Shown here one piece after another: positions 1 to 64,000 of a stretch of DNA of 64,000 nucleotides. Origin of the DNA: Ancylomarina subtilis. Its GTDB lineage: Bacteria; Bacteroidota; Bacteroidia; Bacteroidales; Marinifilaceae. A program made the position numbers and the translations under genes. The stretch covers positions 2,607,781-2,671,780 of the forward strand of contig NZ_SHKN01000001.1 in assembly GCF_004217115.1 (NCBI RefSeq), written 5' to 3'. Position 1 is the first letter of the stretch; the number at the start of each line of letters is the position of its first letter. A model generated the notes under the pieces. The model saw nothing but the letters and a program-made list of their open reading frames with translations. It had not been told where the DNA came from and searched no databases.

Positions 1-1083
1 ATTTATTCTGGTATCCAACAAATAATTAAAAACTGATACCATCTGAAAACTTAAAACCAGAGCAATGATAAGCGAGATGAAACTTAAAAGTATTGACTCA
101 GATAAACTTTGTAATAACAAACCTGCTTTTTTGGCACCTATCAATTTCTTGACGGCTATTTCTTTATTTCGAAACGAGGATTGTGCTACCGTTAGGTTCA
201 CATAATTGATAATAGAAAGTACTAAAATCAAGAATACAATACCTGACAAAATTTGAACAAAACGCTTACTCTTATTCTTTGAGTTACTGGAATGGGAAGT
301 ACTAAAATACGAATCAACAATAGGTTCTAATTCAACAGACTTTGCATATTCTTTCTTAAACATCCAATTAACCTCTTTGAATAGTTTTAATATCTCAGGA
401 GTTTTCGATTGAAAATTGGTATTGCCTTTAGTTAACACATACAAACCGTATGAATTACTATTATATGAGTCCAAAAAATCACTCATTCCAAAGGCTTTAC
501 CCAGGCTTGGAAAATTAGCCAGCAAATCAAATTTATTAAAATGAGAATTATCAGGTACATCTTCCATGATACCCGTAATGACAAAATTAATGTCATCATT
601 AATCGTGAAGGTAAGTCCTAATTCCGGAAGTTTTCCAAACAGTTTGTAAGCAAATGATTTCGTCAGAACAACAGTATTTTCTCTATTCAAAGCCGTTTTC
701 TTATCTCCTTCAAGCATTTTGTACGTGAAAATGTTGAGAAAGGATGAATCAGCAAACAATATTTGCGACTTCAACTTCTGAGTTTCGGGTGCACAGGCAT
801 ACATTTCCAAATAACGGGTTCGGGTAAAATTCTCCACCTCTGGAAATTTTTGCATCAGCAAGGGACCCGATGGTGGTGCAAAATCAGATTCATCTCCATG
901 TGTCAAACGAAAAATTCTTTCCTTATTAACATGAAATTGATCAGCTGAATATTCATTTTTGATGTAAATACTCAATAAAAGAATAAACATTAAGGAAATG
1001 GAGAAACCAAAAATAGTAATGCTGCTATAAAGTTTGTTTCTCAAAAGATGTTGAACAAAAGTTTTCAGGTTTTTATATATCAT
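1..1083 (-). CDS. ABC transporter permease, FtsX/MacB type (partial, runs off window start)
   Basis: An open frame starts with ATG at 1083 and stays open to the window edge (361 codons); the C-terminus lies outside. It has the MacB/FtsX layout: an N-terminal membrane segment at about residues 17-36, a long periplasmic MacB-PCD-like domain, then a membrane helix near 280-300 followed by the coupling motif EIAVKKLIGAKK (about 308-319) and another hydrophobic stretch. MacB-type permeases use ATP hydrolysis by a partner ATPase to move substrates or signals across the envelope. The ATPase and the HlyD-like adaptor directly upstream make this the permease of one tripartite exporter. A remnant of a second permease C-terminus lies between it and the ATPase gene. 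The substrate cannot be told. Confidence 0.9.
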   Translation of the reverse strand, partial: MIYKNLKTFVQHLLRNKLYSSITIFGFSISLMFILLLSIYIKNEYSADQFHVNKERIFRLTHGDESDFAPPSGPLLMQKFPEVENFTRTRYLEMYACAPETQKLKSQILFADSSFLNIFTYKMLEGDKKTALNRENTVVLTKSFAYKLFGKLPELGLTFTINDDINFVITGIMEDVPDNSHFNKFDLLANFPSLGKAFGMSDFLDSYNSNSYGLYVLTKGNTNFQSKTPEILKLFKEVNWMFKKEYAKSVELEPIVDSYFSTSHSSNSKNKSKRFVQILSGIVFLILVLSIINYVNLTVAQSSFRNKEIAVKKLIGAKKAGLLLQSLSESILLSFISLIIALVLSFQMVSVFNYLLDTRIN

Positions 1084-1138
1084 GATTTAAACTCTTAGTA
1101 AATGGCTTTTAAAATTCATATTCTACTGATAATATGAG

Positions 1139-1213
1139 CTATTCATATCTCAAACTCTTCACAGGATTCCTCGTTACTACTCAATAGAACTAAGAAAATT
1201 GATATAAGCGCAC
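1139..1213 (-). pseudogene. C-terminal remnant of a lost FtsX-type permease gene
   Basis: On the minus strand, 1180 to 1139 reads VVTRNPVKSLRYE and then TAG. The ending NPVKSLRYE-stop is the usual last block of Bacteroidota MacB/FtsX permeases, yet there is no matching gene body. Just upstream the same frame has stops, while another frame reads a hydrophobic stretch ([11 protein letters not shown]) like the last helix of such permeases, so a frameshift separates the two parts. The fragment abuts the stop of the ATPase gene. The likely history is that the operon had two permease genes and most of the first was deleted, leaving about 75 bp. Confidence 0.55.
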
Positions 1214-1909
1214 TTATAATTGAGAATACTCCTCAACCAAAACCTCTTCGGTGACAACCTTCCCATCAAACAGGTTGATAATTCTATGAGCATATCCCGC
1301 ATCTTTTAAAGAGTGCGTTACCATGATAATGGTTGTGCCTTCACGGTTCAACTCGGTTAATAATTCCATAACTTCCTGACCGTTTTTAGAATCCAAATTA
1401 CCGGTAGGCTCATCTGCCAGAATTAAACCCGGATTGGATACTAATGCACGGGCTATAGCGACACGCTGCTGTTGTCCACCGGATAATTGTTGAGGGTAAT
1501 GCTTAGATCGATGGCTCATATTCATTCTGTCAAGTACCTTGCTTACCATCTCTTTGCGCTTCTTGCTACTAAATCCCTGATAAACCAAAGGCATTTCAAC
1601 ATTTTCGAAAACATTCAGTTCGTCAATCAGATTAAAACTCTGAAATACAAATCCAATATTTCCCTTACGTAAATCGGTTCTCTGACCTTCTTTTAGTCCT
1701 GCAACCTGCTTATCACCAAAAAGATATTGCCCTTCAGATGGATTATCAAGCAAACCTAAAATGTTTAATAATGTTGACTTTCCACAGCCAGAAGGCCCCA
1801 TAATAGCGACAAATTCCCCTCGCTTAATTTTTAAGTTGATATCGTTCAGAGCTAAGGTCTCTATTTCACTTGTTCGAAATACTTTCGTTAATTTTTCAAT
1901 TGTGATCAT
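1214..1909 (-). CDS. ABC transporter ATP-binding protein, MacB/LolD type
   Basis: A 231-residue nucleotide-binding subunit. Walker [10 protein letters not shown] lies at about 38-46, the signature LSGGQ at 142-146, Walker [10 protein letters not shown] near 162-170, and the H-loop His in MVTHS near 199. The set and the length fit the LolD/MacB/FtsE family that powers FtsX-type permeases at the inner membrane. I start at the ATG at 1909 ([11 protein letters not shown]), the family's usual N-terminus, rather than the ATG 30 bases upstream, which would add ten unusual residues. The gene follows the adaptor gene by about 70 bases and precedes the permease remnant and the intact permease, all in one direction, so it belongs to one exporter operon. 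Confidence 0.93.
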
Positions 1910-1982
1910 ATCTTTTAATTTTATTATTTGTTTGTACACTTAATACTTATGAATAAATGGATGTCGAACATCTCTTATAATT

Positions 1983-3239
1983 TTATTTGAACTCGATTCG
2001 ATCGTTATCCCCAAAACTATCATAATTATTTGTAATCACTTTCTCACCCGCTTCGAGCCCATCCAAGACTTCAAAATATTGGGAATTTTGTCTGCCAATT
2101 TTAATGTTTCGCTTTGTAGCGAAATCTCCCGATGGGTCAAGCACAAATACCCATTGGCCTCCGGTACTTTGAAAGAAGCCTCCCCGTGGTAACAAAATGG
2201 CGTCAACGGGTTGTCCCAGTTCAAGTTTGATGTGATAAGTCTGACCTGTTCGAAGTTTCTCTGGTGATTCTCCATCGAAAATAAAATCAACCTTAAATCG
2301 TCCGTCTCTAACTTCAGGATAAACTTTTTTGGTCACCTGATGGTACGATTTGTCGTTACGTGTAAAGGAACCTGACAGACCTCTTCTAACCCTATCGATA
2401 TAATGTTCATCCACTTCAGCTACGATCTTAAAATCGTTTAAAATATGCAACTGACCGATGCGTTGCCCCCGATTGATTGATTGACCAATCTCAACTTCAA
2501 GACTGCCCAACTGTCCATCAGCTGGTGCTTTGATATTCAGATTTTCCAGGCGTTGGCGAACCATTTCTAAGTTCTGTTCCATATTCTTCAAACTGCTGTT
2601 CATTTGTACTTTCTGGTTTTCACGAAAAATGGAATCCTGAACCATACGCTGATATCTCAAATCCCTGTCACGACGGGAGAACTCGTAGTTTTCTTTTGAA
2701 ATCAGATAATCTTCCTTTGATATAAATCCTTTTTCATACAGCTTTAAGTTCTGCTCATAACGGCGCTTTAATCTGATAATATCGGTATCAATACTTAACA
2801 GCTGTTGCAGATTATTAATCTTCTGTTGCTCCATACTGATTAGGGTATTTCGTAACTCATTCGATTGGTAGGCTAATGAAGATTCGGTATTCAGAATTTG
2901 TAGTTTTAAATCATTATTAACCAACTTAACAATGACATCCCCTTTTTTTACCGTTTCCCCTTCGTCTATTAATTTTTCAACGACCTTACCGCCCTCTTCC
3001 AAATCAAGATAAATGGTCGTCTTAGGCTCAACCATACCAATTATCGAAATATAATCTTTAAAACTACCTGAGGTAACTTCCGCAATGTTGAGTTTATCTT
3101 CCTCTGCTCGGAAAGTAGACGTCTGAGCACCAAAAATCATCTTCATGGACAGTCCAAAAACTAAAACAATAACAATGACGATATAAATATGTTTCGCTTT
3201 TAGGCCCTTCTTTTTTTCAATTTTTCTATCCATCGACAT
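1983..3239 (-). CDS. HlyD/MacA-type periplasmic adaptor of an ABC exporter
   Basis: A 418-residue membrane fusion protein. A basic N-terminus is followed by one membrane helix (about residues 18-36), then the first half of a lipoyl/barrel-sandwich domain (DEGETVKKGDVIVKL near 92-106). A long coiled-coil hairpin rich in Q, N, R and E follows (about 118-235), then the second lipoyl half (APADGQLGSLEVEIGQS), beta-barrel and membrane-proximal parts. Such adaptors join an inner-membrane ABC pump to an outer-membrane TolC channel. It is the first gene of the operon and faces away from the sigma-54 regulator gene; the region between carries a sigma-54-like promoter pointing into this gene. Two in-frame ATGs (3239 and 3233) are both possible starts. 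Confidence 0.9.
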   Translation of the reverse strand: MSMDRKIEKKKGLKAKHIYIVIVIVLVFGLSMKMIFGAQTSTFRAEEDKLNIAEVTSGSFKDYISIIGMVEPKTTIYLDLEEGGKVVEKLIDEGETVKKGDVIVKLVNNDLKLQILNTESSLAYQSNELRNTLISMEQQKINNLQQLLSIDTDIIRLKRRYEQNLKLYEKGFISKEDYLISKENYEFSRRDRDLRYQRMVQDSIFRENQKVQMNSSLKNMEQNLEMVRQRLENLNIKAPADGQLGSLEVEIGQSINRGQRIGQLHILNDFKIVAEVDEHYIDRVRRGLSGSFTRNDKSYHQVTKKVYPEVRDGRFKVDFIFDGESPEKLRTGQTYHIKLELGQPVDAILLPRGGFFQSTGGQWVFVLDPSGDFATKRNIKIGRQNSQYFEVLDGLEAGEKVITNNYDSFGDNDRIEFK

Positions 3240-3305
3240 ACAAAATCCTTTTTTTAATTAATCAATTTTAAAATATTATTGATTTACAAATTCAGACTTA
3301 ATTAT

Positions 3306-3321
3306 AACTAAACCTATGCCA
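3306..3321 (-). promoter_or_regulatory. Candidate sigma-54 (-24/-12) promoter for the exporter operon
   Basis: On the minus strand the sequence TGGCATAGGTTTAGTT matches the sigma-54 consensus TGGCAYRNNNNTTGCW except at two bases of the -12 element (TAGT instead of TTGC). It lies about 67 bases before the adaptor start. The divergent gene encodes an NtrC-family activator, and rpoN itself lies at 36566-38020. Confidence 0.5.
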
Positions 3322-3375
3322 TGTTTTATAAATGACATATAACTAGTGTTTTATATATTATAGGTTAATATCAAG

Positions 3376-3401
3376 TGTCAAAATATTTGACAGGGGGTGT
3401 C
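3376..3401. promoter_or_regulatory. Candidate upstream activator sites (TGTCA/TGACA palindromes)
   Basis: TGTCAAA-ATA-TTTGACA at 3376-3392 is a perfect 7-bp inverted repeat. An overlapping second one, GACA-GGGGG-TGTC, spans 3389-3401. Paired half-sites of this kind are typical enhancer sites for NtrC-family dimers. They lie 55-95 bases upstream of the sigma-54-like promoter and about 85 bases before the activator gene, so one site could serve both directions. Confidence 0.5.
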
Positions 3402-3441
3402 TAATTGTTTGAAAAGCTTTCTACTTTAGATAAATATTTTC

Positions 3442-3457
3442 CCAACGTCTTCGTTGG
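3442..3457 (+). other. Small hairpin in the leader of the response regulator gene
   Basis: CCAACG-TCTT-CGTTGG forms a perfect 6-bp stem with a 4-base loop, 27 bases before the start codon at 3484. There is no T-tract, so it is not a terminator. A role in mRNA stability or start access is possible but unproven. Confidence 0.3.
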
Positions 3458-3483
3458 TGATCCGAATTTTATAGCATATCCAA

Positions 3484-4848
3484 ATGAAAGAAGCCAAAAT
3501 TTTAATCGTGGATGACAACAAAAGCATCCTTTCAGCATTAGAATTGTTATTAAGCAATACCTGCAAGAAGGTGAAATGCCTGTCTAACCCCAATGCTTTA
3601 CTATCTGATTTGAAAATGGACAACTACGATGTTGTGCTTTTGGATATGAATTTTAAGGCCGGAATCAATACGGGTAACGAAGGCATCTATTGGTTGAATC
3701 AGATCCTGGAATACAATTCAGGAATTAGTGTGGTGATGATAACCGCATATGGCGATGTGGAATTGGCTGTAAAGGCTGTTCGATCAGGTGCTGTGGATTT
3801 TGTGCTGAAACCCTGGGAAAATGAAAAAATGTTAGCCACTATTGAAATGGCTTGGAAATTAAGTCATTCAAGAAAAGAGGTGAAAAAACTCAGATTAAAA
3901 GAGCATGAACTGATTGCTGAAATTAATCGAAAAAAAAATCACTTAATAGGCTCATCTTCCAAATGGAAAAAGGTGATGCACTTGGTTCAAAAAGTTGCGG
4001 TTACCGATGCAAACATACTCATTACAGGAGAAAATGGAACGGGAAAAGAACTGATAGCCAGAGAAATTCATCGCCTGTCAAATCGTTGCCAGAATGTCAT
4101 GGTAACCGTAGATATGGGTTCCATTGCTGAATCACTTTTCGAAAGTGAATTATTTGGACACAAAAAGGGTGCCTTTACTGATGCGCATGATGATAGAATG
4201 GGGAAAATTGAAACGGCAAATAAGGGAACGCTATTTCTCGATGAGATTGGCAATTTGTCCTTACCCATGCAAGCCAAGTTACTATCAGTACTGCAAAACA
4301 GATCCTTAACCCGACTGGGAGAGAATACCCCCATAGATATTGACGTACGTTTGGTTTGCGCGACCAATTGCAAGCTGCAACAAATGGTTGGGCAAGGTAC
4401 ATTTCGCGAAGATTTACTTTATCGAATAAATACCATCCAGATTGAATTACCGCCTCTGCGCGATCGAAAATCCGACATACCTGAATTGGTCGATTTTTTT
4501 ATAAAACTGTATACCGAAAAATATAATAAGAAAGGCCTAAAAGTTTCGAGTACGGCAATTGAAAAACTGCAAAATTACACTTGGCCCGGTAATGTTAGAG
4601 AATTACAGCATGCCATAGAAAAAGCCGTTATTCTGTGTAACAATTATAAAATTGAACCTGAAGATTTTGCCTTTAAAGCTGATGAATTTTCAAAAGTTGA
4701 AGCCTTTGGAGGGACGCTTGAAGACATGGAAAAACAATTGATTGAGTCCGCAATAGAAAAACAAATGGGTAACCTTAGTGCCGTTTCAACACAATTAGGT
4801 ATATCGCGTCAAACCTTATACAACAAAATCAAAAGATATGGCCTATAG
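3484..4848 (+). CDS. Sigma-54-dependent response regulator (NtrC family)
   Basis: A 454-residue activator in three parts. The receiver domain (about 1-125) has the acidic pair D10/D11 and the phosphorylation site D54 (VVLLDMNF). The AAA+ ATPase domain (about 150-390) has Walker A GENGTGKE at 182-189, Walker B FLDE at 251-254, and the sigma-54 contact loop as GAFTDA (229-234) instead of the classical GAFTGA. The C-terminal Fis-type helix-turn-helix ends in SRQTLYNKIKRYGL. It opens DNA for sigma-54 RNA polymerase when phosphorylated. Its stop overlaps the start of the histidine kinase gene by 11 bases, so the two are translationally coupled partners. The divergent exporter operon is its most likely target. 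Confidence 0.95.
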   Translation: MKEAKILIVDDNKSILSALELLLSNTCKKVKCLSNPNALLSDLKMDNYDVVLLDMNFKAGINTGNEGIYWLNQILEYNSGISVVMITAYGDVELAVKAVRSGAVDFVLKPWENEKMLATIEMAWKLSHSRKEVKKLRLKEHELIAEINRKKNHLIGSSSKWKKVMHLVQKVAVTDANILITGENGTGKELIAREIHRLSNRCQNVMVTVDMGSIAESLFESELFGHKKGAFTDAHDDRMGKIETANKGTLFLDEIGNLSLPMQAKLLSVLQNRSLTRLGENTPIDIDVRLVCATNCKLQQMVGQGTFREDLLYRINTIQIELPPLRDRKSDIPELVDFFIKLYTEKYNKKGLKVSSTAIEKLQNYTWPGNVRELQHAIEKAVILCNNYKIEPEDFAFKADEFSKVEAFGGTLEDMEKQLIESAIEKQMGNLSAVSTQLGISRQTLYNKIKRYGL

Positions 4849-6193
4849 ACACTACAACACCGCCCTAATTTTGAGGCTGGTTAGTTTAATGATAATTGCT
4901 GTATTGATGGGTTACACCTTTTCGAATCAAAGTTATTACAGTTTTGGAATATGCTCGCTTTTGCAAGTGTTTCAAACTTGGGCATTTGTTCGTTTCATGA
5001 ATAAAACCCATAAACAAATGAACTACTTTGTTCAGTCCATAAAAAATAAGGATACCACTTTACACTTCCCTCAAAAGTCAGGTAATGGCATCATTGATGA
5101 ATTAAATCAGAGTTTAAATGAACTGAATCACATTGTTCAAGAGGTTCAAATGCAAAGTAAAATTAAAGAAACTTACTTTGCTGAGATTCTTCAAAATATT
5201 GCCACAGGTGTTGTCGTCGTCAGGCAGGATGGTTTCGTTACCGATGTCAACTCATCCGCACTCGATTTAATTGGTTTAGAAACATTCACGCATATCAAGC
5301 AGCTGAATCGCGTCGATTCGAAATTTGCGCTGGAACTGTCAAATCTTAAAAACCGACAACGAAAAGTTCTGAATTTGGTTTCGAACAAAGAACGTATTCA
5401 GGTAATGAGCAGATGCTCGTTTATACGACTTGAAAATGAAAATGTGAAGCTGATAACCCTTCAAGATATTCGGGGCGAACTGGAACGCAAAGAAATTGAT
5501 GCCTGGGTCAAACTCATTCGTGTTTTAAGTCACGAAATCATGAATTCCTTAGCTCCTGTTACTTCAATTTCCCAATCCTTAAAGAGACTCTGGAAAGAAA
5601 AACTGGAGAAGAAGCCCGTTAATCAGCAAGATACCGATGTAAGCAAAACCCTTGACGGATTATCCGTAATTACCCAAACCAATGAAGCTCTAATTCGATT
5701 CGTTCAATCCTACCGCGTTTTATCAAGAGCTCCTATTCCGGAATTGAAAAACATCAGTACTCACAGTTTTTTTGACCGTTTAAATATTCTATTATCCCCC
5801 ATAAAAGAAAGCTTTGCTGGTCATCTAAAACTTCAAACCCCAAACCAGGATTTCATCTTCACTGCTGATGAACAAATGATGGTTCAAGTGATTATCAATC
5901 TGGTTAAAAATGCCTCAGAAGCTTTTAACGGCCAAACAAATGAGCCTGACTACAATCCGGAAATTGTTGTGAGTGCCAGTAAAAAAGGAAAAATTACAGA
6001 AATAAAAGTCTCTGACAATGGTCTGGGTATTCCCGAAGAAATACAGGATGAAATCTTCATTCCCTTTTTTACCACCAAAGAAAGTGGTTCCGGCATAGGC
6101 TTGAGCTATTCACGACAAATAATCCGCGCACATGGTGGCAGTTTACTCAGTCAGTCAAAGCAAGGTGAAACGGTATTTACGGTGAGGTGGTAA
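4838..6193 (+). CDS. Membrane histidine kinase, partner of the sigma-54 regulator
   Basis: A 451-residue kinase. Two N-terminal membrane helices (about 10-28 and 35-53) enclose almost no periplasmic loop, so the signal is probably sensed in or near the membrane. A short linker and a PAS-like domain (about 112-215) follow. The dimerisation helix has the phospho-acceptor His at 232 in LSHEIMNSLAP, then comes the ATPase domain with N-box NLVKNASEAF, SDNGLGIP and GSGIGLSYSRQI. The NtrB-like arrangement and the 11-base overlap with the upstream regulator gene mark it as that regulator's cognate kinase. An envelope-stress-like signal would fit control of an exporter, but that is inference. Confidence 0.93.
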   Translation: MAYRHYNTALILRLVSLMIIAVLMGYTFSNQSYYSFGICSLLQVFQTWAFVRFMNKTHKQMNYFVQSIKNKDTTLHFPQKSGNGIIDELNQSLNELNHIVQEVQMQSKIKETYFAEILQNIATGVVVVRQDGFVTDVNSSALDLIGLETFTHIKQLNRVDSKFALELSNLKNRQRKVLNLVSNKERIQVMSRCSFIRLENENVKLITLQDIRGELERKEIDAWVKLIRVLSHEIMNSLAPVTSISQSLKRLWKEKLEKKPVNQQDTDVSKTLDGLSVITQTNEALIRFVQSYRVLSRAPIPELKNISTHSFFDRLNILLSPIKESFAGHLKLQTPNQDFIFTADEQMMVQVIINLVKNASEAFNGQTNEPDYNPEIVVSASKKGKITEIKVSDNGLGIPEEIQDEIFIPFFTTKESGSGIGLSYSRQIIRAHGGSLLSQSKQGETVFTVRW

Positions 6194-6221
6194 TACCAGA
6201 AGTTACCGCTTAAAACTGAAT

Positions 6222-6590
6222 TTAGTTCAATGATTTACCAAAAGGCGTAAGTGCAAAACCAGCTAACTTAATGTGCTGAGCTGCAAATGGAATCCCAATG
6301 ATGGTTATCGCAAACAAAATTGCAAACAAAAGATGGGTTACAGCAATCCAAAAACCTCCAAAAATCAACCAAAAGATATTTAAGAAAATACTTAGGCAGC
6401 CCCCTGCGCTCTCGTTAGGGACAACTTTTTGTCCAAATGGAGCCAAACCAAGCACCGATAGTTGAATCGCTTTTAAACCGAAAGGAATACCCACAATGGT
6501 ACAACACAGCAAAACACCTGCAATAATGTATTCAAGAAAAATAAAAATACCTCCAAAAATAATCCATATAATGTTTCCGATAATACTCAT
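6222..6590 (-). CDS. YccF domain membrane protein
   Basis: A 122-residue integral membrane protein made of two tandem copies of the YccF unit. The first copy runs about 5-55 and the second about 66-118. Each has a hydrophobic stretch containing IIFGG or LIFGG, then a turn with TIVGIPF or TIIGIPF, then APFGQ or TPFGKS. The length and two-repeat layout are standard for the family, whose function is not established. It sits tail-to-tail with the histidine kinase gene and about 25 bases after the next minus-strand gene's coding end, so it may share that gene's transcript. Confidence 0.85.
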   Translation of the reverse strand: MSIIGNIIWIIFGGIFIFLEYIIAGVLLCCTIVGIPFGLKAIQLSVLGLAPFGQKVVPNESAGGCLSIFLNIFWLIFGGFWIAVTHLLFAILFAITIIGIPFAAQHIKLAGFALTPFGKSLN

Positions 6591-6614
6591 ATGCTTTAGC
6601 TTAAATATTGTTTA

Positions 6615-7598
6615 TTAAAATGTGTAATTCATTCCCAAATGAAAAACAAAATCAGGTGAATTGTTGATTTTTACATCCTCAGAAAAACCAGCTGTTAAGA
6701 TAAACTTTTTACTCAAAATAAAATCAGATCCCAGAAGAAATTGCAAACCATAACCACTTAACTCCTGCGTTTGAGAATTTTTAAAGATTCGAGAGTGATA
6801 ATCAAATTGCATCTTGGGCGCTAACCATTTATTAGCACGTACCGCCAGGGCCAAGGAACCAAACATGACATGATGCACTTGAATTTCGTCAAGCAACGAT
6901 CCTTTTCCAATATTAAGATAACCTAATGAATAGAAAAAATAGACCGGTCGCTCACCTATGCTCTTGGTTTGTCCTGAAAGTTGAAATGACAAGTCAAAGG
7001 TCCCACTCCCAATCAAATTTTCCTTTTTACCCGTATTAAACTTCAGATTGGTTCTAAAAGCCAGATTATGTCTCTTCGCTCTAATGAGTTGATAAGCCAA
7101 ACGCAAACTCAAATCCCCTACACCAAAACTATCTTCGTATATATTAAAATAGGAGTTCTCATCTTGAATGTATGCGTACCAAATTTCTCCCTGTGGAGTG
7201 CCGGCTCTTGCCCCACCAGATAGACCTAAAAAACTGTGAAAACCATCGATACTCGAATCCATGAAACCACTTGAATGCTTAACAATGGGAATATTCAAGC
7301 CAATCTCAAAATTTTCAGAAAGTCCATATCTAAGGTCTAAATCTAAGCGAAACATTTCTCCATCAAAATAAACAATTTCATTCGGGGTTTGCGCATTCGT
7401 ACTATTGCTTGCCAAATTAATTGTAGAGATCAATTGGAATTTATTTTTAGCCGTTAGTAAACCACTCTCTGCACTGAGTAAACCAAACGAGTGAATGAGT
7501 GGACTTTGATTGTGAGATTCAAAAGGACGTACATCACTTTGAGCGATACCAAAGAGGGTACTTAAACAAAAAACGAAAAGGCAAAACCATCGAGCCAT
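6615..7598 (-). CDS. Predicted outer-membrane beta-barrel protein, DUF3187-like
   Basis: A 327-residue exported protein with a signal peptide (hydrophobic residues about 4-19, likely cut after the FGIAQ region). The mature part begins with PFESHNQSPLIHSFGLLSAE, which resembles the opening of DUF3187 proteins. The rest is a run of alternating polar/hydrophobic strands, such as YRLAYQLIRAKRHNLAFR-like pairs and FILTAGFSEDVKI, and the chain ends in an aromatic residue (HLGMNYTF), as outer-membrane barrels do. The molecular role is unknown. It is followed closely by the yccF-like gene. The barrel is well supported; the family assignment is tentative. Confidence 0.65.
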   Translation of the reverse strand: MARWFCLFVFCLSTLFGIAQSDVRPFESHNQSPLIHSFGLLSAESGLLTAKNKFQLISTINLASNSTNAQTPNEIVYFDGEMFRLDLDLRYGLSENFEIGLNIPIVKHSSGFMDSSIDGFHSFLGLSGGARAGTPQGEIWYAYIQDENSYFNIYEDSFGVGDLSLRLAYQLIRAKRHNLAFRTNLKFNTGKKENLIGSGTFDLSFQLSGQTKSIGERPVYFFYSLGYLNIGKGSLLDEIQVHHVMFGSLALAVRANKWLAPKMQFDYHSRIFKNSQTQELSGYGLQFLLGSDFILSKKFILTAGFSEDVKINNSPDFVFHLGMNYTF

Positions 7599-8246
7599 AA
7601 GTCATTTTAAATTTTTAATAAATGGGCTGACAAGATATGATATTATGCTGTAAACAGATAATAATCAGTTTAAAAAGATGTTAATCAACCAGAATAAATC
7701 CCATGGAATACAAAAAGCCATGAGATTCTAATTTTAGTTAGTCGATAAGTGAGAGATCAATTCTTTATTTTGAAAATACAAAAACATCGAACAAAAAATA
7801 AAATTATGAGATATTTATTCTACTCTGAACATACAACTTTATTTAAGTTTTAAATGAAACACCTAAATACAAGAGAACTAAATGGTATTTATATCAAGAT
7901 TATACTTAACTTTTTTTTAGCAATATTCAGATAATCAATTTACATAAAACAATCCTTCAAAATACTAGAAACACATACAAACTGAAACTTCTTAATCTAA
8001 GTCCTTATTTCAATAAAAATTGAATATGATATCCCCAATCAAGCATTTAAATTCAGAATTTCAACTAAAATCCTATTGGGTTTTAACCATAAAATAAATA
8101 AAAAGATTAAACAACAACCTTACATATAAAAGCATGATGAGTGCATATTTTTCATCCATAAAAGATTGATTTATGTTGATTAATAAAAGAACAATGTATT
8201 TTTTTTATATATTTAGGCTAAGAAAAACAATATTATATCATATAAA
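7599..8246. other. AT-rich intergenic region without recognisable genes
   Basis: About 650 bases with stops in all frames and no convincing ORF, RNA gene or repeat. It must hold the promoters of the outer-membrane protein gene (minus) and of the small gene at 8247 (plus). A TATATTTA at 8208-8215 resembles the Bacteroidota -7 element TAnnTTTG, but no -33 box sits at the right distance. Confidence 0.5.
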
Positions 8247-8534
8247 ATGAACAAAATCACCTTGGTCAATGTTGAATTTTTACGTCCTAAACGTTGCATT
8301 GAAACTTACGAATTGTCGATAATGGAGGAAAAGGAAATTTGCTACATCTACAATTTCGAAGATAAATTTTATCGCTATTTCAAAACACTTCGTTCATTAA
8401 TGAACTATCTAAAAGATAGAATTGAACCCAAAATTAAATTTAAAGTGAAGAGCGAAATGATGGAATTTCTACATTATAAAAATATTGTAGCTATCAGTCA
8501 GACAGAAGACGTTCTGATTGAAGAAGATGTGTAA
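8247..8534 (+). CDS. Small hypothetical protein
   Basis: A 95-residue soluble protein that I do not recognise. It is rich in Lys, Glu, Ile and aromatic residues (for example ICYIYNFEDKFYRYFKTL at about 31-48) and looks like a compact alpha/beta fold without signal peptide or membrane segment. The start is ATG at 8247 after a long AT-rich leader, with no Shine-Dalgarno sequence. Its 3' end overlaps the convergent ROK kinase gene by 37 bases. The alternative is a chance ORF, but the normal amino-acid composition, the ATG start and the promoter-like upstream DNA favour a real gene. Confidence 0.6.
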   Translation: MNKITLVNVEFLRPKRCIETYELSIMEEKEICYIYNFEDKFYRYFKTLRSLMNYLKDRIEPKIKFKVKSEMMEFLHYKNIVAISQTEDVLIEEDV

Positions 8535-9490
8535 GATTCATCCAAATGAGAGAAAACCAATGCCGCTGCCCCCATAACTCCAGCATTATCTTCAAGGGAA
8601 GAAATCTCAAGTTTTATTTTCCCACGAAGCACCGAAAGTAAATTCTCTTCCATGTGATAGAAGGTCGGTTTTAAAATCAGATCACCTGCCTTAGCTAATC
8701 CTCCTGATAAAAAAATCGCTTCAGGGTTATTTATTGCAGCAACATTTGCAAGTGCCTTACCAAGTAACTTCCCTGTATATTCAAATGATTCTATAGCAAC
8801 TTTATCGCCTCCATAAGCGGCAATTGCAAGTTTCTTTGCCGAGATTTTATTGAAAGGAATATCACGCAAAACTGATTTATCATCATACTTAGCCAGAAAT
8901 TTACTGACAGTCCGTTTAATACCTGAAGCCGATACATAGGTCTCAAGACATCCTTTACGTCCACAGGAACAACTGCGTCCCTGATCGCGAATTATAACAT
9001 GCCCTACTTCGCCGGCATGACCGTGATGACCATTATAAACCTTGCCATCCATAACGAGCCCGCAACCTAAACCTGTACCGAGAGTAATCACCATAAAATT
9101 TTGCATTTTATTAGCACCTCCATAGTACATCTCACCCAATGCCGCAGCGTTAGCGTCGTTGGTTATAATAACAGGCAATGGAAAATAATCTTTCAACAAT
9201 TGAGTCAAAGGCAATTGCTTATCCCAGGCTAAATTGACAGCATGCTCAATACAGCCGGTTTTAAAATTTGCATTGGGAGCACCAACGCCAATCCCTATCA
9301 TTTTGTATTGGGATGAGAAAGATTTAAAATTGAGTTGAATATGATTGGATAATTCGCGAACAAAATTCTCGAAAATTGGATAATTAGGTGTGTAAAACGA
9401 CGCATGAAAAATACAAACACCCGCTTCAGTAACGAAACCATAAACGGTATTTGTACCTCCTATATCGATGCCTACCCCGAGATTTTGCAT
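8498..9490 (-). CDS. ROK family sugar kinase, glucokinase-like
   Basis: A 330-residue ROK kinase, predicted to phosphorylate glucose or a related hexose with ATP in the cytoplasm. The phosphate-binding loop is GIDIGGTNTVYG (7-18). The catalytic Asp lies in TNDANAAALGE (D112), and the second phosphate motif is TLGTGLGCG (136-144). The ROK signature GHAGEVGH (157-164) is followed by the zinc site with CSCGRKGC (C174, C176, C181). All key residues are present. The gene stands alone, after a hairpin that separates it from the lanthipeptide export gene upstream. Glucokinase is the most likely activity, but N-acetylmannosamine or fructose kinase cannot be excluded. Confidence 0.9.
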   Translation of the reverse strand: MQNLGVGIDIGGTNTVYGFVTEAGVCIFHASFYTPNYPIFENFVRELSNHIQLNFKSFSSQYKMIGIGVGAPNANFKTGCIEHAVNLAWDKQLPLTQLLKDYFPLPVIITNDANAAALGEMYYGGANKMQNFMVITLGTGLGCGLVMDGKVYNGHHGHAGEVGHVIIRDQGRSCSCGRKGCLETYVSASGIKRTVSKFLAKYDDKSVLRDIPFNKISAKKLAIAAYGGDKVAIESFEYTGKLLGKALANVAAINNPEAIFLSGGLAKAGDLILKPTFYHMEENLLSVLRGKIKLEISSLEDNAGVMGAAALVFSHLDESYTSSSIRTSSV

Positions 9491-9570
9491 GATTCTATTC
9501 TTCTGTTCCCATCTAATTTAGAATAAAAGCATGAGACGAACAAAGAATCATATTAACAATTCGTGATAAC

Positions 9571-9602
9571 AATGAGTAATTAGCAATAGCTAATTGTTCA
9601 TT
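9571..9602. repeat. Imperfect inverted repeat between hlyD and ROK genes
   Basis: AATGA-GT-AATTAGC-AATA-GCTAATT-GT-TCATT forms a 12-bp stem interrupted by one 2-base mismatch. There is no T-tract on the minus strand after it, so it is not a typical intrinsic terminator. It may stabilise the 3' end of the lanthipeptide operon mRNA. Confidence 0.4.
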
Positions 9603-9610
9603 GATAATTA

Positions 9611-10924
9611 CTAATCATCAGTCGTCACAACGTGTTCTTTCAATAAAGCTTTCAAAGGGTTAAAGACGCGTTGAAACAAGCGCTGATCTTCAGTAATAAT
9701 CTCAGCAACACCTTCAATCTGTTGTGCAAATTTGAGTTCAATACCATAATTCGTCACAAGCCCGTTTGACAGCTCTACATCTAAGCTGTAATTATCACCA
9801 TCAGGAACCTCAGATATAGAACGTATGACTCCCTGAAGCATCCCATATTCCGTGAAAGGGTAATTGTTGAGCTTAATATTCACTCGTTGTCCCAACTTCA
9901 CCTTTCCGGAACGATTCATTCCCAAATCAACACGTACAACAATACGAGTTGAATCAGATGGCAAAACTGTAAAGACCTTTTCACCCTGCTTCACATTTTG
10001 ATTGGCAGACCAAAAACGATTAAAACTAACAGCCCCATCAATTGGAGATTTAAGTAAATAATTCTGCTCCCAAATATCAATCTGGGCAATCAGATTATCG
10101 TAAGTATGCAGAATCTGATCCAGTAATTCCTTCCTTTTATTTTCTTTATCCAGATCCAAATCGATAATTGCCTGATCAACCTCATTTATCTGAATCTGGG
10201 TGGCTGATAGAGTCGAGCGTGAGCCATGAAAAGCATAGCTTTGTTGCAAGTAATTCTTTTCAGCTTTTTGGTATTCCGATTTTGAGATAACCCCACGTGT
10301 ATAAAGCAATGAATCCCGTTTAAATTCCTTGGAAACAATTGCAAGTTCCTGCTCCAAAATAGTACGCTGCTTATATTGTCGATTGTAATACATCCGATAA
10401 TTACTCCTTTTCTGGATCAGAGAAGCCTTCTTCTTTTCGTGATATTTCAAATCGACAAAACGCTTATAATCAGAGCAGGTTTTTAAATAAGAATTAAATG
10501 GCGCTTGCACTTCACCTAATCGATAATTCTGATTAATAAATGCCGTGGTTAACTGCTCACTCCCATCTAACTGAGGAATATCATGATGAAGTTGTTTGCG
10601 TAAAGCAAACACATCTTCAAAATTTGCAGGATTTTCGATAACAGCTAACAAATCGCCGGAATGAACTGACTGATTATCGCTCACTCTTAAGTCAACAATC
10701 TTTCCATTTACACGAGAAATCAGTTCTGCCGGGGGATTCTCGGTAGTTAAAACCAACTTAGATGCTATAATCTCTGGATAAGAGAAGAACCATGAACCAA
10801 TTACCAAAATCAGCACCACTAAAAACACCAATCCAGACCCCACGCGCACAATCCACGATGGCATTTTACCAAGGATCTCTTGAACGGATTCCGAACGCAA
10901 CTCTATGTTTGTATCTTTTTCCAT
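9611..10924 (-). CDS. HlyD-family secretion adaptor of the lanthipeptide exporter
   Basis: A 437-residue adaptor with one membrane helix near residues 30-50 and a barrel-sandwich half (NGKIVDLRVSDNQSVHSGD, about 73-91). A long helical hairpin (about 110-285) includes LLYTRGVISKSEYQKAEKNY, followed by the second half (LKSPIDGAVSFN) and a beta-barrel. The long N-terminal cytoplasmic segment and the position right after a C39-peptidase ABC exporter (9-base gap) are typical of bacteriocin export. The two would form a pump that links to a TolC-like outer-membrane channel encoded elsewhere. It is the last gene of the lanthipeptide operon. Confidence 0.92.
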   Translation of the reverse strand: MEKDTNIELRSESVQEILGKMPSWIVRVGSGLVFLVVLILVIGSWFFSYPEIIASKLVLTTENPPAELISRVNGKIVDLRVSDNQSVHSGDLLAVIENPANFEDVFALRKQLHHDIPQLDGSEQLTTAFINQNYRLGEVQAPFNSYLKTCSDYKRFVDLKYHEKKKASLIQKRSNYRMYYNRQYKQRTILEQELAIVSKEFKRDSLLYTRGVISKSEYQKAEKNYLQQSYAFHGSRSTLSATQIQINEVDQAIIDLDLDKENKRKELLDQILHTYDNLIAQIDIWEQNYLLKSPIDGAVSFNRFWSANQNVKQGEKVFTVLPSDSTRIVVRVDLGMNRSGKVKLGQRVNIKLNNYPFTEYGMLQGVIRSISEVPDGDNYSLDVELSNGLVTNYGIELKFAQQIEGVAEIITEDQRLFQRVFNPLKALLKEHVVTTDD

Positions 10925-10933
10925 AACACCTAA

Positions 10934-13141
10934 TTAGTTTCCAAGTTCTAACTGATTCTTAACCAACTCATAATATCTTCCTTTCAACTTTGTCAAGTCA
11001 TTATGGCTGCCATGTTCAACAATTTGACCTTTATCCATAACGATGATTTTGTCCGCATTACGAACAGTGCTTAAGCGATGCGCAACAACCACAACGGTAC
11101 GCCCTTGATTGAACTCATCCAAATTTTCCATAATGGCTCTTTCATTGTTGGCATCCAAAGCATTAGTCGCTTCATCAAAAAATAAGAATTCCGGATTTTT
11201 ATACACAGCACGAGCAATTAATATACGTTGCTTTTGTCCCTGACTCAAGCCATGACCATTAGCACCAATCTTCGTATTATAGCGCAAAGGTAAACTGTCA
11301 ATAAATTCATGTATACAAGCTACCTGAACGGCATAAAGCAATCTTTTTTTATCAATAACCTCATCACCTACAGCAATATTTTTGGCAATGGTATCTGAGA
11401 AAATGAAACCATCCTGCATCACGACCCCGCAATTCTGACGCCACATAGCCGAACTGTAATTTTGAATAGAAACACCACCCAAATTGATTTTCCCTTTGGT
11501 TGCAGGGTAAAAACCAAGCATGAGCTTTATCAAAGTTGTCTTTCCACTACCAGACGCACCCACAATAGCCGTGGTTTTTCCTTTTGACACATGTAAATCA
11601 ACCTCATTCAGCACCATCTCAGAATGCGGTCCCTCGTATTGGAAGCTAACCTTATCGATATGTATGGATTTATCTTCAGGTAATTCAATTAACTTTTCAT
11701 CTTTATCAACTTCCTCATCCTCCATTTCGTGAATTTCGCCCAAACGCTCAAGTGAGATTTTGGCATCTTGCCAGGAATGAATAAACTGAACCAAATTATC
11801 GATAGGCGAATTCAACTGACCAAGAATGTATTGAACCGCCAGCATCATACCCAAGGTCATACTCCCATTAACAACAGCTTGCGCAGCTAAAAAGGTGATA
11901 ACAATATTTTTTGTTTCATTAAAAAACACCGAACCGGACACCTGATATTGATTCAAAGCCAGACCTTTGGTTCTTACCTGAAAGAGTTCTGCCTGAATAT
12001 TTTCCCACTCCCATCGCTTTTGCTTTTCACAGTTATTCAATTTGATTTCCTGCATACCTGTAATCAGCTGAACAAGCGAATTCTGATTGCTGGATAGTTG
12101 AGCAAAACGCTTGCCATCCAACTCCCGACGCTTTTTAAGAAAAAGGTTAATCCAAATGATGTAAAGACTCGATCCCAAAAGGAAAACAAGGAATATGGTC
12201 GTGTTGTAGATGGCCAATACCACCCCGAAAATCAAGAGATTCACCATAGAGAACAGAATGTTCAGTGTGGATGATGTCAGGAAATTTTCAATTCGGGTAT
12301 GATCCTGTATACGTTGCAAAAGATCGCCAATCATCTTGATATCGAAAAAACCAATAGGCAACTTCATCAACTTGATTAAGAAATCGGATATCAAGGAAAT
12401 ATTAATACGGGTTGAGATGTGTAAAAGAATCCAGGAACGAATAAACTCAACTGATATGCGAGAAATAAAGAGTACCATCTGTGCTATCAGAACCAAATAG
12501 ATAAAACTCAGATTCTGAGTATTGATACCGATATCCACCACCGATTGGGTAAGGAATGGAAAAATAAGCTGCAACATACTTCCGAAAAGCATGCCCAAAA
12601 ACAATTGAAATAGAAATTTTTTATACGGTTTCAAATAACGAAAAAGAAAACTGATACTCTTTTTCTTGCTCCCACTCTCATCCTTTGCCTTATAAAAATC
12701 AGGCGTTGGTTCCAAAAGCAAACACAGGCCTTTCAAGTCGCCATCCACCTTGGTTGATCCCCATGCCTTTATAAATTCCTCCATGCTGAATTTGAGTAAT
12801 CCGGAAGCCGGGTCAGATACATGAACAATGGTTTTATTCTTCTTTTTCTCGATTTTATGAACCACCACAAAATGAGCTTGGTTCCAATGGCAAATAGCGG
12901 GTAGTGTCGCTTGATCGGCCAACTGCTCAAAAGTAATTCGCACGCCCATGCTACGAAAACCAATGCTCTCAGCCGCATCCGCAATACCCATCATCGACAC
13001 ACCCTCGCGGGTAATGTAGGATTTATCTCGCAGCGACTGCAAACTATACGTTTTACCATAAAACTTCGATATCATGCGCAGACAGGTCGGTCCGCAGTCC
13101 ATAGCATCGAGTTGACGAAAATGGGGGAATTTTTTTTTCAA
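10934..13141 (-). CDS. Peptidase-domain ABC exporter (C39), double-glycine leader processing
   Basis: A 735-residue fusion of three domains. The N-terminal C39 papain-like peptidase (1-145) has the catalytic Cys16 in LDAMDCGPTC, His90 in NQAHFVVV and Asp110 in VSDPASG. The membrane domain (about 170-460) has about six helices. The ABC ATPase has Walker A GASGSGKT at 528-535, LSQGQ at 632-636 and FLFFDEATNALD. Such PCATs cut precursors after Gly-Gly and export the core peptide. The precursor at 17624-17773 has such a leader. The start is TTG at 13141: no ATG or GTG lies upstream in frame before a stop, and the next ATG is too close to Cys16. A 262-base gap separates it from the LanB genes. Confidence 0.95.
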   Translation of the reverse strand: MKKKFPHFRQLDAMDCGPTCLRMISKFYGKTYSLQSLRDKSYITREGVSMMGIADAAESIGFRSMGVRITFEQLADQATLPAICHWNQAHFVVVHKIEKKKNKTIVHVSDPASGLLKFSMEEFIKAWGSTKVDGDLKGLCLLLEPTPDFYKAKDESGSKKKSISFLFRYLKPYKKFLFQLFLGMLFGSMLQLIFPFLTQSVVDIGINTQNLSFIYLVLIAQMVLFISRISVEFIRSWILLHISTRINISLISDFLIKLMKLPIGFFDIKMIGDLLQRIQDHTRIENFLTSSTLNILFSMVNLLIFGVVLAIYNTTIFLVFLLGSSLYIIWINLFLKKRRELDGKRFAQLSSNQNSLVQLITGMQEIKLNNCEKQKRWEWENIQAELFQVRTKGLALNQYQVSGSVFFNETKNIVITFLAAQAVVNGSMTLGMMLAVQYILGQLNSPIDNLVQFIHSWQDAKISLERLGEIHEMEDEEVDKDEKLIELPEDKSIHIDKVSFQYEGPHSEMVLNEVDLHVSKGKTTAIVGASGSGKTTLIKLMLGFYPATKGKINLGGVSIQNYSSAMWRQNCGVVMQDGFIFSDTIAKNIAVGDEVIDKKRLLYAVQVACIHEFIDSLPLRYNTKIGANGHGLSQGQKQRILIARAVYKNPEFLFFDEATNALDANNERAIMENLDEFNQGRTVVVVAHRLSTVRNADKIIVMDKGQIVEHGSHNDLTKLKGRYYELVKNQLELGN

Positions 13142-13403
13142 GGCAGAATAATCGTTAGCAACAAAAAATAATTAAGCATAAAAATAGCAAAAACTACTAA
13201 AACGATGCGATTTTTAAAATGGTAAAATCGAATTAATTAAGGATTTAAATCTGCCTACCAATGTCATTGCAATAAAACACGACGTGCAGAAGTTACCTAA
13301 GTGTAAATAATCATAAACATCCAAACAACGATTTACAAAGTACAAACTATCTACTTCGAATAAACCAGCAAGTTAACAACTCAAAGATATATATACTGAA
13401 AAA

Positions 13404-14273
13404 TCAGTTGATTTTTGAATATGTCATTCTTGCGATTCTAGATTTATAAGCACGCCACATAAAATCATAAACAAGCAATTCATAAAGTCGTTGATCGGCT
13501 CTAAAAACACGATTCATCAGCATGTGCACATGACTTTGTATTATAGACTCAATCGTATATTTATTACCTGATTGAATTTCCAAAATTTCAGAAATATATT
13601 TTTTAATCACATGATTATCTAATGATAGCAAATTTGTAATTGAGGCGGATTTGTCAGCGAACAAATATTGGTCAATTATATTACGGTAATTTCGATATTT
13701 AGATTCAATCTGTCTTTTTAAAGGATTGTTAATATTAAATTCAGATCCAAAAGCATCTTTTAATTTCTGAAAAAACGCCTTTTTAGTATTAAAATCAAAT
13801 TCGAATAATGTAAGATAATTATCAATCAAGGCAATTACAAAAAATAAACGCTCTTCATAATTTTCATTATTTCTCATAAATTGCAAAATCAAACGACTTT
13901 CAGCACAAAAAAGCTTTTCTGAGATTTCTATAGATTCAATGGCATATCTTTCCAATTCTCTTTCGTAAGTATCTAATTGTAATTTATGGATAACATCCGA
14001 TTGAACTAAAGGTGCAAAAATTTCATTCATTGAACTCATAGTATCTAATAGGGCATCTTGATTAGATAGAAATAATCTCAATCTAATATGTGCATGAGGA
14101 TCTGAATATCTAATAAAGAAGAACCTCTCAATTAATCCTTGAGCCTCTAATTGCTTACAAAGAGAGTAAATCTCATTAATTAAAATATCATCAGCTGTTT
14201 TTACACCACAATATATTTTATAATATAACCATTGATCTCCTGGAAGATATGATCTGGAAATTACATTTTTCAT
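13404..14273 (-). CDS. Lantibiotic dehydratase C-terminal (glutamate elimination) domain protein
   Basis: A 289-residue protein of the SpaB C-terminal/thiopeptide-type biosynthesis family. The opening GDQWLYYKIYCGVKTADDIL and the motif FFIRYSDPHAHIRLRL (about 52-67) are diagnostic. In full-length LanB this domain removes glutamate from glutamylated Ser/Thr, giving dehydrated residues. Here it is a separate polypeptide, as in many Bacteroidota clusters, and starts 11 bases after the gene for the N-terminal glutamylation half. The two must act together on the precursor peptide in the cytoplasm. The coding DNA is noticeably more AT-rich than the flanking housekeeping genes, which suggests acquisition of the cluster. 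Confidence 0.9.
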   Translation of the reverse strand: MKNVISRSYLPGDQWLYYKIYCGVKTADDILINEIYSLCKQLEAQGLIERFFFIRYSDPHAHIRLRLFLSNQDALLDTMSSMNEIFAPLVQSDVIHKLQLDTYERELERYAIESIEISEKLFCAESRLILQFMRNNENYEERLFFVIALIDNYLTLFEFDFNTKKAFFQKLKDAFGSEFNINNPLKRQIESKYRNYRNIIDQYLFADKSASITNLLSLDNHVIKKYISEILEIQSGNKYTIESIIQSHVHMLMNRVFRADQRLYELLVYDFMWRAYKSRIARMTYSKIN

Positions 14274-14284
14274 CAGGGAATTAA

Positions 14285-16429
14285 TTATTCGTGACTATAA
14301 AATGACAGAATGAACTCGTTAGAATATGAGCCATCAGAACCTTTTACAAGATGTTCTTGGTCAAAAGTTTCAAGTAACTTTACAGATTTATTACGATGGA
14401 GAGTATTAATTAGAATTTTAACACAATTAGAATCATTGAGATTAAGAATTAGCTTTTTATCACCCTCTTCCATATTAACTAATGTTGGAATATTGTTTAT
14501 TTCTCTATATTCTTTAAATTTTTCAACTATTAAATCTTCTTTTAAATTCAAAATTTGGAGATCAGAATCAAGAATAATCCAGGTAGCTGGTGAAAAAATT
14601 ATATTCTTATAGCTCACTCGAGGTAGAAAAGTTGCGACTCTTTCTACTTGTCCCCAAGTAAAACTTAAATTTGTATTAACATCTTGATACTGCATATCAC
14701 CCAAAAACTGATACACATGCTGTGTATTGTACATATAATTAAATGCTGAACTTAATCGAGGGATGATTTCTTTTTTCAATCTGGTAGAAAACAATAGAAT
14801 ACGATCATTCTCTATACTTACCATTATTTCATTCAACTTAATCTGATTATCAATGTCTACACTTGATTTTGACAGAAAAGGTATTTCGTATTCACGTAAC
14901 GTAGGTCTCAATAAAACATTCCCAAATCGAGATTCAGGTAAATGAACAACCTCTGCAATAATTTTATTATTTCCTATTAATTCTTTCTCTTTATCACAAA
15001 TTTCACAAGCAAATGTTTTTATCTTATCATTAGAACTACCAAACCTACTTAATAGGTTACTAGCACTAGATCCCCCTACCTCACCTAGCCCAATTTTTAG
15101 TTTTTTATCCTTAGAATACGATAACTCAATTACAGCTGAAAAAGTAAGTGGCAGATTACTGCCTACATCTTTAAAATCTTTCAAATCATCTTCAGTAAGC
15201 TGTATTTCCATCTGTCGCATAGAGAGAGCTTGATTCATTTTCCGGTAAAAGAATACTTCTGCCTCAGAAAGAACCATATTATCTTTGGAAGTACTAGGAA
15301 TTTCAATTCCTTCAATAATCTCTGAATTATCAGATAATAAATTTAAATAACTGTTATAACCGATTCCTGACTCAACATCTAAAGCATCTAACAGTGGTAT
15401 TTGCCTGTCTCCATAACGTTCTCTAAATTGATTTTTAAAATTTATCAGATTTTGGGGCGAACCATGAGTATAATTATTAATCTTATCAATAATCATTATC
15501 CCTTTTTTTACATCTTCAACAATATCTTGAGACAAGATGCATTTTTTAGTAGGCTTAAATGAATCCACTTGTAAAAAATTTTTAAGAGATATATCAGGTA
15601 TTAAACGTCGAAGTTCCTTTTGAATGAGATCATATCTTTTATAGATGTGATCACTACTACAACTATCAATACGAACTAATTCATTTTGTATTCTTACCAA
15701 AGAATCCAATATATTAATCTTTGGTTTAATATGACTTAAAATATTAATCATCCTTTTTAAGGGATTACTACCTGTGACTTGTAAATCAAGTTCACTGACT
15801 AATAATTGAGACCTAATCAATTCGTGAATAAATTCCTCTGAATCATTTATAGGAATATCATTACTCACTAACAGATTAACTAAGTTTATAAAGGTAGAAC
15901 CAGAAGACGCTTCATCAAGAATAAGTTTTAGATATTCTGAAAAATTAACGGATATTAGTTCATATCTTCTAATTAATTTCTCATCTATTTTACACTCAAT
16001 ATATCTTAAATTATCTCTTGATTCATAAATACTCGAATTCGCAAAGAATTTTACCCCATATATAACTTCAGGGATTTTTTTTAATGTTTCAGTAATCAAA
16101 TCTAGACATCTCATATCTAATCTTGATTGTCTCTCATAATTTTCTCTTTTTTTAAGGAGAATATTATTTTCGTCACTTATTTTACCTATGGAACATCCTG
16201 CAAATAAACCGAAAGGAGTACAACGACAACAAGAGCGACGCCAATATTTGAAAATGGCGAGCTGTTGCTTCTCTGATGGTTTATAATTCTTAATTCCTAA
16301 TGTATAAAGATCTGGTGAGGATAAATAAACAGCTTCCTCAAACAAAGAATCTATTTTTAATTCTCCAATATTATCAATTGGGAAAAGGGGTGTTCTTAAT
16401 ATAAATTTATTAAAAGCTTTTATTTTCAT
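14285..16429 (-). CDS. Lantibiotic dehydratase N-terminal (tRNA-Glu dependent glutamylation) protein
   Basis: A 714-residue LanB N-terminal protein. It begins like the family (FNKFILRTPLFPIDNI, 5-20) and has the conserved CTPFGLFAGCSIGK block (about 75-88), a region with LRFRYGDRQIPLLDAL-like sequence, and the later segment RFGNVLLRPTLREYEIPFLS (about 521-540). In class I lanthipeptide pathways this part transfers glutamate from Glu-tRNA to Ser/Thr of the precursor. The elimination half is the next gene downstream. It lies 5 bases after the LanC stop, so the genes are probably translationally linked. It is AT-rich like its neighbours. Confidence 0.93.
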   Translation of the reverse strand: MKIKAFNKFILRTPLFPIDNIGELKIDSLFEEAVYLSSPDLYTLGIKNYKPSEKQQLAIFKYWRRSCCRCTPFGLFAGCSIGKISDENNILLKKRENYERQSRLDMRCLDLITETLKKIPEVIYGVKFFANSSIYESRDNLRYIECKIDEKLIRRYELISVNFSEYLKLILDEASSGSTFINLVNLLVSNDIPINDSEEFIHELIRSQLLVSELDLQVTGSNPLKRMINILSHIKPKINILDSLVRIQNELVRIDSCSSDHIYKRYDLIQKELRRLIPDISLKNFLQVDSFKPTKKCILSQDIVEDVKKGIMIIDKINNYTHGSPQNLINFKNQFRERYGDRQIPLLDALDVESGIGYNSYLNLLSDNSEIIEGIEIPSTSKDNMVLSEAEVFFYRKMNQALSMRQMEIQLTEDDLKDFKDVGSNLPLTFSAVIELSYSKDKKLKIGLGEVGGSSASNLLSRFGSSNDKIKTFACEICDKEKELIGNNKIIAEVVHLPESRFGNVLLRPTLREYEIPFLSKSSVDIDNQIKLNEIMVSIENDRILLFSTRLKKEIIPRLSSAFNYMYNTQHVYQFLGDMQYQDVNTNLSFTWGQVERVATFLPRVSYKNIIFSPATWIILDSDLQILNLKEDLIVEKFKEYREINNIPTLVNMEEGDKKLILNLNDSNCVKILINTLHRNKSVKLLETFDQEHLVKGSDGSYSNEFILSFYSHE

Positions 16430-16434
16430 AATTT

Positions 16435-17538
16435 CTAAAACAAAAAAGATTCATCCCAATGAATAAATTCCTCATCTATATGGGACATTAACGCCAAGCC
16501 AATTCCAGAAACACCTAACAAAAGATTATTGTCTATAACAAACTTATCTCCATCCCATGTTTTAAATCCAGCAACACCATCTTCATAGTCAGCAAAATTC
16601 AATGTGCTTTCTAACCAAAATTCTTTTGCCTTTAAGAACTCATCGTTACCGTACAAATTATACAACCTACTGAATATCTGTAAATTACCTGCAGAACCAT
16701 GACAAAAACAAGCTTCATTAATTCCACCTAATCCATTACCCCTAAGCATAGAAGCATTTAAAGCCAAGCTAGTTATTTTAGCACTTAAAGTAGGATAAGT
16801 CAAATTAGCAACTCTCAGTAAGGCATATATTATTCCTGCATTACCATTACACCAAATAAACCTCTTTTTTAAATCGAAATTATTAAGAACAAGGTGAGCA
16901 ATCTCGTTAATGTAAGCAACAGCTTTTTCCCCATGTATGTTTTGCTCGACAAATCGATTTAAAACAAGAAGCAAGCCAGATATTCCGTGAGCTAATCCAC
17001 AGTCAAATGAATCATTATTAGAGTCTATCCGATTAGTAACATTCTTTGTTTTGACTATTTTATTAGAAATATTTTGAAAAATATCCTTTACAAAAACTCT
17101 ATTTTCTGGGTGATTTTCTAAGTCATACAGTAAATAATATATATTCCCCAAAGCTCCATGCAAAAAATCTAGATTATCATTCTCTAGAAGTTTAGTTGTT
17201 ACATTAAATATATCACTCTCAATCCCAATATATATTTGTCGATAATCCGAATGAATATATTTATACTTTATCAGATGTTTAACAAACCAAAGTATACCTG
17301 TAAGGCCTTCTGAAATTCCTAATCGCATAGGCTTGCTATGCAAATCACTTATAACATTTTCTAAAATAGATAAACCTACTTTCTCAAATTTTTCATCATG
17401 CAAAAATCGGCTTGCGTAAAAGAAAAATAAAGCATGCCCTATTTTGCCATTATGAAGGGAATCAGACTCTTCATTATTATAGACTGATAATAAATGACAG
17501 CTTATCGTTTCAATTTTTTCTTTAATTTCTAAATTCAT
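16435..17538 (-). CDS. Lanthionine synthetase C family cyclase (LanC)
   Basis: A 367-residue LanC-like protein that adds Cys thiols to dehydrated residues to close (methyl)lanthionine rings. Typical elements are the GLAHGISGLLLVL helix hairpin (about 179-191) and the zinc ligands in FIWCNGNAGIIYALL and ACFCHGSAGN (two Cys and one His), plus the terminal LLGVSGIGLALM repeat. The expected seven G-rich repeats of the double alpha-barrel can be followed. I start at the ATG at 17538 (MNLEIKEK); a TTG 15 bases upstream is possible but less likely. It is the first processing gene after the precursor, separated from it by a terminator-like hairpin. Confidence 0.93.
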   Translation of the reverse strand: MNLEIKEKIETISCHLLSVYNNEESDSLHNGKIGHALFFFYASRFLHDEKFEKVGLSILENVISDLHSKPMRLGISEGLTGILWFVKHLIKYKYIHSDYRQIYIGIESDIFNVTTKLLENDNLDFLHGALGNIYYLLYDLENHPENRVFVKDIFQNISNKIVKTKNVTNRIDSNNDSFDCGLAHGISGLLLVLNRFVEQNIHGEKAVAYINEIAHLVLNNFDLKKRFIWCNGNAGIIYALLRVANLTYPTLSAKITSLALNASMLRGNGLGGINEACFCHGSAGNLQIFSRLYNLYGNDEFLKAKEFWLESTLNFADYEDGVAGFKTWDGDKFVIDNNLLLGVSGIGLALMSHIDEEFIHWDESFLF

Positions 17539-17574
17539 ATAATCAGAAGCCAATAAATACTAATAAATTACATC

Positions 17575-17607
17575 ATAAAAAATAAGGCTGTTCTATTCAA
17601 ACAGCCT
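17575..17607 (-). terminator. Intrinsic terminator after the lanthipeptide precursor gene
   Basis: On the minus strand AGGCTGTT, a 7-base loop and AACAGCCT are followed by TATTTTTTATG. It lies 16 bases after the precursor stop and before lanC. Partial termination here would give more precursor mRNA than enzyme mRNA, a common arrangement in RiPP operons. Confidence 0.75.
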
Positions 17608-17623
17608 CATTATGTTTTCATGC

Positions 17624-17773
17624 TTACTTTTTATCAGTCACTTTTTTTGTCTGCATGGCTGCACAAACAGCTGTATAAGTTGCATACCATCCCCCCTTAG
17701 TATTTAACATTTCAGGTTTACTTAAATTTGCGATCGATTTCTTTCCTAATTCTAACTTGTTCTCTTTTTTCAT
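17624..17773 (-). CDS. Class I lanthipeptide precursor peptide
   Basis: A 49-residue peptide. The leader MKKENKLELGKKSIANLSK is of the Bacteroidota lanthipeptide type (KLxLxKxxIAxLS) and ends in a double glycine at 27-28 (LNTKGG). The 21-residue core begins with W29-Y30 and has four Thr (32, 34, 42, 46), no Ser and a single Cys37, so at most one thioether ring is possible. T34-A-V-C37 is the obvious methyllanthionine pair. The Lys-rich tail ends KKVTDKK. Start ATG at 17773; a GTG 36 bases upstream in frame would add residues that do not look like a leader. Cutting after GG by the C39 exporter is inferred. Confidence 0.9.
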   Translation of the reverse strand: MKKENKLELGKKSIANLSKPEMLNTKGGWYATYTAVCAAMQTKKVTDKK

Positions 17774-17787
17774 AATAAAATAATAAG

Positions 17788-17928
17788 TTGGCATAGCTCC
17801 ATTCCCCACCCAATTGCCAATTGTACAGGTTATCTCAATTTAGTAGCTTTGCCTTCGACTAAGAGTAGCTCTGCTACCAGGCCGCATCCGGTTTGAGAAT
17901 GGATTTACATCTGTTTTTCCGGGGTGGC
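17788..17928 (-). promoter_or_regulatory. GC-rich structured 5' leader of the lanthipeptide precursor gene (candidate cis-RNA)
   Basis: This stretch is far richer in G+C than the surrounding AT-rich DNA and can fold on the minus strand. A hairpin TGCCAA/TTGGCA (17815-17820 with 17788-17793) ends 14 bases before the ATG. Its loop holds GGGTGG (17806-17811), which can pair with the distal CCACCC (17922-17927), giving a pseudoknot. Between them are GTAGC-AGA-GCTAC (17865-17877), a TTAGT/ACTAA stem (17840-17862), and CCGG/CCGG with GCC/GGC (17881-17928), which competes with the long-range pairing. This looks like a switch, but no Rfam class was recognised. The opposite strand also gives a GC stem followed by TTTTT at 17929-17933, so the strand is not certain. 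Confidence 0.45.
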
Positions 17929-18354
17929 TTTTTATTTATATGTTACAAATAAACTATTGGAATAATTAATTTATTGTGCACAACCAAAAGCTTAATTCAT
18001 CACACATAAATGTTGATTATATTAAATCGGAAACGAATGTATGATAATTAAAATAAGAATCAAAATCCCCCCCATTAAATTTACATACAATAAATAGCAC
18101 TTTGTCAGGATAAAAACGACATCCACCACAAGAAGACTAGTAAAAACAGGCGTTTCAAATAAATGAATAGCAACAAGAGCAAGACAAGTATTGTAGTGTT
18201 TTAATATTTAATTTATATTAAATAAAAATGCGATTCAACAAAGCATGTTTTATAATACTGATAAATATCACAACTTAACATACTATAGAGCATATAGCAA
18301 AAAAGCACCACCTTATCAAGATGATGCTTCTTGGTTTGATTATCCATTCGAAAA
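17929..18354. other. AT-rich intergenic region upstream of the lanthipeptide cluster
   Basis: About 430 bases without a supported gene; short frames here have no sensible start or composition. It contains the perfect palindrome TTGTGCACAA at 17974-17983, 200 bases before the precursor start, which could be an operator. A TTTATTTG on the minus strand nearby resembles a weak -7 box. Confidence 0.4.
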
Positions 18355-19626
18355 TTATTGCTCCATAAAAATATCTTCTTTGAGTTTTGAAATTCTCGAT
18401 GTAGAAAAGTCACGAATAGAAGCTGTTAATAAATCAAGGCCTTTCTTCTCATCAATGCCATCAATCACTTGCTGATAATATTTTAGAGCTTCTTTCTTTT
18501 TATTCAAAGCATCGTATTGTTCCGCAATCAAATACAAGTAGAATTTCTTCTTTGGGTTAAATTGATGAGCAATAAGATAATTTTCAAGAGCTTGTTTATG
18601 ATTCCCCTTCTCATTATAAATGACGGCCTTTTCCTTATGGATAATAGAGAAAACTGAAGAATCAGGTTTAAGTAGATTCAAAGATTGATCAAACAAGGCT
18701 AAACCCTTGTCTGCATTCAGAAGCTGAGTCTCGGCCATCGCTAAATAAAACACCACTTTAACATCGGTGCTATCAACCTGATAAGATTTATTTAAAAGTT
18801 TTAATGCCAAATCGTTTTTTTGCGATTTTTGAAAAAGTATACCCGCATTGCGAATGGTATTAAGAGTTGAATCTCCTAAACTTAAAGCCATCTTGTAGTT
18901 TTCAAGCGCTTCTTTCTCTTTATCGAGCTTAATATACGCTGATGCTGCAATTTGAATAAACCGAATATTAGTCGAATCTTTTTCTAAAACACCTTCACAA
19001 ATATCCAAGGCAGCATCGGGGTCTACATTCAAATAAACACGTGCAAGTTTACTGCTGGTTTGATAATCAAGCGGGTTGATTGCCAAAGCTGATTCATAAT
19101 ATTTTATTGCTTCATCAAGCTCACCCAATTGACTATAATTATCGCCCAAATGTATCCAATAAAAGGCATGTGAAGCATCATTGTTTTTTGCGCGATGAAG
19201 CAAATTGATGGCGGCAATACGCTCCTTTGAAAACTCATGAATCTGAACTCTTTGTTCGAACGTTCTGAAATCAGGTCTTTGTTCTTTAAGTAAGATATCC
19301 AACTCGGTTTTTGCTTGCAAATACATACCTTGCTGAAAATAGAGGTTTGCCAATTCGGATCGGATTTCCAGCTTGTTTTCACAACATTCAAAAGCTGTTT
19401 TCAAAACTTCTGTGGCCTCTGTATACTTTCCTTGCTCAAGCAGAGCATATTGTTTCCAATAATAGGCTTGATAGTTACTATTATTGGCTTCGATCTGCTG
19501 GTTTGAGGCTGTGATTAAGGTAGTCCAATCTTTTTTTTGCCAAAGCGTTATTAATTCTGTAGTCTGGGCAAAACTCGTAACTTGAACAAAAGTTACCAGG
19601 ATGATTAAGTTTAGAATTTTCTTCAT
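18355..19626 (-). CDS. Exported tetratricopeptide repeat protein
   Basis: A 423-residue protein with a signal peptide (MKKILNLIILVTFVQVTSFA) followed by about ten TPR units. Clear examples are YQAYYWKQYALLEQGKYTEA, AFYWIHLGDNYSQLGELDEA and FNPKKKFYLYLIAEQYDALN. TPR arrays bind other proteins; the partner is unknown. The start is the ATG at 19626, because the upstream extension in the same frame would bury the signal peptide behind 34 unlikely residues. It stands alone on the minus strand between the lanthipeptide cluster and the Crp/Fnr regulator. A periplasmic or cell-envelope scaffold role is the best guess. Confidence 0.85.
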   Translation of the reverse strand: MKKILNLIILVTFVQVTSFAQTTELITLWQKKDWTTLITASNQQIEANNSNYQAYYWKQYALLEQGKYTEATEVLKTAFECCENKLEIRSELANLYFQQGMYLQAKTELDILLKEQRPDFRTFEQRVQIHEFSKERIAAINLLHRAKNNDASHAFYWIHLGDNYSQLGELDEAIKYYESALAINPLDYQTSSKLARVYLNVDPDAALDICEGVLEKDSTNIRFIQIAASAYIKLDKEKEALENYKMALSLGDSTLNTIRNAGILFQKSQKNDLALKLLNKSYQVDSTDVKVVFYLAMAETQLLNADKGLALFDQSLNLLKPDSSVFSIIHKEKAVIYNEKGNHKQALENYLIAHQFNPKKKFYLYLIAEQYDALNKKKEALKYYQQVIDGIDEKKGLDLLTASIRDFSTSRISKLKEDIFMEQ

Positions 19627-19870
19627 GATAATGAATTGGGTAATGGGAAAATGGGTTAACAAAATCAAATCTACTATTTTTGTAGTAGAATCGAAATATA
19701 GATAACATTTTTTAACATAGTATATCATAATAAAACCTGACAGGTTTATTTAGATCTCGTTTATAAACCAGTCAGATTTGGATGTAAAAAAAACACCATC
19801 CGAATAAACGAACAGTGCCTTGGTATATTTTATCAAATTAAAAACCTCAATCTGATATCATGCAAACTAA

Positions 19871-20575
19871 TTAATAAACCCCGCCAACTCTTTTAAGCGA
19901 ACGAACATCAACAATCTTAATTTTTCGTCCTTTAATCTCAATTAAACCATCGTTTTTAAATTCTGAAAGTAAACGGATGACTGATTCGGTAGCAGTGCCA
20001 ACCATATTGGCCAATTCTTCGCGAGTTAGTGAAATTTGAAGCGTATTATCCTGGGCTAAGCCAAAGGTTTCCATAAGCTGCATTAAAACCTCTGCCAGAC
20101 GCTCACGAACTGATTTCTGAGCAATGTCAGTGATATAACTATTGGCCTCTCCAAGTTCTTTACAAGTCATCTTAATCAACTCCAGTGAGAATTCAGGATT
20201 CTGCTGGATCAACTTGGTTAAAGTATCGCTAGGGATAAAACATACAATGGCATCTTCAATCACTTTTGACGAAGTGCAGGCAGGCTCTTGACTAAGGGCA
20301 GATCGGAAACCAATAATATCACCAGGCTTAGCAAATCGAATAATTTGCTCCTTTCCTTCAAGCCCCGTTTTAAAGACTTTTAATACACCTGAATAAACAA
20401 AGTAACACCCTCGTGCGGAATCGCCTTCAGCGTATATGACCTTTCCTCTTTTTAACAATTCACATTCTTCTTCCCAGAAAAGAAGATTCATCTGATCGCT
20501 ATTTAAATGTTTAAACGTTTTAGCAAAACATTCAGCTAATTGATCACAATTGGGAAAAGTTTGATTCTGGTTCAT
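19871..20575 (-). CDS. Crp/Fnr family transcriptional regulator
   Basis: A 234-residue regulator. The cyclic-nucleotide-binding-like beta-roll covers about 25-140 (GKVIYAEGDSARGCYFVYSG, then KPGDIIGFRSALSQEP). A dimer helix follows, and the C-terminal winged helix (about 165-230) has SLTREELANMVGTATESVIR as recognition region. The N-terminus has C10 and C17, but no Fnr-type four-Cys cluster is evident. I take the ATG at 20575 (MNQNQTF) and not the TTG two codons upstream. The leader upstream is unusual: it can form a nested hairpin followed by six T, like an attenuator. Effector and targets are not visible from sequence. Confidence 0.93.
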   Translation of the reverse strand: MNQNQTFPNCDQLAECFAKTFKHLNSDQMNLLFWEEECELLKRGKVIYAEGDSARGCYFVYSGVLKVFKTGLEGKEQIIRFAKPGDIIGFRSALSQEPACTSSKVIEDAIVCFIPSDTLTKLIQQNPEFSLELIKMTCKELGEANSYITDIAQKSVRERLAEVLMQLMETFGLAQDNTLQISLTREELANMVGTATESVIRLLSEFKNDGLIEIKGRKIKIVDVRSLKRVGGVY

Positions 20576-20617
20576 TTTCAAAGCTATTAAAATCTAAAAA
20601 ACTAAATTTTCAACACA

Positions 20618-20695
20618 TCAAAAAAGCCCATTTTTATATACGCGTTTCGAATGTGAAAGATTATTTTAGACTATAATTTCACCTCCTAAATGGGC
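20618..20695 (-). promoter_or_regulatory. Attenuator-like structured leader of the Crp/Fnr gene
   Basis: On the minus strand GCCCATTT (20688-20695) pairs perfectly with AAATGGGC (20626-20633), which is followed at once by TTTTTT. Inside lies a second stem, GTGAAA/TTTCAC (20677-20682 with 20653-20658). A perfect Shine-Dalgarno-like AGGAGGTG stands between the arms, with no matching gene start. The structure ends about 45 bases before the ATG. It looks like an intrinsic terminator inside a 5' leader. Confidence 0.5.
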
Positions 20696-20698
20696 AGA

Positions 20699-20731
20699 TA
20701 AATATAGCAATTATAGTTTGAGAAACACAAG
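20699..20731 (-). promoter_or_regulatory. Candidate promoter of the Crp/Fnr gene
   Basis: The minus strand reads TTG, 21 bases, then TATATTTA (20699-20706), one base off the Bacteroidota -7 consensus TAnnTTTG. Transcription would begin right at the foot of the attenuator-like hairpin, giving a leader of about 115 bases. Confidence 0.4.
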
Positions 20732-20746
20732 ATCAAAAACTTTACT

Positions 20747-20783
20747 TAAAAAAAAATCCCGAAAGCATAAAAGCCCTCGGGAT
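20747..20783 (-). terminator. Intrinsic terminator of pheS
   Basis: On the minus strand ATCCCGAGGGC-TTTTAT-GCTTTCGGGAT forms a strong stem followed directly by a run of nine T. It starts about 24 bases after the pheS stop. Confidence 0.9.
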
Positions 20784-20806
20784 CTATATAATAGGATTAA
20801 TCCAAT

Positions 20807-21832
20807 CTAGAATCCTGCAGCAGAAAATTGCTCAAGGAAACGGATATCATTTTCAAAAAACAAACGAAGATCTTTAATACCATATTTCAACATGGTAATT
20901 CGCTCAATTCCCATACCTAGAGCAAAACCAGTGTATTTCTTACTGTCAATGCCATTCAGATCCAATACATTTGGATCCACCATACCACAACCTAAAATTT
21001 CAAGCCAGCCGGTTCCTTTACATACATTACAGCCATCACCTCCACAAAGCGAACAGGTTACATCAACCTCAGCCGATGGTTCTGTAAATGGGAAATAAGA
21101 CGGACGTAAACGGATTTCCGTTTTTTCACCAAAGAATTCTTTAGCAAAATAGCTTAGTGTTTGTTTCAAATCAGCAAAAGAAACATTTTCATCGATGTAC
21201 AAACACTCAATTTGATGGAAGATACAGTGTGCTCTGGCTGAAATAGCCTCGTTACGGAAAACACGACCAGGGGTTAAACAACGAATTGGCAATTCCATTT
21301 CCGACATATCATGAGCCTGAACCGATGATGTATGGGTACGCAATAAGATATCAGGATTTTTCTCGATAAAGAATGTGTCCTGCATATCACGCGCCGGATG
21401 CTCCTCAGGGAAATTCAGAGCTGAGAAATTATGCCAGTCATCTTCAATTTCCGGACCTTCAGAAATGGTGAAACCTAAACGAGCAAAAATCTCAATAATT
21501 TCATTCTTAACCAATGACAATGGATGACGAGATCCAAGCTTTATTGAATCAGCTGGAAGACTTAAATCAAGACCTGATTTATCAAAATCGGAGTTGGTAA
21601 AACTATCTTTCAATTCGTTTACCTTATCAAGTGCAGTTGTTTTCAACTCATTTAGAAGTTGTCCAACAGCTTTTTTCTCTTCATTAGGCACATTCTTAAA
21701 ATCACCAAAAAGAGCCGCAATTGTTCCTTTTTTACTCAGATGCTTAATTCTGAATTGCTCTACTTCGTCGAGATTAGTCGCTGTAAAAGCTCTTAATTCC
21801 TCTAATAATTCATTTATCTTACCTACCATCAT
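20807..21832 (-). CDS. pheS: Phenylalanine--tRNA ligase alpha subunit
   Basis: A 341-residue class II aminoacyl-tRNA synthetase subunit, of normal length for PheS. An N-terminal coiled coil for tRNA contact (about 1-85) is followed by the catalytic domain. Motif 1 lies near LGSRHPLSLVKNEIIEIF, motif 2 is GRVFRNEAISARAHCIFHQI, and motif 3 is GFALGMGIERITMLKYGI. A zinc-ribbon-like insertion CSLCGGDGCNVCKGTGW (about 261-277) is seen, as in several bacterial PheS. It charges tRNA-Phe together with PheT, whose gene is not in this window. The start is ATG at 21832 with a second ATG immediately after. A strong terminator ends the unit. Confidence 0.97.
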   Translation of the reverse strand: MMVGKINELLEELRAFTATNLDEVEQFRIKHLSKKGTIAALFGDFKNVPNEEKKAVGQLLNELKTTALDKVNELKDSFTNSDFDKSGLDLSLPADSIKLGSRHPLSLVKNEIIEIFARLGFTISEGPEIEDDWHNFSALNFPEEHPARDMQDTFFIEKNPDILLRTHTSSVQAHDMSEMELPIRCLTPGRVFRNEAISARAHCIFHQIECLYIDENVSFADLKQTLSYFAKEFFGEKTEIRLRPSYFPFTEPSAEVDVTCSLCGGDGCNVCKGTGWLEILGCGMVDPNVLDLNGIDSKKYTGFALGMGIERITMLKYGIKDLRLFFENDIRFLEQFSAAGF

Positions 21833-21965
21833 TGTATTGTTTAGTCAACTAAATAGGGCGGCGAAGTTACAAAAGATTGTTGAATATTAATAGAGTGCAC
21901 ATACAAGTCTTAAAGGAGATCTTTGTGATAATCATGATTACCTCACTGCAAAAGAAAAACCAGCT

Positions 21966-22805
21966 TTAATATTTTAAAATACGAACTTTCATTTTCACAT
22001 CCTGATAGGGTCTGTCATGCTTATCTGTTTTAAGACTGGCAATTTTATCAATCACATCAAAACCCGAAATGACTTCACCAAAAACAGTGTAGTTCTTGTC
22101 CAGATGCGGAACACCTCCTACCGTTGTGTATGCCTTTTTCTGTGCTTCAGTAAAAATTAATTTATCGGGAGAGCTTTGAAAATCGAAACTGATGTTTGTC
22201 TTAATTTTATTCGCAACCTCTCTAAACTCCTTAACTTTTTTATTTTTTTTCAACGAATCGAGCAACTCACGTTTTTGGGGTGTCAGATAGCGCTTTACAA
22301 TTTGATTTCTCAAGGGTTTGTTTACAGCCTTCTCCATAGCGGTTAATTCTTCCATCGTATAAACTCTTCCTTGCGCAATATAAAATTGTGAAACATCCGA
22401 TTCCTTGAAGACATTCACCTTATCGGGCTGACGTGCTGCAGCTAATGCCCCCTTTTTATGGAAATATTGTGGGAGAAATTCAGATTCAATCGTTCTGTTC
22501 GAACTGCCATAACCAATTTGTCGACCAGGTGCAGCTCCTCTTGAATCCTGTGAACCTCCCTGCAAAACAAAACCTTTGATAACCCGATAGAATAGCGTCC
22601 CATCGAAATGTTTATTTTCGATAAGCTGCAAAAAATTCTTACGATGCTTAGGCGTTTCCTTGTAAAGCATCAATTTAATATCACCTAAATTGGTTTCGAT
22701 CAGTATAATTGAATTGGAGCTATTATACTGAGAAAATAGCTTAGTTGATGAAAAAAATAACAACAACAAAAATGTGAGAAATAGAAATCGCTTAGTCTGT
22801 TTCAT
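21966..22805 (-). CDS. Exported cyclophilin-type peptidyl-prolyl isomerase
   Basis: A 279-residue protein with a signal peptide (hydrophobic FLFLTFLLLLFFSS, about 7-20). The cyclophilin fold starts at IILIETNLGDIKLMLYKETP and has the motif GTLFYRVIKGFVLQGGSQD, with the catalytic Arg in FYRV and Gln in LQGG. A Lys/Glu-rich helical insert (about 140-215) interrupts the fold before GGVPHLDKNYTVFGEVISG. It should help fold proteins in the periplasm. Start ATG at 22805 (MKQTKRF), not the TTG 21 bases upstream. It is a tandem paralogue of the next gene; a terminator hairpin lies between the two. Confidence 0.92.
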   Translation of the reverse strand: MKQTKRFLFLTFLLLLFFSSTKLFSQYNSSNSIILIETNLGDIKLMLYKETPKHRKNFLQLIENKHFDGTLFYRVIKGFVLQGGSQDSRGAAPGRQIGYGSSNRTIESEFLPQYFHKKGALAAARQPDKVNVFKESDVSQFYIAQGRVYTMEELTAMEKAVNKPLRNQIVKRYLTPQKRELLDSLKKNKKVKEFREVANKIKTNISFDFQSSPDKLIFTEAQKKAYTTVGGVPHLDKNYTVFGEVISGFDVIDKIASLKTDKHDRPYQDVKMKVRILKY

Positions 22806-22830
22806 GTCGAAAATTAGCTTTGTCAATTCA

Positions 22831-22863
22831 AAAAAACAAAAAAGCTCCGATGATTCGAAGCTT
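22831..22863 (-). terminator. Intrinsic terminator between the two cyclophilin genes
   Basis: On the minus strand AAGCTTCGA-ATCA-TCGGAGCTT (one mismatch) is followed by TTTTTGTTTTT. It lies just after the stop of the upstream cyclophilin gene and before the second one's start. Confidence 0.7.
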
Positions 22864-22887
22864 TTAAGAGTTATAAATTAAATCCAG

Positions 22888-23709
22888 TTATTGAATAATC
22901 GTAATTTTCATCTTAATATCCTTAAGTGGACGATCATTATCATCCGTTTCTTCTGCCGCAATCTTATCGATAATATCGAGACCTTCAATCACCTCTCCAA
23001 AAACGGTATAAGCCTGATCCAAATGAGGAATACCCCCTACTGTTGTGTAAGCCTCTCTCATAGCATCGGTTAAAACAAGAGTCTGAACTTTAGAAAGGGA
23101 GTCAATTTTGTGTTTCATCTCCTCCATTTTATCATTGAACAAATCGAACTCACCCCCTGTTTGAAGCTTGGTTAATTCATCTTTATACTGGGCTCTTTGA
23201 TTCTCAAAAATTGCGTTCGCACGTTTTTTGTTAATACTGACTACAAGAGCCTCCAAAGCTTCCGGTTCATAAACTTTCCCCTGAGCAATATAAAACTGAG
23301 AACCCGAAGACATCATTTTTGGGTTCACACGATCACCTTCACGAGCTGCTGCTATTACACCTTTCTTATGAAACAAATTCGGGTTGAATTCAGCAGGTAT
23401 ATCATAACCAGGTCCTCCTTCACCAAGCATAACGCCAGGTTTTGCCCCTTTAGAATCGGGATCGCCACCCTGAATCATAAAACCATCAATCACTCTGTGA
23501 AAAAGGGTTCCATCGAAAAAACCTTTGTGAGCCAACTTAATAAAATTGTCGCGATGTAAAGGTGTTTCATCATATAACTTGATTTTAACAGCACCATATT
23601 CCGTGTCGATCTGAACGATGCGATCTTTCTTACCAAGCTTGACAGGCGTCTTGCAAGAGTAAGCTCCGGCTAAAAGAATAATTAAACTAAGAGTGATAAG
23701 TTTGTTCAT
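22888..23709 (-). CDS. Cyclophilin-type peptidyl-prolyl isomerase lipoprotein
   Basis: A 273-residue protein with a lipoprotein signal (LIILLAGAYSC, Cys19 as acylation site). The cyclophilin domain begins at IVQIDTEYGAVKIKLYDETP and has GTLFHRVIDGFMIQGGDPD with the catalytic Arg and Gln, followed by GPGYDIPAEF and GSQFYIAQG. As in its downstream paralogue, a charged helical insert (about 155-215) separates the two halves of the domain before GGIPHLDQAYTVFGEVIEG. It is predicted to be a membrane-anchored periplasmic foldase. Tandem PpiA-like genes of this design are frequent in Bacteroidota. The start is ATG at 23709. Confidence 0.93.
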   Translation of the reverse strand: MNKLITLSLIILLAGAYSCKTPVKLGKKDRIVQIDTEYGAVKIKLYDETPLHRDNFIKLAHKGFFDGTLFHRVIDGFMIQGGDPDSKGAKPGVMLGEGGPGYDIPAEFNPNLFHKKGVIAAAREGDRVNPKMMSSGSQFYIAQGKVYEPEALEALVVSINKKRANAIFENQRAQYKDELTKLQTGGEFDLFNDKMEEMKHKIDSLSKVQTLVLTDAMREAYTTVGGIPHLDQAYTVFGEVIEGLDIIDKIAAEETDDNDRPLKDIKMKITIIQ

Positions 23710-23748
23710 AGCTTTATATTTCGTGTTTATTTAGGTTAGAATTCAAAA

Positions 23749-24099
23749 TTAATTCTCAAGATAACCGTTCTCTTTAAAATATTCGACGATTGAGGATTTC
23801 AAAAGTAATTCTTCTTTTTCCTTAGAAAAAGGAGGTATCATTTTATTTTTTTTGAAAATTGGCCACTTATTTTCATCATACCCCTCAATCGAATAATAGT
23901 TCCATTTCATCAACAAACGGCAAGTCGCTAAATTAATATGTGCCATTTTATCGTCTTTTGAATAAAATTCTTTGAAGCCTTCTTCGCGCTCTTGTATGCC
24001 AATTAGCAGCAAAGTGCCATTTAAATCTGCATTCACATTAAAATCTTCAGAAATTTTATATAAAAGTTTGTTCCAGTCGCTTTCTAAATTATTGTCCAT
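23749..24099 (-). CDS. Conserved-looking hypothetical protein
   Basis: A 116-residue soluble protein I cannot assign to a named family. The sequence looks like a small globular alpha/beta domain: LNGTLLLIGIQEREEGFKEF (26-45), then DDKMAHINLATCRLLMKWNY (49-68), ending in an acidic/aromatic C-terminal helix (SIVEYFKENGYLEN). No signal peptide, membrane segment or metal motif is seen. The ATG at 24099 and normal codon use support a real gene. It lies 39 bases before the cyclophilin gene on the same strand and may be co-transcribed, so it could sit in the same transcription unit without sharing function. Confidence 0.7.
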   Translation of the reverse strand: MDNNLESDWNKLLYKISEDFNVNADLNGTLLLIGIQEREEGFKEFYSKDDKMAHINLATCRLLMKWNYYSIEGYDENKWPIFKKNKMIPPFSKEKEELLLKSSIVEYFKENGYLEN

Positions 24100-24191
24100 G
24101 TAATCAATTTTTTATGAGTCCTAAAAGTAGAGATTTTCAGCAAAAACAAAGGGCTGCACAGATCTTTTTTTATTTTTTTTTCAATTAGGGC

Positions 24192-24222
24192 TTGCGTATA
24201 AAATATTTCCCGCCTATATTTG
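24192..24222 (+). promoter_or_regulatory. Bacteroidota-type promoter of the tRNA-Val genes
   Basis: TTG at 24192-24194, a 20-base spacer and TATATTTG at 24215-24222 match the primary-sigma consensus TTG-N19..21-TAnnTTTG of Bacteroidota. The first tRNA begins 18 bases after the -7 box. Confidence 0.8.
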
Positions 24223-24240
24223 CATCGCAATTAAGGGAAA

Positions 24241-24315
24241 GGGCGATTAGCTCAGTTGGTTCAGAGCACTTGGTTTACACCCAAGGGGTCATAGGTTCGA
24301 ATCCTATATCGCCCA
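24241..24315 (+). tRNA. tRNA-Val (anticodon TAC)
   Basis: The cloverleaf is complete: acceptor stem GGGCGAT/ATCGCCC, D arm GCTC-AGTTGGTTC-AGAGC, anticodon arm CTTGG-TTTACAC-CCAAG with anticodon TAC, and T arm ATAGG-TTCGAAT-CCTAT. The discriminator base is A, and the 3' CCA is not encoded. It reads valine GTA/GTG-type codons. Confidence 0.97.
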
Positions 24316-24344
24316 CAATTGTATAACATACACACAGTCTTCTC

Positions 24345-24419
24345 GGGCGATTAGCTCAGTTGGTTCAGAGCACTTGGTTTACACCCAAGGGGTCATAGGT
24401 TCGAATCCTATATCGCCCA
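24345..24419 (+). tRNA. tRNA-Val (anticodon TAC), second identical copy
   Basis: Identical in every base to the copy at 24241-24315 and separated from it by 29 bases. The same promoter should transcribe both, and a terminator follows 15 bases later. The 3' CCA is not encoded. Confidence 0.97.
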
Positions 24420-24430
24420 CACCGAGAAAT

Positions 24431-24467
24431 AAAAAGGAAATTTTCAAATGAAAATTTCCTTTTTTTT
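24431..24467 (+). terminator. Intrinsic terminator of the tRNA-Val pair
   Basis: AGGAAATTTTC-AAAT-GAAAATTTCCT is a perfect 11-bp stem followed by a run of T. It closes the tRNA transcription unit. Confidence 0.9.
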
Positions 24468-24878
24468 ATTTACAAATCTAAACGAATATGTAAATAGAAT
24501 TTATTTAAATCCTTATCAAATCTGTCTACCCCATAAATAGATCATATTTCAATGAAACCATTGATATTAGCCGAAATAAACACGTAAAAACCAAGACTGA
24601 AACTAATATATTTATGTCAATATGAAAAAGCCATAGAATATATATCAGAACCTGTTTATTTTTTACATATATTTACATTCACACAAATAAAGCAAGAATT
24701 CATCAGTATTTTAAGCAACTTCGTCACATATTCATTACCCTTGATATAAGTTAATGTTTTAATGAAATTATGTATAAATTATTGAAAAAGAGACATCTTT
24801 TCATTAATTTGTAAATAACTGGCAGTAAGTGTGATAAAAGACCTGATTAATTAATTGTTATTTTTTTTTCATTTCATT
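24468..24878. other. AT-rich intergenic region before the ECF sigma gene
   Basis: About 410 bases with no supported ORF, RNA gene or repeat. The sequence is close to 25% G+C by eye. Control sites for the ECF sigma gene beyond the 35-bp motif could lie here, but none could be recognised. Confidence 0.4.
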
Positions 24879-24913
24879 GGGTTACTTTTTGCAAAAAAAA
24901 GGAATAAAGGGGT
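24879..24913 (+). promoter_or_regulatory. ECF-type promoter/operator candidate, copy 1 (35-bp repeated motif)
   Basis: GGGTTACTTTTT, a 10-base variable part, then GGAATAAAGGGGT. The same 35-bp block with 31 identical bases occurs at 29382-29416 in front of the double-glycine peptides. GTTAC is a plausible ECF -35 element and GAATAAA a -10 element at about 16 bases. It ends 7 bases before the sigma ATG, so a promoter here would give a nearly leaderless mRNA. Confidence 0.55.
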
Positions 24914-24920
24914 AGATAAC

Positions 24921-25481
24921 ATGGATTACACAACAGAAGCAATTCTGGAAGGAATTGGAACAAGCAATAATGATGTACTAAATTACATCTATCGCAAGTT
25001 CTTTCCTGATACTTGCAGATTCGTTGAAAACAATAGTGGAACCAGTGAGGACGCACGCGATCTTTTTCAGGAGGCTATTATTGTAATCTATCGAAAAATG
25101 AAAAAGTCACCGATTGTGTTGACTTGTAATTTTCGAACGTATATCTACTCTGTATGCCGCCTATTGTGGCTAAAAAAACTTGAGAAAAGAAATGATAATC
25201 TTGACATTATCAAATCAGACGTTGTACTCGATCAACAGGTTGACGATGTAAGTAAGTCTTACGAACAAACTGAAAAGTACCGCCTGTATCAGAAGCATTT
25301 TAAACAATTACCTCCTGATTGTCAAGAGATCATGAAACTGTATCTTGAGAAAGTTTCTGCAAAAGAAATTGCAAAAAGAATGGGCTTTGCCGGAGAAGAT
25401 TACGTAAAATCTAGGAAGTATAAGTGCAAGCAAACACTTATAACGAATATTAAAAACGATAATCAATTTACCGAAGTATGA
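24921..25481 (+). CDS. ECF-type RNA polymerase sigma factor
   Basis: A 186-residue sigma-70 family protein. Region 2 (about 20-90) has DARDLFQEAIIVIYRKM for core binding and CNFRTYIYSVCRLLWLKKLE for -10 recognition. Region 4 (about 130-178) has LPPDCQEIMKLYLEKVSAKE and a helix-turn-helix ending in KSRKYKCKQTL. There is no region 1.1 or 3, as usual for the ECF group. I start at ATG 24921 (MDYTTEAILEG); a TTG 66 bases upstream would translate through the conserved 35-bp motif. The stop overlaps the next gene by four bases (ATGA), the usual coupling with an anti-sigma factor. Autoregulation through the upstream motif is inferred. Confidence 0.93.
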   Translation: MDYTTEAILEGIGTSNNDVLNYIYRKFFPDTCRFVENNSGTSEDARDLFQEAIIVIYRKMKKSPIVLTCNFRTYIYSVCRLLWLKKLEKRNDNLDIIKSDVVLDQQVDDVSKSYEQTEKYRLYQKHFKQLPPDCQEIMKLYLEKVSAKEIAKRMGFAGEDYVKSRKYKCKQTLITNIKNDNQFTEV

Positions 25482-26233
25482 TGAACGAAAAAGATTTTGA
25501 TCGTATAGAGAATTACCTAGACGGTCAGCTAAACGAAAACGAAATCTTAGATTTTGAAAAAGATCTAATGGATGATCTTGACCTGGAGATGGAACTAAAT
25601 CTTCATAACGAGATAAACGAAGCTATAATGGAAGACGATGTCATGGAGTTGAGAAGTAAGCTCGAGGCCATCGATATTCCTGCAACTACTGAAGAAAAAC
25701 GCAAGGCTAAATTCCATGGAAAATGGAGAATAGCAGCAGCCTCTATGATTCTTTTCATTGGAATGGCGAGTGTCTATTACATGTTGGGCAATAAAACCTA
25801 CTCCAATGAGGAAATTTTCATGAATTACTACAAACCGTACGGTATTGTGATCAATACACGTTCCGGAACGGATACGAATGAAGCTGATCGAATACTGGAT
25901 CAGGCTCTTAAATCGTACGAGGCCAAAAACTACCGTACAGCTTTATCTTTGTTTCAAACAATTCTGGAAAAAGACAGTACGAACTTAACCAGTAATTTCT
26001 ATTCGGGTATTTCTAATATCCAAGTTCAAGAATACCTTAAGGCTAATAAGAATTTTCTGCGGGTGTTAGATCATAAAAACAACCTGTTTATAGAGCAGTC
26101 TGAGTGGTATTTAGGAATTTGCTACCTAATGACTAACAAAAGAGAAAAAGCTATTGAAACCTATCGAGCTATTGCCGAAGGAAATAGTTTCTATCGAACC
26201 AAGGCTAAAGAAATACTTAATAAACTAGAATAA
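25478..26233 (+). CDS. Anti-sigma-like membrane protein with periplasmic TPR repeats
   Basis: A 251-residue single-pass protein. The N-terminal cytoplasmic part (1-80) has the layout of Bacteroidota anti-sigma domains: IENYLDGQLNENEILDFEKD (10-29), an acidic helix, and LNLHNEINEAI. A membrane helix (about 84-104, RIAAASMILFIGMASVYYML) is followed by a C-terminal region of about three TPR-like units (ALKSYEAKNYRTALSLFQTI, then SGISNIQVQEYLKANKNFLR). The natural reading is that it holds the ECF sigma factor at the membrane and senses a periplasmic partner through the TPR part. It overlaps the sigma gene by four bases. The role is inferred from position and architecture, not from a recognised signature. 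Confidence 0.8.
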   Translation: MMNEKDFDRIENYLDGQLNENEILDFEKDLMDDLDLEMELNLHNEINEAIMEDDVMELRSKLEAIDIPATTEEKRKAKFHGKWRIAAASMILFIGMASVYYMLGNKTYSNEEIFMNYYKPYGIVINTRSGTDTNEADRILDQALKSYEAKNYRTALSLFQTILEKDSTNLTSNFYSGISNIQVQEYLKANKNFLRVLDHKNNLFIEQSEWYLGICYLMTNKREKAIETYRAIAEGNSFYRTKAKEILNKLE

Positions 26234-26261
26234 ATCGTTTCATCATACTATCGTTATATAC

Positions 26262-26297
26262 AAGGATTGTTCTTTAAAAGAACAATCCTTTCTTTTT
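26262..26297 (+). terminator. Intrinsic terminator of the sigma/anti-sigma operon
   Basis: AAGGATTGTTCTTT (26262-26275) and AAAGAACAATCCTT (26277-26290) form a 14-bp stem followed by TCTTTTTG. It may also work for the convergent CHAT gene's transcripts, which end at 26417. Confidence 0.85.
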
Positions 26298-26416
26298 GTA
26301 TAAATAGTTTCTTAAACGAAATGAAGGGTATTTCAGAGTCAAAACCTAGTTCGTCTGTGGAATAAAAGTAGATTATAGTTCTAATTGGAGACATTAAACC
26401 ATCACAATCTTTCTAA

Positions 26417-29275
26417 TTAGTTTAGAGTTTCATCCTTGATCTTTTTAGACACGGAGCGTTGCCAAATAAAATACAAACCTCCGAACAAAAGGACACCTCC
26501 AAGGAACATCAAAATCTTATGAATCATACTAAATCTAAACAAGGTTTGGGTATCACCAATGGCAACATAACCTGACCAAAAATAGGGGTGTGATTTCAAA
26601 GCATCAGCAGATTCCAGATAATCCAATTTAGCCTGCTGCAAGGCAACATCCTTAGGAAAGCTTTGAGCTAAATATTTGTAGAATGAAGACATCAAAGTAG
26701 AACCTGATAAGTCCTCAACTGTCCAAAGTGTCATGATTAAACTTGGACAACCGGAATAAAAGAAACCACGCGCTAAACTCATAACACCTTCTCCTTTCAG
26801 AAATTTTCCATCTCCCGAATTACAAGCACTCAGTACAACCATTCTTGCCTTGAGATTCATATTATAAATCTCATGAGTATTTAATAGGCCATCATTCAAA
26901 CTGTCTCCTGTTTGACTGAAAACCAATTTTGAGTACATCGGATTTTCGTCATCCAGAATCGTATGCATTGCCAAATGTAATATGTCAAAACTCTCTGCTT
27001 TCGCCTTAAAATTCGTTTCAGAAGCAAACTCGTCCAGATAGGTTTCTCCCGTGAATATTTTCGAAATATTTTCTACTTCTATCTTAGCACCAGGCAAAGG
27101 ATAAAGTTTGTTATTATGAACTTGTCTGGTTACCAAAATGGTGTCACTTACATTATCATACGAAGGCGCAAAAGCTAAGAGCTTTTTAGATGCAGAAGAT
27201 GAAAATTCCTTTGCTGAATGCTTGTAAGCAATCGTTGCCGAATTTTGATAACTGATCGGATTGTGCCTTATTAAATAATCCAAATTACGGTAACTTATAC
27301 TCTCGGGATCACCTTTCTCTTTTAATAAAACCCCAAAGGGCACATAGGCCAATTTACCTTCAGGAATAATGATTAAATGCTTTTTCTCAATCACCGCTTC
27401 GTAAGGCTCTATCATCAATTGGTAAAGCTTATGAGCCGAAGAAATATAATCCTGATAATATTTCATACTATTGTCAGAAAAATCATTTGTTTTTAGACTG
27501 TTCCGAATATTCTGAATATTAGCCTCCAATTCACCTTTCCTTAGAGTTGTTCTCTTCATTTCGAAAAAGTCACAGCCTAAAACAAAGGAATATAAGGTTG
27601 AATCAGAAAGAGCATATTCCATCAAAACTTCCTCTTCTTTAAGCTCTTTTTGTAGCTCATTTACAGAAATACTCGCATTATCATATTTCAGGGCGTAGTA
27701 GTCAGGATGTTCAGTCTCAAAACGCTTAACCATTTGTTCATACTCAGCATTTAACTCGAATAGTGTATGACGCCAATTTGAAATAGAATCCGCAACAGGC
27801 TTAAGTTGTTTTCTTTCCTGGTATATCTTTTCACGATAATCAGCAATATCTTGCTTTAACTGACGCTCTAAATTCTGCAAATCAAGAGGAATACCTCCAA
27901 AGGTTTTTGCATCAACATCGTTTAAATAATTTCGCAAACTCGAAGCTTTGACACGTTCTGAATATTTAAAAGCAATCTCTTTATACATTGGGTTACCCGT
28001 CAGTTCAAACAGAGTTGCTGCGACTTCAATAGCCAAAGAGAAAGTTTCATTTTCATTAGCACTCAGCGCCAATTTAGACTCCTCATCTTGATAAGCGATA
28101 CGAATCTGGTCAATAACATTAACACATAAGTCGTAAGTCATCAGAGATGCCTTCAAGTATTTAATCTGATTCGTTGTTTTGTGGATTTTATGTAAAGTTG
28201 AAGCTTTGTCTGAAAGTATTTCAAGGGTCGTCAACTGCCCGTCAACCTGCTCAATATTGGGGTTTTCATCAAAGCCTCCCCCATGGAAATCATAGGTACT
28301 CGACACTAAAGCTTTTTGATAAAATTCCAAAGCCTTTAGATAATTCTCTTCCTTGAAATAAACCGTTCCAAAATTTTTCAAACAATGCGCCGTATCCGGA
28401 TGCTTCAGTCCGAATTTAGCCAAATAAATATCATACGATTTGTTTAGATAGGCCTTAGACAATTTATTGTTTCCCCTAGAAGAATGAAAAATAGCATAAT
28501 TCAAATAAAAACTAGCCAAATCTGAATTCCCTTCCCCATTAATTTTTATAGATTCCTCTATGCTCCATCTCAAATAGCGATCAGCCTCTTTGACATAACC
28601 TAATTCTCTATAACAATTCCCAATATTACCAAGATTTAAAGAAAGATCTTTAACATGCCTTTCCTTCTTAATCTTAAGCCCTTCCAATAAATATTTGAGC
28701 GCATTGGTGTAGTCCTTATTATTCTTTGAAACCAATCCAAGATTACTAATTACTCGATCCCTCCAACGTGTAGCTTCAGGATTTTTTTCAATAATAAAGA
28801 GTGCCGCCTCATAAAATTTCTGTGCTTTTAAATTATCTTTAGTATACAGGTAAATATTTCCCATATTTACATAGACTGGAGCCAATTTCCCTGATGATTC
28901 CCCAAAATATTTCTTACAAATAATTTCAGCGGAGTTAAAATAAATCAAAGCATCCTTAAACTTTCCCAATCTGACTAATGTAGCTCCATAATTAACCTTG
29001 TATCTATATAAAAGATTAAAATTCTTCAATTGAGACTCATCTATATTTTCTTCTACTTGTTTAAAATAGCTTTCTGCTCCCTTGTTATTGCGAGATCGTA
29101 ATTCATTTACAGCCTTATTAAACAGGATCAGTAAAGACGAATCGGCAGAAATGCTTGTTTTAGACTGAAAAACTTGAGAAGGATTTGATGCTTCTGTATA
29201 AAAATTTGACGCCAAACACATCAAAAAGCATGAGGCAAGCAACAGATATCGAAATATTTCTTGATTTTTTTTCAC
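26417..29275 (-). CDS. Periplasmic TPR-CHAT protease, membrane anchored
   Basis: A 952-residue protein. An N-terminal signal sequence (about 8-28) is followed by many TPR units (about 45-450, for example YVNMGNIYLYTKDNLKAQKF) and a coiled-coil linker (about 470-530). The C-terminal CHAT caspase-like domain (about 600-905) has a catalytic His771 in HLAMHTIL and Cys818 in VVLSACNSGDG, then GEGVMSLARGFFYSGCPSLI. A final membrane helix (about 918-938) is followed by a basic tail, so the protease should face the periplasm. The start is GTG at 29275; no earlier in-frame start exists before a stop. It converges with the sigma/anti-sigma operon and diverges from the two double-glycine peptides, both likely partners. 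Confidence 0.9.
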   Translation of the reverse strand: MKKNQEIFRYLLLASCFLMCLASNFYTEASNPSQVFQSKTSISADSSLLILFNKAVNELRSRNNKGAESYFKQVEENIDESQLKNFNLLYRYKVNYGATLVRLGKFKDALIYFNSAEIICKKYFGESSGKLAPVYVNMGNIYLYTKDNLKAQKFYEAALFIIEKNPEATRWRDRVISNLGLVSKNNKDYTNALKYLLEGLKIKKERHVKDLSLNLGNIGNCYRELGYVKEADRYLRWSIEESIKINGEGNSDLASFYLNYAIFHSSRGNNKLSKAYLNKSYDIYLAKFGLKHPDTAHCLKNFGTVYFKEENYLKALEFYQKALVSSTYDFHGGGFDENPNIEQVDGQLTTLEILSDKASTLHKIHKTTNQIKYLKASLMTYDLCVNVIDQIRIAYQDEESKLALSANENETFSLAIEVAATLFELTGNPMYKEIAFKYSERVKASSLRNYLNDVDAKTFGGIPLDLQNLERQLKQDIADYREKIYQERKQLKPVADSISNWRHTLFELNAEYEQMVKRFETEHPDYYALKYDNASISVNELQKELKEEEVLMEYALSDSTLYSFVLGCDFFEMKRTTLRKGELEANIQNIRNSLKTNDFSDNSMKYYQDYISSAHKLYQLMIEPYEAVIEKKHLIIIPEGKLAYVPFGVLLKEKGDPESISYRNLDYLIRHNPISYQNSATIAYKHSAKEFSSSASKKLLAFAPSYDNVSDTILVTRQVHNNKLYPLPGAKIEVENISKIFTGETYLDEFASETNFKAKAESFDILHLAMHTILDDENPMYSKLVFSQTGDSLNDGLLNTHEIYNMNLKARMVVLSACNSGDGKFLKGEGVMSLARGFFYSGCPSLIMTLWTVEDLSGSTLMSSFYKYLAQSFPKDVALQQAKLDYLESADALKSHPYFWSGYVAIGDTQTLFRFSMIHKILMFLGGVLLFGGLYFIWQRSVSKKIKDETLN

Positions 29276-29381
29276 AATAGAAAAGAAATTTTAACAGGCT
29301 GAATAGATGAATGATACACCCTTTAAAATTATTCAAAACATATCGATTTTATATGCTTTTGAAAAAAAACTTTCACTTTCC

Positions 29382-29416
29382 GGGTTACTTTTTACCCAAA
29401 AAGGGAATAAAGGGGT
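29382..29416 (+). promoter_or_regulatory. ECF-type promoter/operator candidate, copy 2 (35-bp repeated motif)
   Basis: The same block as at 24879-24913 (31 of 35 bases identical, with the four differences in the spacer). It lies 40 bases before the first double-glycine peptide gene and about 105 bases upstream of the divergent CHAT gene. It is the main evidence that the peptides belong to the ECF sigma regulon. Confidence 0.55.
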
Positions 29417-29456
29417 GTAAACAGAAAGCAATATTCACTTTATAATTTAAATAACC

Positions 29457-29558
29457 ATGAAAAATTTTGAAATTCTTAACGCGGCTCAATTATTAGAAGT
29501 AAAAGGTGGTGCAAACGAGCTTACAACAAAAGATATGGCTGAAGAGTGTATAGTTTAA
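29457..29558 (+). CDS. Double-glycine leader micropeptide, copy 1
   Basis: A 33-residue peptide. The leader MKNFEILNAAQLLEVKGG matches the double-glycine secretion leader pattern (F, L, then LLEV-x-GG). A 15-residue core, ANELTTKDMAEECIV, follows, with one Cys three residues from the end. Such leaders are cut by C39 peptidases during export; an exporter of this type is encoded at 10934-13141. The gene is too short for normal gene finding. Its reality is supported by the tandem copy 31 bases downstream, which keeps the frame and the core, and by the upstream ECF-type motif. Signal peptide, bacteriocin or protease substrate are all possible roles. Confidence 0.8.
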   Translation: MKNFEILNAAQLLEVKGGANELTTKDMAEECIV

Positions 29559-29589
29559 TTTTTTTATTATTTTTCCAAAACTTACAACT

Positions 29590-29691
29590 ATGAAAAACTT
29601 TGAAATTCTTAATTCAACAGAACTATTAGAAGTTAAAGGTGGTGCAAACGAACTTACAACAAAAGATATGGCTGAAGAGTGTATAGTTTAA
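29590..29691 (+). CDS. Double-glycine leader micropeptide, copy 2
   Basis: A 33-residue tandem copy of the preceding gene, with the same core and the same stop. The leader differs at three residues (STE instead of AAQ at 9-11). By hand count the core region including the stop (48 bases) differs at one synonymous base, while the 54-base leader differs at ten, so the core is better kept than the leader. The spacer between copies (31 bases, T-rich) has no clear terminator. The kinase gene begins 82 bases later on the same strand and may be co-transcribed. No modifying enzyme is encoded next to it. Confidence 0.8.
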   Translation: MKNFEILNSTELLEVKGGANELTTKDMAEECIV

Positions 29692-29773
29692 TAATCTACT
29701 CTATATTTCTGGAGGTTATTTCGATCAACCACGATACTCTCACAATTAAATAAACATTAGAAAAGATTCCTGC

Positions 29774-30601
29774 ATGGAGAAACGTCCGACTTACTGCGAA
29801 CTTGAAGAACAGTTGGCAGAGGCATTACGAAGAGCAGAGGGAGCAGAAGAATTAAAGAACGCTTTCCTTGCGAATATTTCACACGAAATACGCACGCCCA
29901 TGAATGCTATTATAGGAGCATCGGATATCCTTCGCGACGAATCATTAACTAATGAAGAAAGAAATGAATTTGCTTCTATTCTAAATATTAGCAGTCGTTC
30001 ACTTCTCGATTTACTCAATCGAATTATCGATTTATCCCAATTGGATTCCGGAATCATGAAATTACATGAATCTGAAACCGATCTGGAAGCTGTCATCATC
30101 AGGTTATATACAATCTATGAAGACAAGATTAAAATTCTGGATAAAGACATTACAATTGATTATCAAATCGATTGTCACAATCCCAATATTATTATTGATG
30201 GCGAAAAGCTTGAGAAATCAATCAGCTACCTTCTAGATAATGCCATTAATTTTACTCAATCCGGAAAGATTGAACTTTCTTGTACCTTACAAGATGATCA
30301 GGAGATTAAAATCTCTGTGAAAGACACTGGCGTGGGTATTAGTCAAGAACAACAAGAATCCATATTCAATAGATTCAACCAAGTTGATAACTCATATACA
30401 CGTAAGCAATCCGGTGCTGGTATAGGCTTAAGCTTATGCTCAAGATATATGAAATTGATGCGTGGCTCTTTAAAACTAGAGTCTGAATTAGGACAAGGTT
30501 CAACCTTCTTCCTAAGTGTACCAACTTCCTTCAAAAAAGAAGAACTTGAAGAAATGGAAACCAACACGGGGATCCAAAACAGAAATAGTTTTGTAGGGTA
30601 A
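29774..30601 (+). CDS. Soluble histidine kinase without sensor domain
   Basis: A 275-residue kinase that consists only of a short coiled coil (about 8-30), the dimerisation/phospho-acceptor domain (His37 in NISHEIRTPMNAIIG) and the ATPase domain. The latter has N-box LLDNAINFTQ, DTGVGIS and GAGIGLSLCSRY. There is no membrane segment, PAS or receiver domain, so input must come through a partner protein or the coiled coil. The acceptor box is of the hybrid-kinase (HPK1a) type. No response regulator is adjacent; a stand-alone receiver at 42592-42972 is one possible partner. It lies directly after the double-glycine peptides on the same strand. Confidence 0.9.
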   Translation: MEKRPTYCELEEQLAEALRRAEGAEELKNAFLANISHEIRTPMNAIIGASDILRDESLTNEERNEFASILNISSRSLLDLLNRIIDLSQLDSGIMKLHESETDLEAVIIRLYTIYEDKIKILDKDITIDYQIDCHNPNIIIDGEKLEKSISYLLDNAINFTQSGKIELSCTLQDDQEIKISVKDTGVGISQEQQESIFNRFNQVDNSYTRKQSGAGIGLSLCSRYMKLMRGSLKLESELGQGSTFFLSVPTSFKKEELEEMETNTGIQNRNSFVG

Positions 30602-30731
30602 TCTACAATTTTCCACTTTTTTTCTCACTTTACTATTCAGTTCAATTCCTGAACTGCAAACTTCTACATCCTAATTTTTATAAACTGATTTTCTTACCTT
30701 TAATTTCTGAATGAGATTAAATTAAGAGAAT

Positions 30732-31436
30732 ATGCATACCAAGAAAAAAATTGTTGTGCTTTCCGGTGCGGGAATTAGCGCTGAAAGTGGTTTAAGAACC
30801 TTTCGTGAAATGGGAGGCTTGTGGGAAGAATATGATGTGATGGAAGTTGCTAGCCCACAGGCTTGGGAGAGAAATCCAGAGCTGGTGACAAGATTCTATA
30901 ACGAAAGACGCAAACAACTTCTAAAAAGCAAACCCAATCAAGGACATCTGATATTACAAGAACTTGAAAGGTATTTCGATGTTGAAATCATTACACAGAA
31001 TGTGGATGATTTACATGAGCGAGCGGGTAGTTCAAAAGTACTTCATCTCCATGGGGAATTAAAGAAAGCCAGAAGTACAGCCGATCCAAATTTAATCTAT
31101 GAACTGGATGGTTGGGAGCTCACAACAGAAAGCAAATGCGAAAAAGGATCACGACTTCGCCCCCATATCGTTTGGTTTGGAGAGGCTGTTCCAGCCATGT
31201 CAGATGCAATAAAAATTGTTTCTAAGGCAGATATACTCATTATTGTTGGTACATCTATGAATGTATACCCTGCAGCTGGATTAATTGATTATACCCCCTC
31301 AAATTGCCCTATATATGTCATAGATCCCAATGACGTGAATATGTCATCTTACGGAAATCGTACGTTTATAAAAGAGAAAGCAAGTATAGGAATGAATAAA
31401 CTGTTTAAAATACTCGTTCCCAATAGTAACTCTTAA
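30732..31436 (+). CDS. Sir2 family NAD-dependent protein deacylase (sirtuin, no zinc ribbon)
   Basis: A 234-residue sirtuin. The NAD site is VVLSGAGISAESGLRTFRE (8-26), TQNVDDLHERAG (88-99) follows, and the catalytic His107 lies in HLHGELKKA. The segment LRPHIVWFGEAVP leads into the second Rossmann half (IIVGTSMNVYPAAGL). The family's four zinc Cys are missing; only Cys136 remains in the region that should hold the ribbon. The chain is otherwise complete and of the short bacterial class (CobB-like). It would remove acetyl or acyl groups from lysines using NAD. It is a single gene in its own unit, convergent with the phosphate transporter. Confidence 0.92.
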   Translation: MHTKKKIVVLSGAGISAESGLRTFREMGGLWEEYDVMEVASPQAWERNPELVTRFYNERRKQLLKSKPNQGHLILQELERYFDVEIITQNVDDLHERAGSSKVLHLHGELKKARSTADPNLIYELDGWELTTESKCEKGSRLRPHIVWFGEAVPAMSDAIKIVSKADILIIVGTSMNVYPAAGLIDYTPSNCPIYVIDPNDVNMSSYGNRTFIKEKASIGMNKLFKILVPNSNS

Positions 31437-31467
31437 AAAAAGAGCTGTTCATTAGTATGAACAGCTC
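31435..31467 (-). terminator. Intrinsic terminator of the phosphate transporter gene
   Basis: On the minus strand GAGCTGTTCAT-ACTA-ATGAACAGCTC forms an 11-bp stem followed by TTTTTTT. It lies between the convergent sirtuin and PiT genes. Confidence 0.9.
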
Positions 31468-31502
31468 CTAATCTATATTATTATTTGAACTTTTACTTGT
31501 AA

Positions 31503-33761
31503 TTATTCAAGATCCTCGTCTTCATTCGAAGTCGCAAAATCACGAGCCGATTTAAGCAGATTTCCAGCATAAAGAATCAAGTTCTTAGTTTCATTCAATA
31601 TACCCAGGAATAAGACAGAATTACGTGTTCCAACTTTCTCAGCCTTGATTCTCTTTATTTGTTCTTTTCTGAATTTCTTAATTGATTTAAGAAGAACTTC
31701 CTGCTCTTCGAGAACCGAATCAATATTTTCATTCATGTAGTTCCTATCATTAATTATGGTATTAATGTGAGTAAAGAACTCAGACAATTTCGCTTGAATA
31801 ATATTTAATTCCTCAATTTGTTCAGCTTGAAAGGCTTTATGATTGTTGTCGATATACTCATAAACGGGTTCAACAATAAAACTCGTTGCGTGGGCCATTT
31901 CACGAAGATAATCGATCAACTGTACATAGAAAGGTCCTGAATAAACGCTGTCTTCACGAAGTATTTTGACCATATCAGGAACCTGATTTTTGATTTTCTT
32001 AACTTCAGAATTCAACTTATTCACTTTCTTAGAACATTCCTTCAAATTAGCTCTGTCCTCATAAGCTAAACCCGTAATCATCTTTCCAAAGATACCAGGT
32101 ATCTTAGCAGTCAAAGTAGAAACAGCATGTGTGCACTGCTCAGCAGCATCACCTTTGATAATTAAGGAGTCATCATCTTCATTTACTAGCATATCAGATT
32201 TACGCTTATGAATTCTATGAGAACGCACTACAAAGAATAAAGCCAGACCAAGTAAAAATACAATGGCATACCCACCAAACCAATTAATTAAATTAGCAAA
32301 TATAAAGGCCGCCGAGAAAGCACAAAATGCAGTAAAGAACCAACCTCCAATTACCGTGATAACACCCGTAATTCTATAAACAGCTGAATCTCTACCCCAA
32401 GCTCTATCTGCCAAAGAGGTACCCATAGCAACCATAAAAGTCACATAAGTTGTTGACAGTGGAAGTTTCAATGATGTACCAAGTGCAATAAGGATACTCG
32501 CTACAGTAAGATTAACCGAAGCACGAATCATATCAAAAGAAGGGATATCTTTCTTATCAATACCGGCAACAGCGCCAGGATGAACAAAACTCTTATTAAT
32601 ACTTCTTTGAATTCTATCAGGTAAAATACTTTTTAAACGGTTATTTGCAGCTAAAGAACGACGTACGATGATTCGTCCAAAATAAGAAGAACCAAATCTT
32701 TCATCGCCTTCATTCTGATTACTCAAGCTTAACTCAGTTTCGGTAACCGTACGAGCTTTCTTTGAAAACCAAAGCGTAAGTGTCATCACAATACCAGCAA
32801 TCAAAAGCAGATAGGTTTCAGTTTGCACTTTTCCTGTAAGAACCTCCATAGTTAAACTATATGGATCGCCAGCACCATTTGCAATATAAGCTTGAAATGA
32901 TTTGAAACCTGCTAGAGGTACACCAATAAAGTTAACCAAGTCGTTACCAGCAAAAGCCATAGCCAATGCAAAAGTTCCAACCAGTACAATAACCTTAAGT
33001 ATATTTAAGCGAATAAACCAAACCAATAACTGCAGGACAATTGTCCAACCAACAAAACAAGACGCTATAATTGTAAACGTATTTGACTTTATCCAAACAA
33101 GAGCTTCTTTTGATATAAATGAAGAACCCTTAGCCCCTTTAATTAAGATAAAGTAAGTGATAGCAGTAATAGCAAAACCACCGAAAATGGCTCCAAAATA
33201 TTTAAAACGCTTGTCGTATTTATGTGTAAAAATAATTCGAGTAATGTATTGCACCAAAGCTCCTGCTGAGAAAGCAACTACGACACTCAGGAGAATACCC
33301 GTTATTATGGCGAGAGCTTTTGCCGAATTGATATAGTTACCCAAATCCAAAAGCGTTTGGTCAGAATTCATGATTTTAACCAAAGCAACGGCTACTGCAG
33401 CTCCAAGCAATTCAAATACAATAGAAACTGTTGTAGAAGTTGGCAGACCAACCGTGTTGTAGAAATCAAGCAGAATAATATCTGTTAACATCACGGCCAC
33501 AAAAATGATCATGATTTCAGCAAAATAAAACTGATCAGGATGAAAGATACCCTTACGAGCAACTTCCATCATTCCACTGGAAAACGTTGCACCAACAAGA
33601 ATACCCAAACTGGCAATTATAAGAATAGCCCAACGTGGAGCGGCTTTAGATCCAAATGCTGAATTCAAAAAATTTACAGCATCATTACTCACCCCAACAA
33701 TAAGGTCGGAGATTGCAAGTGCAAAAAGCACAACAACAATAATCAAATAAAAATTATCCAT
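31503..33761 (-). CDS. PiT-type inorganic phosphate transporter with PhoU-like C-terminal domain
   Basis: A 752-residue protein. The N-terminal half (about 1-340) has PiT signature parts: ISDLIVGVSNDAVNFLNSAF (18-37) and GAAVAVALVKIM. A second PiT repeat follows at about 395-510, with FMVAMGTSLADRAWGRDSAVYRIT-type sequence and helices after it. The C-terminal third (about 545-750) is helical and charged and resembles a PhoU-like domain (EDRANLKECSKKVNKLNSEV). PiT carriers import phosphate with a cation; the fused PhoU-like part may regulate activity. The start is ATG at 33761. A 7-bp inverted repeat in the upstream DNA may be an operator. Fusions of this type are common in Bacteroidota. Confidence 0.9.
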   Translation of the reverse strand: MDNFYLIIVVVLFALAISDLIVGVSNDAVNFLNSAFGSKAAPRWAILIIASLGILVGATFSSGMMEVARKGIFHPDQFYFAEIMIIFVAVMLTDIILLDFYNTVGLPTSTTVSIVFELLGAAVAVALVKIMNSDQTLLDLGNYINSAKALAIITGILLSVVVAFSAGALVQYITRIIFTHKYDKRFKYFGAIFGGFAITAITYFILIKGAKGSSFISKEALVWIKSNTFTIIASCFVGWTIVLQLLVWFIRLNILKVIVLVGTFALAMAFAGNDLVNFIGVPLAGFKSFQAYIANGAGDPYSLTMEVLTGKVQTETYLLLIAGIVMTLTLWFSKKARTVTETELSLSNQNEGDERFGSSYFGRIIVRRSLAANNRLKSILPDRIQRSINKSFVHPGAVAGIDKKDIPSFDMIRASVNLTVASILIALGTSLKLPLSTTYVTFMVAMGTSLADRAWGRDSAVYRITGVITVIGGWFFTAFCAFSAAFIFANLINWFGGYAIVFLLGLALFFVVRSHRIHKRKSDMLVNEDDDSLIIKGDAAEQCTHAVSTLTAKIPGIFGKMITGLAYEDRANLKECSKKVNKLNSEVKKIKNQVPDMVKILREDSVYSGPFYVQLIDYLREMAHATSFIVEPVYEYIDNNHKAFQAEQIEELNIIQAKLSEFFTHINTIINDRNYMNENIDSVLEEQEVLLKSIKKFRKEQIKRIKAEKVGTRNSVLFLGILNETKNLILYAGNLLKSARDFATSNEDEDLE

Positions 33762-33834
33762 GTTTTTTCGTATGTAAGTTCACAACAAAACTACATACGG
33801 ACCAAAAAACAGGTGTTGCCTCAAGTTTACCTTT

Positions 33835-33855
33835 GTGTTAATTTAAAGTTAACAC
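33835..33855. promoter_or_regulatory. Inverted repeat upstream of the phosphate transporter gene
   Basis: GTGTTAA (33835-33841), a 7-base spacer and TTAACAC (33849-33855) form a perfect dyad 74-94 bases before the start codon. It is a candidate repressor or activator site; no known consensus was recognised. Confidence 0.35.
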
Positions 33856-33929
33856 TTTTAAAACGCGTCTTATAACACTGATTATAAGCAATTTTAAATT
33901 AACAAAGATAGCTCTTCTAAAATTTATTT

Positions 33930-34304
33930 TTAAGCTAAAATCCAATCTCTAGCGGCTTCTAATGTGCTAAAAGGTTTTGATTTGTAACCATCTTCCTTTG
34001 CTTGAAATAACACAGGGATAACAAGATCTTTAGGATCTACGGTAATTAGCGCAATTTTAGATCCTCCAAAAACATGAAGATACTTTTTATAAAAATTAGA
34101 TATTTCAATGTATCTGCTCACCTCAAAATCGAAAGTAGACTTTCGAAAATCTAAAATAAAACCTTTTACATGATTGGGGATTAATTTATTATTGATGGCT
34201 TGCTCCCATGAGGATATAATGTCTTCTACTGTGATCAAGCCGTAGTAATTTTTATAAAGAATTGATGTTTCTGAATCAAATTCGAATTTGAATTTATCAT
34301 TCAT
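33930..34304 (-). CDS. STAS/SpoIIAA-like hypothetical protein
   Basis: A 124-residue soluble protein with the alternating beta-alpha layout of SpoIIAA-like proteins. FKFEFDSETSILYKNYYGLI (4-23) forms the first strands, followed by TVEDIISSWEQAI, GFILDFRKSTFDFEV and KIALITVDPKDLVIPVLFQA. The family includes small proteins with unclear roles, sometimes linked to membranes or lipids; no phosphorylatable Ser of an anti-anti-sigma factor can be assigned with confidence. The start is ATG at 34304. It lies between the phosphate transporter and methylglyoxal synthase genes, both on the minus strand, with a terminator hairpin 52 bases before it that separates it from the synthase gene. Confidence 0.65.
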   Translation of the reverse strand: MNDKFKFEFDSETSILYKNYYGLITVEDIISSWEQAINNKLIPNHVKGFILDFRKSTFDFEVSRYIEISNFYKKYLHVFGGSKIALITVDPKDLVIPVLFQAKEDGYKSKPFSTLEAARDWILA

Positions 34305-34355
34305 ATCTAAAGGCTGGGGTTAGTCGTGTATTCAAAAAAAATAATTACCAATAAA

Positions 34356-34391
34356 CAAAAAAAAACTCACATTCCTATAAAGAAATGTGAG
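34356..34391 (-). terminator. Intrinsic terminator of mgsA
   Basis: On the minus strand CTCACATTTC-TTTATA-GGAATGTGAG forms a stem followed by nine T. It lies 23 bases after the mgsA stop. Confidence 0.88.
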
Positions 34392-34413
34392 CCTATAAAG
34401 TACATCAGTAAAA

Positions 34414-34803
34414 TTATTCTTTATTCTTCTCAATTTCAGATTTATTGAGCTTAACAAGAAAGTCAGCTGTTGCCAAATTCAAGGCTATAGGTACATTATT
34501 TAATACAGCTGTTCGAATTAAGGTTTGAATATCATGCTCGTGTCCATGTGGTGTTTCAGCATCGATCAAGAAAATAACTTCATCAACTTTTCCTTCAAGA
34601 ATCTGTGCCGCTAACAAGATATCGCCTCCGTTTGGACCATGCCCGAACCCCTCAACCTCGAGGTCTAAAACTGAATTTAATAATTTTGACGTGTTAGATG
34701 TTCCAATTAATTTGTGTTTTTTCAATTCATCAAGGTGGCGCTTTACCCAAGCCAACATCTCACTTTTCTTCTGATTATGCGCAACTAATGCAATTCTTTT
34801 CAT
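34414..34803 (-). CDS. mgsA: Methylglyoxal synthase
   Basis: A 129-residue protein, slightly shorter than the E. coli enzyme. It converts dihydroxyacetone phosphate to methylglyoxal and phosphate, a bypass of lower glycolysis when phosphate is scarce. The phosphate-binding region is IALVAHNQKKSEM (4-16), then GTSNTSKLL. The catalytic Asp61 lies in GHGPNGGDILLAAQI, and the conserved HGHEHDIQTLIRTAVLNNVP block (about 87-106) follows. All family residues are visible. The start is ATG at 34803, with its own terminator downstream. The nearby PiT phosphate transporter is an apt neighbour, but shared control is not shown. Confidence 0.95.
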   Translation of the reverse strand: MKRIALVAHNQKKSEMLAWVKRHLDELKKHKLIGTSNTSKLLNSVLDLEVEGFGHGPNGGDILLAAQILEGKVDEVIFLIDAETPHGHEHDIQTLIRTAVLNNVPIALNLATADFLVKLNKSEIEKNKE

Positions 34804-34979
34804 TCGTATATTATTAATTTTTTAAAAATCGATTTTATATTAACATTCAACAAATGCTTAACGATAGCATAAATTGAATATCTTATATATAAGAAATTGT
34901 TACCGACAATCGGTATCCAAAAATAATCAGAATCTGTATAAAATCACTTATACTCATGTTAAATAAAGATTATTATACG

Positions 34980-35009
34980 TTTGAGGTTTACCTAAATCTG
35001 TTATATTTG
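34980..35009 (+). promoter_or_regulatory. Bacteroidota-type promoter of the SPOR lipoprotein genes
   Basis: TTTG at 34980-34983, an 18-base spacer and a perfect TATATTTG at 35002-35009. The first gene starts 39 bases downstream. Confidence 0.7.
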
Positions 35010-35048
35010 TTAGTAATTTGATTTGCATTATATTAAATTTGCATCCAT

Positions 35049-35456
35049 ATGAAAACAAGATTTAAGATACTATTTATTGCATTCCTTAGTTTGACTATTG
35101 GAATGAGTGCCTGCAAGGACGAAAAGAAAACCTTGAAGAACCCAAAGGCGAGTAAAAAAATCGTAAAAACTGTCAAAAAGGAAGCTGTCAAAAAGGTCGT
35201 TCCCAAAGAAGTTGTTAAAAAAGCGATTAATAAGTATTTTTTAATCTCAGCCAGTTTTAAGAATAAAGCCTATGCCGAAAGGTTACAAGCTAAACTTCAG
35301 AAAGAAGGCTACGATTCACAAATTATTCTTTCTAAAAATCAATTTTACCGTGTTTCCTACAAGGGCTTTTCTGATCGTTCCAAAGCATTTAAGGAACTAA
35401 AAATCGCTCGATCAACACAGGGGCAAGAAAACGTTTGGTTGCATATAAAGCATTAA
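35049..35456 (+). CDS. SPOR-domain lipoprotein
   Basis: A 135-residue exported protein. The lipoprotein signal ends in IGMSAC (Cys21), so the mature chain should be lipid-anchored. A very Lys-rich linker (about 22-62, KKIVKTVKKEAVKKV and similar) leads to a SPOR-like domain (about 64-133): YFLISASFKNKAYAERLQAK and YRVSYKGFSDRSKAFKELK. SPOR domains bind denuded peptidoglycan, usually at division sites. The linker charge may help contact with peptidoglycan or DNA. A consensus promoter lies upstream. The next gene encodes a second lipoprotein of the same design and starts 14 bases after this stop. Confidence 0.8.
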   Translation: MKTRFKILFIAFLSLTIGMSACKDEKKTLKNPKASKKIVKTVKKEAVKKVVPKEVVKKAINKYFLISASFKNKAYAERLQAKLQKEGYDSQIILSKNQFYRVSYKGFSDRSKAFKELKIARSTQGQENVWLHIKH

Positions 35457-35470
35457 CTATATTTAGATCT

Positions 35471-35890
35471 ATGAAGTCGTTTGAATACAGCTTAATAATC
35501 CTTGTATTAATCCTATCAGCTTGTGGTGAAAAAAAACTAACCCGGCTAGATAAGACAAATACGATTGAGCTTACGGCAAATAGAGAAATCCCTAAAGCCC
35601 CGTCAACTGAGAGTCAACATTTATCAACAAATTTTTCGCTCTCTCATATACTCGAAAACAGAGCACTGTTCAATTACCATATTGTAGGCGGAAGTAGTAA
35701 AAAAAAGAATACAGCTTTAAATTTGAGTCAACAACTCTATAAAAAGGGATATCCCTGTAGAATTATTGAAACCAACGGACGCTATAGAGTTATCATACAA
35801 TCTTTCGCAGATAAAAAAATAGCTGTTAAGGAGTTGAAAAGATTAAAGAAACTGAATCATAAACCCGATTTATGGATTCTTAAAAATTAA
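35471..35890 (+). CDS. Second SPOR-like lipoprotein
   Basis: A 139-residue lipoprotein. The signal peptide ends in LILSAC (Cys19 or nearby). A linker of about 45 residues without strong charge precedes a SPOR-like domain (about 62-138): FNYHIVGGSSKKKNTALNLS and YRVIIQSFADKKIAVKELK, with the same order of strands and helices as the upstream protein. I start at the ATG at 35471 (MKSFEYSLII); a TTG 36 bases earlier would overlap the upstream gene and spoil the signal peptide. It is likely a diverged paralogue of the previous gene, co-transcribed with it. A bidirectional terminator follows. Confidence 0.78.
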   Translation: MKSFEYSLIILVLILSACGEKKLTRLDKTNTIELTANREIPKAPSTESQHLSTNFSLSHILENRALFNYHIVGGSSKKKNTALNLSQQLYKKGYPCRIIETNGRYRVIIQSFADKKIAVKELKRLKKLNHKPDLWILKN

Positions 35891-35918
35891 AAAAGAGCTC
35901 GATTGAGCTCTTTTTTTT
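35889..35918. terminator. Bidirectional intrinsic terminator
   Basis: AAAAGAGCTC-GATT-GAGCTC followed by eight T on the plus strand, with a run of A on the left arm that gives T on the minus strand. It serves the SPOR lipoprotein genes (plus) and the PAP2-like gene (minus, ending 35948). Confidence 0.85.
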
Positions 35919-35947
35919 ATTTTCAAATTACCTGGTAAAAATCTCCT

Positions 35948-36550
35948 TTATTTATAAATGAATGTCAAAAAGACAACCGCAAATCCTAGAATAAACCCCA
36001 CATAGATTTGGGTTGAAGTATGTCGATCTAATTTCAAACGAGAATAAGCCAACAGACCGGCAGCAAAAAGACTCATCATAAACATGGCTCTTAGCGAAGT
36101 TGAAAATCGAACAGAAAACGTAAAAATTAGCGCACACAGACCACCTATTCCGGCCATATGCAAGCTGATCTTCCACCAATAGGACGTGATCAACAGAAGC
36201 ACTAAACTAAAGATTCCTGCAAGCTGTAAGCGTGCAAAAATATTACTCCCCGGTAATTTTGATAATAAATAAAATCCTAAGGAATAAGATAAAACTGCCA
36301 GAGCCAAAGGAATCATTCGATCTTTTCGTTCACTTAAATCATAACTACTGATCAGAGAATAAGATTTGAGCAAAGGCAAACAACTTATTGGCAAAAGTAC
36401 AGTCGTAATAAACACAATCAGATAAATTGCCTTAACCAGAGTAAAGGGTGTAAAATCGAGAAAGGTGTGAGAATGAAAAATTAAATATAGGGCATATAAG
36501 GGCATAAGCATAGGATGGGCAAGCCCCGATATAATTCTGGATAGATTCAT
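35948..36550 (-). CDS. PAP2-like integral membrane protein with altered catalytic motifs
   Basis: A 200-residue protein with about six membrane helices. The order of motifs follows PAP2 lipid phosphatases in a decayed form. SERKDRMIP (about 74-82) stands where K-x6-RP is expected. HMAGIGG (about 131-137) stands for PSGH, and SRLKLDRHTSTQ (about 170-181) stands for SR-x5-H-x3-D, with Gln in place of the final Asp. Activity on lipid phosphates is therefore uncertain. The start is ATG at 36550 (MNLSRIIS); a TTG two codons upstream is less likely. The gene follows rpoN with only 15 bases between them and may share its transcript. Confidence 0.65.
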   Translation of the reverse strand: MNLSRIISGLAHPMLMPLYALYLIFHSHTFLDFTPFTLVKAIYLIVFITTVLLPISCLPLLKSYSLISSYDLSERKDRMIPLALAVLSYSLGFYLLSKLPGSNIFARLQLAGIFSLVLLLITSYWWKISLHMAGIGGLCALIFTFSVRFSTSLRAMFMMSLFAAGLLAYSRLKLDRHTSTQIYVGFILGFAVVFLTFIYK

Positions 36551-36565
36551 GTTCAAAGATTGAGT

Positions 36566-38020
36566 TTAGAGTTCTTTTCTTAGTCGAGCCACTGGAATAT
36601 TAAGTTGTTCGCGATATTTGGCCACAGTTCTTCGGGCAATCATATATGATTTTTCTTTTAGTATGGCTGCTAATTTATCATCTGTTAATGGCTTTTTCTT
36701 GTCTTCGTTATCGACACACTCCTTTAATATATTCTTAATTTCTCGGGTTGAAACCTCTTCCCCGGTATCGGTCTGAAGGCCTTCGGAGAAAAAATATTTT
36801 AAGGGAAAAATACCAAAATGAGTTTGTATGTATTTGGAATTGGAAACACGGGAAATAGTCGAAATATCCAAAGAGGTTAACTCCGAGATATCCTTCAGGA
36901 TCATGGGTTTCAATTTCTTTTCATCCCCTTCGATAAAATAATCCCTTTGAAAATCAATAATAGCCTTCATACTCAGCATCAAAGTGTTCTGACGCTGACG
37001 AATGGCATCAATAAACCATTTAGCAGAATCAAGCTTCTGCTTAACAAACATCACAGCATCTTTCTGCTCCCTTGATTGATTGTCCTTATTCTTGGAGTAA
37101 TCTTCAATCATATCCACATAAGAACGACTGATATGCAAATCAGGAACATTGCGTGAATTAAGACTTAGATTCAATTCACCATCCTCTTCTTCAAGAATAA
37201 AATCAGGGATAATAGTTGGAGATGGTTTTGACATAGGGTTTACAAAAGCTCCTCCTGGCTTTGGATTAAGTTTGAGTATTTCGTCCACAGCACACTTAAA
37301 ATCTTCGTCACTCAAATTTAAACGCTTCTGTATTTTGTCGTAATGCTTGCGTGTGAATTCATCAAAATATTTCTTCAGAATTTGATGAGCCAGCTTTACA
37401 TCAGGATTATGCGAACCCTTACGCTTTATTTGCAAAATGAGACATTCCTGCAAATCACGAGCTCCAATACCGGCAGGATCAAAATCCTGAATAATATGCA
37501 AAAGCTCTACCAATTCTTCAAAAGTTGTATGTATGCCTGTAGAGAAAGCTAAATCGTCAACAATACTATCAATGTCACGACGTAAATAACCATCCTCATC
37601 GATATTACCTATCAGATATTCAGCCAAAGCCGCTTTTTCAGGCGATAGAATTCGTAAGCCCAATTGTGAAATTAACTGCTCATGAAAAGTGGTTCCTCCC
37701 GAAAAAGGAATATCCTCATGCTTATCATCCTTAGAGTAATTTTGAGCGGCTAATTTGTATGAAGGTGTGTCATCGTCTTCAATATAATCTTCAAGAGAGA
37801 ATTCTTCCTGATCTTTATCTTTTATCTCATTTTCTTCTTCCTGATAATCTTCTTGAACGTTCTCTTCACTACCGCCTTCATCCAAAACCGGATTCTCTTC
37901 CAGTTCTTTCTTTATCCGTTCCTCAAGCTGTAAAGTTGGCAGCTCAAGAAGTTTGATCACCTGTATTTGTTGAGGTGATAATTTTTGTAATAATTTTTGT
38001 TGTAGGCTCTGCTTAAGCAT
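36566..38020 (-). CDS. rpoN: RNA polymerase sigma-54 factor
   Basis: A 484-residue sigma-54. The Gln/Leu-rich region I lies at about 1-50 (QKLLQKLSPQQIQVIKLLEL), followed by an acidic linker (about 52-90). The core-binding region is at about 115-270 (FDPAGIGARDLQECLILQIK), and the DNA-binding part has a helix-turn-helix (LDISTISRVSNSKYIQTHFG). The RpoN box ARRTVAKYREQLNIP lies near the end. It directs polymerase to -24/-12 promoters and needs an NtrC-type activator; one is encoded at 3484-4848, with a candidate promoter at 3306-3321. The start is ATG at 38020. Length is normal for the family. Confidence 0.97.
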   Translation of the reverse strand: MLKQSLQQKLLQKLSPQQIQVIKLLELPTLQLEERIKKELEENPVLDEGGSEENVQEDYQEEENEIKDKDQEEFSLEDYIEDDDTPSYKLAAQNYSKDDKHEDIPFSGGTTFHEQLISQLGLRILSPEKAALAEYLIGNIDEDGYLRRDIDSIVDDLAFSTGIHTTFEELVELLHIIQDFDPAGIGARDLQECLILQIKRKGSHNPDVKLAHQILKKYFDEFTRKHYDKIQKRLNLSDEDFKCAVDEILKLNPKPGGAFVNPMSKPSPTIIPDFILEEEDGELNLSLNSRNVPDLHISRSYVDMIEDYSKNKDNQSREQKDAVMFVKQKLDSAKWFIDAIRQRQNTLMLSMKAIIDFQRDYFIEGDEKKLKPMILKDISELTSLDISTISRVSNSKYIQTHFGIFPLKYFFSEGLQTDTGEEVSTREIKNILKECVDNEDKKKPLTDDKLAAILKEKSYMIARRTVAKYREQLNIPVARLRKEL

Positions 38021-38173
38021 ATATGTATTTAACTATTAGTCAGATTATAGAATACTTTAACTTAGGATTTAACAATACAAATATCAAACCACAATAGGTA
38101 AAAGAATAAAATAAAGGTAAATATACATGCAGAATGACTGAATAAAAAGTCTTTTAACAGAAAATTTCAGACA

Positions 38174-38204
38174 CAAAAAAAGCCGATTCAAAAATGAATC
38201 GACT
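38174..38204 (-). terminator. Intrinsic terminator of asnS
   Basis: On the minus strand AGTCGATTC-ATTTTT-GAATCGGCT forms a stem (one G-T pair) followed by seven T. It lies 26 bases after the asnS stop. Confidence 0.85.
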
Positions 38205-38229
38205 TTCTGATATTATTAAAGCTTAATTA

Positions 38230-39675
38230 TTAAAATTCAGCATTTTTAGGTGTACGTGGAAAAGGAATCACGTCACGGATATTACCCATACCTGTAACAA
38301 ACAACATCATTCTTTCGAATCCTAATCCGAAACCAGAGTGTGTGGCTGACCCAAAACGACGCGTATCAATATACCAGTCCATTTCTTCAGCAGGAACATC
38401 CATTTCCTTCATACGAGTCAAAAGCTTATCTAAATCTTCCTCACGTTGTGAGCCCCCCACAATTTCACCAATTCCAGGGAATAAAATATCCATAGCACCT
38501 ACAGTTTTTCCATCATCATTTTGCTTCATATAAAAAGCTTTAATGTCCTTAGGATAGTCTGTTAAAATAACTGGTTTTTCAAATTTCTTCTCAACCAAAT
38601 ATCTTTCATGCTCCGATTGAAGATCAGCTCCCCATCCTTCAATCAGGTACTGAAATTTCTTCTTTTTATTAGGCTTAGAATTACGTAGAATATCAATCGC
38701 CTCAGTATAAGTCAAACGGACAAAATCGTTCTCTAATACAAAACGTAACTTCTCTATCAGTTCCATCGACTTCTCATCAGCTTTCTTCCCTTTCTCTTCT
38801 TCTTGTAAACGCTTACTTAAGAACTCCAGATCGCTCATGCAATTATCCAGGGCATATTTAATCAAATATTTAAGGAATTCTTCGGCCAAATCCATATTGT
38901 CCTTTAGATCATAGAAAGCCATTTCTGGTTCAATCATCCAAAACTCAGCAAGGTGACGAGTTGTATTTGAATTCTCTGCACGGAAAGTTGGTCCGAAAGT
39001 GTAAATCTCGCCAAGAGCCATAGCACCTAACTCGCCTTCTAATTGCCCTGAAACAGTTAGATTGGTTTCTTTACCAAAGAAATCTTCTTTATAATTAATA
39101 CTTCCATCCTCGTTTAAAGGTGGGTTTTTAGGATCAAGTGTTGATACTCTAAACATTTCACCTGCACCCTCGGCATCAGAACCGGTAATTAGTGGGGTGT
39201 GCATGTAATAGAATCCTTTTTTATTGAAAAACTCATGCACAGCAAAAGCCATAGCATGACGAATACGAAAGACTGCTGAAAAGGTATTGGTACGAAAACG
39301 TAAATGAGCCTTTTCTCTAAGAAATTCCAAAGAGTGCTTTTTAGGCTGTAATGGGTATTTCTCAGGATCAGCAACTCCTAAAACTTCAATTTCAGTTGCT
39401 TCAAGTTCAACATTTTGACCACTACCTGTTGATTCAATCAATTTACCATTAACAGAAATAGCAGCTCCTGTTGTGATTTTCTTCAACAAATCCTCATTAA
39501 AATTAGGAACATCAACAACGATCTGAAGATTATTAATAGTAGAACCATCATTTAAAGCAACAAAATTGATTTGCTTATTACCACGTTTGGTTCTTACCCA
39601 TCCTTTCACATTTACTTCACTTCCAAAATCTTTTGAAAGCAATAGCTCTTTAATCTTGATTCTTTTTAGTTCCAT
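38230..39675 (-). CDS. asnS: Asparagine--tRNA ligase
   Basis: A 481-residue class IIb synthetase. The N-terminal OB-fold tRNA anticodon domain (about 1-120, [20 protein letters not shown]) is followed by the catalytic core: motif 2 [20 protein letters not shown] (about 230-249) and motif 3 [21 protein letters not shown] (about 446-465). The chain ends [15 protein letters not shown], the usual AsnRS ending; aspartyl enzymes differ there. It charges tRNA-Asn in the cytoplasm. The start is ATG at 39675. It has its own terminator, and no operon partner is close. Confidence 0.97.
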
Positions 39676-39973
39676 TTTATTATGACTTAATGAGATTAAT
39701 TAATCGATTTTTATTGAAAAACCGATTACAAGGCTACAAAAATATAAAAATGCATTCAATTAAGCTTAGTTACACGGAATTAAATAAGAAAAAGCTTAGA
39801 ATATATTGGATCTGTAACAAAAGTTGAAATCGTAAATTAGAGATAAATATCACTAAAAAAAGGAATCGACTAAGTCACTGATATAATGACATTAAGTTTG
39901 CACATCACAAAATTGCATAAGCTTGATTTACTATTTTTTATTCAGAATAGTATCTTTAGAGGTTTACATCAAC

Positions 39974-41641
39974 ATGACAAATTCTATGATTCAAAATAAA
40001 TTAATTCATTCGATACAGGATAGTATTCAAAATAACTGGGATTCTCCAGCCTTTACCAATTACCAAAAAGATAGCCTGAGTTTCAAAGAAGTGGCTCAAC
40101 ATATACAATGGCTTCATATCCTATACAAAGAATTGGGAATTAAAAAAGGGGATAAAATTGCATTAATTGGTCGGAACTTAAACAATTGGGCAGTGACCTA
40201 TTTAGCAACGATTACTTATGGTGCAACCATTGTTCCTATTCTTCCCGATTTCAATTCAAGTGACATACATCATATCATCAACCATTCTGAGGCTTCACTC
40301 CTTTTTACCACCGAGAATATTTTCAATAAAATTGATGATTCTAAAATTAAAAAGATAAAAGGGATTCTTTCTCTAAACGACTTTAGTCTACTTTGCACTT
40401 CTTGTAATAAGTTGAAAAAAGTACTCAAAATTGCCAATGAGAAATCAGAAAAAACACCTCTGAATAAATTGGAATTAAACTATGCCAATCCTAAGGAAGA
40501 TGATATTGCTGTTTTATCATACACATCCGGAACTTCAGGATTTTCAAAAGGAGTTATGCTAAGCTATAAATGTCTGCATTCAAATGTGAAAATTGGTTTC
40601 GATCATATCGATTTAAGACCCCAGGATAAAGTCGTATCCTTTCTACCACTTGCTCACGTTTTTGGTTGCATGTTCGAATTCCTAACCGAATTTTGTTGTG
40701 GTTGCCATGTGATTTTTCTCTCACGGGTTCCAACTCCTCAACTCATCACAAAAGCTTTTCAGGAAGTTAAACCCCGACTGATTTGTTTGGTACCGCTTAT
40801 CATGGAGAAAATCTATAAAAAACGCATTTTACCCGCTTTGGAAAGTCGACGTGTGAAGCTTATGATGAAGATTCCTCTTTTAGAAAAGAAAGTGTATAAA
40901 AAAATTAGAAATTCATTAATCGAGACATTCGGAGGTGAATTTATTGAGGTTATTATTGGTGGAGCTGCTTTAGGAAAAGAGGTAGAAGATTTTCTAAAAA
41001 AAATAGAATTCCCTTTTACGGTTGGTTATGGTATGACCGAATGTGGTCCACTTATAAGCTATAGTCCAAGTGCACATTTTCAAGCCCATTCCTGTGGACA
41101 GGTCGTCGATAGAATGCAAGTGCGAATTGACTCACCAGATCCATACAATATTGTTGGCGAAATTCAAGTGAAAGGCGATAATGTCATGTCCGGTTATTAT
41201 AAAAACAAGGATGCAACATCAGAAGCTTTTACTAAAGATACCTGGTTAAGAACAGGCGACTTGGGTGTCATTGATGAGAATAATGTCATCTACATTAAAG
41301 GTCGGTCTAAAAATATGCTTCTTGGCCCATCGGGGCAAAATATCTACCCCGAAGAAATTGAATCTCGTCTGAATAATTTACCCTTTATTCAGGAATCCAT
41401 TGTTACTGATGATAAAGATCACAAACTGATTGCTCTGGTTTATCCCGATTATGAAGTGTGCGATGCAGAAGGCTTAACCAGGGAAGAAATAGAACAAGCT
41501 TTTGAAACTGATCGAAAAATTCTGAATAAGGATTTACCAGCCTTTATGAATGTCTCTCGTATTATTTTATTTCCTCAGGAGTTCGAAAAAACTCCAAAAC
41601 GAAATATAAAACGCTTCCTTTATACCGAAATGTATCACTAG
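39974..41641 (+). CDS. AMP-binding acyl-CoA ligase (long-chain-fatty-acid--CoA ligase like)
   Basis: A 555-residue adenylate-forming enzyme. The phosphate loop is LSYTSGTSGFSKGVMLSYK, then the A5-type motif VGYGMTECGPLIS and the A7/A8 region LRTGDLGVIDENNVIYIKGR followed by NIYPEEIE. The C-terminal Lys motif is KTPKRNIKRFL. It would activate a fatty acid with ATP and CoA. I start at the ATG at 39974 (MTNSMIQNKL); a TTG 51 bases upstream gives an unlikely hydrophobic extension. It is somewhat shorter than E. coli FadD and closer to the Bacteroidota long-chain ligases. It stands alone, ended by a strong terminator, next to the candidate origin. Confidence 0.9.
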   Translation: MTNSMIQNKLIHSIQDSIQNNWDSPAFTNYQKDSLSFKEVAQHIQWLHILYKELGIKKGDKIALIGRNLNNWAVTYLATITYGATIVPILPDFNSSDIHHIINHSEASLLFTTENIFNKIDDSKIKKIKGILSLNDFSLLCTSCNKLKKVLKIANEKSEKTPLNKLELNYANPKEDDIAVLSYTSGTSGFSKGVMLSYKCLHSNVKIGFDHIDLRPQDKVVSFLPLAHVFGCMFEFLTEFCCGCHVIFLSRVPTPQLITKAFQEVKPRLICLVPLIMEKIYKKRILPALESRRVKLMMKIPLLEKKVYKKIRNSLIETFGGEFIEVIIGGAALGKEVEDFLKKIEFPFTVGYGMTECGPLISYSPSAHFQAHSCGQVVDRMQVRIDSPDPYNIVGEIQVKGDNVMSGYYKNKDATSEAFTKDTWLRTGDLGVIDENNVIYIKGRSKNMLLGPSGQNIYPEEIESRLNNLPFIQESIVTDDKDHKLIALVYPDYEVCDAEGLTREEIEQAFETDRKILNKDLPAFMNVSRIILFPQEFEKTPKRNIKRFLYTEMYH

Positions 41642-41662
41642 AATTTCGTTGAAAAACACAGA

Positions 41663-41691
41663 AAGCAACTACAACAGTAGTTGCTTTTTTT
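41663..41691 (+). terminator. Intrinsic terminator of the acyl-CoA ligase gene
   Basis: AAGCAACTAC-AACA-GTAGTTGCTT is a perfect 10-bp stem followed by a T-run. It lies 22 bases after the stop. Confidence 0.92.
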
Positions 41692-42591
41692 ATGCCCAAT
41701 AGTCGTGATATTTCTCCTTATTAAAGGAAGATAAAATTGGATAATAAAACCCTAAAAAGAGATTCCAATAATGAAAAAGATTAAAAAAAATGTCACCTAA
41801 AATGCAACCTTTTTATTTAAAACAAGTATAAGTCACCATAAACCTTATTAGAATTATACCCCAATATATGGTTAGTATTAAAGTTTATAGAGAACACTAA
41901 GTACAGTTTTTATTTTTCATGCAATAGATTACATATAATTCTAATAAGCAGATATTTACAACAGTTTTTAAAGAAATCAACAGTTTTGTTCACATATCGT
42001 TAACAGACTGTTGATTTTTTCTTATTAAATATTCGAAATAAATCTTTGGATATCTAATAGGACAATTTGTATGAGAAAAATTTTCCTTCCAAACAATTTT
42101 ACTTTTAAGTACTGAAAATGCAACTTCCAACAGTTTATCAACAATCTGTTAATAGGAAAAACAAACTTAATTTTCAAAAACTAACTTTATCAACAGATTG
42201 TTAATATCACCCATAAAAGTCTATTATTCAAAAGCCCTAAATTAACAACCTATGTTAATAGCCTGTTATTAGACTTCCAACACTCAAAAATCCTATAAAA
42301 TCTGTTTTCAATTACCAACATTATTAACAGGATATTATAATCATTATATTTTTTAGAAAAATTAAAAGAAAAGATAATAATATAATAAGTGTTGATAAGA
42401 GGAAAAGAATGGTGGATAAATGGAAAATCACAAAATGGGCTAAGATTATATTTTTTGTGAAAATTGAATAAAAAAAGAGTCTTGAAAATTCGAGTATATT
42501 TGCCCACAAACTAAATTGAAAGTTGGAAAAGAATAATTTATATTGGTGAATTTATTATCTTGCATGAATCTATTCTAAACTGAACAAAAGA
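41692..42591. other. Non-coding AT-rich region with DnaA-box-like repeats (candidate chromosome origin)
   Basis: About 900 bases with no credible gene; the frames that stay open are low-complexity and lack any motif. Between 41974 and 42419 are three copies of TTATCAACA (42135-42143 and 42187-42195 plus; 42390-42398 minus). AAATCAACA occurs at 41974-41982 (plus) and 42009-42017 (minus), and TTATCCACC at 42411-42419 (minus), one base from the E. coli DnaA box TTATCCACA. TGTTAATA occurs at 42147, 42199 and 42253, spaced 52-54 bases. Genes to the left mostly point left and those just to the right mostly point right. This fits a bidirectional origin; dnaA is not adjacent. Confidence 0.45.
42134..42206 (+). 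repeat. Two direct repeats of a 21-bp iteron-like unit
   Basis: TTTATCAACA plus three variable bases plus TGTTAATA occurs at 42134-42154 and 42186-42206, 18 of 21 bases identical and 52 bases apart. Each unit is also nearly a dyad (TTATCAACA facing TGTTAATA). The spacing is close to five helical turns. Confidence 0.6.
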
Positions 42592-42972
42592 ATGAGCTGG
42601 GAAAATAGAAACTTTAAATTACTATTGGTTGAAGACAACAAATTGAATCAAATTGTTGTGAAGTTTAGTTTAAAGCGATTTGGATATGATATTGTGACGG
42701 CCAATAATGGAATTGAAGCTATAGAAGAATTCAAGAATAACGAATTTGATTTTATTCTGATGGATGTCATGATGCCTGAGATGGATGGTTTAGAAGCCAC
42801 AAAACATATTCGTCAGTTAGAAAATGGACACGAAATTCCAATTATAGCTCTTACAGCTGACGTGATTACTGCAACTGCTAACAAATGCCGCGATAGTGGT
42901 ATGACAGCTCATATGTCAAAGCCTTTTGAAGTTGAGAAACTTTTTGAGATTCTGGAAAGTTTAAATCTTTGA
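42592..42972 (+). CDS. Single-domain response regulator (receiver only)
   Basis: A 126-residue CheY-like receiver with nothing else attached. The acidic pocket includes E14 and D15 (LLVEDNKLN), the phosphorylation site is D58 (FILMDVMMPEMDG), the switch Thr lies in ALTADVI, and the conserved Lys is in HMSKPFEVEKL. The sequence resembles receivers of hybrid kinases rather than CheY. Without an output domain it must pass phosphate on or act by binding a partner. No kinase gene is adjacent; the sensorless kinase at 29774-30601 belongs to the matching hybrid-type class and is a speculative partner. A TATATTTG at 42495-42502 may be part of its promoter. Confidence 0.92.
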   Translation: MSWENRNFKLLLVEDNKLNQIVVKFSLKRFGYDIVTANNGIEAIEEFKNNEFDFILMDVMMPEMDGLEATKHIRQLENGHEIPIIALTADVITATANKCRDSGMTAHMSKPFEVEKLFEILESLNL

Positions 42973-43092
42973 AAATCGAATTGACTTGTATTTTTTATCT
43001 CATTTGTCGTTTTTATTAGATGAATGAGACTATTTTTGTGCTTTACAATGGAGATATTGTGAAGCAAGAAAAACAGTTTTAAGACAGCAAAA

Positions 43093-44115
43093 ATGGATAA
43101 TGACTTCGATTTTAGAAATCAGGAGGTAAAGGATAAAGAGGTCGATATCGATCAGAAATTAAGACCTTTACGTTTTGAAGATTTTAGTGGACAAAAAAAG
43201 ATCGTTGAGAATCTTGACATTTTTGTGAAAGCTGCAAAGATGCGAGAAGAAGCTCTGGATCATGTTTTGCTTCATGGACCTCCGGGACTTGGAAAAACAA
43301 CTTTATCCAATATTCTAGCCAACGAATTGGGTGTAGGTATTAAAATTACATCTGGTCCCGTACTTGATAAACCTGGTGACCTCGCAGGACTTTTAACCAA
43401 TCTTGATGAGAACGATGTTCTTTTCATCGACGAGATACACCGTTTAAGCCCCATAGTTGAAGAATATTTGTATTCTGCCATGGAGGACTTCAGAATAGAT
43501 ATTGTGATCGATAAGGGGCCTGCAGCGCGTTCGATTCAATTGGAGTTAAATCCGTTTACACTGATTGGTGCGACCACACGTTCTGGTTTGTTAACTTCAC
43601 CTCTTCGTGCTCGTTTTGGGATCAACTCTCACTTAGAGTATTACGATCTGTCTATCCTGACTCAAATTGTTAAAAGATCGGCTAAAATACTCGATATTGA
43701 AATTACTCATGAAGCCGCTGGTGAAATTGCATCCCGATCAAGAGGAACACCTCGAATTGTGAATGCACTTCTTCGTCGGGTAAGAGATTTTGCCCAGGTT
43801 AAAGGTAATGGATCTATTGACCTTGAGATTACAAAATATTCACTTGAAGCCTTGAATATCGATAAACACGGTTTAGATGAAATGGATAATCGAATTCTGA
43901 CAACCATTATCGATAAATTTAAAGGAGGCCCTGTTGGGATTTCGACGATTGCGACTGCGGTGAGTGAAGATAGTGGAACCATAGAGGAAGTTTATGAACC
44001 GTTTTTAATTAAAGAGGGCTTCATAAAACGAACACCAAGAGGACGTGAAGTAACCGCTTTGGCCTATTCGCATTTGGGAAAAAGTCGTTTCGATGATTCG
44101 AATACACTTTTTTAA
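43093..44115 (+). CDS. ruvB: Holliday junction branch migration DNA helicase RuvB
   Basis: A 340-residue AAA+ motor of normal RuvB length. Walker [11 protein letters not shown] lies at 62-71, Walker [13 protein letters not shown] near 108-119, sensor 1 in [19 protein letters not shown], and the arginine finger in that same stretch. The winged-helix C-terminus has [11 protein letters not shown] and [15 protein letters not shown]. With RuvA and RuvC it moves and resolves Holliday junctions. RuvA and RuvC genes are not next to it, as is common in Bacteroidota. The start is ATG at 43093, with possible promoter element TATTTTTG at 43031-43038. The small membrane protein gene follows by 39 bases. 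Confidence 0.97.
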
Positions 44116-44154
44116 AAAATATCAATAATACAATACATAATTATAAAATTTTAG

Positions 44155-44490
44155 ATGTCTAAAATACGATCAATACTCTATACTTTATCAACTATTTTAA
44201 TAATTGTTGGTGCACTTTTTATTTTGCAAGATGATGTTTATGGCCTGCTTATTTTAGGTTTGGGATTGATCTTAAATATTGTGCACAGAACTTTAAATTT
44301 GGATAGCACTAAAATTCGTTTTTTTCAATTTTCAGAACTTCTAAAGCTTGGAAGTGTTTTGTTTATGATTATTGCTTGTTTGAGTTTTGTATTAGAACTG
44401 GAACAAAAATTCAATCTTTTAATTGTATCTATTTTGATAGATTTATTGGTTAATATGAAAGAAATTTCGTTTAAAAGACAAGCAAAGTAG
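44155..44490 (+). CDS. Small integral membrane protein, hypothetical
   Basis: A 111-residue protein with four predicted membrane helices: about 7-25 (LSTILIIVGALFILQ), 28-43 (YGLLILGLGLILNIVH), 63-83 (LLKLGSVLFMIIACLSFVL) and 86-102 (FNLLIVSILIDLLVN). A basic C-terminal tail (EISFKRQAK) places the end in the cytoplasm. I do not recognise the family. It follows ruvB by 39 bases on the same strand and is followed by a strong terminator, so it is probably the second gene of a ruvB transcript; a functional link to recombination is not implied. Confidence 0.75.
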   Translation: MSKIRSILYTLSTILIIVGALFILQDDVYGLLILGLGLILNIVHRTLNLDSTKIRFFQFSELLKLGSVLFMIIACLSFVLELEQKFNLLIVSILIDLLVNMKEISFKRQAK

Positions 44491-44537
44491 TGCAAGTATC
44501 TTCTTCGTTTTATTAAACGAATATTTTAAAATATTTA

Positions 44538-44583
44538 AATGGGAGTGAAGTCAGTTAAACTGATTATTACTCCCATTTTTTTT
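44538..44583 (+). terminator. Intrinsic terminator after ruvB and the small membrane protein gene
   Basis: AATGGGAGT (44538-44546) pairs with ACTCCCATT and encloses a second stem TCAGT-TAA-ACTGA; eight T follow. It is a strong two-part hairpin. Confidence 0.9.
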
Positions 44584-44820
44584 ATCCTTTATTGAACTCG
44601 TTTATTCGCCTAAAGATTAACTCACTTTTTTAATAAATAAGTTTTAACTTAGGTTGTGATTTTTTATACCCCTATTAAGTACTTGAAATCATTAAATCTT
44701 AACTATTAATTAATATTACAAATAGATTTGCTCACGTATTAATTTGAATATTTGTGAAAGAAACAATTCTTAACATTATCTTTATTTTATATTGATATAA
44801 AACCGAAGTAAGACTCATTT
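44584..44820. other. AT-rich leader before the two-component operon
   Basis: About 240 bases with no ORF or repeat of note. With the preceding terminator the gap from the stop at 44490 is 330 bases. AATATTTG near 44748-44755 is one base from the -7 consensus TAnnTTTG. Confidence 0.35.
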
Positions 44821-45870
44821 ATGCAAATCATATCTTCCAAAAAAGTTAATTTATTAATCACCCTCTCCAGTGCGATTATCATCCTGACCGAATTTATGCT
44901 TTATACCTATATTGAAGATAAAGCTTTCGTTTTATTCACAAGTTTGGTTCTGTTATCCACTTTCATGTTTGTGATGTCGCGTTATCTGATTCGTCGTTTT
45001 TTATATTCTAAAATTCGGATGCTTTACAAAACGATTCACGATACTCAGTTTATCGATAGGGAATTTGTTGATAAGGTAAAACATATCGACATTTTAGAAG
45101 AAGCAGAAAAGGAAGTTAGAGAATGGAGCGAGGGACGTGGATCGCTTTTGATGCAAATGAAGCGCCAGGAAGAGTATCGAAAAGAATTTATAGGGAATGT
45201 TTCTCATGAATTAAAGACACCAATTTTTAATATTCAAGGCTATATTTTAACGCTGCTTGATGGGGGATTGGAAGATGAAAATATCAATCGATCTTATCTT
45301 GAACGAACCGAGAAAAGTATCAATAGAATGATTGGGATTGTTAAGGATTTGGAATCGATATCGAAGCTTGAATATGGCGAATTAAAACTTTTACCGGAAC
45401 GATTCAATATTATAGAAACGATAAATGAGGTGGTTGAAATGCAGGAAATGCGAGCTCAAAAGCATGATATAAAAATTATCTTTCCTCAATCTCATTCAAT
45501 TCCAAAATATGTTGAAGCAGATAAAAAAGAAATTTTTCAGGCTTTGGTCAACCTTGTTGTTAATTCAATTAAATATGGAAAACAAGGTGGTAAAACTCAT
45601 ATCGAAGTCATGGATATGGACAAAAAATTATTAATCGAAGTCAGAGATAATGGGATTGGGATAGAGAAAGACAATCTTCCCCGAATATTTGAACGTTTTT
45701 ATCGGGTTGATAAGAGCAGATCGAGAAATATGGGTGGATCCGGCTTGGGCTTGGCTATCGTCAAACATATTATCGATGCACATGAGCAAAGTATAAATGT
45801 GAGTAGTACCTATGGTGAAGGAACAAGTTTCACATTTACGCTTGATAAGGCAATAAATACTAAAGCTTAG
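44821..45870 (+). CDS. Membrane histidine kinase, PhoR-like
   Basis: A 349-residue kinase. Two membrane helices (about 11-30 and 36-52) have a very short outer loop, as in many PhoR-type kinases. A HAMP-like linker (about 55-110) leads to the dimerisation domain with His129 in GNVSHELKTPIFNI. The ATPase domain has N-box NLVVNSIKYG, EVRDNGIGI and GGSGLGLAIVKHI. With only a 3-6 residue periplasmic loop it probably senses through the membrane or a partner protein. The response regulator gene starts 12 bases after its stop. The pair resembles PhoR/PhoB, but the phosphate link is not proven. Confidence 0.93.
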   Translation: MQIISSKKVNLLITLSSAIIILTEFMLYTYIEDKAFVLFTSLVLLSTFMFVMSRYLIRRFLYSKIRMLYKTIHDTQFIDREFVDKVKHIDILEEAEKEVREWSEGRGSLLMQMKRQEEYRKEFIGNVSHELKTPIFNIQGYILTLLDGGLEDENINRSYLERTEKSINRMIGIVKDLESISKLEYGELKLLPERFNIIETINEVVEMQEMRAQKHDIKIIFPQSHSIPKYVEADKKEIFQALVNLVVNSIKYGKQGGKTHIEVMDMDKKLLIEVRDNGIGIEKDNLPRIFERFYRVDKSRSRNMGGSGLGLAIVKHIIDAHEQSINVSSTYGEGTSFTFTLDKAINTKA

Positions 45871-45882
45871 AAAATTATTGAT

Positions 45883-46581
45883 ATGGAAAATAGCGAATAT
45901 AAAATTTTACTGGTCGATGACGAACCCGATATTTTAGAATTCTTAAGTTATAATTTAAAAAAGGAAAAATTTCAGGTCGAAACGGCTAATAATGGGATTG
46001 AAGGAATCGAAGTGGCTAAAAAATTTCAACCCCACTTGATTATATTAGATGTGATGATGCCAGAAATGGATGGTATTGAAACGTGTGATAAGTTGAGAGA
46101 AATGCCCGAATTTTCAGATGTACTGATTACTTTTTTAACAGCCCGAAGCGAGGATTATTCTCAAATTGCTGGTTTTGATGCCGGCGCTGATGACTACATA
46201 AGCAAGCCGATAAAACCGAAAGTTTTGATCTCACGTGTTAAGGCTATGTTGAAACGTGCCAATCGATCAACCAATAAAGCTGAGGAGAATGAAAGCACAT
46301 TGATTCAAATTGGACCCATTACTATTGATAAGGAACGTTATTTGGTAATAAAGGGTGATGAAGAATTGTCTTTACCAAGAAAAGAGTTTGAACTCTTATT
46401 ATTACTATCCTCACGCCCTCAAAGAGTTTTTACTCGAGACGAAATTTACAATGGCGTGTGGGGTGAAAATATTGTTGTTGGAGATAGAACCATTGATGTT
46501 CATATTAGAAAATTGCGAGAGAAATTGGGTGATAATTTGATCAAGACCGTAAAAGGTGTTGGTTATAAATTTATCGATTAG
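45883..46581 (+). CDS. OmpR/PhoB-family response regulator
   Basis: A 232-residue regulator. The receiver domain (about 5-125) has D12/D13, the phosphorylation site D56 in LIILDVMMPEMDG, T85-like switch in TFLTARS and the Lys in ISKPIKPKV. The winged-helix DNA-binding domain (about 140-230) has LPRKEFELLLLLSSRP, RDEIYNGVWG and DRTIDVHIRKLREKLG, ending VKGVGYKFID. It is the partner of the kinase encoded 12 bases upstream. It binds direct repeats in target promoters when phosphorylated. PhoB-like control of phosphate genes is possible given the PiT gene in the same window, but no PHO box was recognised. Confidence 0.95.
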   Translation: MENSEYKILLVDDEPDILEFLSYNLKKEKFQVETANNGIEGIEVAKKFQPHLIILDVMMPEMDGIETCDKLREMPEFSDVLITFLTARSEDYSQIAGFDAGADDYISKPIKPKVLISRVKAMLKRANRSTNKAEENESTLIQIGPITIDKERYLVIKGDEELSLPRKEFELLLLLSSRPQRVFTRDEIYNGVWGENIVVGDRTIDVHIRKLREKLGDNLIKTVKGVGYKFID

Positions 46582-46607
46582 AGATCGTATTTTTAGATAT
46601 ATTTTCG

Positions 46608-46650
46608 AAGCTTAATTTATATGGAGACTGAAATATAAATTAAGCTTTTT
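46608..46650 (+). terminator. Intrinsic terminator of the two-component operon
   Basis: AAGCTTAATTTATAT (46608-46622) and ATATAAATTAAGCTT (46633-46647) form a perfect 15-bp stem followed by TTT. It lies between the convergent regulator gene and the comF-like gene (ending 46666). Confidence 0.85.
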
Positions 46651-46665
46651 ATGTATTAATTCGGA

Positions 46666-47400
46666 TTAAGCTTGTGCCAAACAGGCAATGCTCACTTTAA
46701 TACCATCAACTTCCAACAATTTTTGAGCACAGGATTCAAGAGTTGCTCCTGTTGTCACGACATCATCAACTAATAAAACATGTTTGTTGTTTAAAACGTC
46801 CTTTGTTTTTACGGCAAATACATTTTTAACGTTGAGCCAGCGTTCAATTTTATTTTTTTTGGTTTGAGATTCTGAATGTACATTTCTGATTAGAACATCG
46901 ACAATTAATTTCGATTTCATGGCTTCAGCAATACCTTTCGCAATCATTTCTGACTGGTTATAAGTTCTCGCCTTTTTCTTTTTGGGATGAAGTGGGACGG
47001 GAATAACGGCGTCGATACATCTGTAATCCGAAGAATTCATCAAAGTATTGCCCAAATGTTTCCCTAATTCAATACCAATTTCTGCTTGTCGATTGTATTT
47101 AAGTTTGTGTATGAGTTTTTGATAACGACTCCCCTTATTAAAAGTAAAATATGCTGTTGCATTTTCTATTTTAACTCTTCCTAAAAAAATGTCAGAAATG
47201 GGGTTTTCTTTTTGAAAGTGAAAATTGGTTTTGGGTAGTTGAAAAAGACAGGAGGTACAAATAACCTTTTCGTTTTTGAATAAATAATTGCCACAAGCTG
47301 CACAGGTTAATGGGAAAAAAAGATTTAGAAAATCCCACCAAAGACTTCTTAGAAAGAAACTCAATGAGTTCCATTTTTTATAGCGTGTTTTAGGAGGCAT
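46666..47400 (-). CDS. ComF family phosphoribosyltransferase-like protein
   Basis: A 244-residue ComF protein. An N-terminal four-Cys zinc finger (CAACGNYLFKNEKVICTSCL, about 34-53) is followed by a type I phosphoribosyltransferase fold. Its signature VLLVDDVVTTGATLESC lies near residues 214-230, preceded by IPVPLHPKKKKARTYNQSE. ComF proteins are linked to uptake of transforming DNA in competent bacteria. The wide distribution in Bacteroidota suggests a broader role. The zinc finger and PRT signature are both intact. The start is ATG at 47398-47400 (MPPKTRYK). The gene is single and convergent with the two-component operon. Confidence 0.92.
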   Translation of the reverse strand: MPPKTRYKKWNSLSFFLRSLWWDFLNLFFPLTCAACGNYLFKNEKVICTSCLFQLPKTNFHFQKENPISDIFLGRVKIENATAYFTFNKGSRYQKLIHKLKYNRQAEIGIELGKHLGNTLMNSSDYRCIDAVIPVPLHPKKKKARTYNQSEMIAKGIAEAMKSKLIVDVLIRNVHSESQTKKNKIERWLNVKNVFAVKTKDVLNNKHVLLVDDVVTTGATLESCAQKLLEVDGIKVSIACLAQA

Positions 47401-47695
47401 ATGAAATAAGTTGCTAATAAAAAGTATTTAATAGACTTATAATCAGATGTAATTTAATAATAATAGACTAGATAAAAAAAATAACTTTTTTGTATCTGGC
47501 TGATATTTATGTTTTTGCTCAAATAAATCTTATCATATTGGTGGTGTTCAATCTTATAAAAGGGAAAGAATATCATTTTCATCAGAATTGCCTATTCCAA
47601 CTAATCTTGATAGCTTTGTTTGGTTTTAAATTTTAATCAGAATAGAATCTGTGATTAAGGCAAAAAAAAATAGAGAAGTAGAATACAGAACGAAT

Positions 47696-48469
47696 ATGAG
47701 TGCTTGGGAAGAGTTGAAGGACTACTTAAAACGCAACCGATTTGGTTTAATGGGAACCTTGGCTTTTCACATGGTTTTACTTATTCTTTTATTGTTGTTT
47801 AAACTCAATTCACCTTTACATTTTGTTGAGACTGAAATTTTGTTGGCTATTCCGGATGATATTATTGAACAAATCGAACAGGAAAATAATAGGGAAGAGG
47901 AAGAAAAAATCGAGAAACAAAAAGAAAAAGTTTCGACCAGTGTTGATGAGTTGCTAAAATCTATTGCCGTTAATCAGGATTTAAAAACGGAAAACAGAAA
48001 TGCACCAACGGCCAATGATCTTGATAAAATGATTGACGATATCAAACAAGAATTAGAAAGTTATGAGTCCAATGATTATGGTGCAGCAAAAAAAGATTTG
48101 GAAGCGTTTAAGCGCGATAGTGCAAATTTGGCTAACGAACGTAAGAAGCAACTTGAAACCGATTCCATTAAAAATATAGAATACTCAGGTCCAAGCAGTG
48201 TTTTTTATAGTTTGAAAGGGCGACATAAATTAAAATTGCCCATACCAGTTTATAAATGTGAAGAATCGGGTCGGGTTCGTGTTGAAATAACAGTCAATCG
48301 CGAAGGCAAGGTTATAAAAGCTAAGGTGCTTGAAAAGGAATCAGACACCAGAGACGAAAATTTATATGAAGCTGCCTTAAATGCGGCTTATCGATCTCGC
48401 TTTAATCTTGATAATTCAAGCCCTGTTAGACAAGTGGGAAGTATTACTTTTAATTTTGTTCGTCAATAA
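47696..48469 (+). CDS. TonB-like energy transducer protein
   Basis: A 257-residue protein. A short cytoplasmic N-terminus is followed by one membrane helix (about 21-39, MGTLAFHMVLLILLLLFKL). A long charged periplasmic region (about 65-160, rich in Glu, Lys, Asp, Asn) leads to a C-terminal TonB-like domain (about 190-256): GRVRVEITVNREGKVIKAKV and YEAALNAAYRSRFNLDN. TonB proteins carry energy from ExbBD to outer-membrane transporters; ExbBD genes are not present here. I start at the ATG at 47696 (MSAWEELKDY); a GTG 45 bases upstream is less likely. The linker is shorter and more acidic than the Pro-rich classical one, so a variant role is possible. Confidence 0.8.
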   Translation: MSAWEELKDYLKRNRFGLMGTLAFHMVLLILLLLFKLNSPLHFVETEILLAIPDDIIEQIEQENNREEEEKIEKQKEKVSTSVDELLKSIAVNQDLKTENRNAPTANDLDKMIDDIKQELESYESNDYGAAKKDLEAFKRDSANLANERKKQLETDSIKNIEYSGPSSVFYSLKGRHKLKLPIPVYKCEESGRVRVEITVNREGKVIKAKVLEKESDTRDENLYEAALNAAYRSRFNLDNSSPVRQVGSITFNFVRQ

Positions 48470-48667
48470 TTTTAAATTTAGACAATCTTTTTCACTATAC
48501 AACTCTTATTGAATCTCATTGATTATCTGTATGTAAGATTGAGTTTTGAAATGTATTGTATTAAACGGATAATTTTTCGTCAAAATAAACTCCGAACAAT
48601 TAAAGCTGGATTTTATTAGAAATGATTAAATTCGAAGTTCTAATTAAATCTCAAACACTTAAAAAAA

Positions 48668-50074
48668 ATGGCTTTATTCCTTGCATCAAAACTTCGAAAA
48701 GCAGCTAATACTTCATTACTCGAAGAGAGAAAGAATCAGCTTTTGAACGATCATCAAGAATTTATTGCCTTTGAACAATCAGAGGATTTACAGAATTTTA
48801 TTGAACTTGAAAAAGTGATTAATTCTGATGATTTTAAGCAAACCAGAAAACAAATTGAAGCTAAAACTTACAAGGGAAGTGAACTTGAAAGGAAAGAAAA
48901 AAAGCTAAAGAAAATTCTAAATTCTAAACCTTATAAGACTTACTTAACGGTTGTAGAAGGATCTGAAATTTCGAAGTTTGAAAAGATGAAAGAATCTGAC
49001 GAGCTTGTGAAATATATGGAATTGCAAGCAGATGTCAATTCCGGAAAACTGACTAAAAAGAGTGATAATGAAAATTGGCTACTTTATAAGAAGCTGAAAA
49101 GCTCATCTGAAATTCGTGCTTATTTTAAATTTAAGCATTCAAAAAAACACAAAATCTATTTGGAGGTTTCCAATTCGAATTTACTTCAGGAGATTGAAAC
49201 GTTAAAGACGGAAGTGTCTTCGGAGGAATTCATCTCTGAAAAAAATTATTTATTGGATAAAAAGCGATTCGAAAAGTCTGAAGCTTTTAATCAACTGATC
49301 ACCTACAAGGAATTGAGTGAAGCTGAATCGTTCAAAAAATATTTCAAACTAGTCAAGAAAAATGATTTTGATCAGATTAAGGAATGGAAGTTAACTTTTT
49401 CTGAAGATTTTGAGGGGACTGAGTTGGATAAGGAAAAATGGATAACCCGTTATTATTGGGGCGACGTTTTGATGAATGATAACTATGCCTTACCGAATGA
49501 TTCTCATATTTTTTCGGATAAGAATATTAAAATATCAAATTCCGTAGCTCGACTTGAAACCCGAAAAGAAAAAGCCCAAGGTAAAGTTTGGGATAAACAA
49601 TTTGGTTTTATTCCGACCGAATTTGATTATACATCTGCTTTAATCAGTACAGGGAAGTCTTTCCGACAAAAGTATGGTCTTTTTGAAGCTAAAATTAAAG
49701 TGAGTGATATTAAAAATGTGATGCATTCGTTTTGGATGCTTTCAGACAGAAATTTACCACATATTGATATTGCCAGAACGAGTAGCTGTGGTAAATTAAT
49801 TCCATCTCATATTAATGGGAGTGAAGAAAAACCTGTTGTAAGTAAGTCAAAGGTGAATGGGCTGGATTGGACCCATGATTTTTTCATCTATTCTTTGGAG
49901 TGGGCTCCAAATAAATTGGTTTGGAGAATAAATGACGTGATTGTGAAAACAGAAACTGAAAATATTCCACAGGAACCCATGTATTTGATTTTAAGTTCAG
50001 GTGTTTCAAATCCAAAATCAGATGTGAATGCTGTTATGGAAATTGATTGGGTTAAGTGTTACGAAAAAGTTTAA
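48668..50074 (+). CDS. GH16-like protein with helical repeats and no catalytic Glu pair
   Basis: A 468-residue protein in two parts. Residues 1-235 are helical repeats of about 40-50 residues with a recurring E-x-S-x-x-[LI]-x-x-[YF]-x-x-L pattern (FEQSEDLQNFIELEKVI, KESDELVKYMELQ, SEAFNQLITYKELSEAES). Residues 238-468 are a GH16/laminarinase-like jelly roll (FEGTELDKEKWITRYYW; YGLFEAKIKVSDIKNVMHSF; FIYSLEWAPNKLVWRIND). The catalytic block, normally ExDxxE, reads HIDIAR at about 365-370, so both Glu are lost. There is no signal peptide. It is likely a non-catalytic glycan-binding or structural relative. It ends at a 38-bp perfect palindrome. Confidence 0.75.
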   Translation: MALFLASKLRKAANTSLLEERKNQLLNDHQEFIAFEQSEDLQNFIELEKVINSDDFKQTRKQIEAKTYKGSELERKEKKLKKILNSKPYKTYLTVVEGSEISKFEKMKESDELVKYMELQADVNSGKLTKKSDNENWLLYKKLKSSSEIRAYFKFKHSKKHKIYLEVSNSNLLQEIETLKTEVSSEEFISEKNYLLDKKRFEKSEAFNQLITYKELSEAESFKKYFKLVKKNDFDQIKEWKLTFSEDFEGTELDKEKWITRYYWGDVLMNDNYALPNDSHIFSDKNIKISNSVARLETRKEKAQGKVWDKQFGFIPTEFDYTSALISTGKSFRQKYGLFEAKIKVSDIKNVMHSFWMLSDRNLPHIDIARTSSCGKLIPSHINGSEEKPVVSKSKVNGLDWTHDFFIYSLEWAPNKLVWRINDVIVKTETENIPQEPMYLILSSGVSNPKSDVNAVMEIDWVKCYEKV

Positions 50075-50091
50075 CAACTAATATATAGAAT

Positions 50092-50129
50092 AAAAATGCC
50101 CCTGATTCAATTGAATCAGGGGCATTTTT
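50092..50129. terminator. Bidirectional terminator, 38-bp perfect palindrome
   Basis: AAAAATGCCCCTGATTCAA (50092-50110) is followed without spacer by its exact reverse complement (50111-50129). Each arm carries the U-tract for one direction. It closes both the GH16-like gene (plus, stop 50074) and the RND efflux gene (minus, stop 50148). Confidence 0.93.
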
Positions 50130-50147
50130 GTATACTAAAATGGCTTA

Positions 50148-53100
50148 TTATTTTTTCTTCTTTTCTGCAAATCGGTAAAGTCTGTGTTCAACTTGAGTTG
50201 AAATTCTAAACATGACCGGTGCAATAACCAATGTTAAGAAAGTTGCTACAGTCAGACCAAAAATAACAGTCCACGACATCGGACCCCAGAATGCAGTACT
50301 ATCGCTACCGAATGACAACTGAGGATCGAATCTACTGAATAGAGTTAAGAAATTGAAGTTCATTCCAACAGCTAGAGGTAATAAACCCAGTACGGTTGTA
50401 ATCGCCGTTAGCAATACAGGACGTAAACGTGTTTTCCCAGCTTTGGCAATACAGTCAATTTCTTGCTGAGCGCTTAGGTATTTTTTACCTTTTAAGTCGG
50501 TATTTGCTTTCTTCTCTTTTCTGAGCAAGTCAATATAATCAACCAATACAATACCATTGTTAACCACAATTCCCGCCAGTGAAATAATACCAATTCCTGT
50601 CATTAAAATAACGAATGGCATTTGGAAAGTACCTAATCCAAGGAAAACTCCAATAGTACTAAATAATACCGTTATCATGATAATAAGTGGCTTTACAGCG
50701 GAGTTAAACTGAGTTACTAGAATAAGCGTAATTAAAGCCAGAGCAATCATTAATGCTTCAGCTAAGAAATTCTGTGTTTCTTCTTGTTCTTCCTGTTCTC
50801 CGGTAAGCTTAAAGCTATATCCTTTGGGCATGTTATAGTCTGCCATTATCTCTCTAATACGAGCATTAATAACATTGGCATTAAACCCTTCAACTACATT
50901 TGAATAAATGGTTACAACCCTTTTATTATCGATTCGGTTGATTCGTTCGTATGTTGATCCATAGGTGTATGATGCAACAGATGAAATAGGAATTTGGATG
51001 AATTTATTATTCACCGGGCTCATCATCGAAATCTTCTGATTCATCAGAGCCGGTACATCGTATCGGTATTCATCGCTCAATCGTAACATGATATCAAATT
51101 CATCTTCTCCATCTTTGAATTTTGAAACTTCCAAACCATATAAAGAGTTACGAAGTGCGCTCGCAACCTGACTGGTTGATAAGCCAAATCGACGAACCTT
51201 ATCCCTGTCGATATTGATCAACATTTCAGGTTTTCCCTGATCCAAATCTAATTTCAATTCTTCAACACCTGGAATCTTATCCGCATCAAGCATTTCTTTG
51301 ATGTTATTTGAAATGGTTAATAACTCTTCAAAATTATCACCAGAAATTTCCAAGTTGATAGGATGACCAACCGGAGGTCCATTTTCATCTTTCTCAACAA
51401 ATATTTTAGCACCAATAAATCCTTTCAGATTTTTTGAAATTAACTTCATAATTTCAGATGTACTGTGGCCTTTTCGATCTTTATATTCAACAAAAGAAAT
51501 TGTTGTTAAAGATTTGTTCGCTGCACGAGCTGATTCAAACATACCGCCTTTTCCAGAACCAACATTGGTCGCTATAGAACGGATAATATCCTGATATGGT
51601 TCTAAGGTTTTATTAATAATGTTTTCGACCCTTACAGAAACTTCGTCTGTTTTATGAATATCGGTTCCCAAGGGTAGTTCCATAGTGACATAAACTGATT
51701 TTGGATCATTATCAGGGAAGAAAACAACAGTTGGATTGCTTCCAAAATAGAAAGATATTGCACCAATCATCAACATAAATGTAGCAAAGAAGAAAAGAAG
51801 TGGACGGTACCCTTTTAAGGCAAAACGTAAAGTTTTCTCATACAGATCTTCTAGCGTAACTAACATTTTCAATTGAAACCATCTTGCAAATGGTCTTAAT
51901 GCAAGTAAGTTGATAAGCATGATTAAAGCGATGCAGGCTAAAATATTAGCCATAAAATAGCTTGCTGCAATATAAAAGGGGATAGAAATTGCGATAAAAA
52001 TCGACGCAATTGTAATCACTCTTTTGTACTTCAATTTAGATTTGATATCATCTATTTTGACAAAAGTTGCCGTAAATACAGGATTAAGGATTAGAGCAAC
52101 AAATAGCGATGAAGTCAAAACTATAATTAGTGTAATGGGCAGATATTTCATAAATTCTCCCATAATACCACCCCACATGAGTAAGGGGAAAAAGGCTGCT
52201 ACTGTAGTTGCCGTTGATGAAATAATTGGTCCGGCAATTTCGCTTACACCTTTTTTTGTTGCTTCAAGAGGGGATAGGCCCTCTTCGTGGAGTCGATAAA
52301 CATTCTCGACGACCACAATGGCATTATCCACCAACATACCCAGAGCCAAAATCAGAGAAAAAAGAATCATCTGATTAATGGTATAGCCCATTTGACTCAG
52401 TACGATGAACGAAATAAACATGGACATAGGAATTGCCAGTCCCGAGAATAAAGCATTTCTTAATCCCATAAATAAGTAGAGAATAAGAACGACTAATATC
52501 ATACCCATGATAATTGAATTCTCAAGATCACTAATCATCCCCCTAACATCTTCTGAAGTATCATTTGTAACCGTAACTTTTAAGCCTTCCGGTAAAAAGC
52601 CACTTTCTTTTAGCTCATTGATGATTTTATAAATTTGATCGGTAGCTGCTAAAAGGTTTTCTCCTGATTTTTTACTCAATGAAAGAGAGACTACAGGATT
52701 ATTTTCCAAACGGGAAATGGAGGAAAGTTCTTCATACCCATCAACAACCTCGGCTACATCTTTCAAATAAACAACTTTGTTGTTTGTTACTTTAACAATC
52801 GTATTTTTAATCTGCTCCATAGATGTATAGTCAGCAGATGTACGGATACTTCTTCGTGTATTATCCGTAATTAAGGTACCGGCACTCATGGTGATATTTT
52901 CGTCGCCAATAGCGGTTTCGATATCTTTAAATGAAATCCCATTGGCTTCCATCTTGTGCAGATCAGCATTAATTTTAATCTCACGCTCATCAATTCCCTT
53001 AATATCAGCTTCTGACACTTCAGGTAAAGACTCAAATTTATCCTGCAGTTCTTCAGCAAAATGTTTTAAGTCATCCAAGCCGTAATCGCCGGATAAGTTA

Positions 53101-53573
53101 ACGTTGAGAATTGGAAAATCGGCCATATCAATATCCTCTACAACAGGATCGTTTGGCAAATCATCCGGCAGTTCACTAAGTGCTTTATCAACCTTATCTT
53201 TGGTGTCTTGTAGAGCTTGTTTAACTTCAATATCCGTGTTAAACTCTACAATAATTAAACTCATGTCTTCGAAAGAGGCAGAGGATAATTTTTTAACATT
53301 TTTCAGAGATTTGAGCTCTTTTTCTATAGGTCGTGTCACCAGATTTTCAATATCGACAGGTGAGTTGCCCGGGTAAAGAGTTGAAATGGAAATATTTGGA
53401 ATAACCACCTCAGGGAACAATTCCCTTGGCATGCCTACGTATGAAAACAAGCCATACAAACTTAATAGAACTGTCAGAATAAAAATAGAATTCTTGTTCT
53501 TTAAGGCCGCGAAGGTTGGTTTAAACTGCCTTTGCTTATTTTCGGCAGCCGTGTTTTTAGTATTATCGTTCAT
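50148..53573 (-). CDS. RND efflux permease (AcrB/HAE family)
   Basis: A 1141-residue inner-membrane pump with the twelve-helix RND layout. The first helix (about 29-48) is followed by the porter loop (FPEVVIPNISISTLYPGNSP). Helices 2-6 (about 350-510) include MILFSLILALGMLVDNAIVVVENV, carrying the conserved proton-relay Asp pair. A second porter loop (about 620-880) and the last helices with TGIGIISLAGIVVNNGIVLVDY-type sequence complete the fold. It exports drugs, detergents or metabolites in exchange for protons, with the adaptor and TolC-like genes upstream. A short insertion near 520-560 adds two extra hydrophobic segments. It is the last gene of the TetR-controlled operon. Confidence 0.96.
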   Translation of the reverse strand: MNDNTKNTAAENKQRQFKPTFAALKNKNSIFILTVLLSLYGLFSYVGMPRELFPEVVIPNISISTLYPGNSPVDIENLVTRPIEKELKSLKNVKKLSSASFEDMSLIIVEFNTDIEVKQALQDTKDKVDKALSELPDDLPNDPVVEDIDMADFPILNVNLSGDYGLDDLKHFAEELQDKFESLPEVSEADIKGIDEREIKINADLHKMEANGISFKDIETAIGDENITMSAGTLITDNTRRSIRTSADYTSMEQIKNTIVKVTNNKVVYLKDVAEVVDGYEELSSISRLENNPVVSLSLSKKSGENLLAATDQIYKIINELKESGFLPEGLKVTVTNDTSEDVRGMISDLENSIIMGMILVVLILYLFMGLRNALFSGLAIPMSMFISFIVLSQMGYTINQMILFSLILALGMLVDNAIVVVENVYRLHEEGLSPLEATKKGVSEIAGPIISSTATTVAAFFPLLMWGGIMGEFMKYLPITLIIVLTSSLFVALILNPVFTATFVKIDDIKSKLKYKRVITIASIFIAISIPFYIAASYFMANILACIALIMLINLLALRPFARWFQLKMLVTLEDLYEKTLRFALKGYRPLLFFFATFMLMIGAISFYFGSNPTVVFFPDNDPKSVYVTMELPLGTDIHKTDEVSVRVENIINKTLEPYQDIIRSIATNVGSGKGGMFESARAANKSLTTISFVEYKDRKGHSTSEIMKLISKNLKGFIGAKIFVEKDENGPPVGHPINLEISGDNFEELLTISNNIKEMLDADKIPGVEELKLDLDQGKPEMLINIDRDKVRRFGLSTSQVASALRNSLYGLEVSKFKDGEDEFDIMLRLSDEYRYDVPALMNQKISMMSPVNNKFIQIPISSVASYTYGSTYERINRIDNKRVVTIYSNVVEGFNANVINARIREIMADYNMPKGYSFKLTGEQEEQEETQNFLAEALMIALALITLILVTQFNSAVKPLIIMITVLFSTIGVFLGLGTFQMPFVILMTGIGIISLAGIVVNNGIVLVDYIDLLRKEKKANTDLKGKKYLSAQQEIDCIAKAGKTRLRPVLLTAITTVLGLLPLAVGMNFNFLTLFSRFDPQLSFGSDSTAFWGPMSWTVIFGLTVATFLTLVIAPVMFRISTQVEHRLYRFAEKKKK

Positions 53574-53633
53574 CTTTATATAATTAAGATCCGATAGAAT
53601 CGGGATAAAGTTCTATGATTTGAAATACACTGA

Positions 53634-54755
53634 TTATTTAATCTTGATAATGGTACCGTTAACAACTTGTGAGAAGCCTTCGGTAATGATTAAATCACCC
53701 AATTTAAGTCCTGTATCAATCATAGAGAGGTTGTTGTAAGTCTTAGAAACAGTAACATATACTTTTTTCGCAATCATTTTTTTATCTTGTTTTTCAGCGA
53801 TGTACAAATAGTTTCCTTCAAAATCTTTTTTAATGATAATAGAGGGGACCACAATGGCTTCATCCTGAACAAAATCGCGAATTTTAATGATTGAAATCAG
53901 GTTGGGTTTGATTATTTGACCTGGATTTTTAATATTGACACGAACCTTAAAACTTCTGTTGGCAGGGTCTATAACATTCGATGTTCGGTAAATTGGTGCA
54001 GTTGTTTGGTAATTAATCGCTGGAAAATCTAAGTCCGCATTTTCCCCCGCTTTAATCGCTGATAAATAGGTTTCAGAAACATCACCTTCTACATATACAC
54101 GATTGATATTCACCAGTTGAGCAAGTGGACTGTTTGGACCTGCCATTTCGCCTTTTTTCTGATAAATTTCGTCGATAATACCATCAAATGGAGCACGAAC
54201 GATAGCTAAATCCTTTTGAGACTCTAAAGCATTCAATCTGCTTTTTTGAGCTTCCAAGTTTGATTTTGCAGTCAAAAATTCCACTTCAGATCCAATTTTC
54301 TGATTCCACAAACGCTCTTGTCTATCGAACAAAGTTTTGCTTAAAGCCAACTGAGTCTTTAGTTCATCAATATCGTTTTGAAGTTTCGAAAAATTAAGTT
54401 GTGCGATAATATCACCTTTTTTCACATATTGTCCTTCTTTCACATCTATTGAAATAATATTTCCCGATGCTTCAGGCTGTATTGTAATGTTCTTATCGGC
54501 TTCAACATTTCCTGTGATTTGAATAAAATGTTCAAATTTCGAAACATTCAATTTTTCCACTTTAACATTAAGAGCGATTTCCTTTTGGGTTCCTTTATTC
54601 ACTTCTGATTCGAGTTTCGAAATTTTCTCTTTCAAATCCTTCAGCTCAGTTTTGTATTCTTTTAATTGTTCAGTTTTCTCTTTTTTATCGTCGGCATTTT
54701 TTGCTGAACATGCAAATAATAATGGAATGATACCTGCTATAATAAATTTTTTCAT
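53634..54755 (-). CDS. RND efflux periplasmic adaptor lipoprotein
   Basis: A 373-residue membrane fusion protein. The lipoprotein signal ends in LLFACS (Cys16), so it is anchored by lipid instead of a helix. A short coiled coil (about 22-60) precedes the lipoyl halves: VEADKNITIQPEASGNIISI, then DVKEGQYVKKGDIIAQL, and VRAPFDGIIDEIYQKKGEMA. A helical hairpin lies between (about 115-165), and beta-barrel and membrane-proximal domains follow. It links the RND pump to the TolC channel. The gene lies between the tolC-like and pump genes in the same operon (84 bases and 60 bases from them). Confidence 0.95.
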   Translation of the reverse strand: MKKFIIAGIIPLLFACSAKNADDKKEKTEQLKEYKTELKDLKEKISKLESEVNKGTQKEIALNVKVEKLNVSKFEHFIQITGNVEADKNITIQPEASGNIISIDVKEGQYVKKGDIIAQLNFSKLQNDIDELKTQLALSKTLFDRQERLWNQKIGSEVEFLTAKSNLEAQKSRLNALESQKDLAIVRAPFDGIIDEIYQKKGEMAGPNSPLAQLVNINRVYVEGDVSETYLSAIKAGENADLDFPAINYQTTAPIYRTSNVIDPANRSFKVRVNIKNPGQIIKPNLISIIKIRDFVQDEAIVVPSIIIKKDFEGNYLYIAEKQDKKMIAKKVYVTVSKTYNNLSMIDTGLKLGDLIITEGFSQVVNGTIIKIK

Positions 54756-54839
54756 CGTCTTCTATTTGTTAAATCAGTATTATAAAGAATTAGCTTACGA
54801 CTGATTTTTTGTAATTGATTATTTTAATTTAGGCTATAT

Positions 54840-56240
54840 TTAGAGTTTACCCAATGCTTTATCGAAGGCAATTTTTGAATTCAATAAATTAAGCGTTGCG
54901 TTGATATAAGCAGAATGTGAATTCAAATATTGTTGTTCATTATTCGAAAGTTCGGTACTTGTCGAAACCCCTTCGTTAAACTTTACAAGAGTTCTTTCGT
55001 AAATGCGTTTGGCAATTTCCAGTCCTTTAAGGTCATTTTCATATGTGTCTTTGGCATTCACCAACGAATTGTATGAAAGACTCAAATCCTTTTTAAGACT
55101 TTGTTCTGTATTGTATTTCAGATCTTCAATTTTCTTATAATTGATTTTTTCCTGTTTAATCTTTGATCGACGATTGAAACCGGTAAAAATGGGCATGCTG
55201 ATTTTTAAACCAACCATTGATGACTTAAACCAGGGCACATTACTTTTATACACATTCCAAGCATCTGCACTGGTGTTTTTACCATAACTGTAAAAAGCTG
55301 AAAGATTAGGCAGGTAGCCTGCTTGTTCGTTTTTGATAATTAATTTTTGAGCTTTAAGTTGCGTATCTACAATTTTATAATCGATATGATTTTCAAGATC
55401 CAATTCTTTGGATTCGGTTTTCGAAATAAGGAGTGGATTAATGAAAGTCTCTAAGTTATTATTCAGTTCAATATCTTTTTCAATATCGTATCCCATAGTA
55501 AACTTCAGCATGATAAGGGCATTGGAAATGGCTCTTTTTGCATCTGATAATTGATTTTCGGAACGTTTCAACATTAGCATCACCTGGTCAACATCAAGTT
55601 CTTCGCGAAAACCATTTTCGTAATAAGCTTTTGTTTCGAAATGTGTTTTCTTTGTGATGGCTACATTCTCTTCAATGGTTTTGTAGTTTTCCCGAGCCAC
55701 CAATACATTATAATAGGCCTGTGCCACTAAATCCTTAACATCAATCTCCGATTTGGTTTTGGTGTTTTGCGAAAGCTGAACGAAAACCTTAGCCGCACCC
55801 AAACCTACTATATAGGAACCATCAAAAATTTTCTGATCGACATTAACTGTTGCAGCACTGGTATAGGTTTGTCCAAATTTCACAGGTGTGTATTCCCCGG
55901 CATTTCCTCCAAAAAATTCAGCAGGTAATAAGCTGACTGCAATATCCAGATTTTTGGAATAGTTTGCACTGGCTTTAACCTGTGGCAACCCTGTTGAAAT
56001 AGCTTCCCATACTTTTCTCTTCGCCACTTTTAAATCGTAATCGCTGCCTTTAACCATAAAGGAATTTTCCAAAGCATACTTTTGAGCTTCTTCCAAACTG
56101 AACTTTATAGGACTATCTGTTCGGGCTTCTTTCGAACTGATTTCTTCAGTGTCTTTTATTTGGGCTTTCACACCCACACTCGAAAATACCAGCAAAACGA
56201 CGCTCGCAATTTGTAAGAGATTCTTCATTTGTACTTTCAT
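54840..56240 (-). CDS. TolC family outer-membrane efflux channel
   Basis: A 466-residue outer-membrane factor. A signal peptide (about 5-26, VLLVFSSVGVKAQ) is followed by two OEP repeats. The helices carry the usual pattern (FSLEEAQKYALENSFMVKGS; ARENYKTIEENVAITKKTHF; VKFNEGVSTSTELSNNEQQY). Such trimers form the exit duct of tripartite pumps. The second half includes LPNLSAFYSYGKNTSAD-type strand sequence. The start is ATG at 56240 (MKVQMKNLLQ); the Met at residue 5 is an alternative. It is the second gene of the efflux operon, 36 bases after tetR and before the adaptor and pump. Confidence 0.95.
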   Translation of the reverse strand: MKVQMKNLLQIASVVLLVFSSVGVKAQIKDTEEISSKEARTDSPIKFSLEEAQKYALENSFMVKGSDYDLKVAKRKVWEAISTGLPQVKASANYSKNLDIAVSLLPAEFFGGNAGEYTPVKFGQTYTSAATVNVDQKIFDGSYIVGLGAAKVFVQLSQNTKTKSEIDVKDLVAQAYYNVLVARENYKTIEENVAITKKTHFETKAYYENGFREELDVDQVMLMLKRSENQLSDAKRAISNALIMLKFTMGYDIEKDIELNNNLETFINPLLISKTESKELDLENHIDYKIVDTQLKAQKLIIKNEQAGYLPNLSAFYSYGKNTSADAWNVYKSNVPWFKSSMVGLKISMPIFTGFNRRSKIKQEKINYKKIEDLKYNTEQSLKKDLSLSYNSLVNAKDTYENDLKGLEIAKRIYERTLVKFNEGVSTSTELSNNEQQYLNSHSAYINATLNLLNSKIAFDKALGKL

Positions 56241-56276
56241 TCTTTAGTCGTGATTTTATAATATTTTAAATAATGG

Positions 56277-56891
56277 TCAATCTTGTTTCGATATTTTATT
56301 GAGATACTCAACACCTTTTATACTACAGATACCATGTAAATGATACAAGGTTAATTCCCTATGAAATCTTTCTGAAAATATTTCATCCCCGTTATAGGCT
56401 TCAAGTTCCTGATTCCAACGATTTAAATAGAAACGAATCAACAGGTTAGAAATGATTTCGATATTGAAATTATCCCGATACAGTCCTTCTTTAATACCTT
56501 GATTAATATTGATGAGCAAATCAGATTTAAACAGTTCTAGTTTTCGGGTTTTAAATTCTTTGGCCAGTTCGGGATGGTATTTATTTAAATCGTAATCAAA
56601 CGAATGATGTTGATTTTTTAGAATTCCCAGAACGAATTGATGAAACTCCCAATAACAATCAATAGCATTTAGTCCTTTATATTTTTCAGATTGAAAGTTG
56701 AATCTTGGGTTACTCAAATCCCAATTTACAACCTCTTCAATAAGTTCATACTTGTTTTTAAAATATTGATAAAGTGTTTTTTTAGAGATACTTAGCTTTT
56801 TAGAAATATCATCCATCGATACACTGCGGGTACCACACTGAAAGAACAAAGTGTGTGCTGATTCTAATATTTTTTGTTTTTGACTTTCCAT
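56277..56891 (-). CDS. TetR family transcriptional regulator of the efflux operon
   Basis: A 204-residue regulator. The N-terminal helix-turn-helix (about 1-50) reads QKILESAHTLFFQCGTRSVS, then MDDISKKLSISKKTLYQYFK, the TetR DNA-binding pattern. The rest is a helical ligand domain without a named family. The start is taken as ATG 56891 (MESQKQKIL). An ATG 18 bases upstream would begin before the predicted transcription start. A 30-bp palindrome just upstream overlaps its own promoter, so it should repress itself and the pump genes that follow (tolC-like gene 36 bases downstream). The inducer is not known. Confidence 0.93.
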   Translation of the reverse strand: MESQKQKILESAHTLFFQCGTRSVSMDDISKKLSISKKTLYQYFKNKYELIEEVVNWDLSNPRFNFQSEKYKGLNAIDCYWEFHQFVLGILKNQHHSFDYDLNKYHPELAKEFKTRKLELFKSDLLININQGIKEGLYRDNFNIEIISNLLIRFYLNRWNQELEAYNGDEIFSERFHRELTLYHLHGICSIKGVEYLNKISKQD

Positions 56892-56895
56892 TATG

Positions 56896-56925
56896 CAAAG
56901 ATAACACATAAATAAACTCAGGAAA
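56896..56925 (-). promoter_or_regulatory. Promoter of the tetR-efflux operon
   Basis: The minus strand has TTTC (56922-56925 approx.), an 18-base spacer and a perfect -7 box TATCTTTG (forward 56896-56903). Transcription would begin at about 56889-56891, at or next to the start codon, so the mRNA is nearly leaderless. The -33 box lies in the operator. Confidence 0.6.
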
Positions 56926-56949
56926 CTTTTGTGCTCGTGAAAGTTTCCT
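56920..56949. promoter_or_regulatory. Palindromic operator upstream of tetR
   Basis: AGGAAACTTT (56920-56929), a 10-base spacer and AAAGTTTCCT (56940-56949) form a perfect 10-bp inverted repeat. It lies 29 bases before the regulator start and covers the -33 promoter element, as expected for TetR self-repression. Confidence 0.75.
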
Positions 56950-57116
56950 TGGTTTTATTAAAATTATATTACCGTGTTTATTCTATCAGTATAGTATATA
57001 GATGAATATCCGAATGTGAAAGTAGGAAGTCTTAAAGAAGAACCTTGATTCTTTTAGGTGAAACAGGAATAATAATCGGTGAATAGGTGAAATGTTCTAT
57101 TTTGGAGATAAATTTT

Positions 57117-57503
57117 TTACTTGACAAGTTTATAGCCTTTGGCTTTCCAATCTTCAAAGCCTTTTGTCAGAGAATAAATTTTGTTTGGGTATTTTTCAGC
57201 AATCAACCAACAGGCTTTTTGACTTCTTTTTCCATATCTGCAATAGACCAGGATTGATCGGGAATTAGGAATGGTGTCGAGAATAGAATAAAGTTTCTCT
57301 GAGGTTTCGGCAAATACGGCACCTTTTATATGGCCTTCGATGTGATCAATTTTTCTGCTGACATCTATCAAAAGATGATTATTATCTTTTTGAATCAGAG
57401 ATTGAAATTTTTTTGCACTCAGCTTTTTAAATTCAATTTTCTGTGCTTGACCTGTAAAACCAAGCAAAAGAATTAGAGTGCTTATAAGGAAAATACGTTT
57501 CAT
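57117..57503 (-). CDS. Exported rhodanese-like protein
   Basis: A 128-residue single-domain rhodanese with a signal peptide (FLISTLILLLGFTGQA, about 5-20). The rhodanese fold includes LLIDVSRKIDHIEGHIKGAV (44-63). The active-site loop is CRYGKRSQKA, with the catalytic Cys88. The segment KGFEDWKAKGYKLVK closes the domain. It should be periplasmic and could transfer sulfur or reduce thiols; the substrate is unknown. The start is ATG at 57503. The gene stands alone between the efflux operon and hemW, 37 bases from the latter. Confidence 0.9.
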   Translation of the reverse strand: MKRIFLISTLILLLGFTGQAQKIEFKKLSAKKFQSLIQKDNNHLLIDVSRKIDHIEGHIKGAVFAETSEKLYSILDTIPNSRSILVYCRYGKRSQKACWLIAEKYPNKIYSLTKGFEDWKAKGYKLVK

Positions 57504-57540
57504 GCAGATGTTGATTTTTTTAAGAGCTGGATAAAGCGGT

Positions 57541-58674
57541 TTATTCTTCTATAAAAAAGAAGTCCGACATCACATCATTTGAAATAAAAACACCTTTGTC
57601 GGTGAGAATGATATGTTCCTTTTCAATTCTCACATCTTCGCTTTGAATGAATTTATTGGCTTTTTCCTGACAATATTGGTAGTAGGATTCTCCAAACTCA
57701 CGTTTTACCAAATCCAAATCCAAACCCCACATGGTTCTTAGCGATGTTAAAACATAGTCATTAAACCTATCGTTAAAACTCAGCTCTTCATATTCTGAAT
57801 AAACGCCACCTTCTTCAACAGCTTTCATATATTTCAGGTTATCTGAAATATTCCATTCTCTTCTGTCTAAATTGTAGGAATGTGCTGAAGGTCCCAAGCC
57901 CAAATACATCTTTTGCTGCCAATAACTGCTATTGTGTTTCGATTCCAAACCGACTTGACTGAAATTTGATATTTCGTAATGCAAGAATCCATGTTTCTTC
58001 GCTTCAGAAATAAGATGTTTGTATTGCGCCAGACTAATATCTTCGTTCAACTCCTTAATAATTCCTTTTTTTAGTTTGTGAGTAAATACGGTGTTGGGAT
58101 CGTACATTAAATGATATGAGGAGATGTGTTGAATATTTAATTCGAATACTTTCTCAAGATTCTCTTCCCATTTTTTCAAACTCAAACCAGGAACACCATA
58201 AATTTGATCGACAGAGATATTATCAAAACCATAAGTTTGTGCTCTTTTTATGGCATCATATGCTTGCTGACCTGTGTGACGTCGATTCATTAAAATCAGA
58301 TCTTCATCATGAAAAGATTGAATCCCCACGGATAGTCGGTTGACCGATGTTTCTTTTAAATCTTTCAGATAGTCGTGCGTTAAATCATCAGGATTGGCTT
58401 CTAAGGTTATTTCTGCATTCTTATTTATAATAAAGTGCTTTCCAACTTCAAGGATTAAAGATTGAATTTCCTCTGGTGAATAAACCGAGGGCGTTCCTCC
58501 ACCAAAGTAGATGCTATCAATTTGACTTCCCGAAAGGTAATTTTTTCGGTCATTCAATTCTTTTTTTAAACAAACGAGCATTCTTTCTTTTGCTTGAAGA
58601 CTGATACTTTTATGAAAGGCACAGTAGTGACAAAGTTGTTTGCAAAAGGGAATATGAAAATAAATACCTGACAT
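57541..58674 (-). CDS. hemW: Radical SAM heme chaperone HemW (coproporphyrinogen oxidase-like)
   Basis: A 377-residue radical SAM protein. The [4Fe-4S] motif C-x3-C-x2-C is CKQLCHYC at 11-18, preceded by GIYFHIPF. SAM-binding parts include YFGGGTPSVY (about 56-65) and ITLEANPDDL, followed by RLSVGIQSFHDEDL and ISVDQIYGVPG. A C-terminal HemN-like winged helix covers about 285-370 (GLDLDLVKREFG, IEKEHIILTDKGVFISND). The length and missing N-terminal extra Cys fit HemW, which inserts heme, rather than HemN. The start is ATG at 58674. The rhodanese gene follows on the same strand. Confidence 0.93.
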   Translation of the reverse strand: MSGIYFHIPFCKQLCHYCAFHKSISLQAKERMLVCLKKELNDRKNYLSGSQIDSIYFGGGTPSVYSPEEIQSLILEVGKHFIINKNAEITLEANPDDLTHDYLKDLKETSVNRLSVGIQSFHDEDLILMNRRHTGQQAYDAIKRAQTYGFDNISVDQIYGVPGLSLKKWEENLEKVFELNIQHISSYHLMYDPNTVFTHKLKKGIIKELNEDISLAQYKHLISEAKKHGFLHYEISNFSQVGLESKHNSSYWQQKMYLGLGPSAHSYNLDRREWNISDNLKYMKAVEEGGVYSEYEELSFNDRFNDYVLTSLRTMWGLDLDLVKREFGESYYQYCQEKANKFIQSEDVRIEKEHIILTDKGVFISNDVMSDFFFIEE

Positions 58675-58863
58675 ATAGGCTTGATTAAAAGTTTAAAAAG
58701 AGACCTTTCATTTCAGAACGATAGAGCACATATTATATTGTATTCAATAGTATTTGAAATGCTGGTGCAACATTAGTTAAAAATTGTCGTCTTTCAGATA
58801 GTTGATACCAACCAAATTAAGATTTATTGTTTAAGCCCGATTGCTCGGGAAAAAATATCCAGC

Positions 58864-59583
58864 ATGAATAAGTTAAAAAAAATAAAGACAGGCCTGGCAG
58901 TTATCCTTCTGATTTTCGCTTTTACCAATCCAATATTGGCAGATGGTGTTAGAGGCAATGGCAAAGTTACCACCGAAAAACGTGAAGTAAGTGATTTTAC
59001 TGGTATAAAAGTGAGTGGTGCCTATACAATCTACCTGACTCAAGATGAAAATTGCAGCCTTAAGGTAGTAGCTGATGAAAATGTTCAGGATCTTATTAAA
59101 TCGGAGGTTCGAAATGATGTTTTGTATATCAAAAACGAAGAAAGCATTCATGATACCAAGAAGATGGAGTTGTATATTGGTTTTAAATATTTACGTTTTA
59201 TAAAAGCGAGTGGTGCAATTTCCTTGAAAAACGAAAATAGTTTGAAATTTGATGAGCTGGAAATTGAAATCAATGGGGCTTCTTCAGCTAAGCTTGAATT
59301 AACAGCCAATAAGCTTTCGGTAGATAATAGTGGTGCATCATCAATTAGTTTAAAAGGATCGGCTAAAGAGCTAAATATTGATATATCAGGAGCTGGTAGT
59401 GTAAATGCGGTTGATTTAAAGGCTCTCGAAGCTCGAATTGATATAAGCGGTGTTGGAACAGGTAAGGTTTTTGTGCAGGATAAGCTTAATGTTAGTATTT
59501 CAGGTATTGGGTCTGTTAAGTATAAAGGGGATCCTACTGTTACCAGTGATATTTCGTTCTTAGGCGTACTCAAAAAATTGTAA
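58864..59583 (+). CDS. DUF2807 (head GIN domain) exported protein
   Basis: A 239-residue protein with a signal peptide (LAVILLIFAFTNPILA, about 11-26). The rest is a DUF2807 domain, a right-handed beta-helix-like fold with repeats of short strands containing ISGAGSVNA, NSGASSIS and ISGVGTG. The opening RGNGKVTTEKREVSDFTGIK with VSGAYTIYLTQ is diagnostic for the family. Function is unknown; proteins of this family are abundant in Bacteroidota and face the periplasm or surface. It is a single gene with its own terminator. CCCGA-TTGC-TCGGG lies in its leader, 12-25 bases upstream, and may affect translation. Confidence 0.9.
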   Translation: MNKLKKIKTGLAVILLIFAFTNPILADGVRGNGKVTTEKREVSDFTGIKVSGAYTIYLTQDENCSLKVVADENVQDLIKSEVRNDVLYIKNEESIHDTKKMELYIGFKYLRFIKASGAISLKNENSLKFDELEIEINGASSAKLELTANKLSVDNSGASSISLKGSAKELNIDISGAGSVNAVDLKALEARIDISGVGTGKVFVQDKLNVSISGIGSVKYKGDPTVTSDISFLGVLKKL

Positions 59584-59605
59584 GAATTTTAGAAACCTCT
59601 AAATA

Positions 59606-59646
59606 TACCCTCTATGTTTAAAAACGTTAAACATAGGGGGTTTTTT
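59606..59646 (+). terminator. Intrinsic terminator of the DUF2807 gene
   Basis: CCCTCTATGTTTA-AAAACG-TTAAACATAGGGGG followed by six T. It lies 23 bases after the stop. Confidence 0.92.
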
Positions 59647-59742
59647 ATGTGAATTTCATTGAGCTTTGAAAATTCTTCAGCAACTTTATAGCTAACTTCG
59701 GATGGAAGTCAATTATTTGAACGAAAACTGTAAATCTATATC

Positions 59743-60171
59743 ATGGGGACCAATTTGTTGATTCGAAATATTATCTGGGCAATTGTTATTTTTGTTTTAT
59801 GCTCGGTGCCTGGTGATAGTTTGCCTCAAACGTCTATGTTTGCAATTCCTTACTTCGACAAAATGGTTCATTTTGGCTTATTCTTTATTATGGGAATTTT
59901 TCTGATTGCTGAACTCAGATACCAAACCCGATTGAGTCGAATGAGTATTGCCCTGATTACGTTTGTTTTTATTGCCCTTTATGGGGGAACCATTGAGATT
60001 TTACAAGAACGTTACTTTGTAAATAGGAGTGGTGATTTTTGGGATCTTTGTGCTGATGTTGCCGGAGGAATTTGTTCGGTTTTGATGTTCCCTTTTCTAA
60101 AAAAACAAAAGGACCTACTTTTAAATCGTAAGCCCTTTTGCAATTATTCTTTTCTGAAGAAAATTCTATAA
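59743..60171 (+). CDS. VanZ-like membrane protein
   Basis: A 142-residue protein with four predicted helices. The family pattern is visible: VPGDSLPQTSMFAIPYFDKM (18-37), FDKMVHFGLFFIMGIFL with the conserved DKxxHF, and then TIEILQERYFVNRSGDFWDL (77-96) with Glu and Asp in the usual place. The last helix follows at about 97-115. VanZ-like proteins confer low-level teicoplanin resistance in enterococci; in Bacteroidota the role is not known. The start is ATG at 59743. Its 3' end overlaps the convergent Rrf2 gene by six bases. Confidence 0.85.
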   Translation: MGTNLLIRNIIWAIVIFVLCSVPGDSLPQTSMFAIPYFDKMVHFGLFFIMGIFLIAELRYQTRLSRMSIALITFVFIALYGGTIEILQERYFVNRSGDFWDLCADVAGGICSVLMFPFLKKQKDLLLNRKPFCNYSFLKKIL

Positions 60172-60609
60172 ACTGATATATTCGTCAGTCTTTTCAATTT
60201 CTGTAATCAGTTTGCCAACGGTTCTTTCGTTAAACAAATTGTATAGTTGTTGGCGAATAGCACCAAACTGACCGTGAACCGGACAAGGATCTTGGTTGTT
60301 TGTATCTGTTTTACATGGACGCATACCAATCAAACAATTCTCAAACATATCGAGTCCGTCAACAATCTCAACGATATTCATCAAGCTGATTTCCATCGGA
60401 TCTTTACCCAAACCAAAACCACCATGTGGGCCTTTGGTTGAGCTTAGCAGTTTCTGACGAGCCAGGCTTTGAAGAATTTTTCCCAAAAATGGGGTTGGAA
60501 TTTCCAGATCTTCAGATATTTTTTTGATACCAATTTTCTTACCGTCCTGAGCATTTAAAGCCAAATAGATAACCGATCGGATTGCGTATTTACAAGTATT
60601 CGATAACAT
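60166..60609 (-). CDS. Rrf2 family transcriptional regulator, probable Fe-S sensor
   Basis: A 147-residue Rrf2 protein. The winged helix (about 1-70) reads CKYAIRSVIYLALNAQDGK, IKKISEDLEIPTPFLGKILQ, then STKGPHGGFGLG. Three Cys (92, 99, 109) lie in CLIGMRPCKTDTNNQDPCPV, the spacing expected for IscR/NsrR-type [Fe-S] cluster ligands, so it likely senses iron-sulfur status, nitric oxide or oxygen. Cys6 is also present. The start is ATG at 60609. It is a single gene, convergent with the VanZ-like gene; the target genes are not adjacent, and its own operator was not recognised in the AT-rich DNA upstream. Confidence 0.92.
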   Translation of the reverse strand: MLSNTCKYAIRSVIYLALNAQDGKKIGIKKISEDLEIPTPFLGKILQSLARQKLLSSTKGPHGGFGLGKDPMEISLMNIVEIVDGLDMFENCLIGMRPCKTDTNNQDPCPVHGQFGAIRQQLYNLFNERTVGKLITEIEKTDEYISL

Positions 60610-60822
60610 TCTTATTCTGTTCTAAAGGTAGTTCACTAAACATGACATGTCAAAGCCAATTTAGCTTTATGTCTTATATTATAATTGAATTATTTGACCT
60701 CTCTATTGAGAATAAATAACTCAACTTGGCAAATATAGGAAAATTAAAAGATTAATAACGCATCTCTAACTCTGTAATTCTCAATTTATCATGATTCTTT
60801 AATCCTGATATAATTAAGAAAA

Positions 60823-61254
60823 CTATTTTACAGCAATTTTGTCAACTCTTTTTTGGTGACGGCCACCTTCAAACTCGGTTTTAATAAATATTTCGGCAAT
60901 AGCCTGCGCTTCTTCAAATGAAATAAAACGAGCTGGCATACCGCAAACATTGGCATCATTGTGCTGACGGGCTAGTTCAGCTATTTCCGCTGTCCAGCAA
61001 AGTGCTGCACGAATTCCCTGGTGCTTATTAGCTGTCATGGTAATACCGTTGCCACTACCACAAATGGTGAATCCAAAATCGAATTCTTTGTTTTCTACGG
61101 CTGTAGCCAATGGGTGTGCGGTATCAGGATAATCCATACTTTCTTCAGAATGGCATCCAAAATCTTTAACATCGTGTCCTTCTTTGGTAAATAGTTCTAC
61201 CAATCGGTTTTTATACTGAAATCCAGCGTGGTCACAAGCAATTGCAATTTTCAT
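60823..61254 (-). CDS. rpiB: Ribose 5-phosphate isomerase B
   Basis: A 143-residue RpiB/LacAB-family isomerase of normal length, which interconverts ribose 5-phosphate and ribulose 5-phosphate in the cytoplasm. IACDHAGFQYKNRL (4-17) opens the Rossmann-like fold, then HDVKDFGCHSEESMDYPDTA. The anion-binding GSGNGITMTANK (about 66-77) and CWTAEIAELARQHNDANVCG (about 86-105) hold the usual active-site Cys/His region. FEGGRHQKRVDKIAVK closes the chain. The start is ATG at 61254. It is a single gene between the Rrf2 and dnaG genes. Confidence 0.95.
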   Translation of the reverse strand: MKIAIACDHAGFQYKNRLVELFTKEGHDVKDFGCHSEESMDYPDTAHPLATAVENKEFDFGFTICGSGNGITMTANKHQGIRAALCWTAEIAELARQHNDANVCGMPARFISFEEAQAIAEIFIKTEFEGGRHQKRVDKIAVK

Positions 61255-61539
61255 ATTTTTTCTTTTGAATTGATCTACTAATATACGTTTAAGAAGCTTC
61301 CTAAGGATTATTAGAGAACAAGATAGGTTTATTATAAATGATTGTTGTTTAGCTCACAAAAGTAGTAAAATATGTAGCAAGGAAAATAAGTTTTTTTCGC
61401 AATTCCGGATTGAAATATAAAATTTGAAAATCGCCTTAGGTTTTACAGTCCTTTTTTGTGAAAAACAGCACTTATTTTCTGTTGAAATCTTTTTTCGAAA
61501 TAGCGAAATCATTTGAGTCTTCTTTTCTATTTTTGCTTC

Positions 61540-63492
61540 ATGATTGATCAATCAACAGTACAAAAGATTTTTGACACAGCTCAAATTGACGAAGTCGTTT
61601 CTGATTTCGTAACACTTCGTAAGCGAGGTGTTAACTTTTTGGGACTATGTCCTTTTCATAATGAAAAGACACCCTCATTTACCGTTTCTCCCGCCAAAGG
61701 TATTTACAAATGTTTTGGTTGTGGAAAAGGGGGAAACTCGGTGAACTTTGTTATGGAACATGAGCATCTCGACTACGTGGGTGCTTTAAAATATCTCGGA
61801 AAAAAATATCATATCGATATTGTTGACGAGGAATTGTCACCTGAGCAAGAACAACGAAAGAATGATAGGGAGAGTATGATGATTGTCAACTCTTTTGCAC
61901 AAAAATATTTTTCGGAAAAGCTTTTACAGAGTGAAGAGGGCATGGCCGTTGGGATGAGCTACTTACGAGAGCGTGGTTTTCGTGAAGATATTATTCAGAA
62001 GTTTCAAGTTGGATACTGTCTTGATAGTTGGAATGCTTTTTCGGAGCAAGCAATTCAATCAGGTTATAAAAAGGAATTCCTGGTTAAAACAGGCTTAAGC
62101 ATCGATAAAGAGAAAGGTTTGATTGACCGTTTTAAAGGTCGCGTTCTTTTTCCCATTCATGGGATTGCAGGTAGAACACTTGGTTTTGGTGGTCGAATTT
62201 TGAAGAAAGATCCTAAAGCTGCCAAATATTTGAATTCTCCCGAATCGGAGGTTTATCACAAAAGTCGTATTCTTTATGGTATCTATCAGGCTAAAAAGAG
62301 CATGGTTCAGAATGATAAATGCTATTTGGTTGAAGGCTATACAGACGTTTTAGCATTTCATCAGGCGGGAATCGAAAATGTGGTTGCTTCTTCAGGAACA
62401 GCATTAACAGCAGATCAAATTCGTTTGGTTAAGCGATTCACCAATAATATGACCATTATATATGATGGTGATCCCGCTGGTATCAAAGCTTCACTTCGGG
62501 GAATTGATTTGGTTTTGGAACAAGAACTCAATGTTAAGGTTTTATTATTGCCTGAAGGAGAAGATCCCGATTCGTTCTCAAGAACGATGGGGGCAACGGA
62601 ATTGTCACAATATATAGAGAAGAACGAAACGGACTTCATTGTTTTTAAGACGAATCTACTTTTGGCTGATGCTAAGAACGATCCGGTGAAACGCGCCAAT
62701 TTAATTATTGATATTGTGCGGTCAATCGCGATTATTCCTGATAATATTATTCGTTCGGTCTATGTAAAGGAATGCAGTAGTATATTAAATGTTGACGAAC
62801 GCGTTCTTTATACTGAGATTAATAAGATTAAAGGACGTCTTCAGGAAGAAGCCTGGAAAAACGAACAACGTTCGAATATTGAACTACAAGCTCAGGAAGA
62901 TTCTATCGTTAATCAGAGTATCATTCGTGCCGACAATGATTGTGATTTAGAAGAGAGAGCCTTAATTCGTTTATTACTCAATTTCGGAAAAGAAGAACTG
63001 TTTCATAATAAGAATGAACAAGGAGAAGACGAGTCGATTTTAGTAGGGAACTATATCGTAGATGAATTAGAGCGAGATGAATTGGGGTCGGTCAACGAAT
63101 CTTACCAGAAAGTTTTTGATGAGTATATAAAGAATAAGTTCAATCCGGATTTTGAAGCGAAGACCTTCTTTAGAGATCACACCGATTCAAAAATTGTTCA
63201 GCTTGCCGCCGATATTATGAGTGAACCCCACCAATTAAGTGGTATGTGGACTCGTAACGATAGTTATATCGAATCGGAAGAGATGAAATTAAAAGAGATT
63301 GTTCCAAAACTGGTGAATGAATATAAAGGTAAAAAGGTTAAACTTTTGATTGAAGAAGTGGTTCAGGAAATGCAACAAGTTCAGGCAAGCGGAGATACAG
63401 ATCGTTTAATGGAGCTAATGAAACAGAAAATGGTTCTGGATCAAATAAAAAATGCGATTTCAAAAGAGCTGGGCAATAGAACTGTATTTTAA
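61540..63492 (+). CDS. dnaG: DNA primase
   Basis: A 650-residue primase. The N-terminal CHC2 zinc finger has C37, H40, C58 and C61 in FLGLCPFHNEKTPSF and GIYKCFGCGKGG. The Toprim catalytic core (about 255-345) has YLVEGYTDVLAFHQAGIENV and the acidic DGDPAG motif. A helical C-terminal domain (about 440-650) binds the replicative helicase. It makes RNA primers for lagging-strand synthesis. I start at ATG 61540 (MIDQSTVQKIF); a TTG 27 bases upstream adds an unlikely hydrophobic tail. The gene points away from the candidate origin at 42 kb. Confidence 0.97.
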   Translation: MIDQSTVQKIFDTAQIDEVVSDFVTLRKRGVNFLGLCPFHNEKTPSFTVSPAKGIYKCFGCGKGGNSVNFVMEHEHLDYVGALKYLGKKYHIDIVDEELSPEQEQRKNDRESMMIVNSFAQKYFSEKLLQSEEGMAVGMSYLRERGFREDIIQKFQVGYCLDSWNAFSEQAIQSGYKKEFLVKTGLSIDKEKGLIDRFKGRVLFPIHGIAGRTLGFGGRILKKDPKAAKYLNSPESEVYHKSRILYGIYQAKKSMVQNDKCYLVEGYTDVLAFHQAGIENVVASSGTALTADQIRLVKRFTNNMTIIYDGDPAGIKASLRGIDLVLEQELNVKVLLLPEGEDPDSFSRTMGATELSQYIEKNETDFIVFKTNLLLADAKNDPVKRANLIIDIVRSIAIIPDNIIRSVYVKECSSILNVDERVLYTEINKIKGRLQEEAWKNEQRSNIELQAQEDSIVNQSIIRADNDCDLEERALIRLLLNFGKEELFHNKNEQGEDESILVGNYIVDELERDELGSVNESYQKVFDEYIKNKFNPDFEAKTFFRDHTDSKIVQLAADIMSEPHQLSGMWTRNDSYIESEEMKLKEIVPKLVNEYKGKKVKLLIEEVVQEMQQVQASGDTDRLMELMKQKMVLDQIKNAISKELGNRTVF

Positions 63493-63549
63493 ATAATGAC
63501 ATAGGGGGGTGACACTTATCATTTAATCATCTCAAAAAAGAATAAATTT

Positions 63550-64000
63550 ATGAAGACTGTATTTATTGAAGATCAGAAGGAAATTGATGAGATTATTAAT
63601 TCATGTGATCTTTGTCATTTAGGTGTTATCGATATTGAGGGTAGACCTTATGTTGTACCGATGAACTTTGGTTACCTGGATGGTTACATTTATTTACATG
63701 GAGCCAATTTTGGAAAGTTGATTGATTCTTTAAAAAATAATCCGGATGCCTGTATCACATTCTGCACCGATACAGTTTTAGCCTATCAAAATGTAGAAGT
63801 TGCTTGTAGTTACAGAGTAAAAGGTAAAAGTATTGTAGCAAGAGGAACTATAGAGTTTATTAATGACTACGATAAAAAGGTTGATGCTTTAAATTCGTTG
63901 ATGGCACAATTTACAGATAGAAAGTTCACCTATAATTCACCGGCCGTTAAAAATGTTGAGATCTACAGAATGAAGCTGGATGATTTTACAGCCAAAGAAT
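63550..64000 (+). CDS. Pyridoxamine 5'-phosphate oxidase-like/flavin-binding protein (partial)
   Basis: An open frame from ATG 63550 to the window end (150 codons; the C-terminus is outside). The sequence MKTVFIEDQKEIDEIINSC followed by LCHLGVIDIEGRPYVVPMNF and GYLDGYIYLHGANFGKLIDS fits the split-barrel FMN-binding family, of the nitroimidazole-resistance (NimA)-like type. The mid-part VEVACSYRVKGKSIVARGTI carries the second half of the barrel. It would reduce or bind a flavin substrate in the cytoplasm. It follows dnaG by 57 bases on the same strand, with GGGGGGTG-like sequence near 63505 in between, and may be co-transcribed. Confidence 0.85.
   Translation, partial: MKTVFIEDQKEIDEIINSCDLCHLGVIDIEGRPYVVPMNFGYLDGYIYLHGANFGKLIDSLKNNPDACITFCTDTVLAYQNVEVACSYRVKGKSIVARGTIEFINDYDKKVDALNSLMAQFTDRKFTYNSPAVKNVEIYRMKLDDFTAKE

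Follow-up and report, generated by a model that had tools for sequence, protein, structure and literature searches.

What brings together an ECF sigma factor, a caspase-like TPR-CHAT protease and two short double-glycine (GG) peptides at one locus of Ancylomarina subtilis, a member of the Marinifilaceae? The genes lie in a stretch of 64,000 nucleotides (contig NZ_SHKN01000001.1, positions 2,607,781 to 2,671,780; hereafter the window), and the original prediction, made from the letters of this DNA, held that the protease could act on the anti-sigma factor or on the exported peptides and that sigma would then induce itself and the peptides. The parts it had listed, an overlapping sigma/TPR pair, a TPR-CHAT protein, twin peptides, a kinase and a shared motif, were all found again at their positions. 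Based on the analysis described here, we propose, with a probability of about 0.45, that the locus is a secreted-peptide switch that works through an ECF sigma factor and controls natural-product genes.

Results

The sigma factor gene (24921..25481, forward strand, 186 aa) was identified as an ECF sigma factor by a scan with curated models (TIGR02937, 65.4 bits against a cut-off of 42.9); both Pfam sigma regions, taken singly, scored under their cut-offs. It is overlapped by the gene of a candidate anti-sigma factor (25478..26233, forward strand, with a start codon at 25478 or 25481), named by its position and topology. This protein has one hydrophobic segment (residues 84-102), which is predicted to place its TPR half in the periplasm. 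Single TPR Pfam models fell slightly under their cut-offs and a structure model gave a TPR fold at residues 132-249, a domain that is 0.69-0.73 identical across genera. Among the many TPRs that this domain resembles in structure are some solved with C-terminal MEEVD peptides, and inspection by eye did not find the Lys/Arg residues of the carboxylate clamp.

The TPR-CHAT protease gene (26417..29275, reverse strand, GTG start) encodes a clear CHAT domain (PF12770, 200.5 bits against a cut-off of 24), and all 34 aligned CHAT proteins share the putative catalytic residues H771 and C818. A signal-type hydrophobic stretch at residues 7-21 and a C-terminal membrane helix at 916-939 suggest that the protein is exported, anchored in the membrane and periplasmic. 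Across genera its TPR region is 0.37-0.43 identical, as opposed to 0.61-0.65 for the CHAT domain. In the structure model the CHAT core had a pLDDT below 50; the TPR-CHAT chains of craspase were within the 50 best structural matches, at a low TM-score of 0.27-0.35 on the query. In a profile search with the whole protein the PDB matches listed (60 of 200) were TPR proteins, while a phmmer search of the PDB with the CHAT domain alone returned one chance-level hit (E 0.086). No HTH model was found among the matches of the protein.

The same 14 of 58 related genomes carry the peptides and the anti-sigma factor in its close form, and 11 of these 14 have all module genes together, in conserved order. 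The proposed check of co-occurrence in relatives therefore shows the genes to be one conserved unit, and the arrangement that would have spoken against the prediction, peptides in a genome devoid of the sigma and CHAT genes, is absent among the 14 peptide-bearing genomes of the 58. Outside the family, sigma, anti-sigma and CHAT recur together, and a subset of these loci, some outside the order, adds a GG peptide beside CHAT and a C39 exporter. Of 25 windows upstream of CHAT, 9 had a GG peptide no more than 1.2 kb from the CHAT gene, compared with 1 of the 188 controls; the test is post hoc, as both the peptide expression and the 1.2-kb limit were fixed after viewing the same loci. A C39 exporter was found in 7 of the 9 survey loci with a GG peptide and in 3 of the 31 without (p 2e-4). 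It is hardly credible that the genes are chance neighbours that share no function. Two genomes of a single genus do have sigma and anti-sigma about 38 kb from the peptides and kinase, but the shared presence in the same 14 genomes, a common promoter class and the reassembly of the parts in further families and beyond the order contradict this explanation.

A motif search placed the same promoter-like element, GGGTTAC-TTTTT-N-GGAATAAAGGGGT, before the sigma gene (24879..24913, forward strand) and before the peptide genes (29382..29416, forward strand). With up to 3 mismatches allowed, its core motif has two sites in the window, both mismatch-free, where shuffled sequences gave an expectation of 0.02, and the whole 4.0-Mb genome has just two exact matches to an equivalent pattern. 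Transcription is predicted to start about 7 nt after GGAATAAA for the genes at 24921 and 29457. A first search pattern gave 43 matches in 20 genomes, 26 of them before the sigma gene or before the peptide array in 13 genomes with the module; all matches had a single spacing out of the seven permitted, the reversed pattern used as control gave one hit, and six relatives lacking the module gave none. A second pattern behaved alike (39 matches, one spacing, one reversed hit). Sigma/peptide sharing of an upstream element was also seen outside the family, where the common element outranked all other locus genes in 6 of 14 peptide loci (two of the six from one genus, and one where the element before sigma and peptide alike has a different sequence) and was not found in the other 8 of 14. 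This promoter class, common to the sigma and peptide genes, makes it very probable that sigma drives transcription of both the peptides and itself, as had been predicted.

The promoter class reaches beyond the module. Seventeen matches to the first pattern were off-module, and 11 of them precede genes for small HTH proteins (4), C25 proteases (3) or lipoprotein-like proteins (4); three of the four small-HTH sites are followed by RiPP or GG-peptide genes. Sites of the sigma type precede a lanthipeptide operon in genome G012, TOMM operons in Ancylomarina and radical-SAM RiPP operons. The genome of the window itself has a site with 2 mismatches upstream of an HTH/TOMM operon. The LanB/LanC cluster of the window was considered as a member of the regulon and set aside, since no promoter match was found there at up to 3 mismatches.

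The two peptides of the window (29457..29558 and 29590..29691, forward strand, 33 aa each) have 18-aa GG leaders that have diverged from each other and identical 15-aa cores (ANELTTKDMAEECIV). All cores are likewise identical in 11 of the 13 genomes with at least two copies, though the leaders differ, and between genomes cores vary more than leaders (identity of 0.41 versus 0.68). In ten genomes the net charge of the core was -2 to -5, and the C-termini consist of two acidic residues followed by x[IL]V. Genomes G026 and G013 have two core types each and Labilibaculum filiforme (L134) has three among five copies; one core is common to Marinifilum breve (L140) and M. flexuosum (L144; G032), and cores are thus not strictly species-specific. 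No peptide was recognised in L131 and L142, which have CHAT. The leader shape and GG site are present despite scores under the cut-offs of the curated ComC/bacteriocin models (PF10439, 16.5 and 20.7 with 27.1 needed; TIGR01847, 13.4 and 14.3 with 15.7 needed; PF03047, 10.7 for peptide 2 with 20.4 needed). The module peptides had no match to TIGR04149, the model of radical-SAM GG RiPPs, up to E 1, whereas the RiPP at L220:3069-3257 matches it. Lanthipeptides as a general identity were rejected because some cores (e.g. that of G008) have no Cys, Ser or Thr.

It is possible, though less likely than the proposed switch, that CHAT and the anti-sigma factor sense envelope damage or an enemy, and that the peptides are effectors (bacteriocins or surface peptides) made alongside RiPPs and not a signal. 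The lanthipeptide, TOMM and radical-SAM RiPP operons and C25 proteases under the same promoter class would then be fellow outputs, and the two or three core types of some genomes would suit this explanation. It is also favoured by the survey, where 28 loci had CHAT and in 19 of these no GG peptide was seen upstream of it, some of them on short contigs; in those loci CHAT would therefore gate sigma free of a peptide or sense something else. One of the 19, L187, has a GG peptide beside a second anti-sigma factor instead. However, a signal fits better than a toxin because the cores are short, acidic, mostly uniform among the copies of one genome and usually distinct from species to species, and the list of open reading frames of the window showed no recognisable modification or immunity gene next to the peptides, where a small immunity gene is possible. 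The variability of the CHAT TPR region and of the peptide cores only hints at a peptide signal, since TPR domains commonly evolve faster than catalytic domains.

Export of the peptides probably depends on a C39 peptidase ABC exporter (PCAT; 10934..13141, reverse strand; PF03412, 112.4 bits against a cut-off of 22), which also matched TIGR01193 (408.7 bits) and TIGR03796 (460.3 bits), both below cut-off. An HlyD-type adaptor, named from its sequence and position (9611..10924, reverse strand), adjoins it, and the pair (9611-13141) is located about 12 kb from the module and stays near it in the relatives examined. The exporter stands next to a lanthipeptide cluster and may act for that cluster; two further C39 matches were found in the genome. 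Cleavage at the GG site is established for C39 exporters as a family, which argues against another role for CHAT, as the protease that processes or clears the exported peptides (by a second cut or by destruction of the signal) while a different protease controls sigma. CHAT is predicted to share the exported compartment, and CHAT and peptide genes lie side by side, divergently oriented, in the 11 contiguous loci of the family, but CHAT accompanies sigma and anti-sigma even where a peptide was not seen. Anti-sigma thus appears to be the more constant partner of CHAT, and a role in peptide processing is unlikely.

The last gene of the module codes for a HisKA/HATPase histidine kinase (29774..30601, forward strand) in which no hydrophobic segment over threshold and no sensor domain were found, and which is probably cytoplasmic. 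It keeps its place beside the peptides in contiguous Marinifilaceae loci and is present in 5 of the 9 survey loci with a GG peptide versus 7 of the 31 without, as would be expected if the kinase were the peptide-responsive element, in ComD-like two-component sensing, and CHAT and sigma a parallel unit at the locus. The kinase's want of a membrane segment or sensor makes this very unlikely, and no response regulator was recognised adjoining it in the window, the nearest one noticed being at 42592-42972.

Discussion

In the secreted-peptide switch that we propose, the C39 exporter would remove the leader and export an acidic core of 12-15 residues. This core would bind the CHAT protein, anchored in the membrane, at its rapidly evolving TPR superhelix and activate its His/Cys protease. 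CHAT would cut the anti-sigma factor within its TPR half, which is conserved and predicted to be periplasmic, and further proteolysis would free sigma, closing a positive loop (autoinduction) in which sigma would turn on its own gene, the peptides, and RiPP and exoprotease genes. The kinase is probably a second, cytoplasmic input. The original prediction is partly supported: the conserved unit, the very probable control by sigma and the lack of a prior description in the literature searched all stand. Its overall interpretation has been extended by the C39 exporter and the wider promoter class.

Cleavage of the anti-sigma factor by CHAT is plausible from the topology of both proteins and from the precedent of craspase. 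The available part of the craspase study describes Csx29, a TPR-CHAT protein, as cleaving a sigma inhibitor, predicts positive autoregulation of the locus, and names the anti-sigma proteolysis of the RseA/DegS and RsiW type as a precedent (PMC10028731). The craspase/CASP system (Csx29, Csx30, CASP-sigma) resembles the present one in linking a TPR-CHAT protease to a sigma factor and its inhibitor (PMC10028731, as far as available). Unlike in craspase, CHAT is here predicted to be exported and anchored, the inhibitor is a membrane TPR anti-sigma factor, and peptides and an exporter are added. As with RseA and RsiW, a single-pass anti-sigma factor cut outside the cytoplasm would free an ECF sigma factor, but the first cut would be made by a caspase-like CHAT protein and not by DegS or PrsW. 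Membership in craspase (type III-E CRISPR) was rejected, as PF03787 (RAMP/Cas7-11) had no match in the 4.0-Mb genome and was found in 4 of 14 control genomes. A known anti-phage system was rejected too (PADLOC returned nothing for sigma or anti-sigma, two hits for the kinase and, for CHAT, a weak TPR hit), as was a phage origin (of four proteins, sigma alone had a PHROGs match).

Control of RiPP genes by an ECF sigma/anti-sigma pair, with the product as its own inducer, is described for microbisporicin MibX/MibW in the accessible part of PMC4973701. A CHAT protease was not noticed in that part of the text, and the candidate signal here differs in being a separate, apparently unmodified GG peptide. 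Planosporicin PspX/PspW is an ECF autoinduction circuit of the same kind. The streptococcal pheromones ComC and BlpC are short GG-leader peptides that are exported by C39 exporters and control bacteriocin-type genes; peptide and exporter are alike, but theirs is read by ComDE or BlpRH and ours would be read by an ECF sigma factor. The RRNPP receptors (Rap, NprR, PlcR) are cytoplasmic TPR proteins that bind a re-imported peptide and, in members other than Rap, carry an HTH. The TPR superhelix is in both cases the (here candidate) receptor of an exported peptide, and Rap and NprR were among the weaker TPR matches listed; however, the TPR region of CHAT is predicted to be extracytoplasmic, is fused to a protease and comes with no HTH model, which sets it apart from the RRNPP family.

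No previous description of the CHAT, ECF and GG-peptide combination was found in the literature searched, and among the papers listed there neither a GG-peptide signalling system in Bacteroidota nor a physiological role for a non-CRISPR TPR-CHAT protein beside an ECF sigma gene was named. We tentatively suggest a widespread form of peptide signalling among the Bacteroidia, in which largely species-specific GG peptides would act extracytoplasmically on the CHAT TPR region and lead, through a cut in the anti-sigma factor, to sigma-driven expression of the peptides themselves, of RiPPs and of exoproteases, with craspase as a CRISPR offshoot of the same logic. If this is true, CHAT proteases of this type would gain a substrate and a trigger, and craspase would become one member of a broader group of sigma switches gated by proteases. 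Given its promoter and gene set, the system can be tested in named marine isolates, and a synthetic peptide would, if the switch works as proposed, be a handle to induce silent RiPP clusters in Bacteroidota.

Results

All genes of the original prediction were confirmed in the window as described, namely a sigma factor gene (24921-25481, +), a TPR anti-sigma gene (25478-26233, +), a TPR-CHAT gene (26417-29275, -), two double-glycine (GG) peptide genes (29457-29558 and 29590-29691, +) and a kinase gene (29774-30601, +), and the 35-bp promoter-like element said to precede both sigma (24879-24913) and the peptide array (29382-29416) occurs exactly twice. Co-occurrence was examined in 58 related genomes, 34 of them from the same family as the window. 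GG peptides were present in 14 (E 0.1), and the anti-sigma profile matched 22 genomes at E 1e-6 or better, 14 of them at E 6.4e-139 or better; peptides and the close anti-sigma form are found in the same 14 genomes, which are not independent because they are related. Gene order (sigma, anti-sigma, CHAT on the reverse strand, peptides, kinase) is unbroken in 11 of the 14, the window included, with an additional CHAT gene in genome G004. In G022 the contig stops within the peptide array. Two genomes of one genus (G013 and G024) have contigs that stop inside the array, CHAT and kinase on separate contigs, and sigma/anti-sigma about 38 kb off on the contig that carries the kinase. G015, from the same family, carries sigma and anti-sigma in a diverged form (identity about 48%), and CHAT and peptide were not recognised within the 16.5 kb examined around it. 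The module occurs also in Marinifilum and Labilibaculum, and 22 named loci had CHAT in 19 and peptides with this leader type in 15, several of the rest being short contigs; in L131 and L142, CHAT is present but no peptide was recognised. The module is very likely real and recurrent. In Ancylomarina euxinus (L128 10939-17157), a tandem pair of CHAT genes lies between anti-sigma and peptides.

Farther afield, among 393 genomes from the order, 143 had a member of the anti-sigma family (E 1e-15, with up to 6 candidates scored per genome). A survey of 40 loci from 39 families, picked from the upper part of the matches listed, contained sigma in 37, CHAT in 28, a C39 exporter in 10 and a short kinase in 12. 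Of 25 complete regions upstream of CHAT, 9 had a GG peptide within 1.2 kb of the gene, vs 1 of 188 regions upstream of other genes (Fisher 9e-9), and peptide and exporter were both present in 7 of the 40 loci, peptide alone in 2, exporter alone in 3 and neither in 28 (p 2e-4). Both p-values are too strong, because the genomes share ancestry and the loci had been viewed before the test was set. In the wider class, the anti-sigma had matches at E 1e-30 in 16 of 395 genomes, the window's own included; of 24 other class-level matches listed, 20 loci were examined, with CHAT in 12 and GG peptide plus C39 exporter in three (L265, L266 and L275, the last with peptides beside sigma, not CHAT). From these two sets of loci, the system therefore exists in two forms, with peptides and exporter or without a detectable peptide. 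Loci L149, L076 and L077 are of the peptide-less form and have a longer CHAT (about 1100 aa); in the latter two, the adjoining secreted protein resembles, by reading, a carboxypeptidase-regulatory-like repeat protein. L156 and L187 each have two anti-sigma genes, one directly 3' of a GG peptide.

The element core pattern, with up to 3 mismatches, matched twice in the window vs 0.02 times predicted by shuffles, and the equivalent exact pattern gave only the same two matches in the 4.0-Mb genome. The element GGTTAC-n-TTTT-N10-GGAATAAA precedes sigma and peptide array in 11 genomes compared, G003 and G004 having small variants and the array-side site of G010 coming from a pattern search. That search covered 20 genomes, 14 with the module and 6 family members without it. 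The first pattern had 43 matches, of which 26 lie before sigma or array in 13 genomes and 17 elsewhere in module genomes, with none in the 6 module-less family members and 1 for the reversed pattern. All 43 had a single spacing, although seven were allowed. A second pattern, which recovered the sigma site of G003 missed by the first, gave 39 matches, again of single spacing (reversed, 1). Searching with up to 2 mismatches gave 23 matches, all within the 5 module genomes searched and none in 4 module-less genomes (reversed, 2). We put the probability that sigma controls its own gene and the peptides, as originally predicted and as judged here from sequence, at about 0.85.

Outside the family, sigma and peptide upstream regions were compared at 16 loci preselected for a GG peptide, which lies near CHAT in 14. 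The best sigma/peptide match ranks above all other genes at the locus in 6 of the 14 (L078, L151, L184, L185, L265 and L266, the last two from one genus) and fails to do so in the remaining 8. Five of the six retain GGTTACCTTTT or GGTAACCTTTT; L184 (9032-13990) has a different bipartite promoter-like element common to sigma and peptide, and such a change at both genes is what a joint shift of promoter and sigma would be expected to produce.

The 17 off-module sites include 4 before a small HTH gene, 3 before a C25 protease and 4 before a lipoprotein-like gene (called by reading N-termini), with 6 of no clear class. A RiPP or GG-peptide gene comes next at 3 of the 4 HTH sites: a TIGR04149 peptide with a TIGR04148 maturase (L220); LanC, a GG lanthipeptide and LanB (L232); and a GG peptide followed by a C39 ABC protein (L234). 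The three C25 (gingipain-type) proteases are similar (L223 3017-5968, L228 and L231), that of L223, the one given a Pfam scan, having the sorting tail PF18962. A third, weaker site in the window's own genome (C1:2028146, two mismatches) lies 0.5 kb upstream of a small HTH gene heading a TOMM (SagB/SagD-like) RiPP operon (C1:2028650-2032417, equal to L258 1150-4917) with a leader-binding protein (TIGR03882), YcaO/SagD (TIGR03604) and SagB (TIGR03605). The L260 copy of this operon has a readable Cys-rich precursor-like peptide.

Peptide leaders follow the pattern M-x-NF-...-KGG, and cores of 12-15 residues terminate in an acidic pair, a variable position and [IL]V, with a net charge of -2 to -5 (ten genomes). 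When all recognised copies are counted, two to six are present in 13 of the 14 genomes and one in G022, at its contig end. All cores are identical in 11 of the 13 multi-copy genomes, the exceptions being one copy with one change (G026) and one with four (G013). Counter to this tendency, Labilibaculum filiforme (L134 13984-14780) has three core types among five copies; one core is common to Marinifilum breve (L140) and M. flexuosum (L144, same core as G032). Leaders of chosen pairs within a genome are 50-94% identical, and between genomes the mean identity of first copies is 0.68 for leaders and 0.41 for cores.

The window's C39 exporter (10934-13141, -) and an HlyD-like gene stand beside a split LanB (TIGR03891 C-terminal part), a LanC-like gene and a GG-leader lanthipeptide-like precursor (13404-17790, -). 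Across loci L086-L096, the exporter is kept and the genes between it and a Crp-type gene vary between species: L089 carries a LanC/LanB set similar to the window's, and L086 and L092 carry GG peptides of other kinds. This resembles an exchange of export cargoes beside a constant exporter. By reading, a gene for a single-domain protein resembling a response regulator, accompanied by a RuvB-like gene, occurs in the window (42592-42972), L038 (6441-6854) and L041 (12849-13244), near the kinase in the latter two genomes, and is a possible partner of the sensorless kinase.

Discussion

The CHAT protein has two lysines before an N-terminal hydrophobic stretch and, at its C-terminal end, a membrane helix with basic residues after it, and a basic stretch precedes the single membrane segment of the anti-sigma. 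By the positive-inside rule, these features would place CHAT and the TPR half of the anti-sigma in the periplasm. In comparisons across genera, identity is lowest in the TPR region of CHAT (0.37-0.43, vs 0.61-0.65 for the CHAT domain and 0.69-0.73 for the anti-sigma TPR), a pattern that would fit peptide binding by a variable TPR and conservation of a protease together with its substrate, tempered by the fact that TPR regions are often variable. The best 50 structural matches listed include craspase TPR-CHAT chains (7y8t, 8eex, 7y9x, 7xsr and 7y83), whose alignments are long, in contrast to those of TPR-only matches, but have low TM-scores (0.27-0.35 on the query, rmsd 12-16). Because confidence in the modelled CHAT core is low, this supports architecture only. 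We lean slightly towards the proposal that CHAT acts on the anti-sigma.

No description of a link between CHAT, ECF sigma and double-glycine peptides was found in the literature searched, which omits many subscription papers, in line with the view of the system as undescribed. That cores are mostly the same within each genome and for the most part differ from one species to another is what a receptor-matched signal would be expected to show, as a tendency and not a rule, and a role for the peptide as trigger of the switch is a tentative suggestion. In craspase, the sigma inhibitor Csx30 is cut by Csx29 (PMC10028731), and in Microbispora an ECF/anti-sigma pair provides feed-forward control of a lantibiotic that signals its own production (PMC4973701). 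By analogy, these two precedents together would make each inferred step of the module reasonable.
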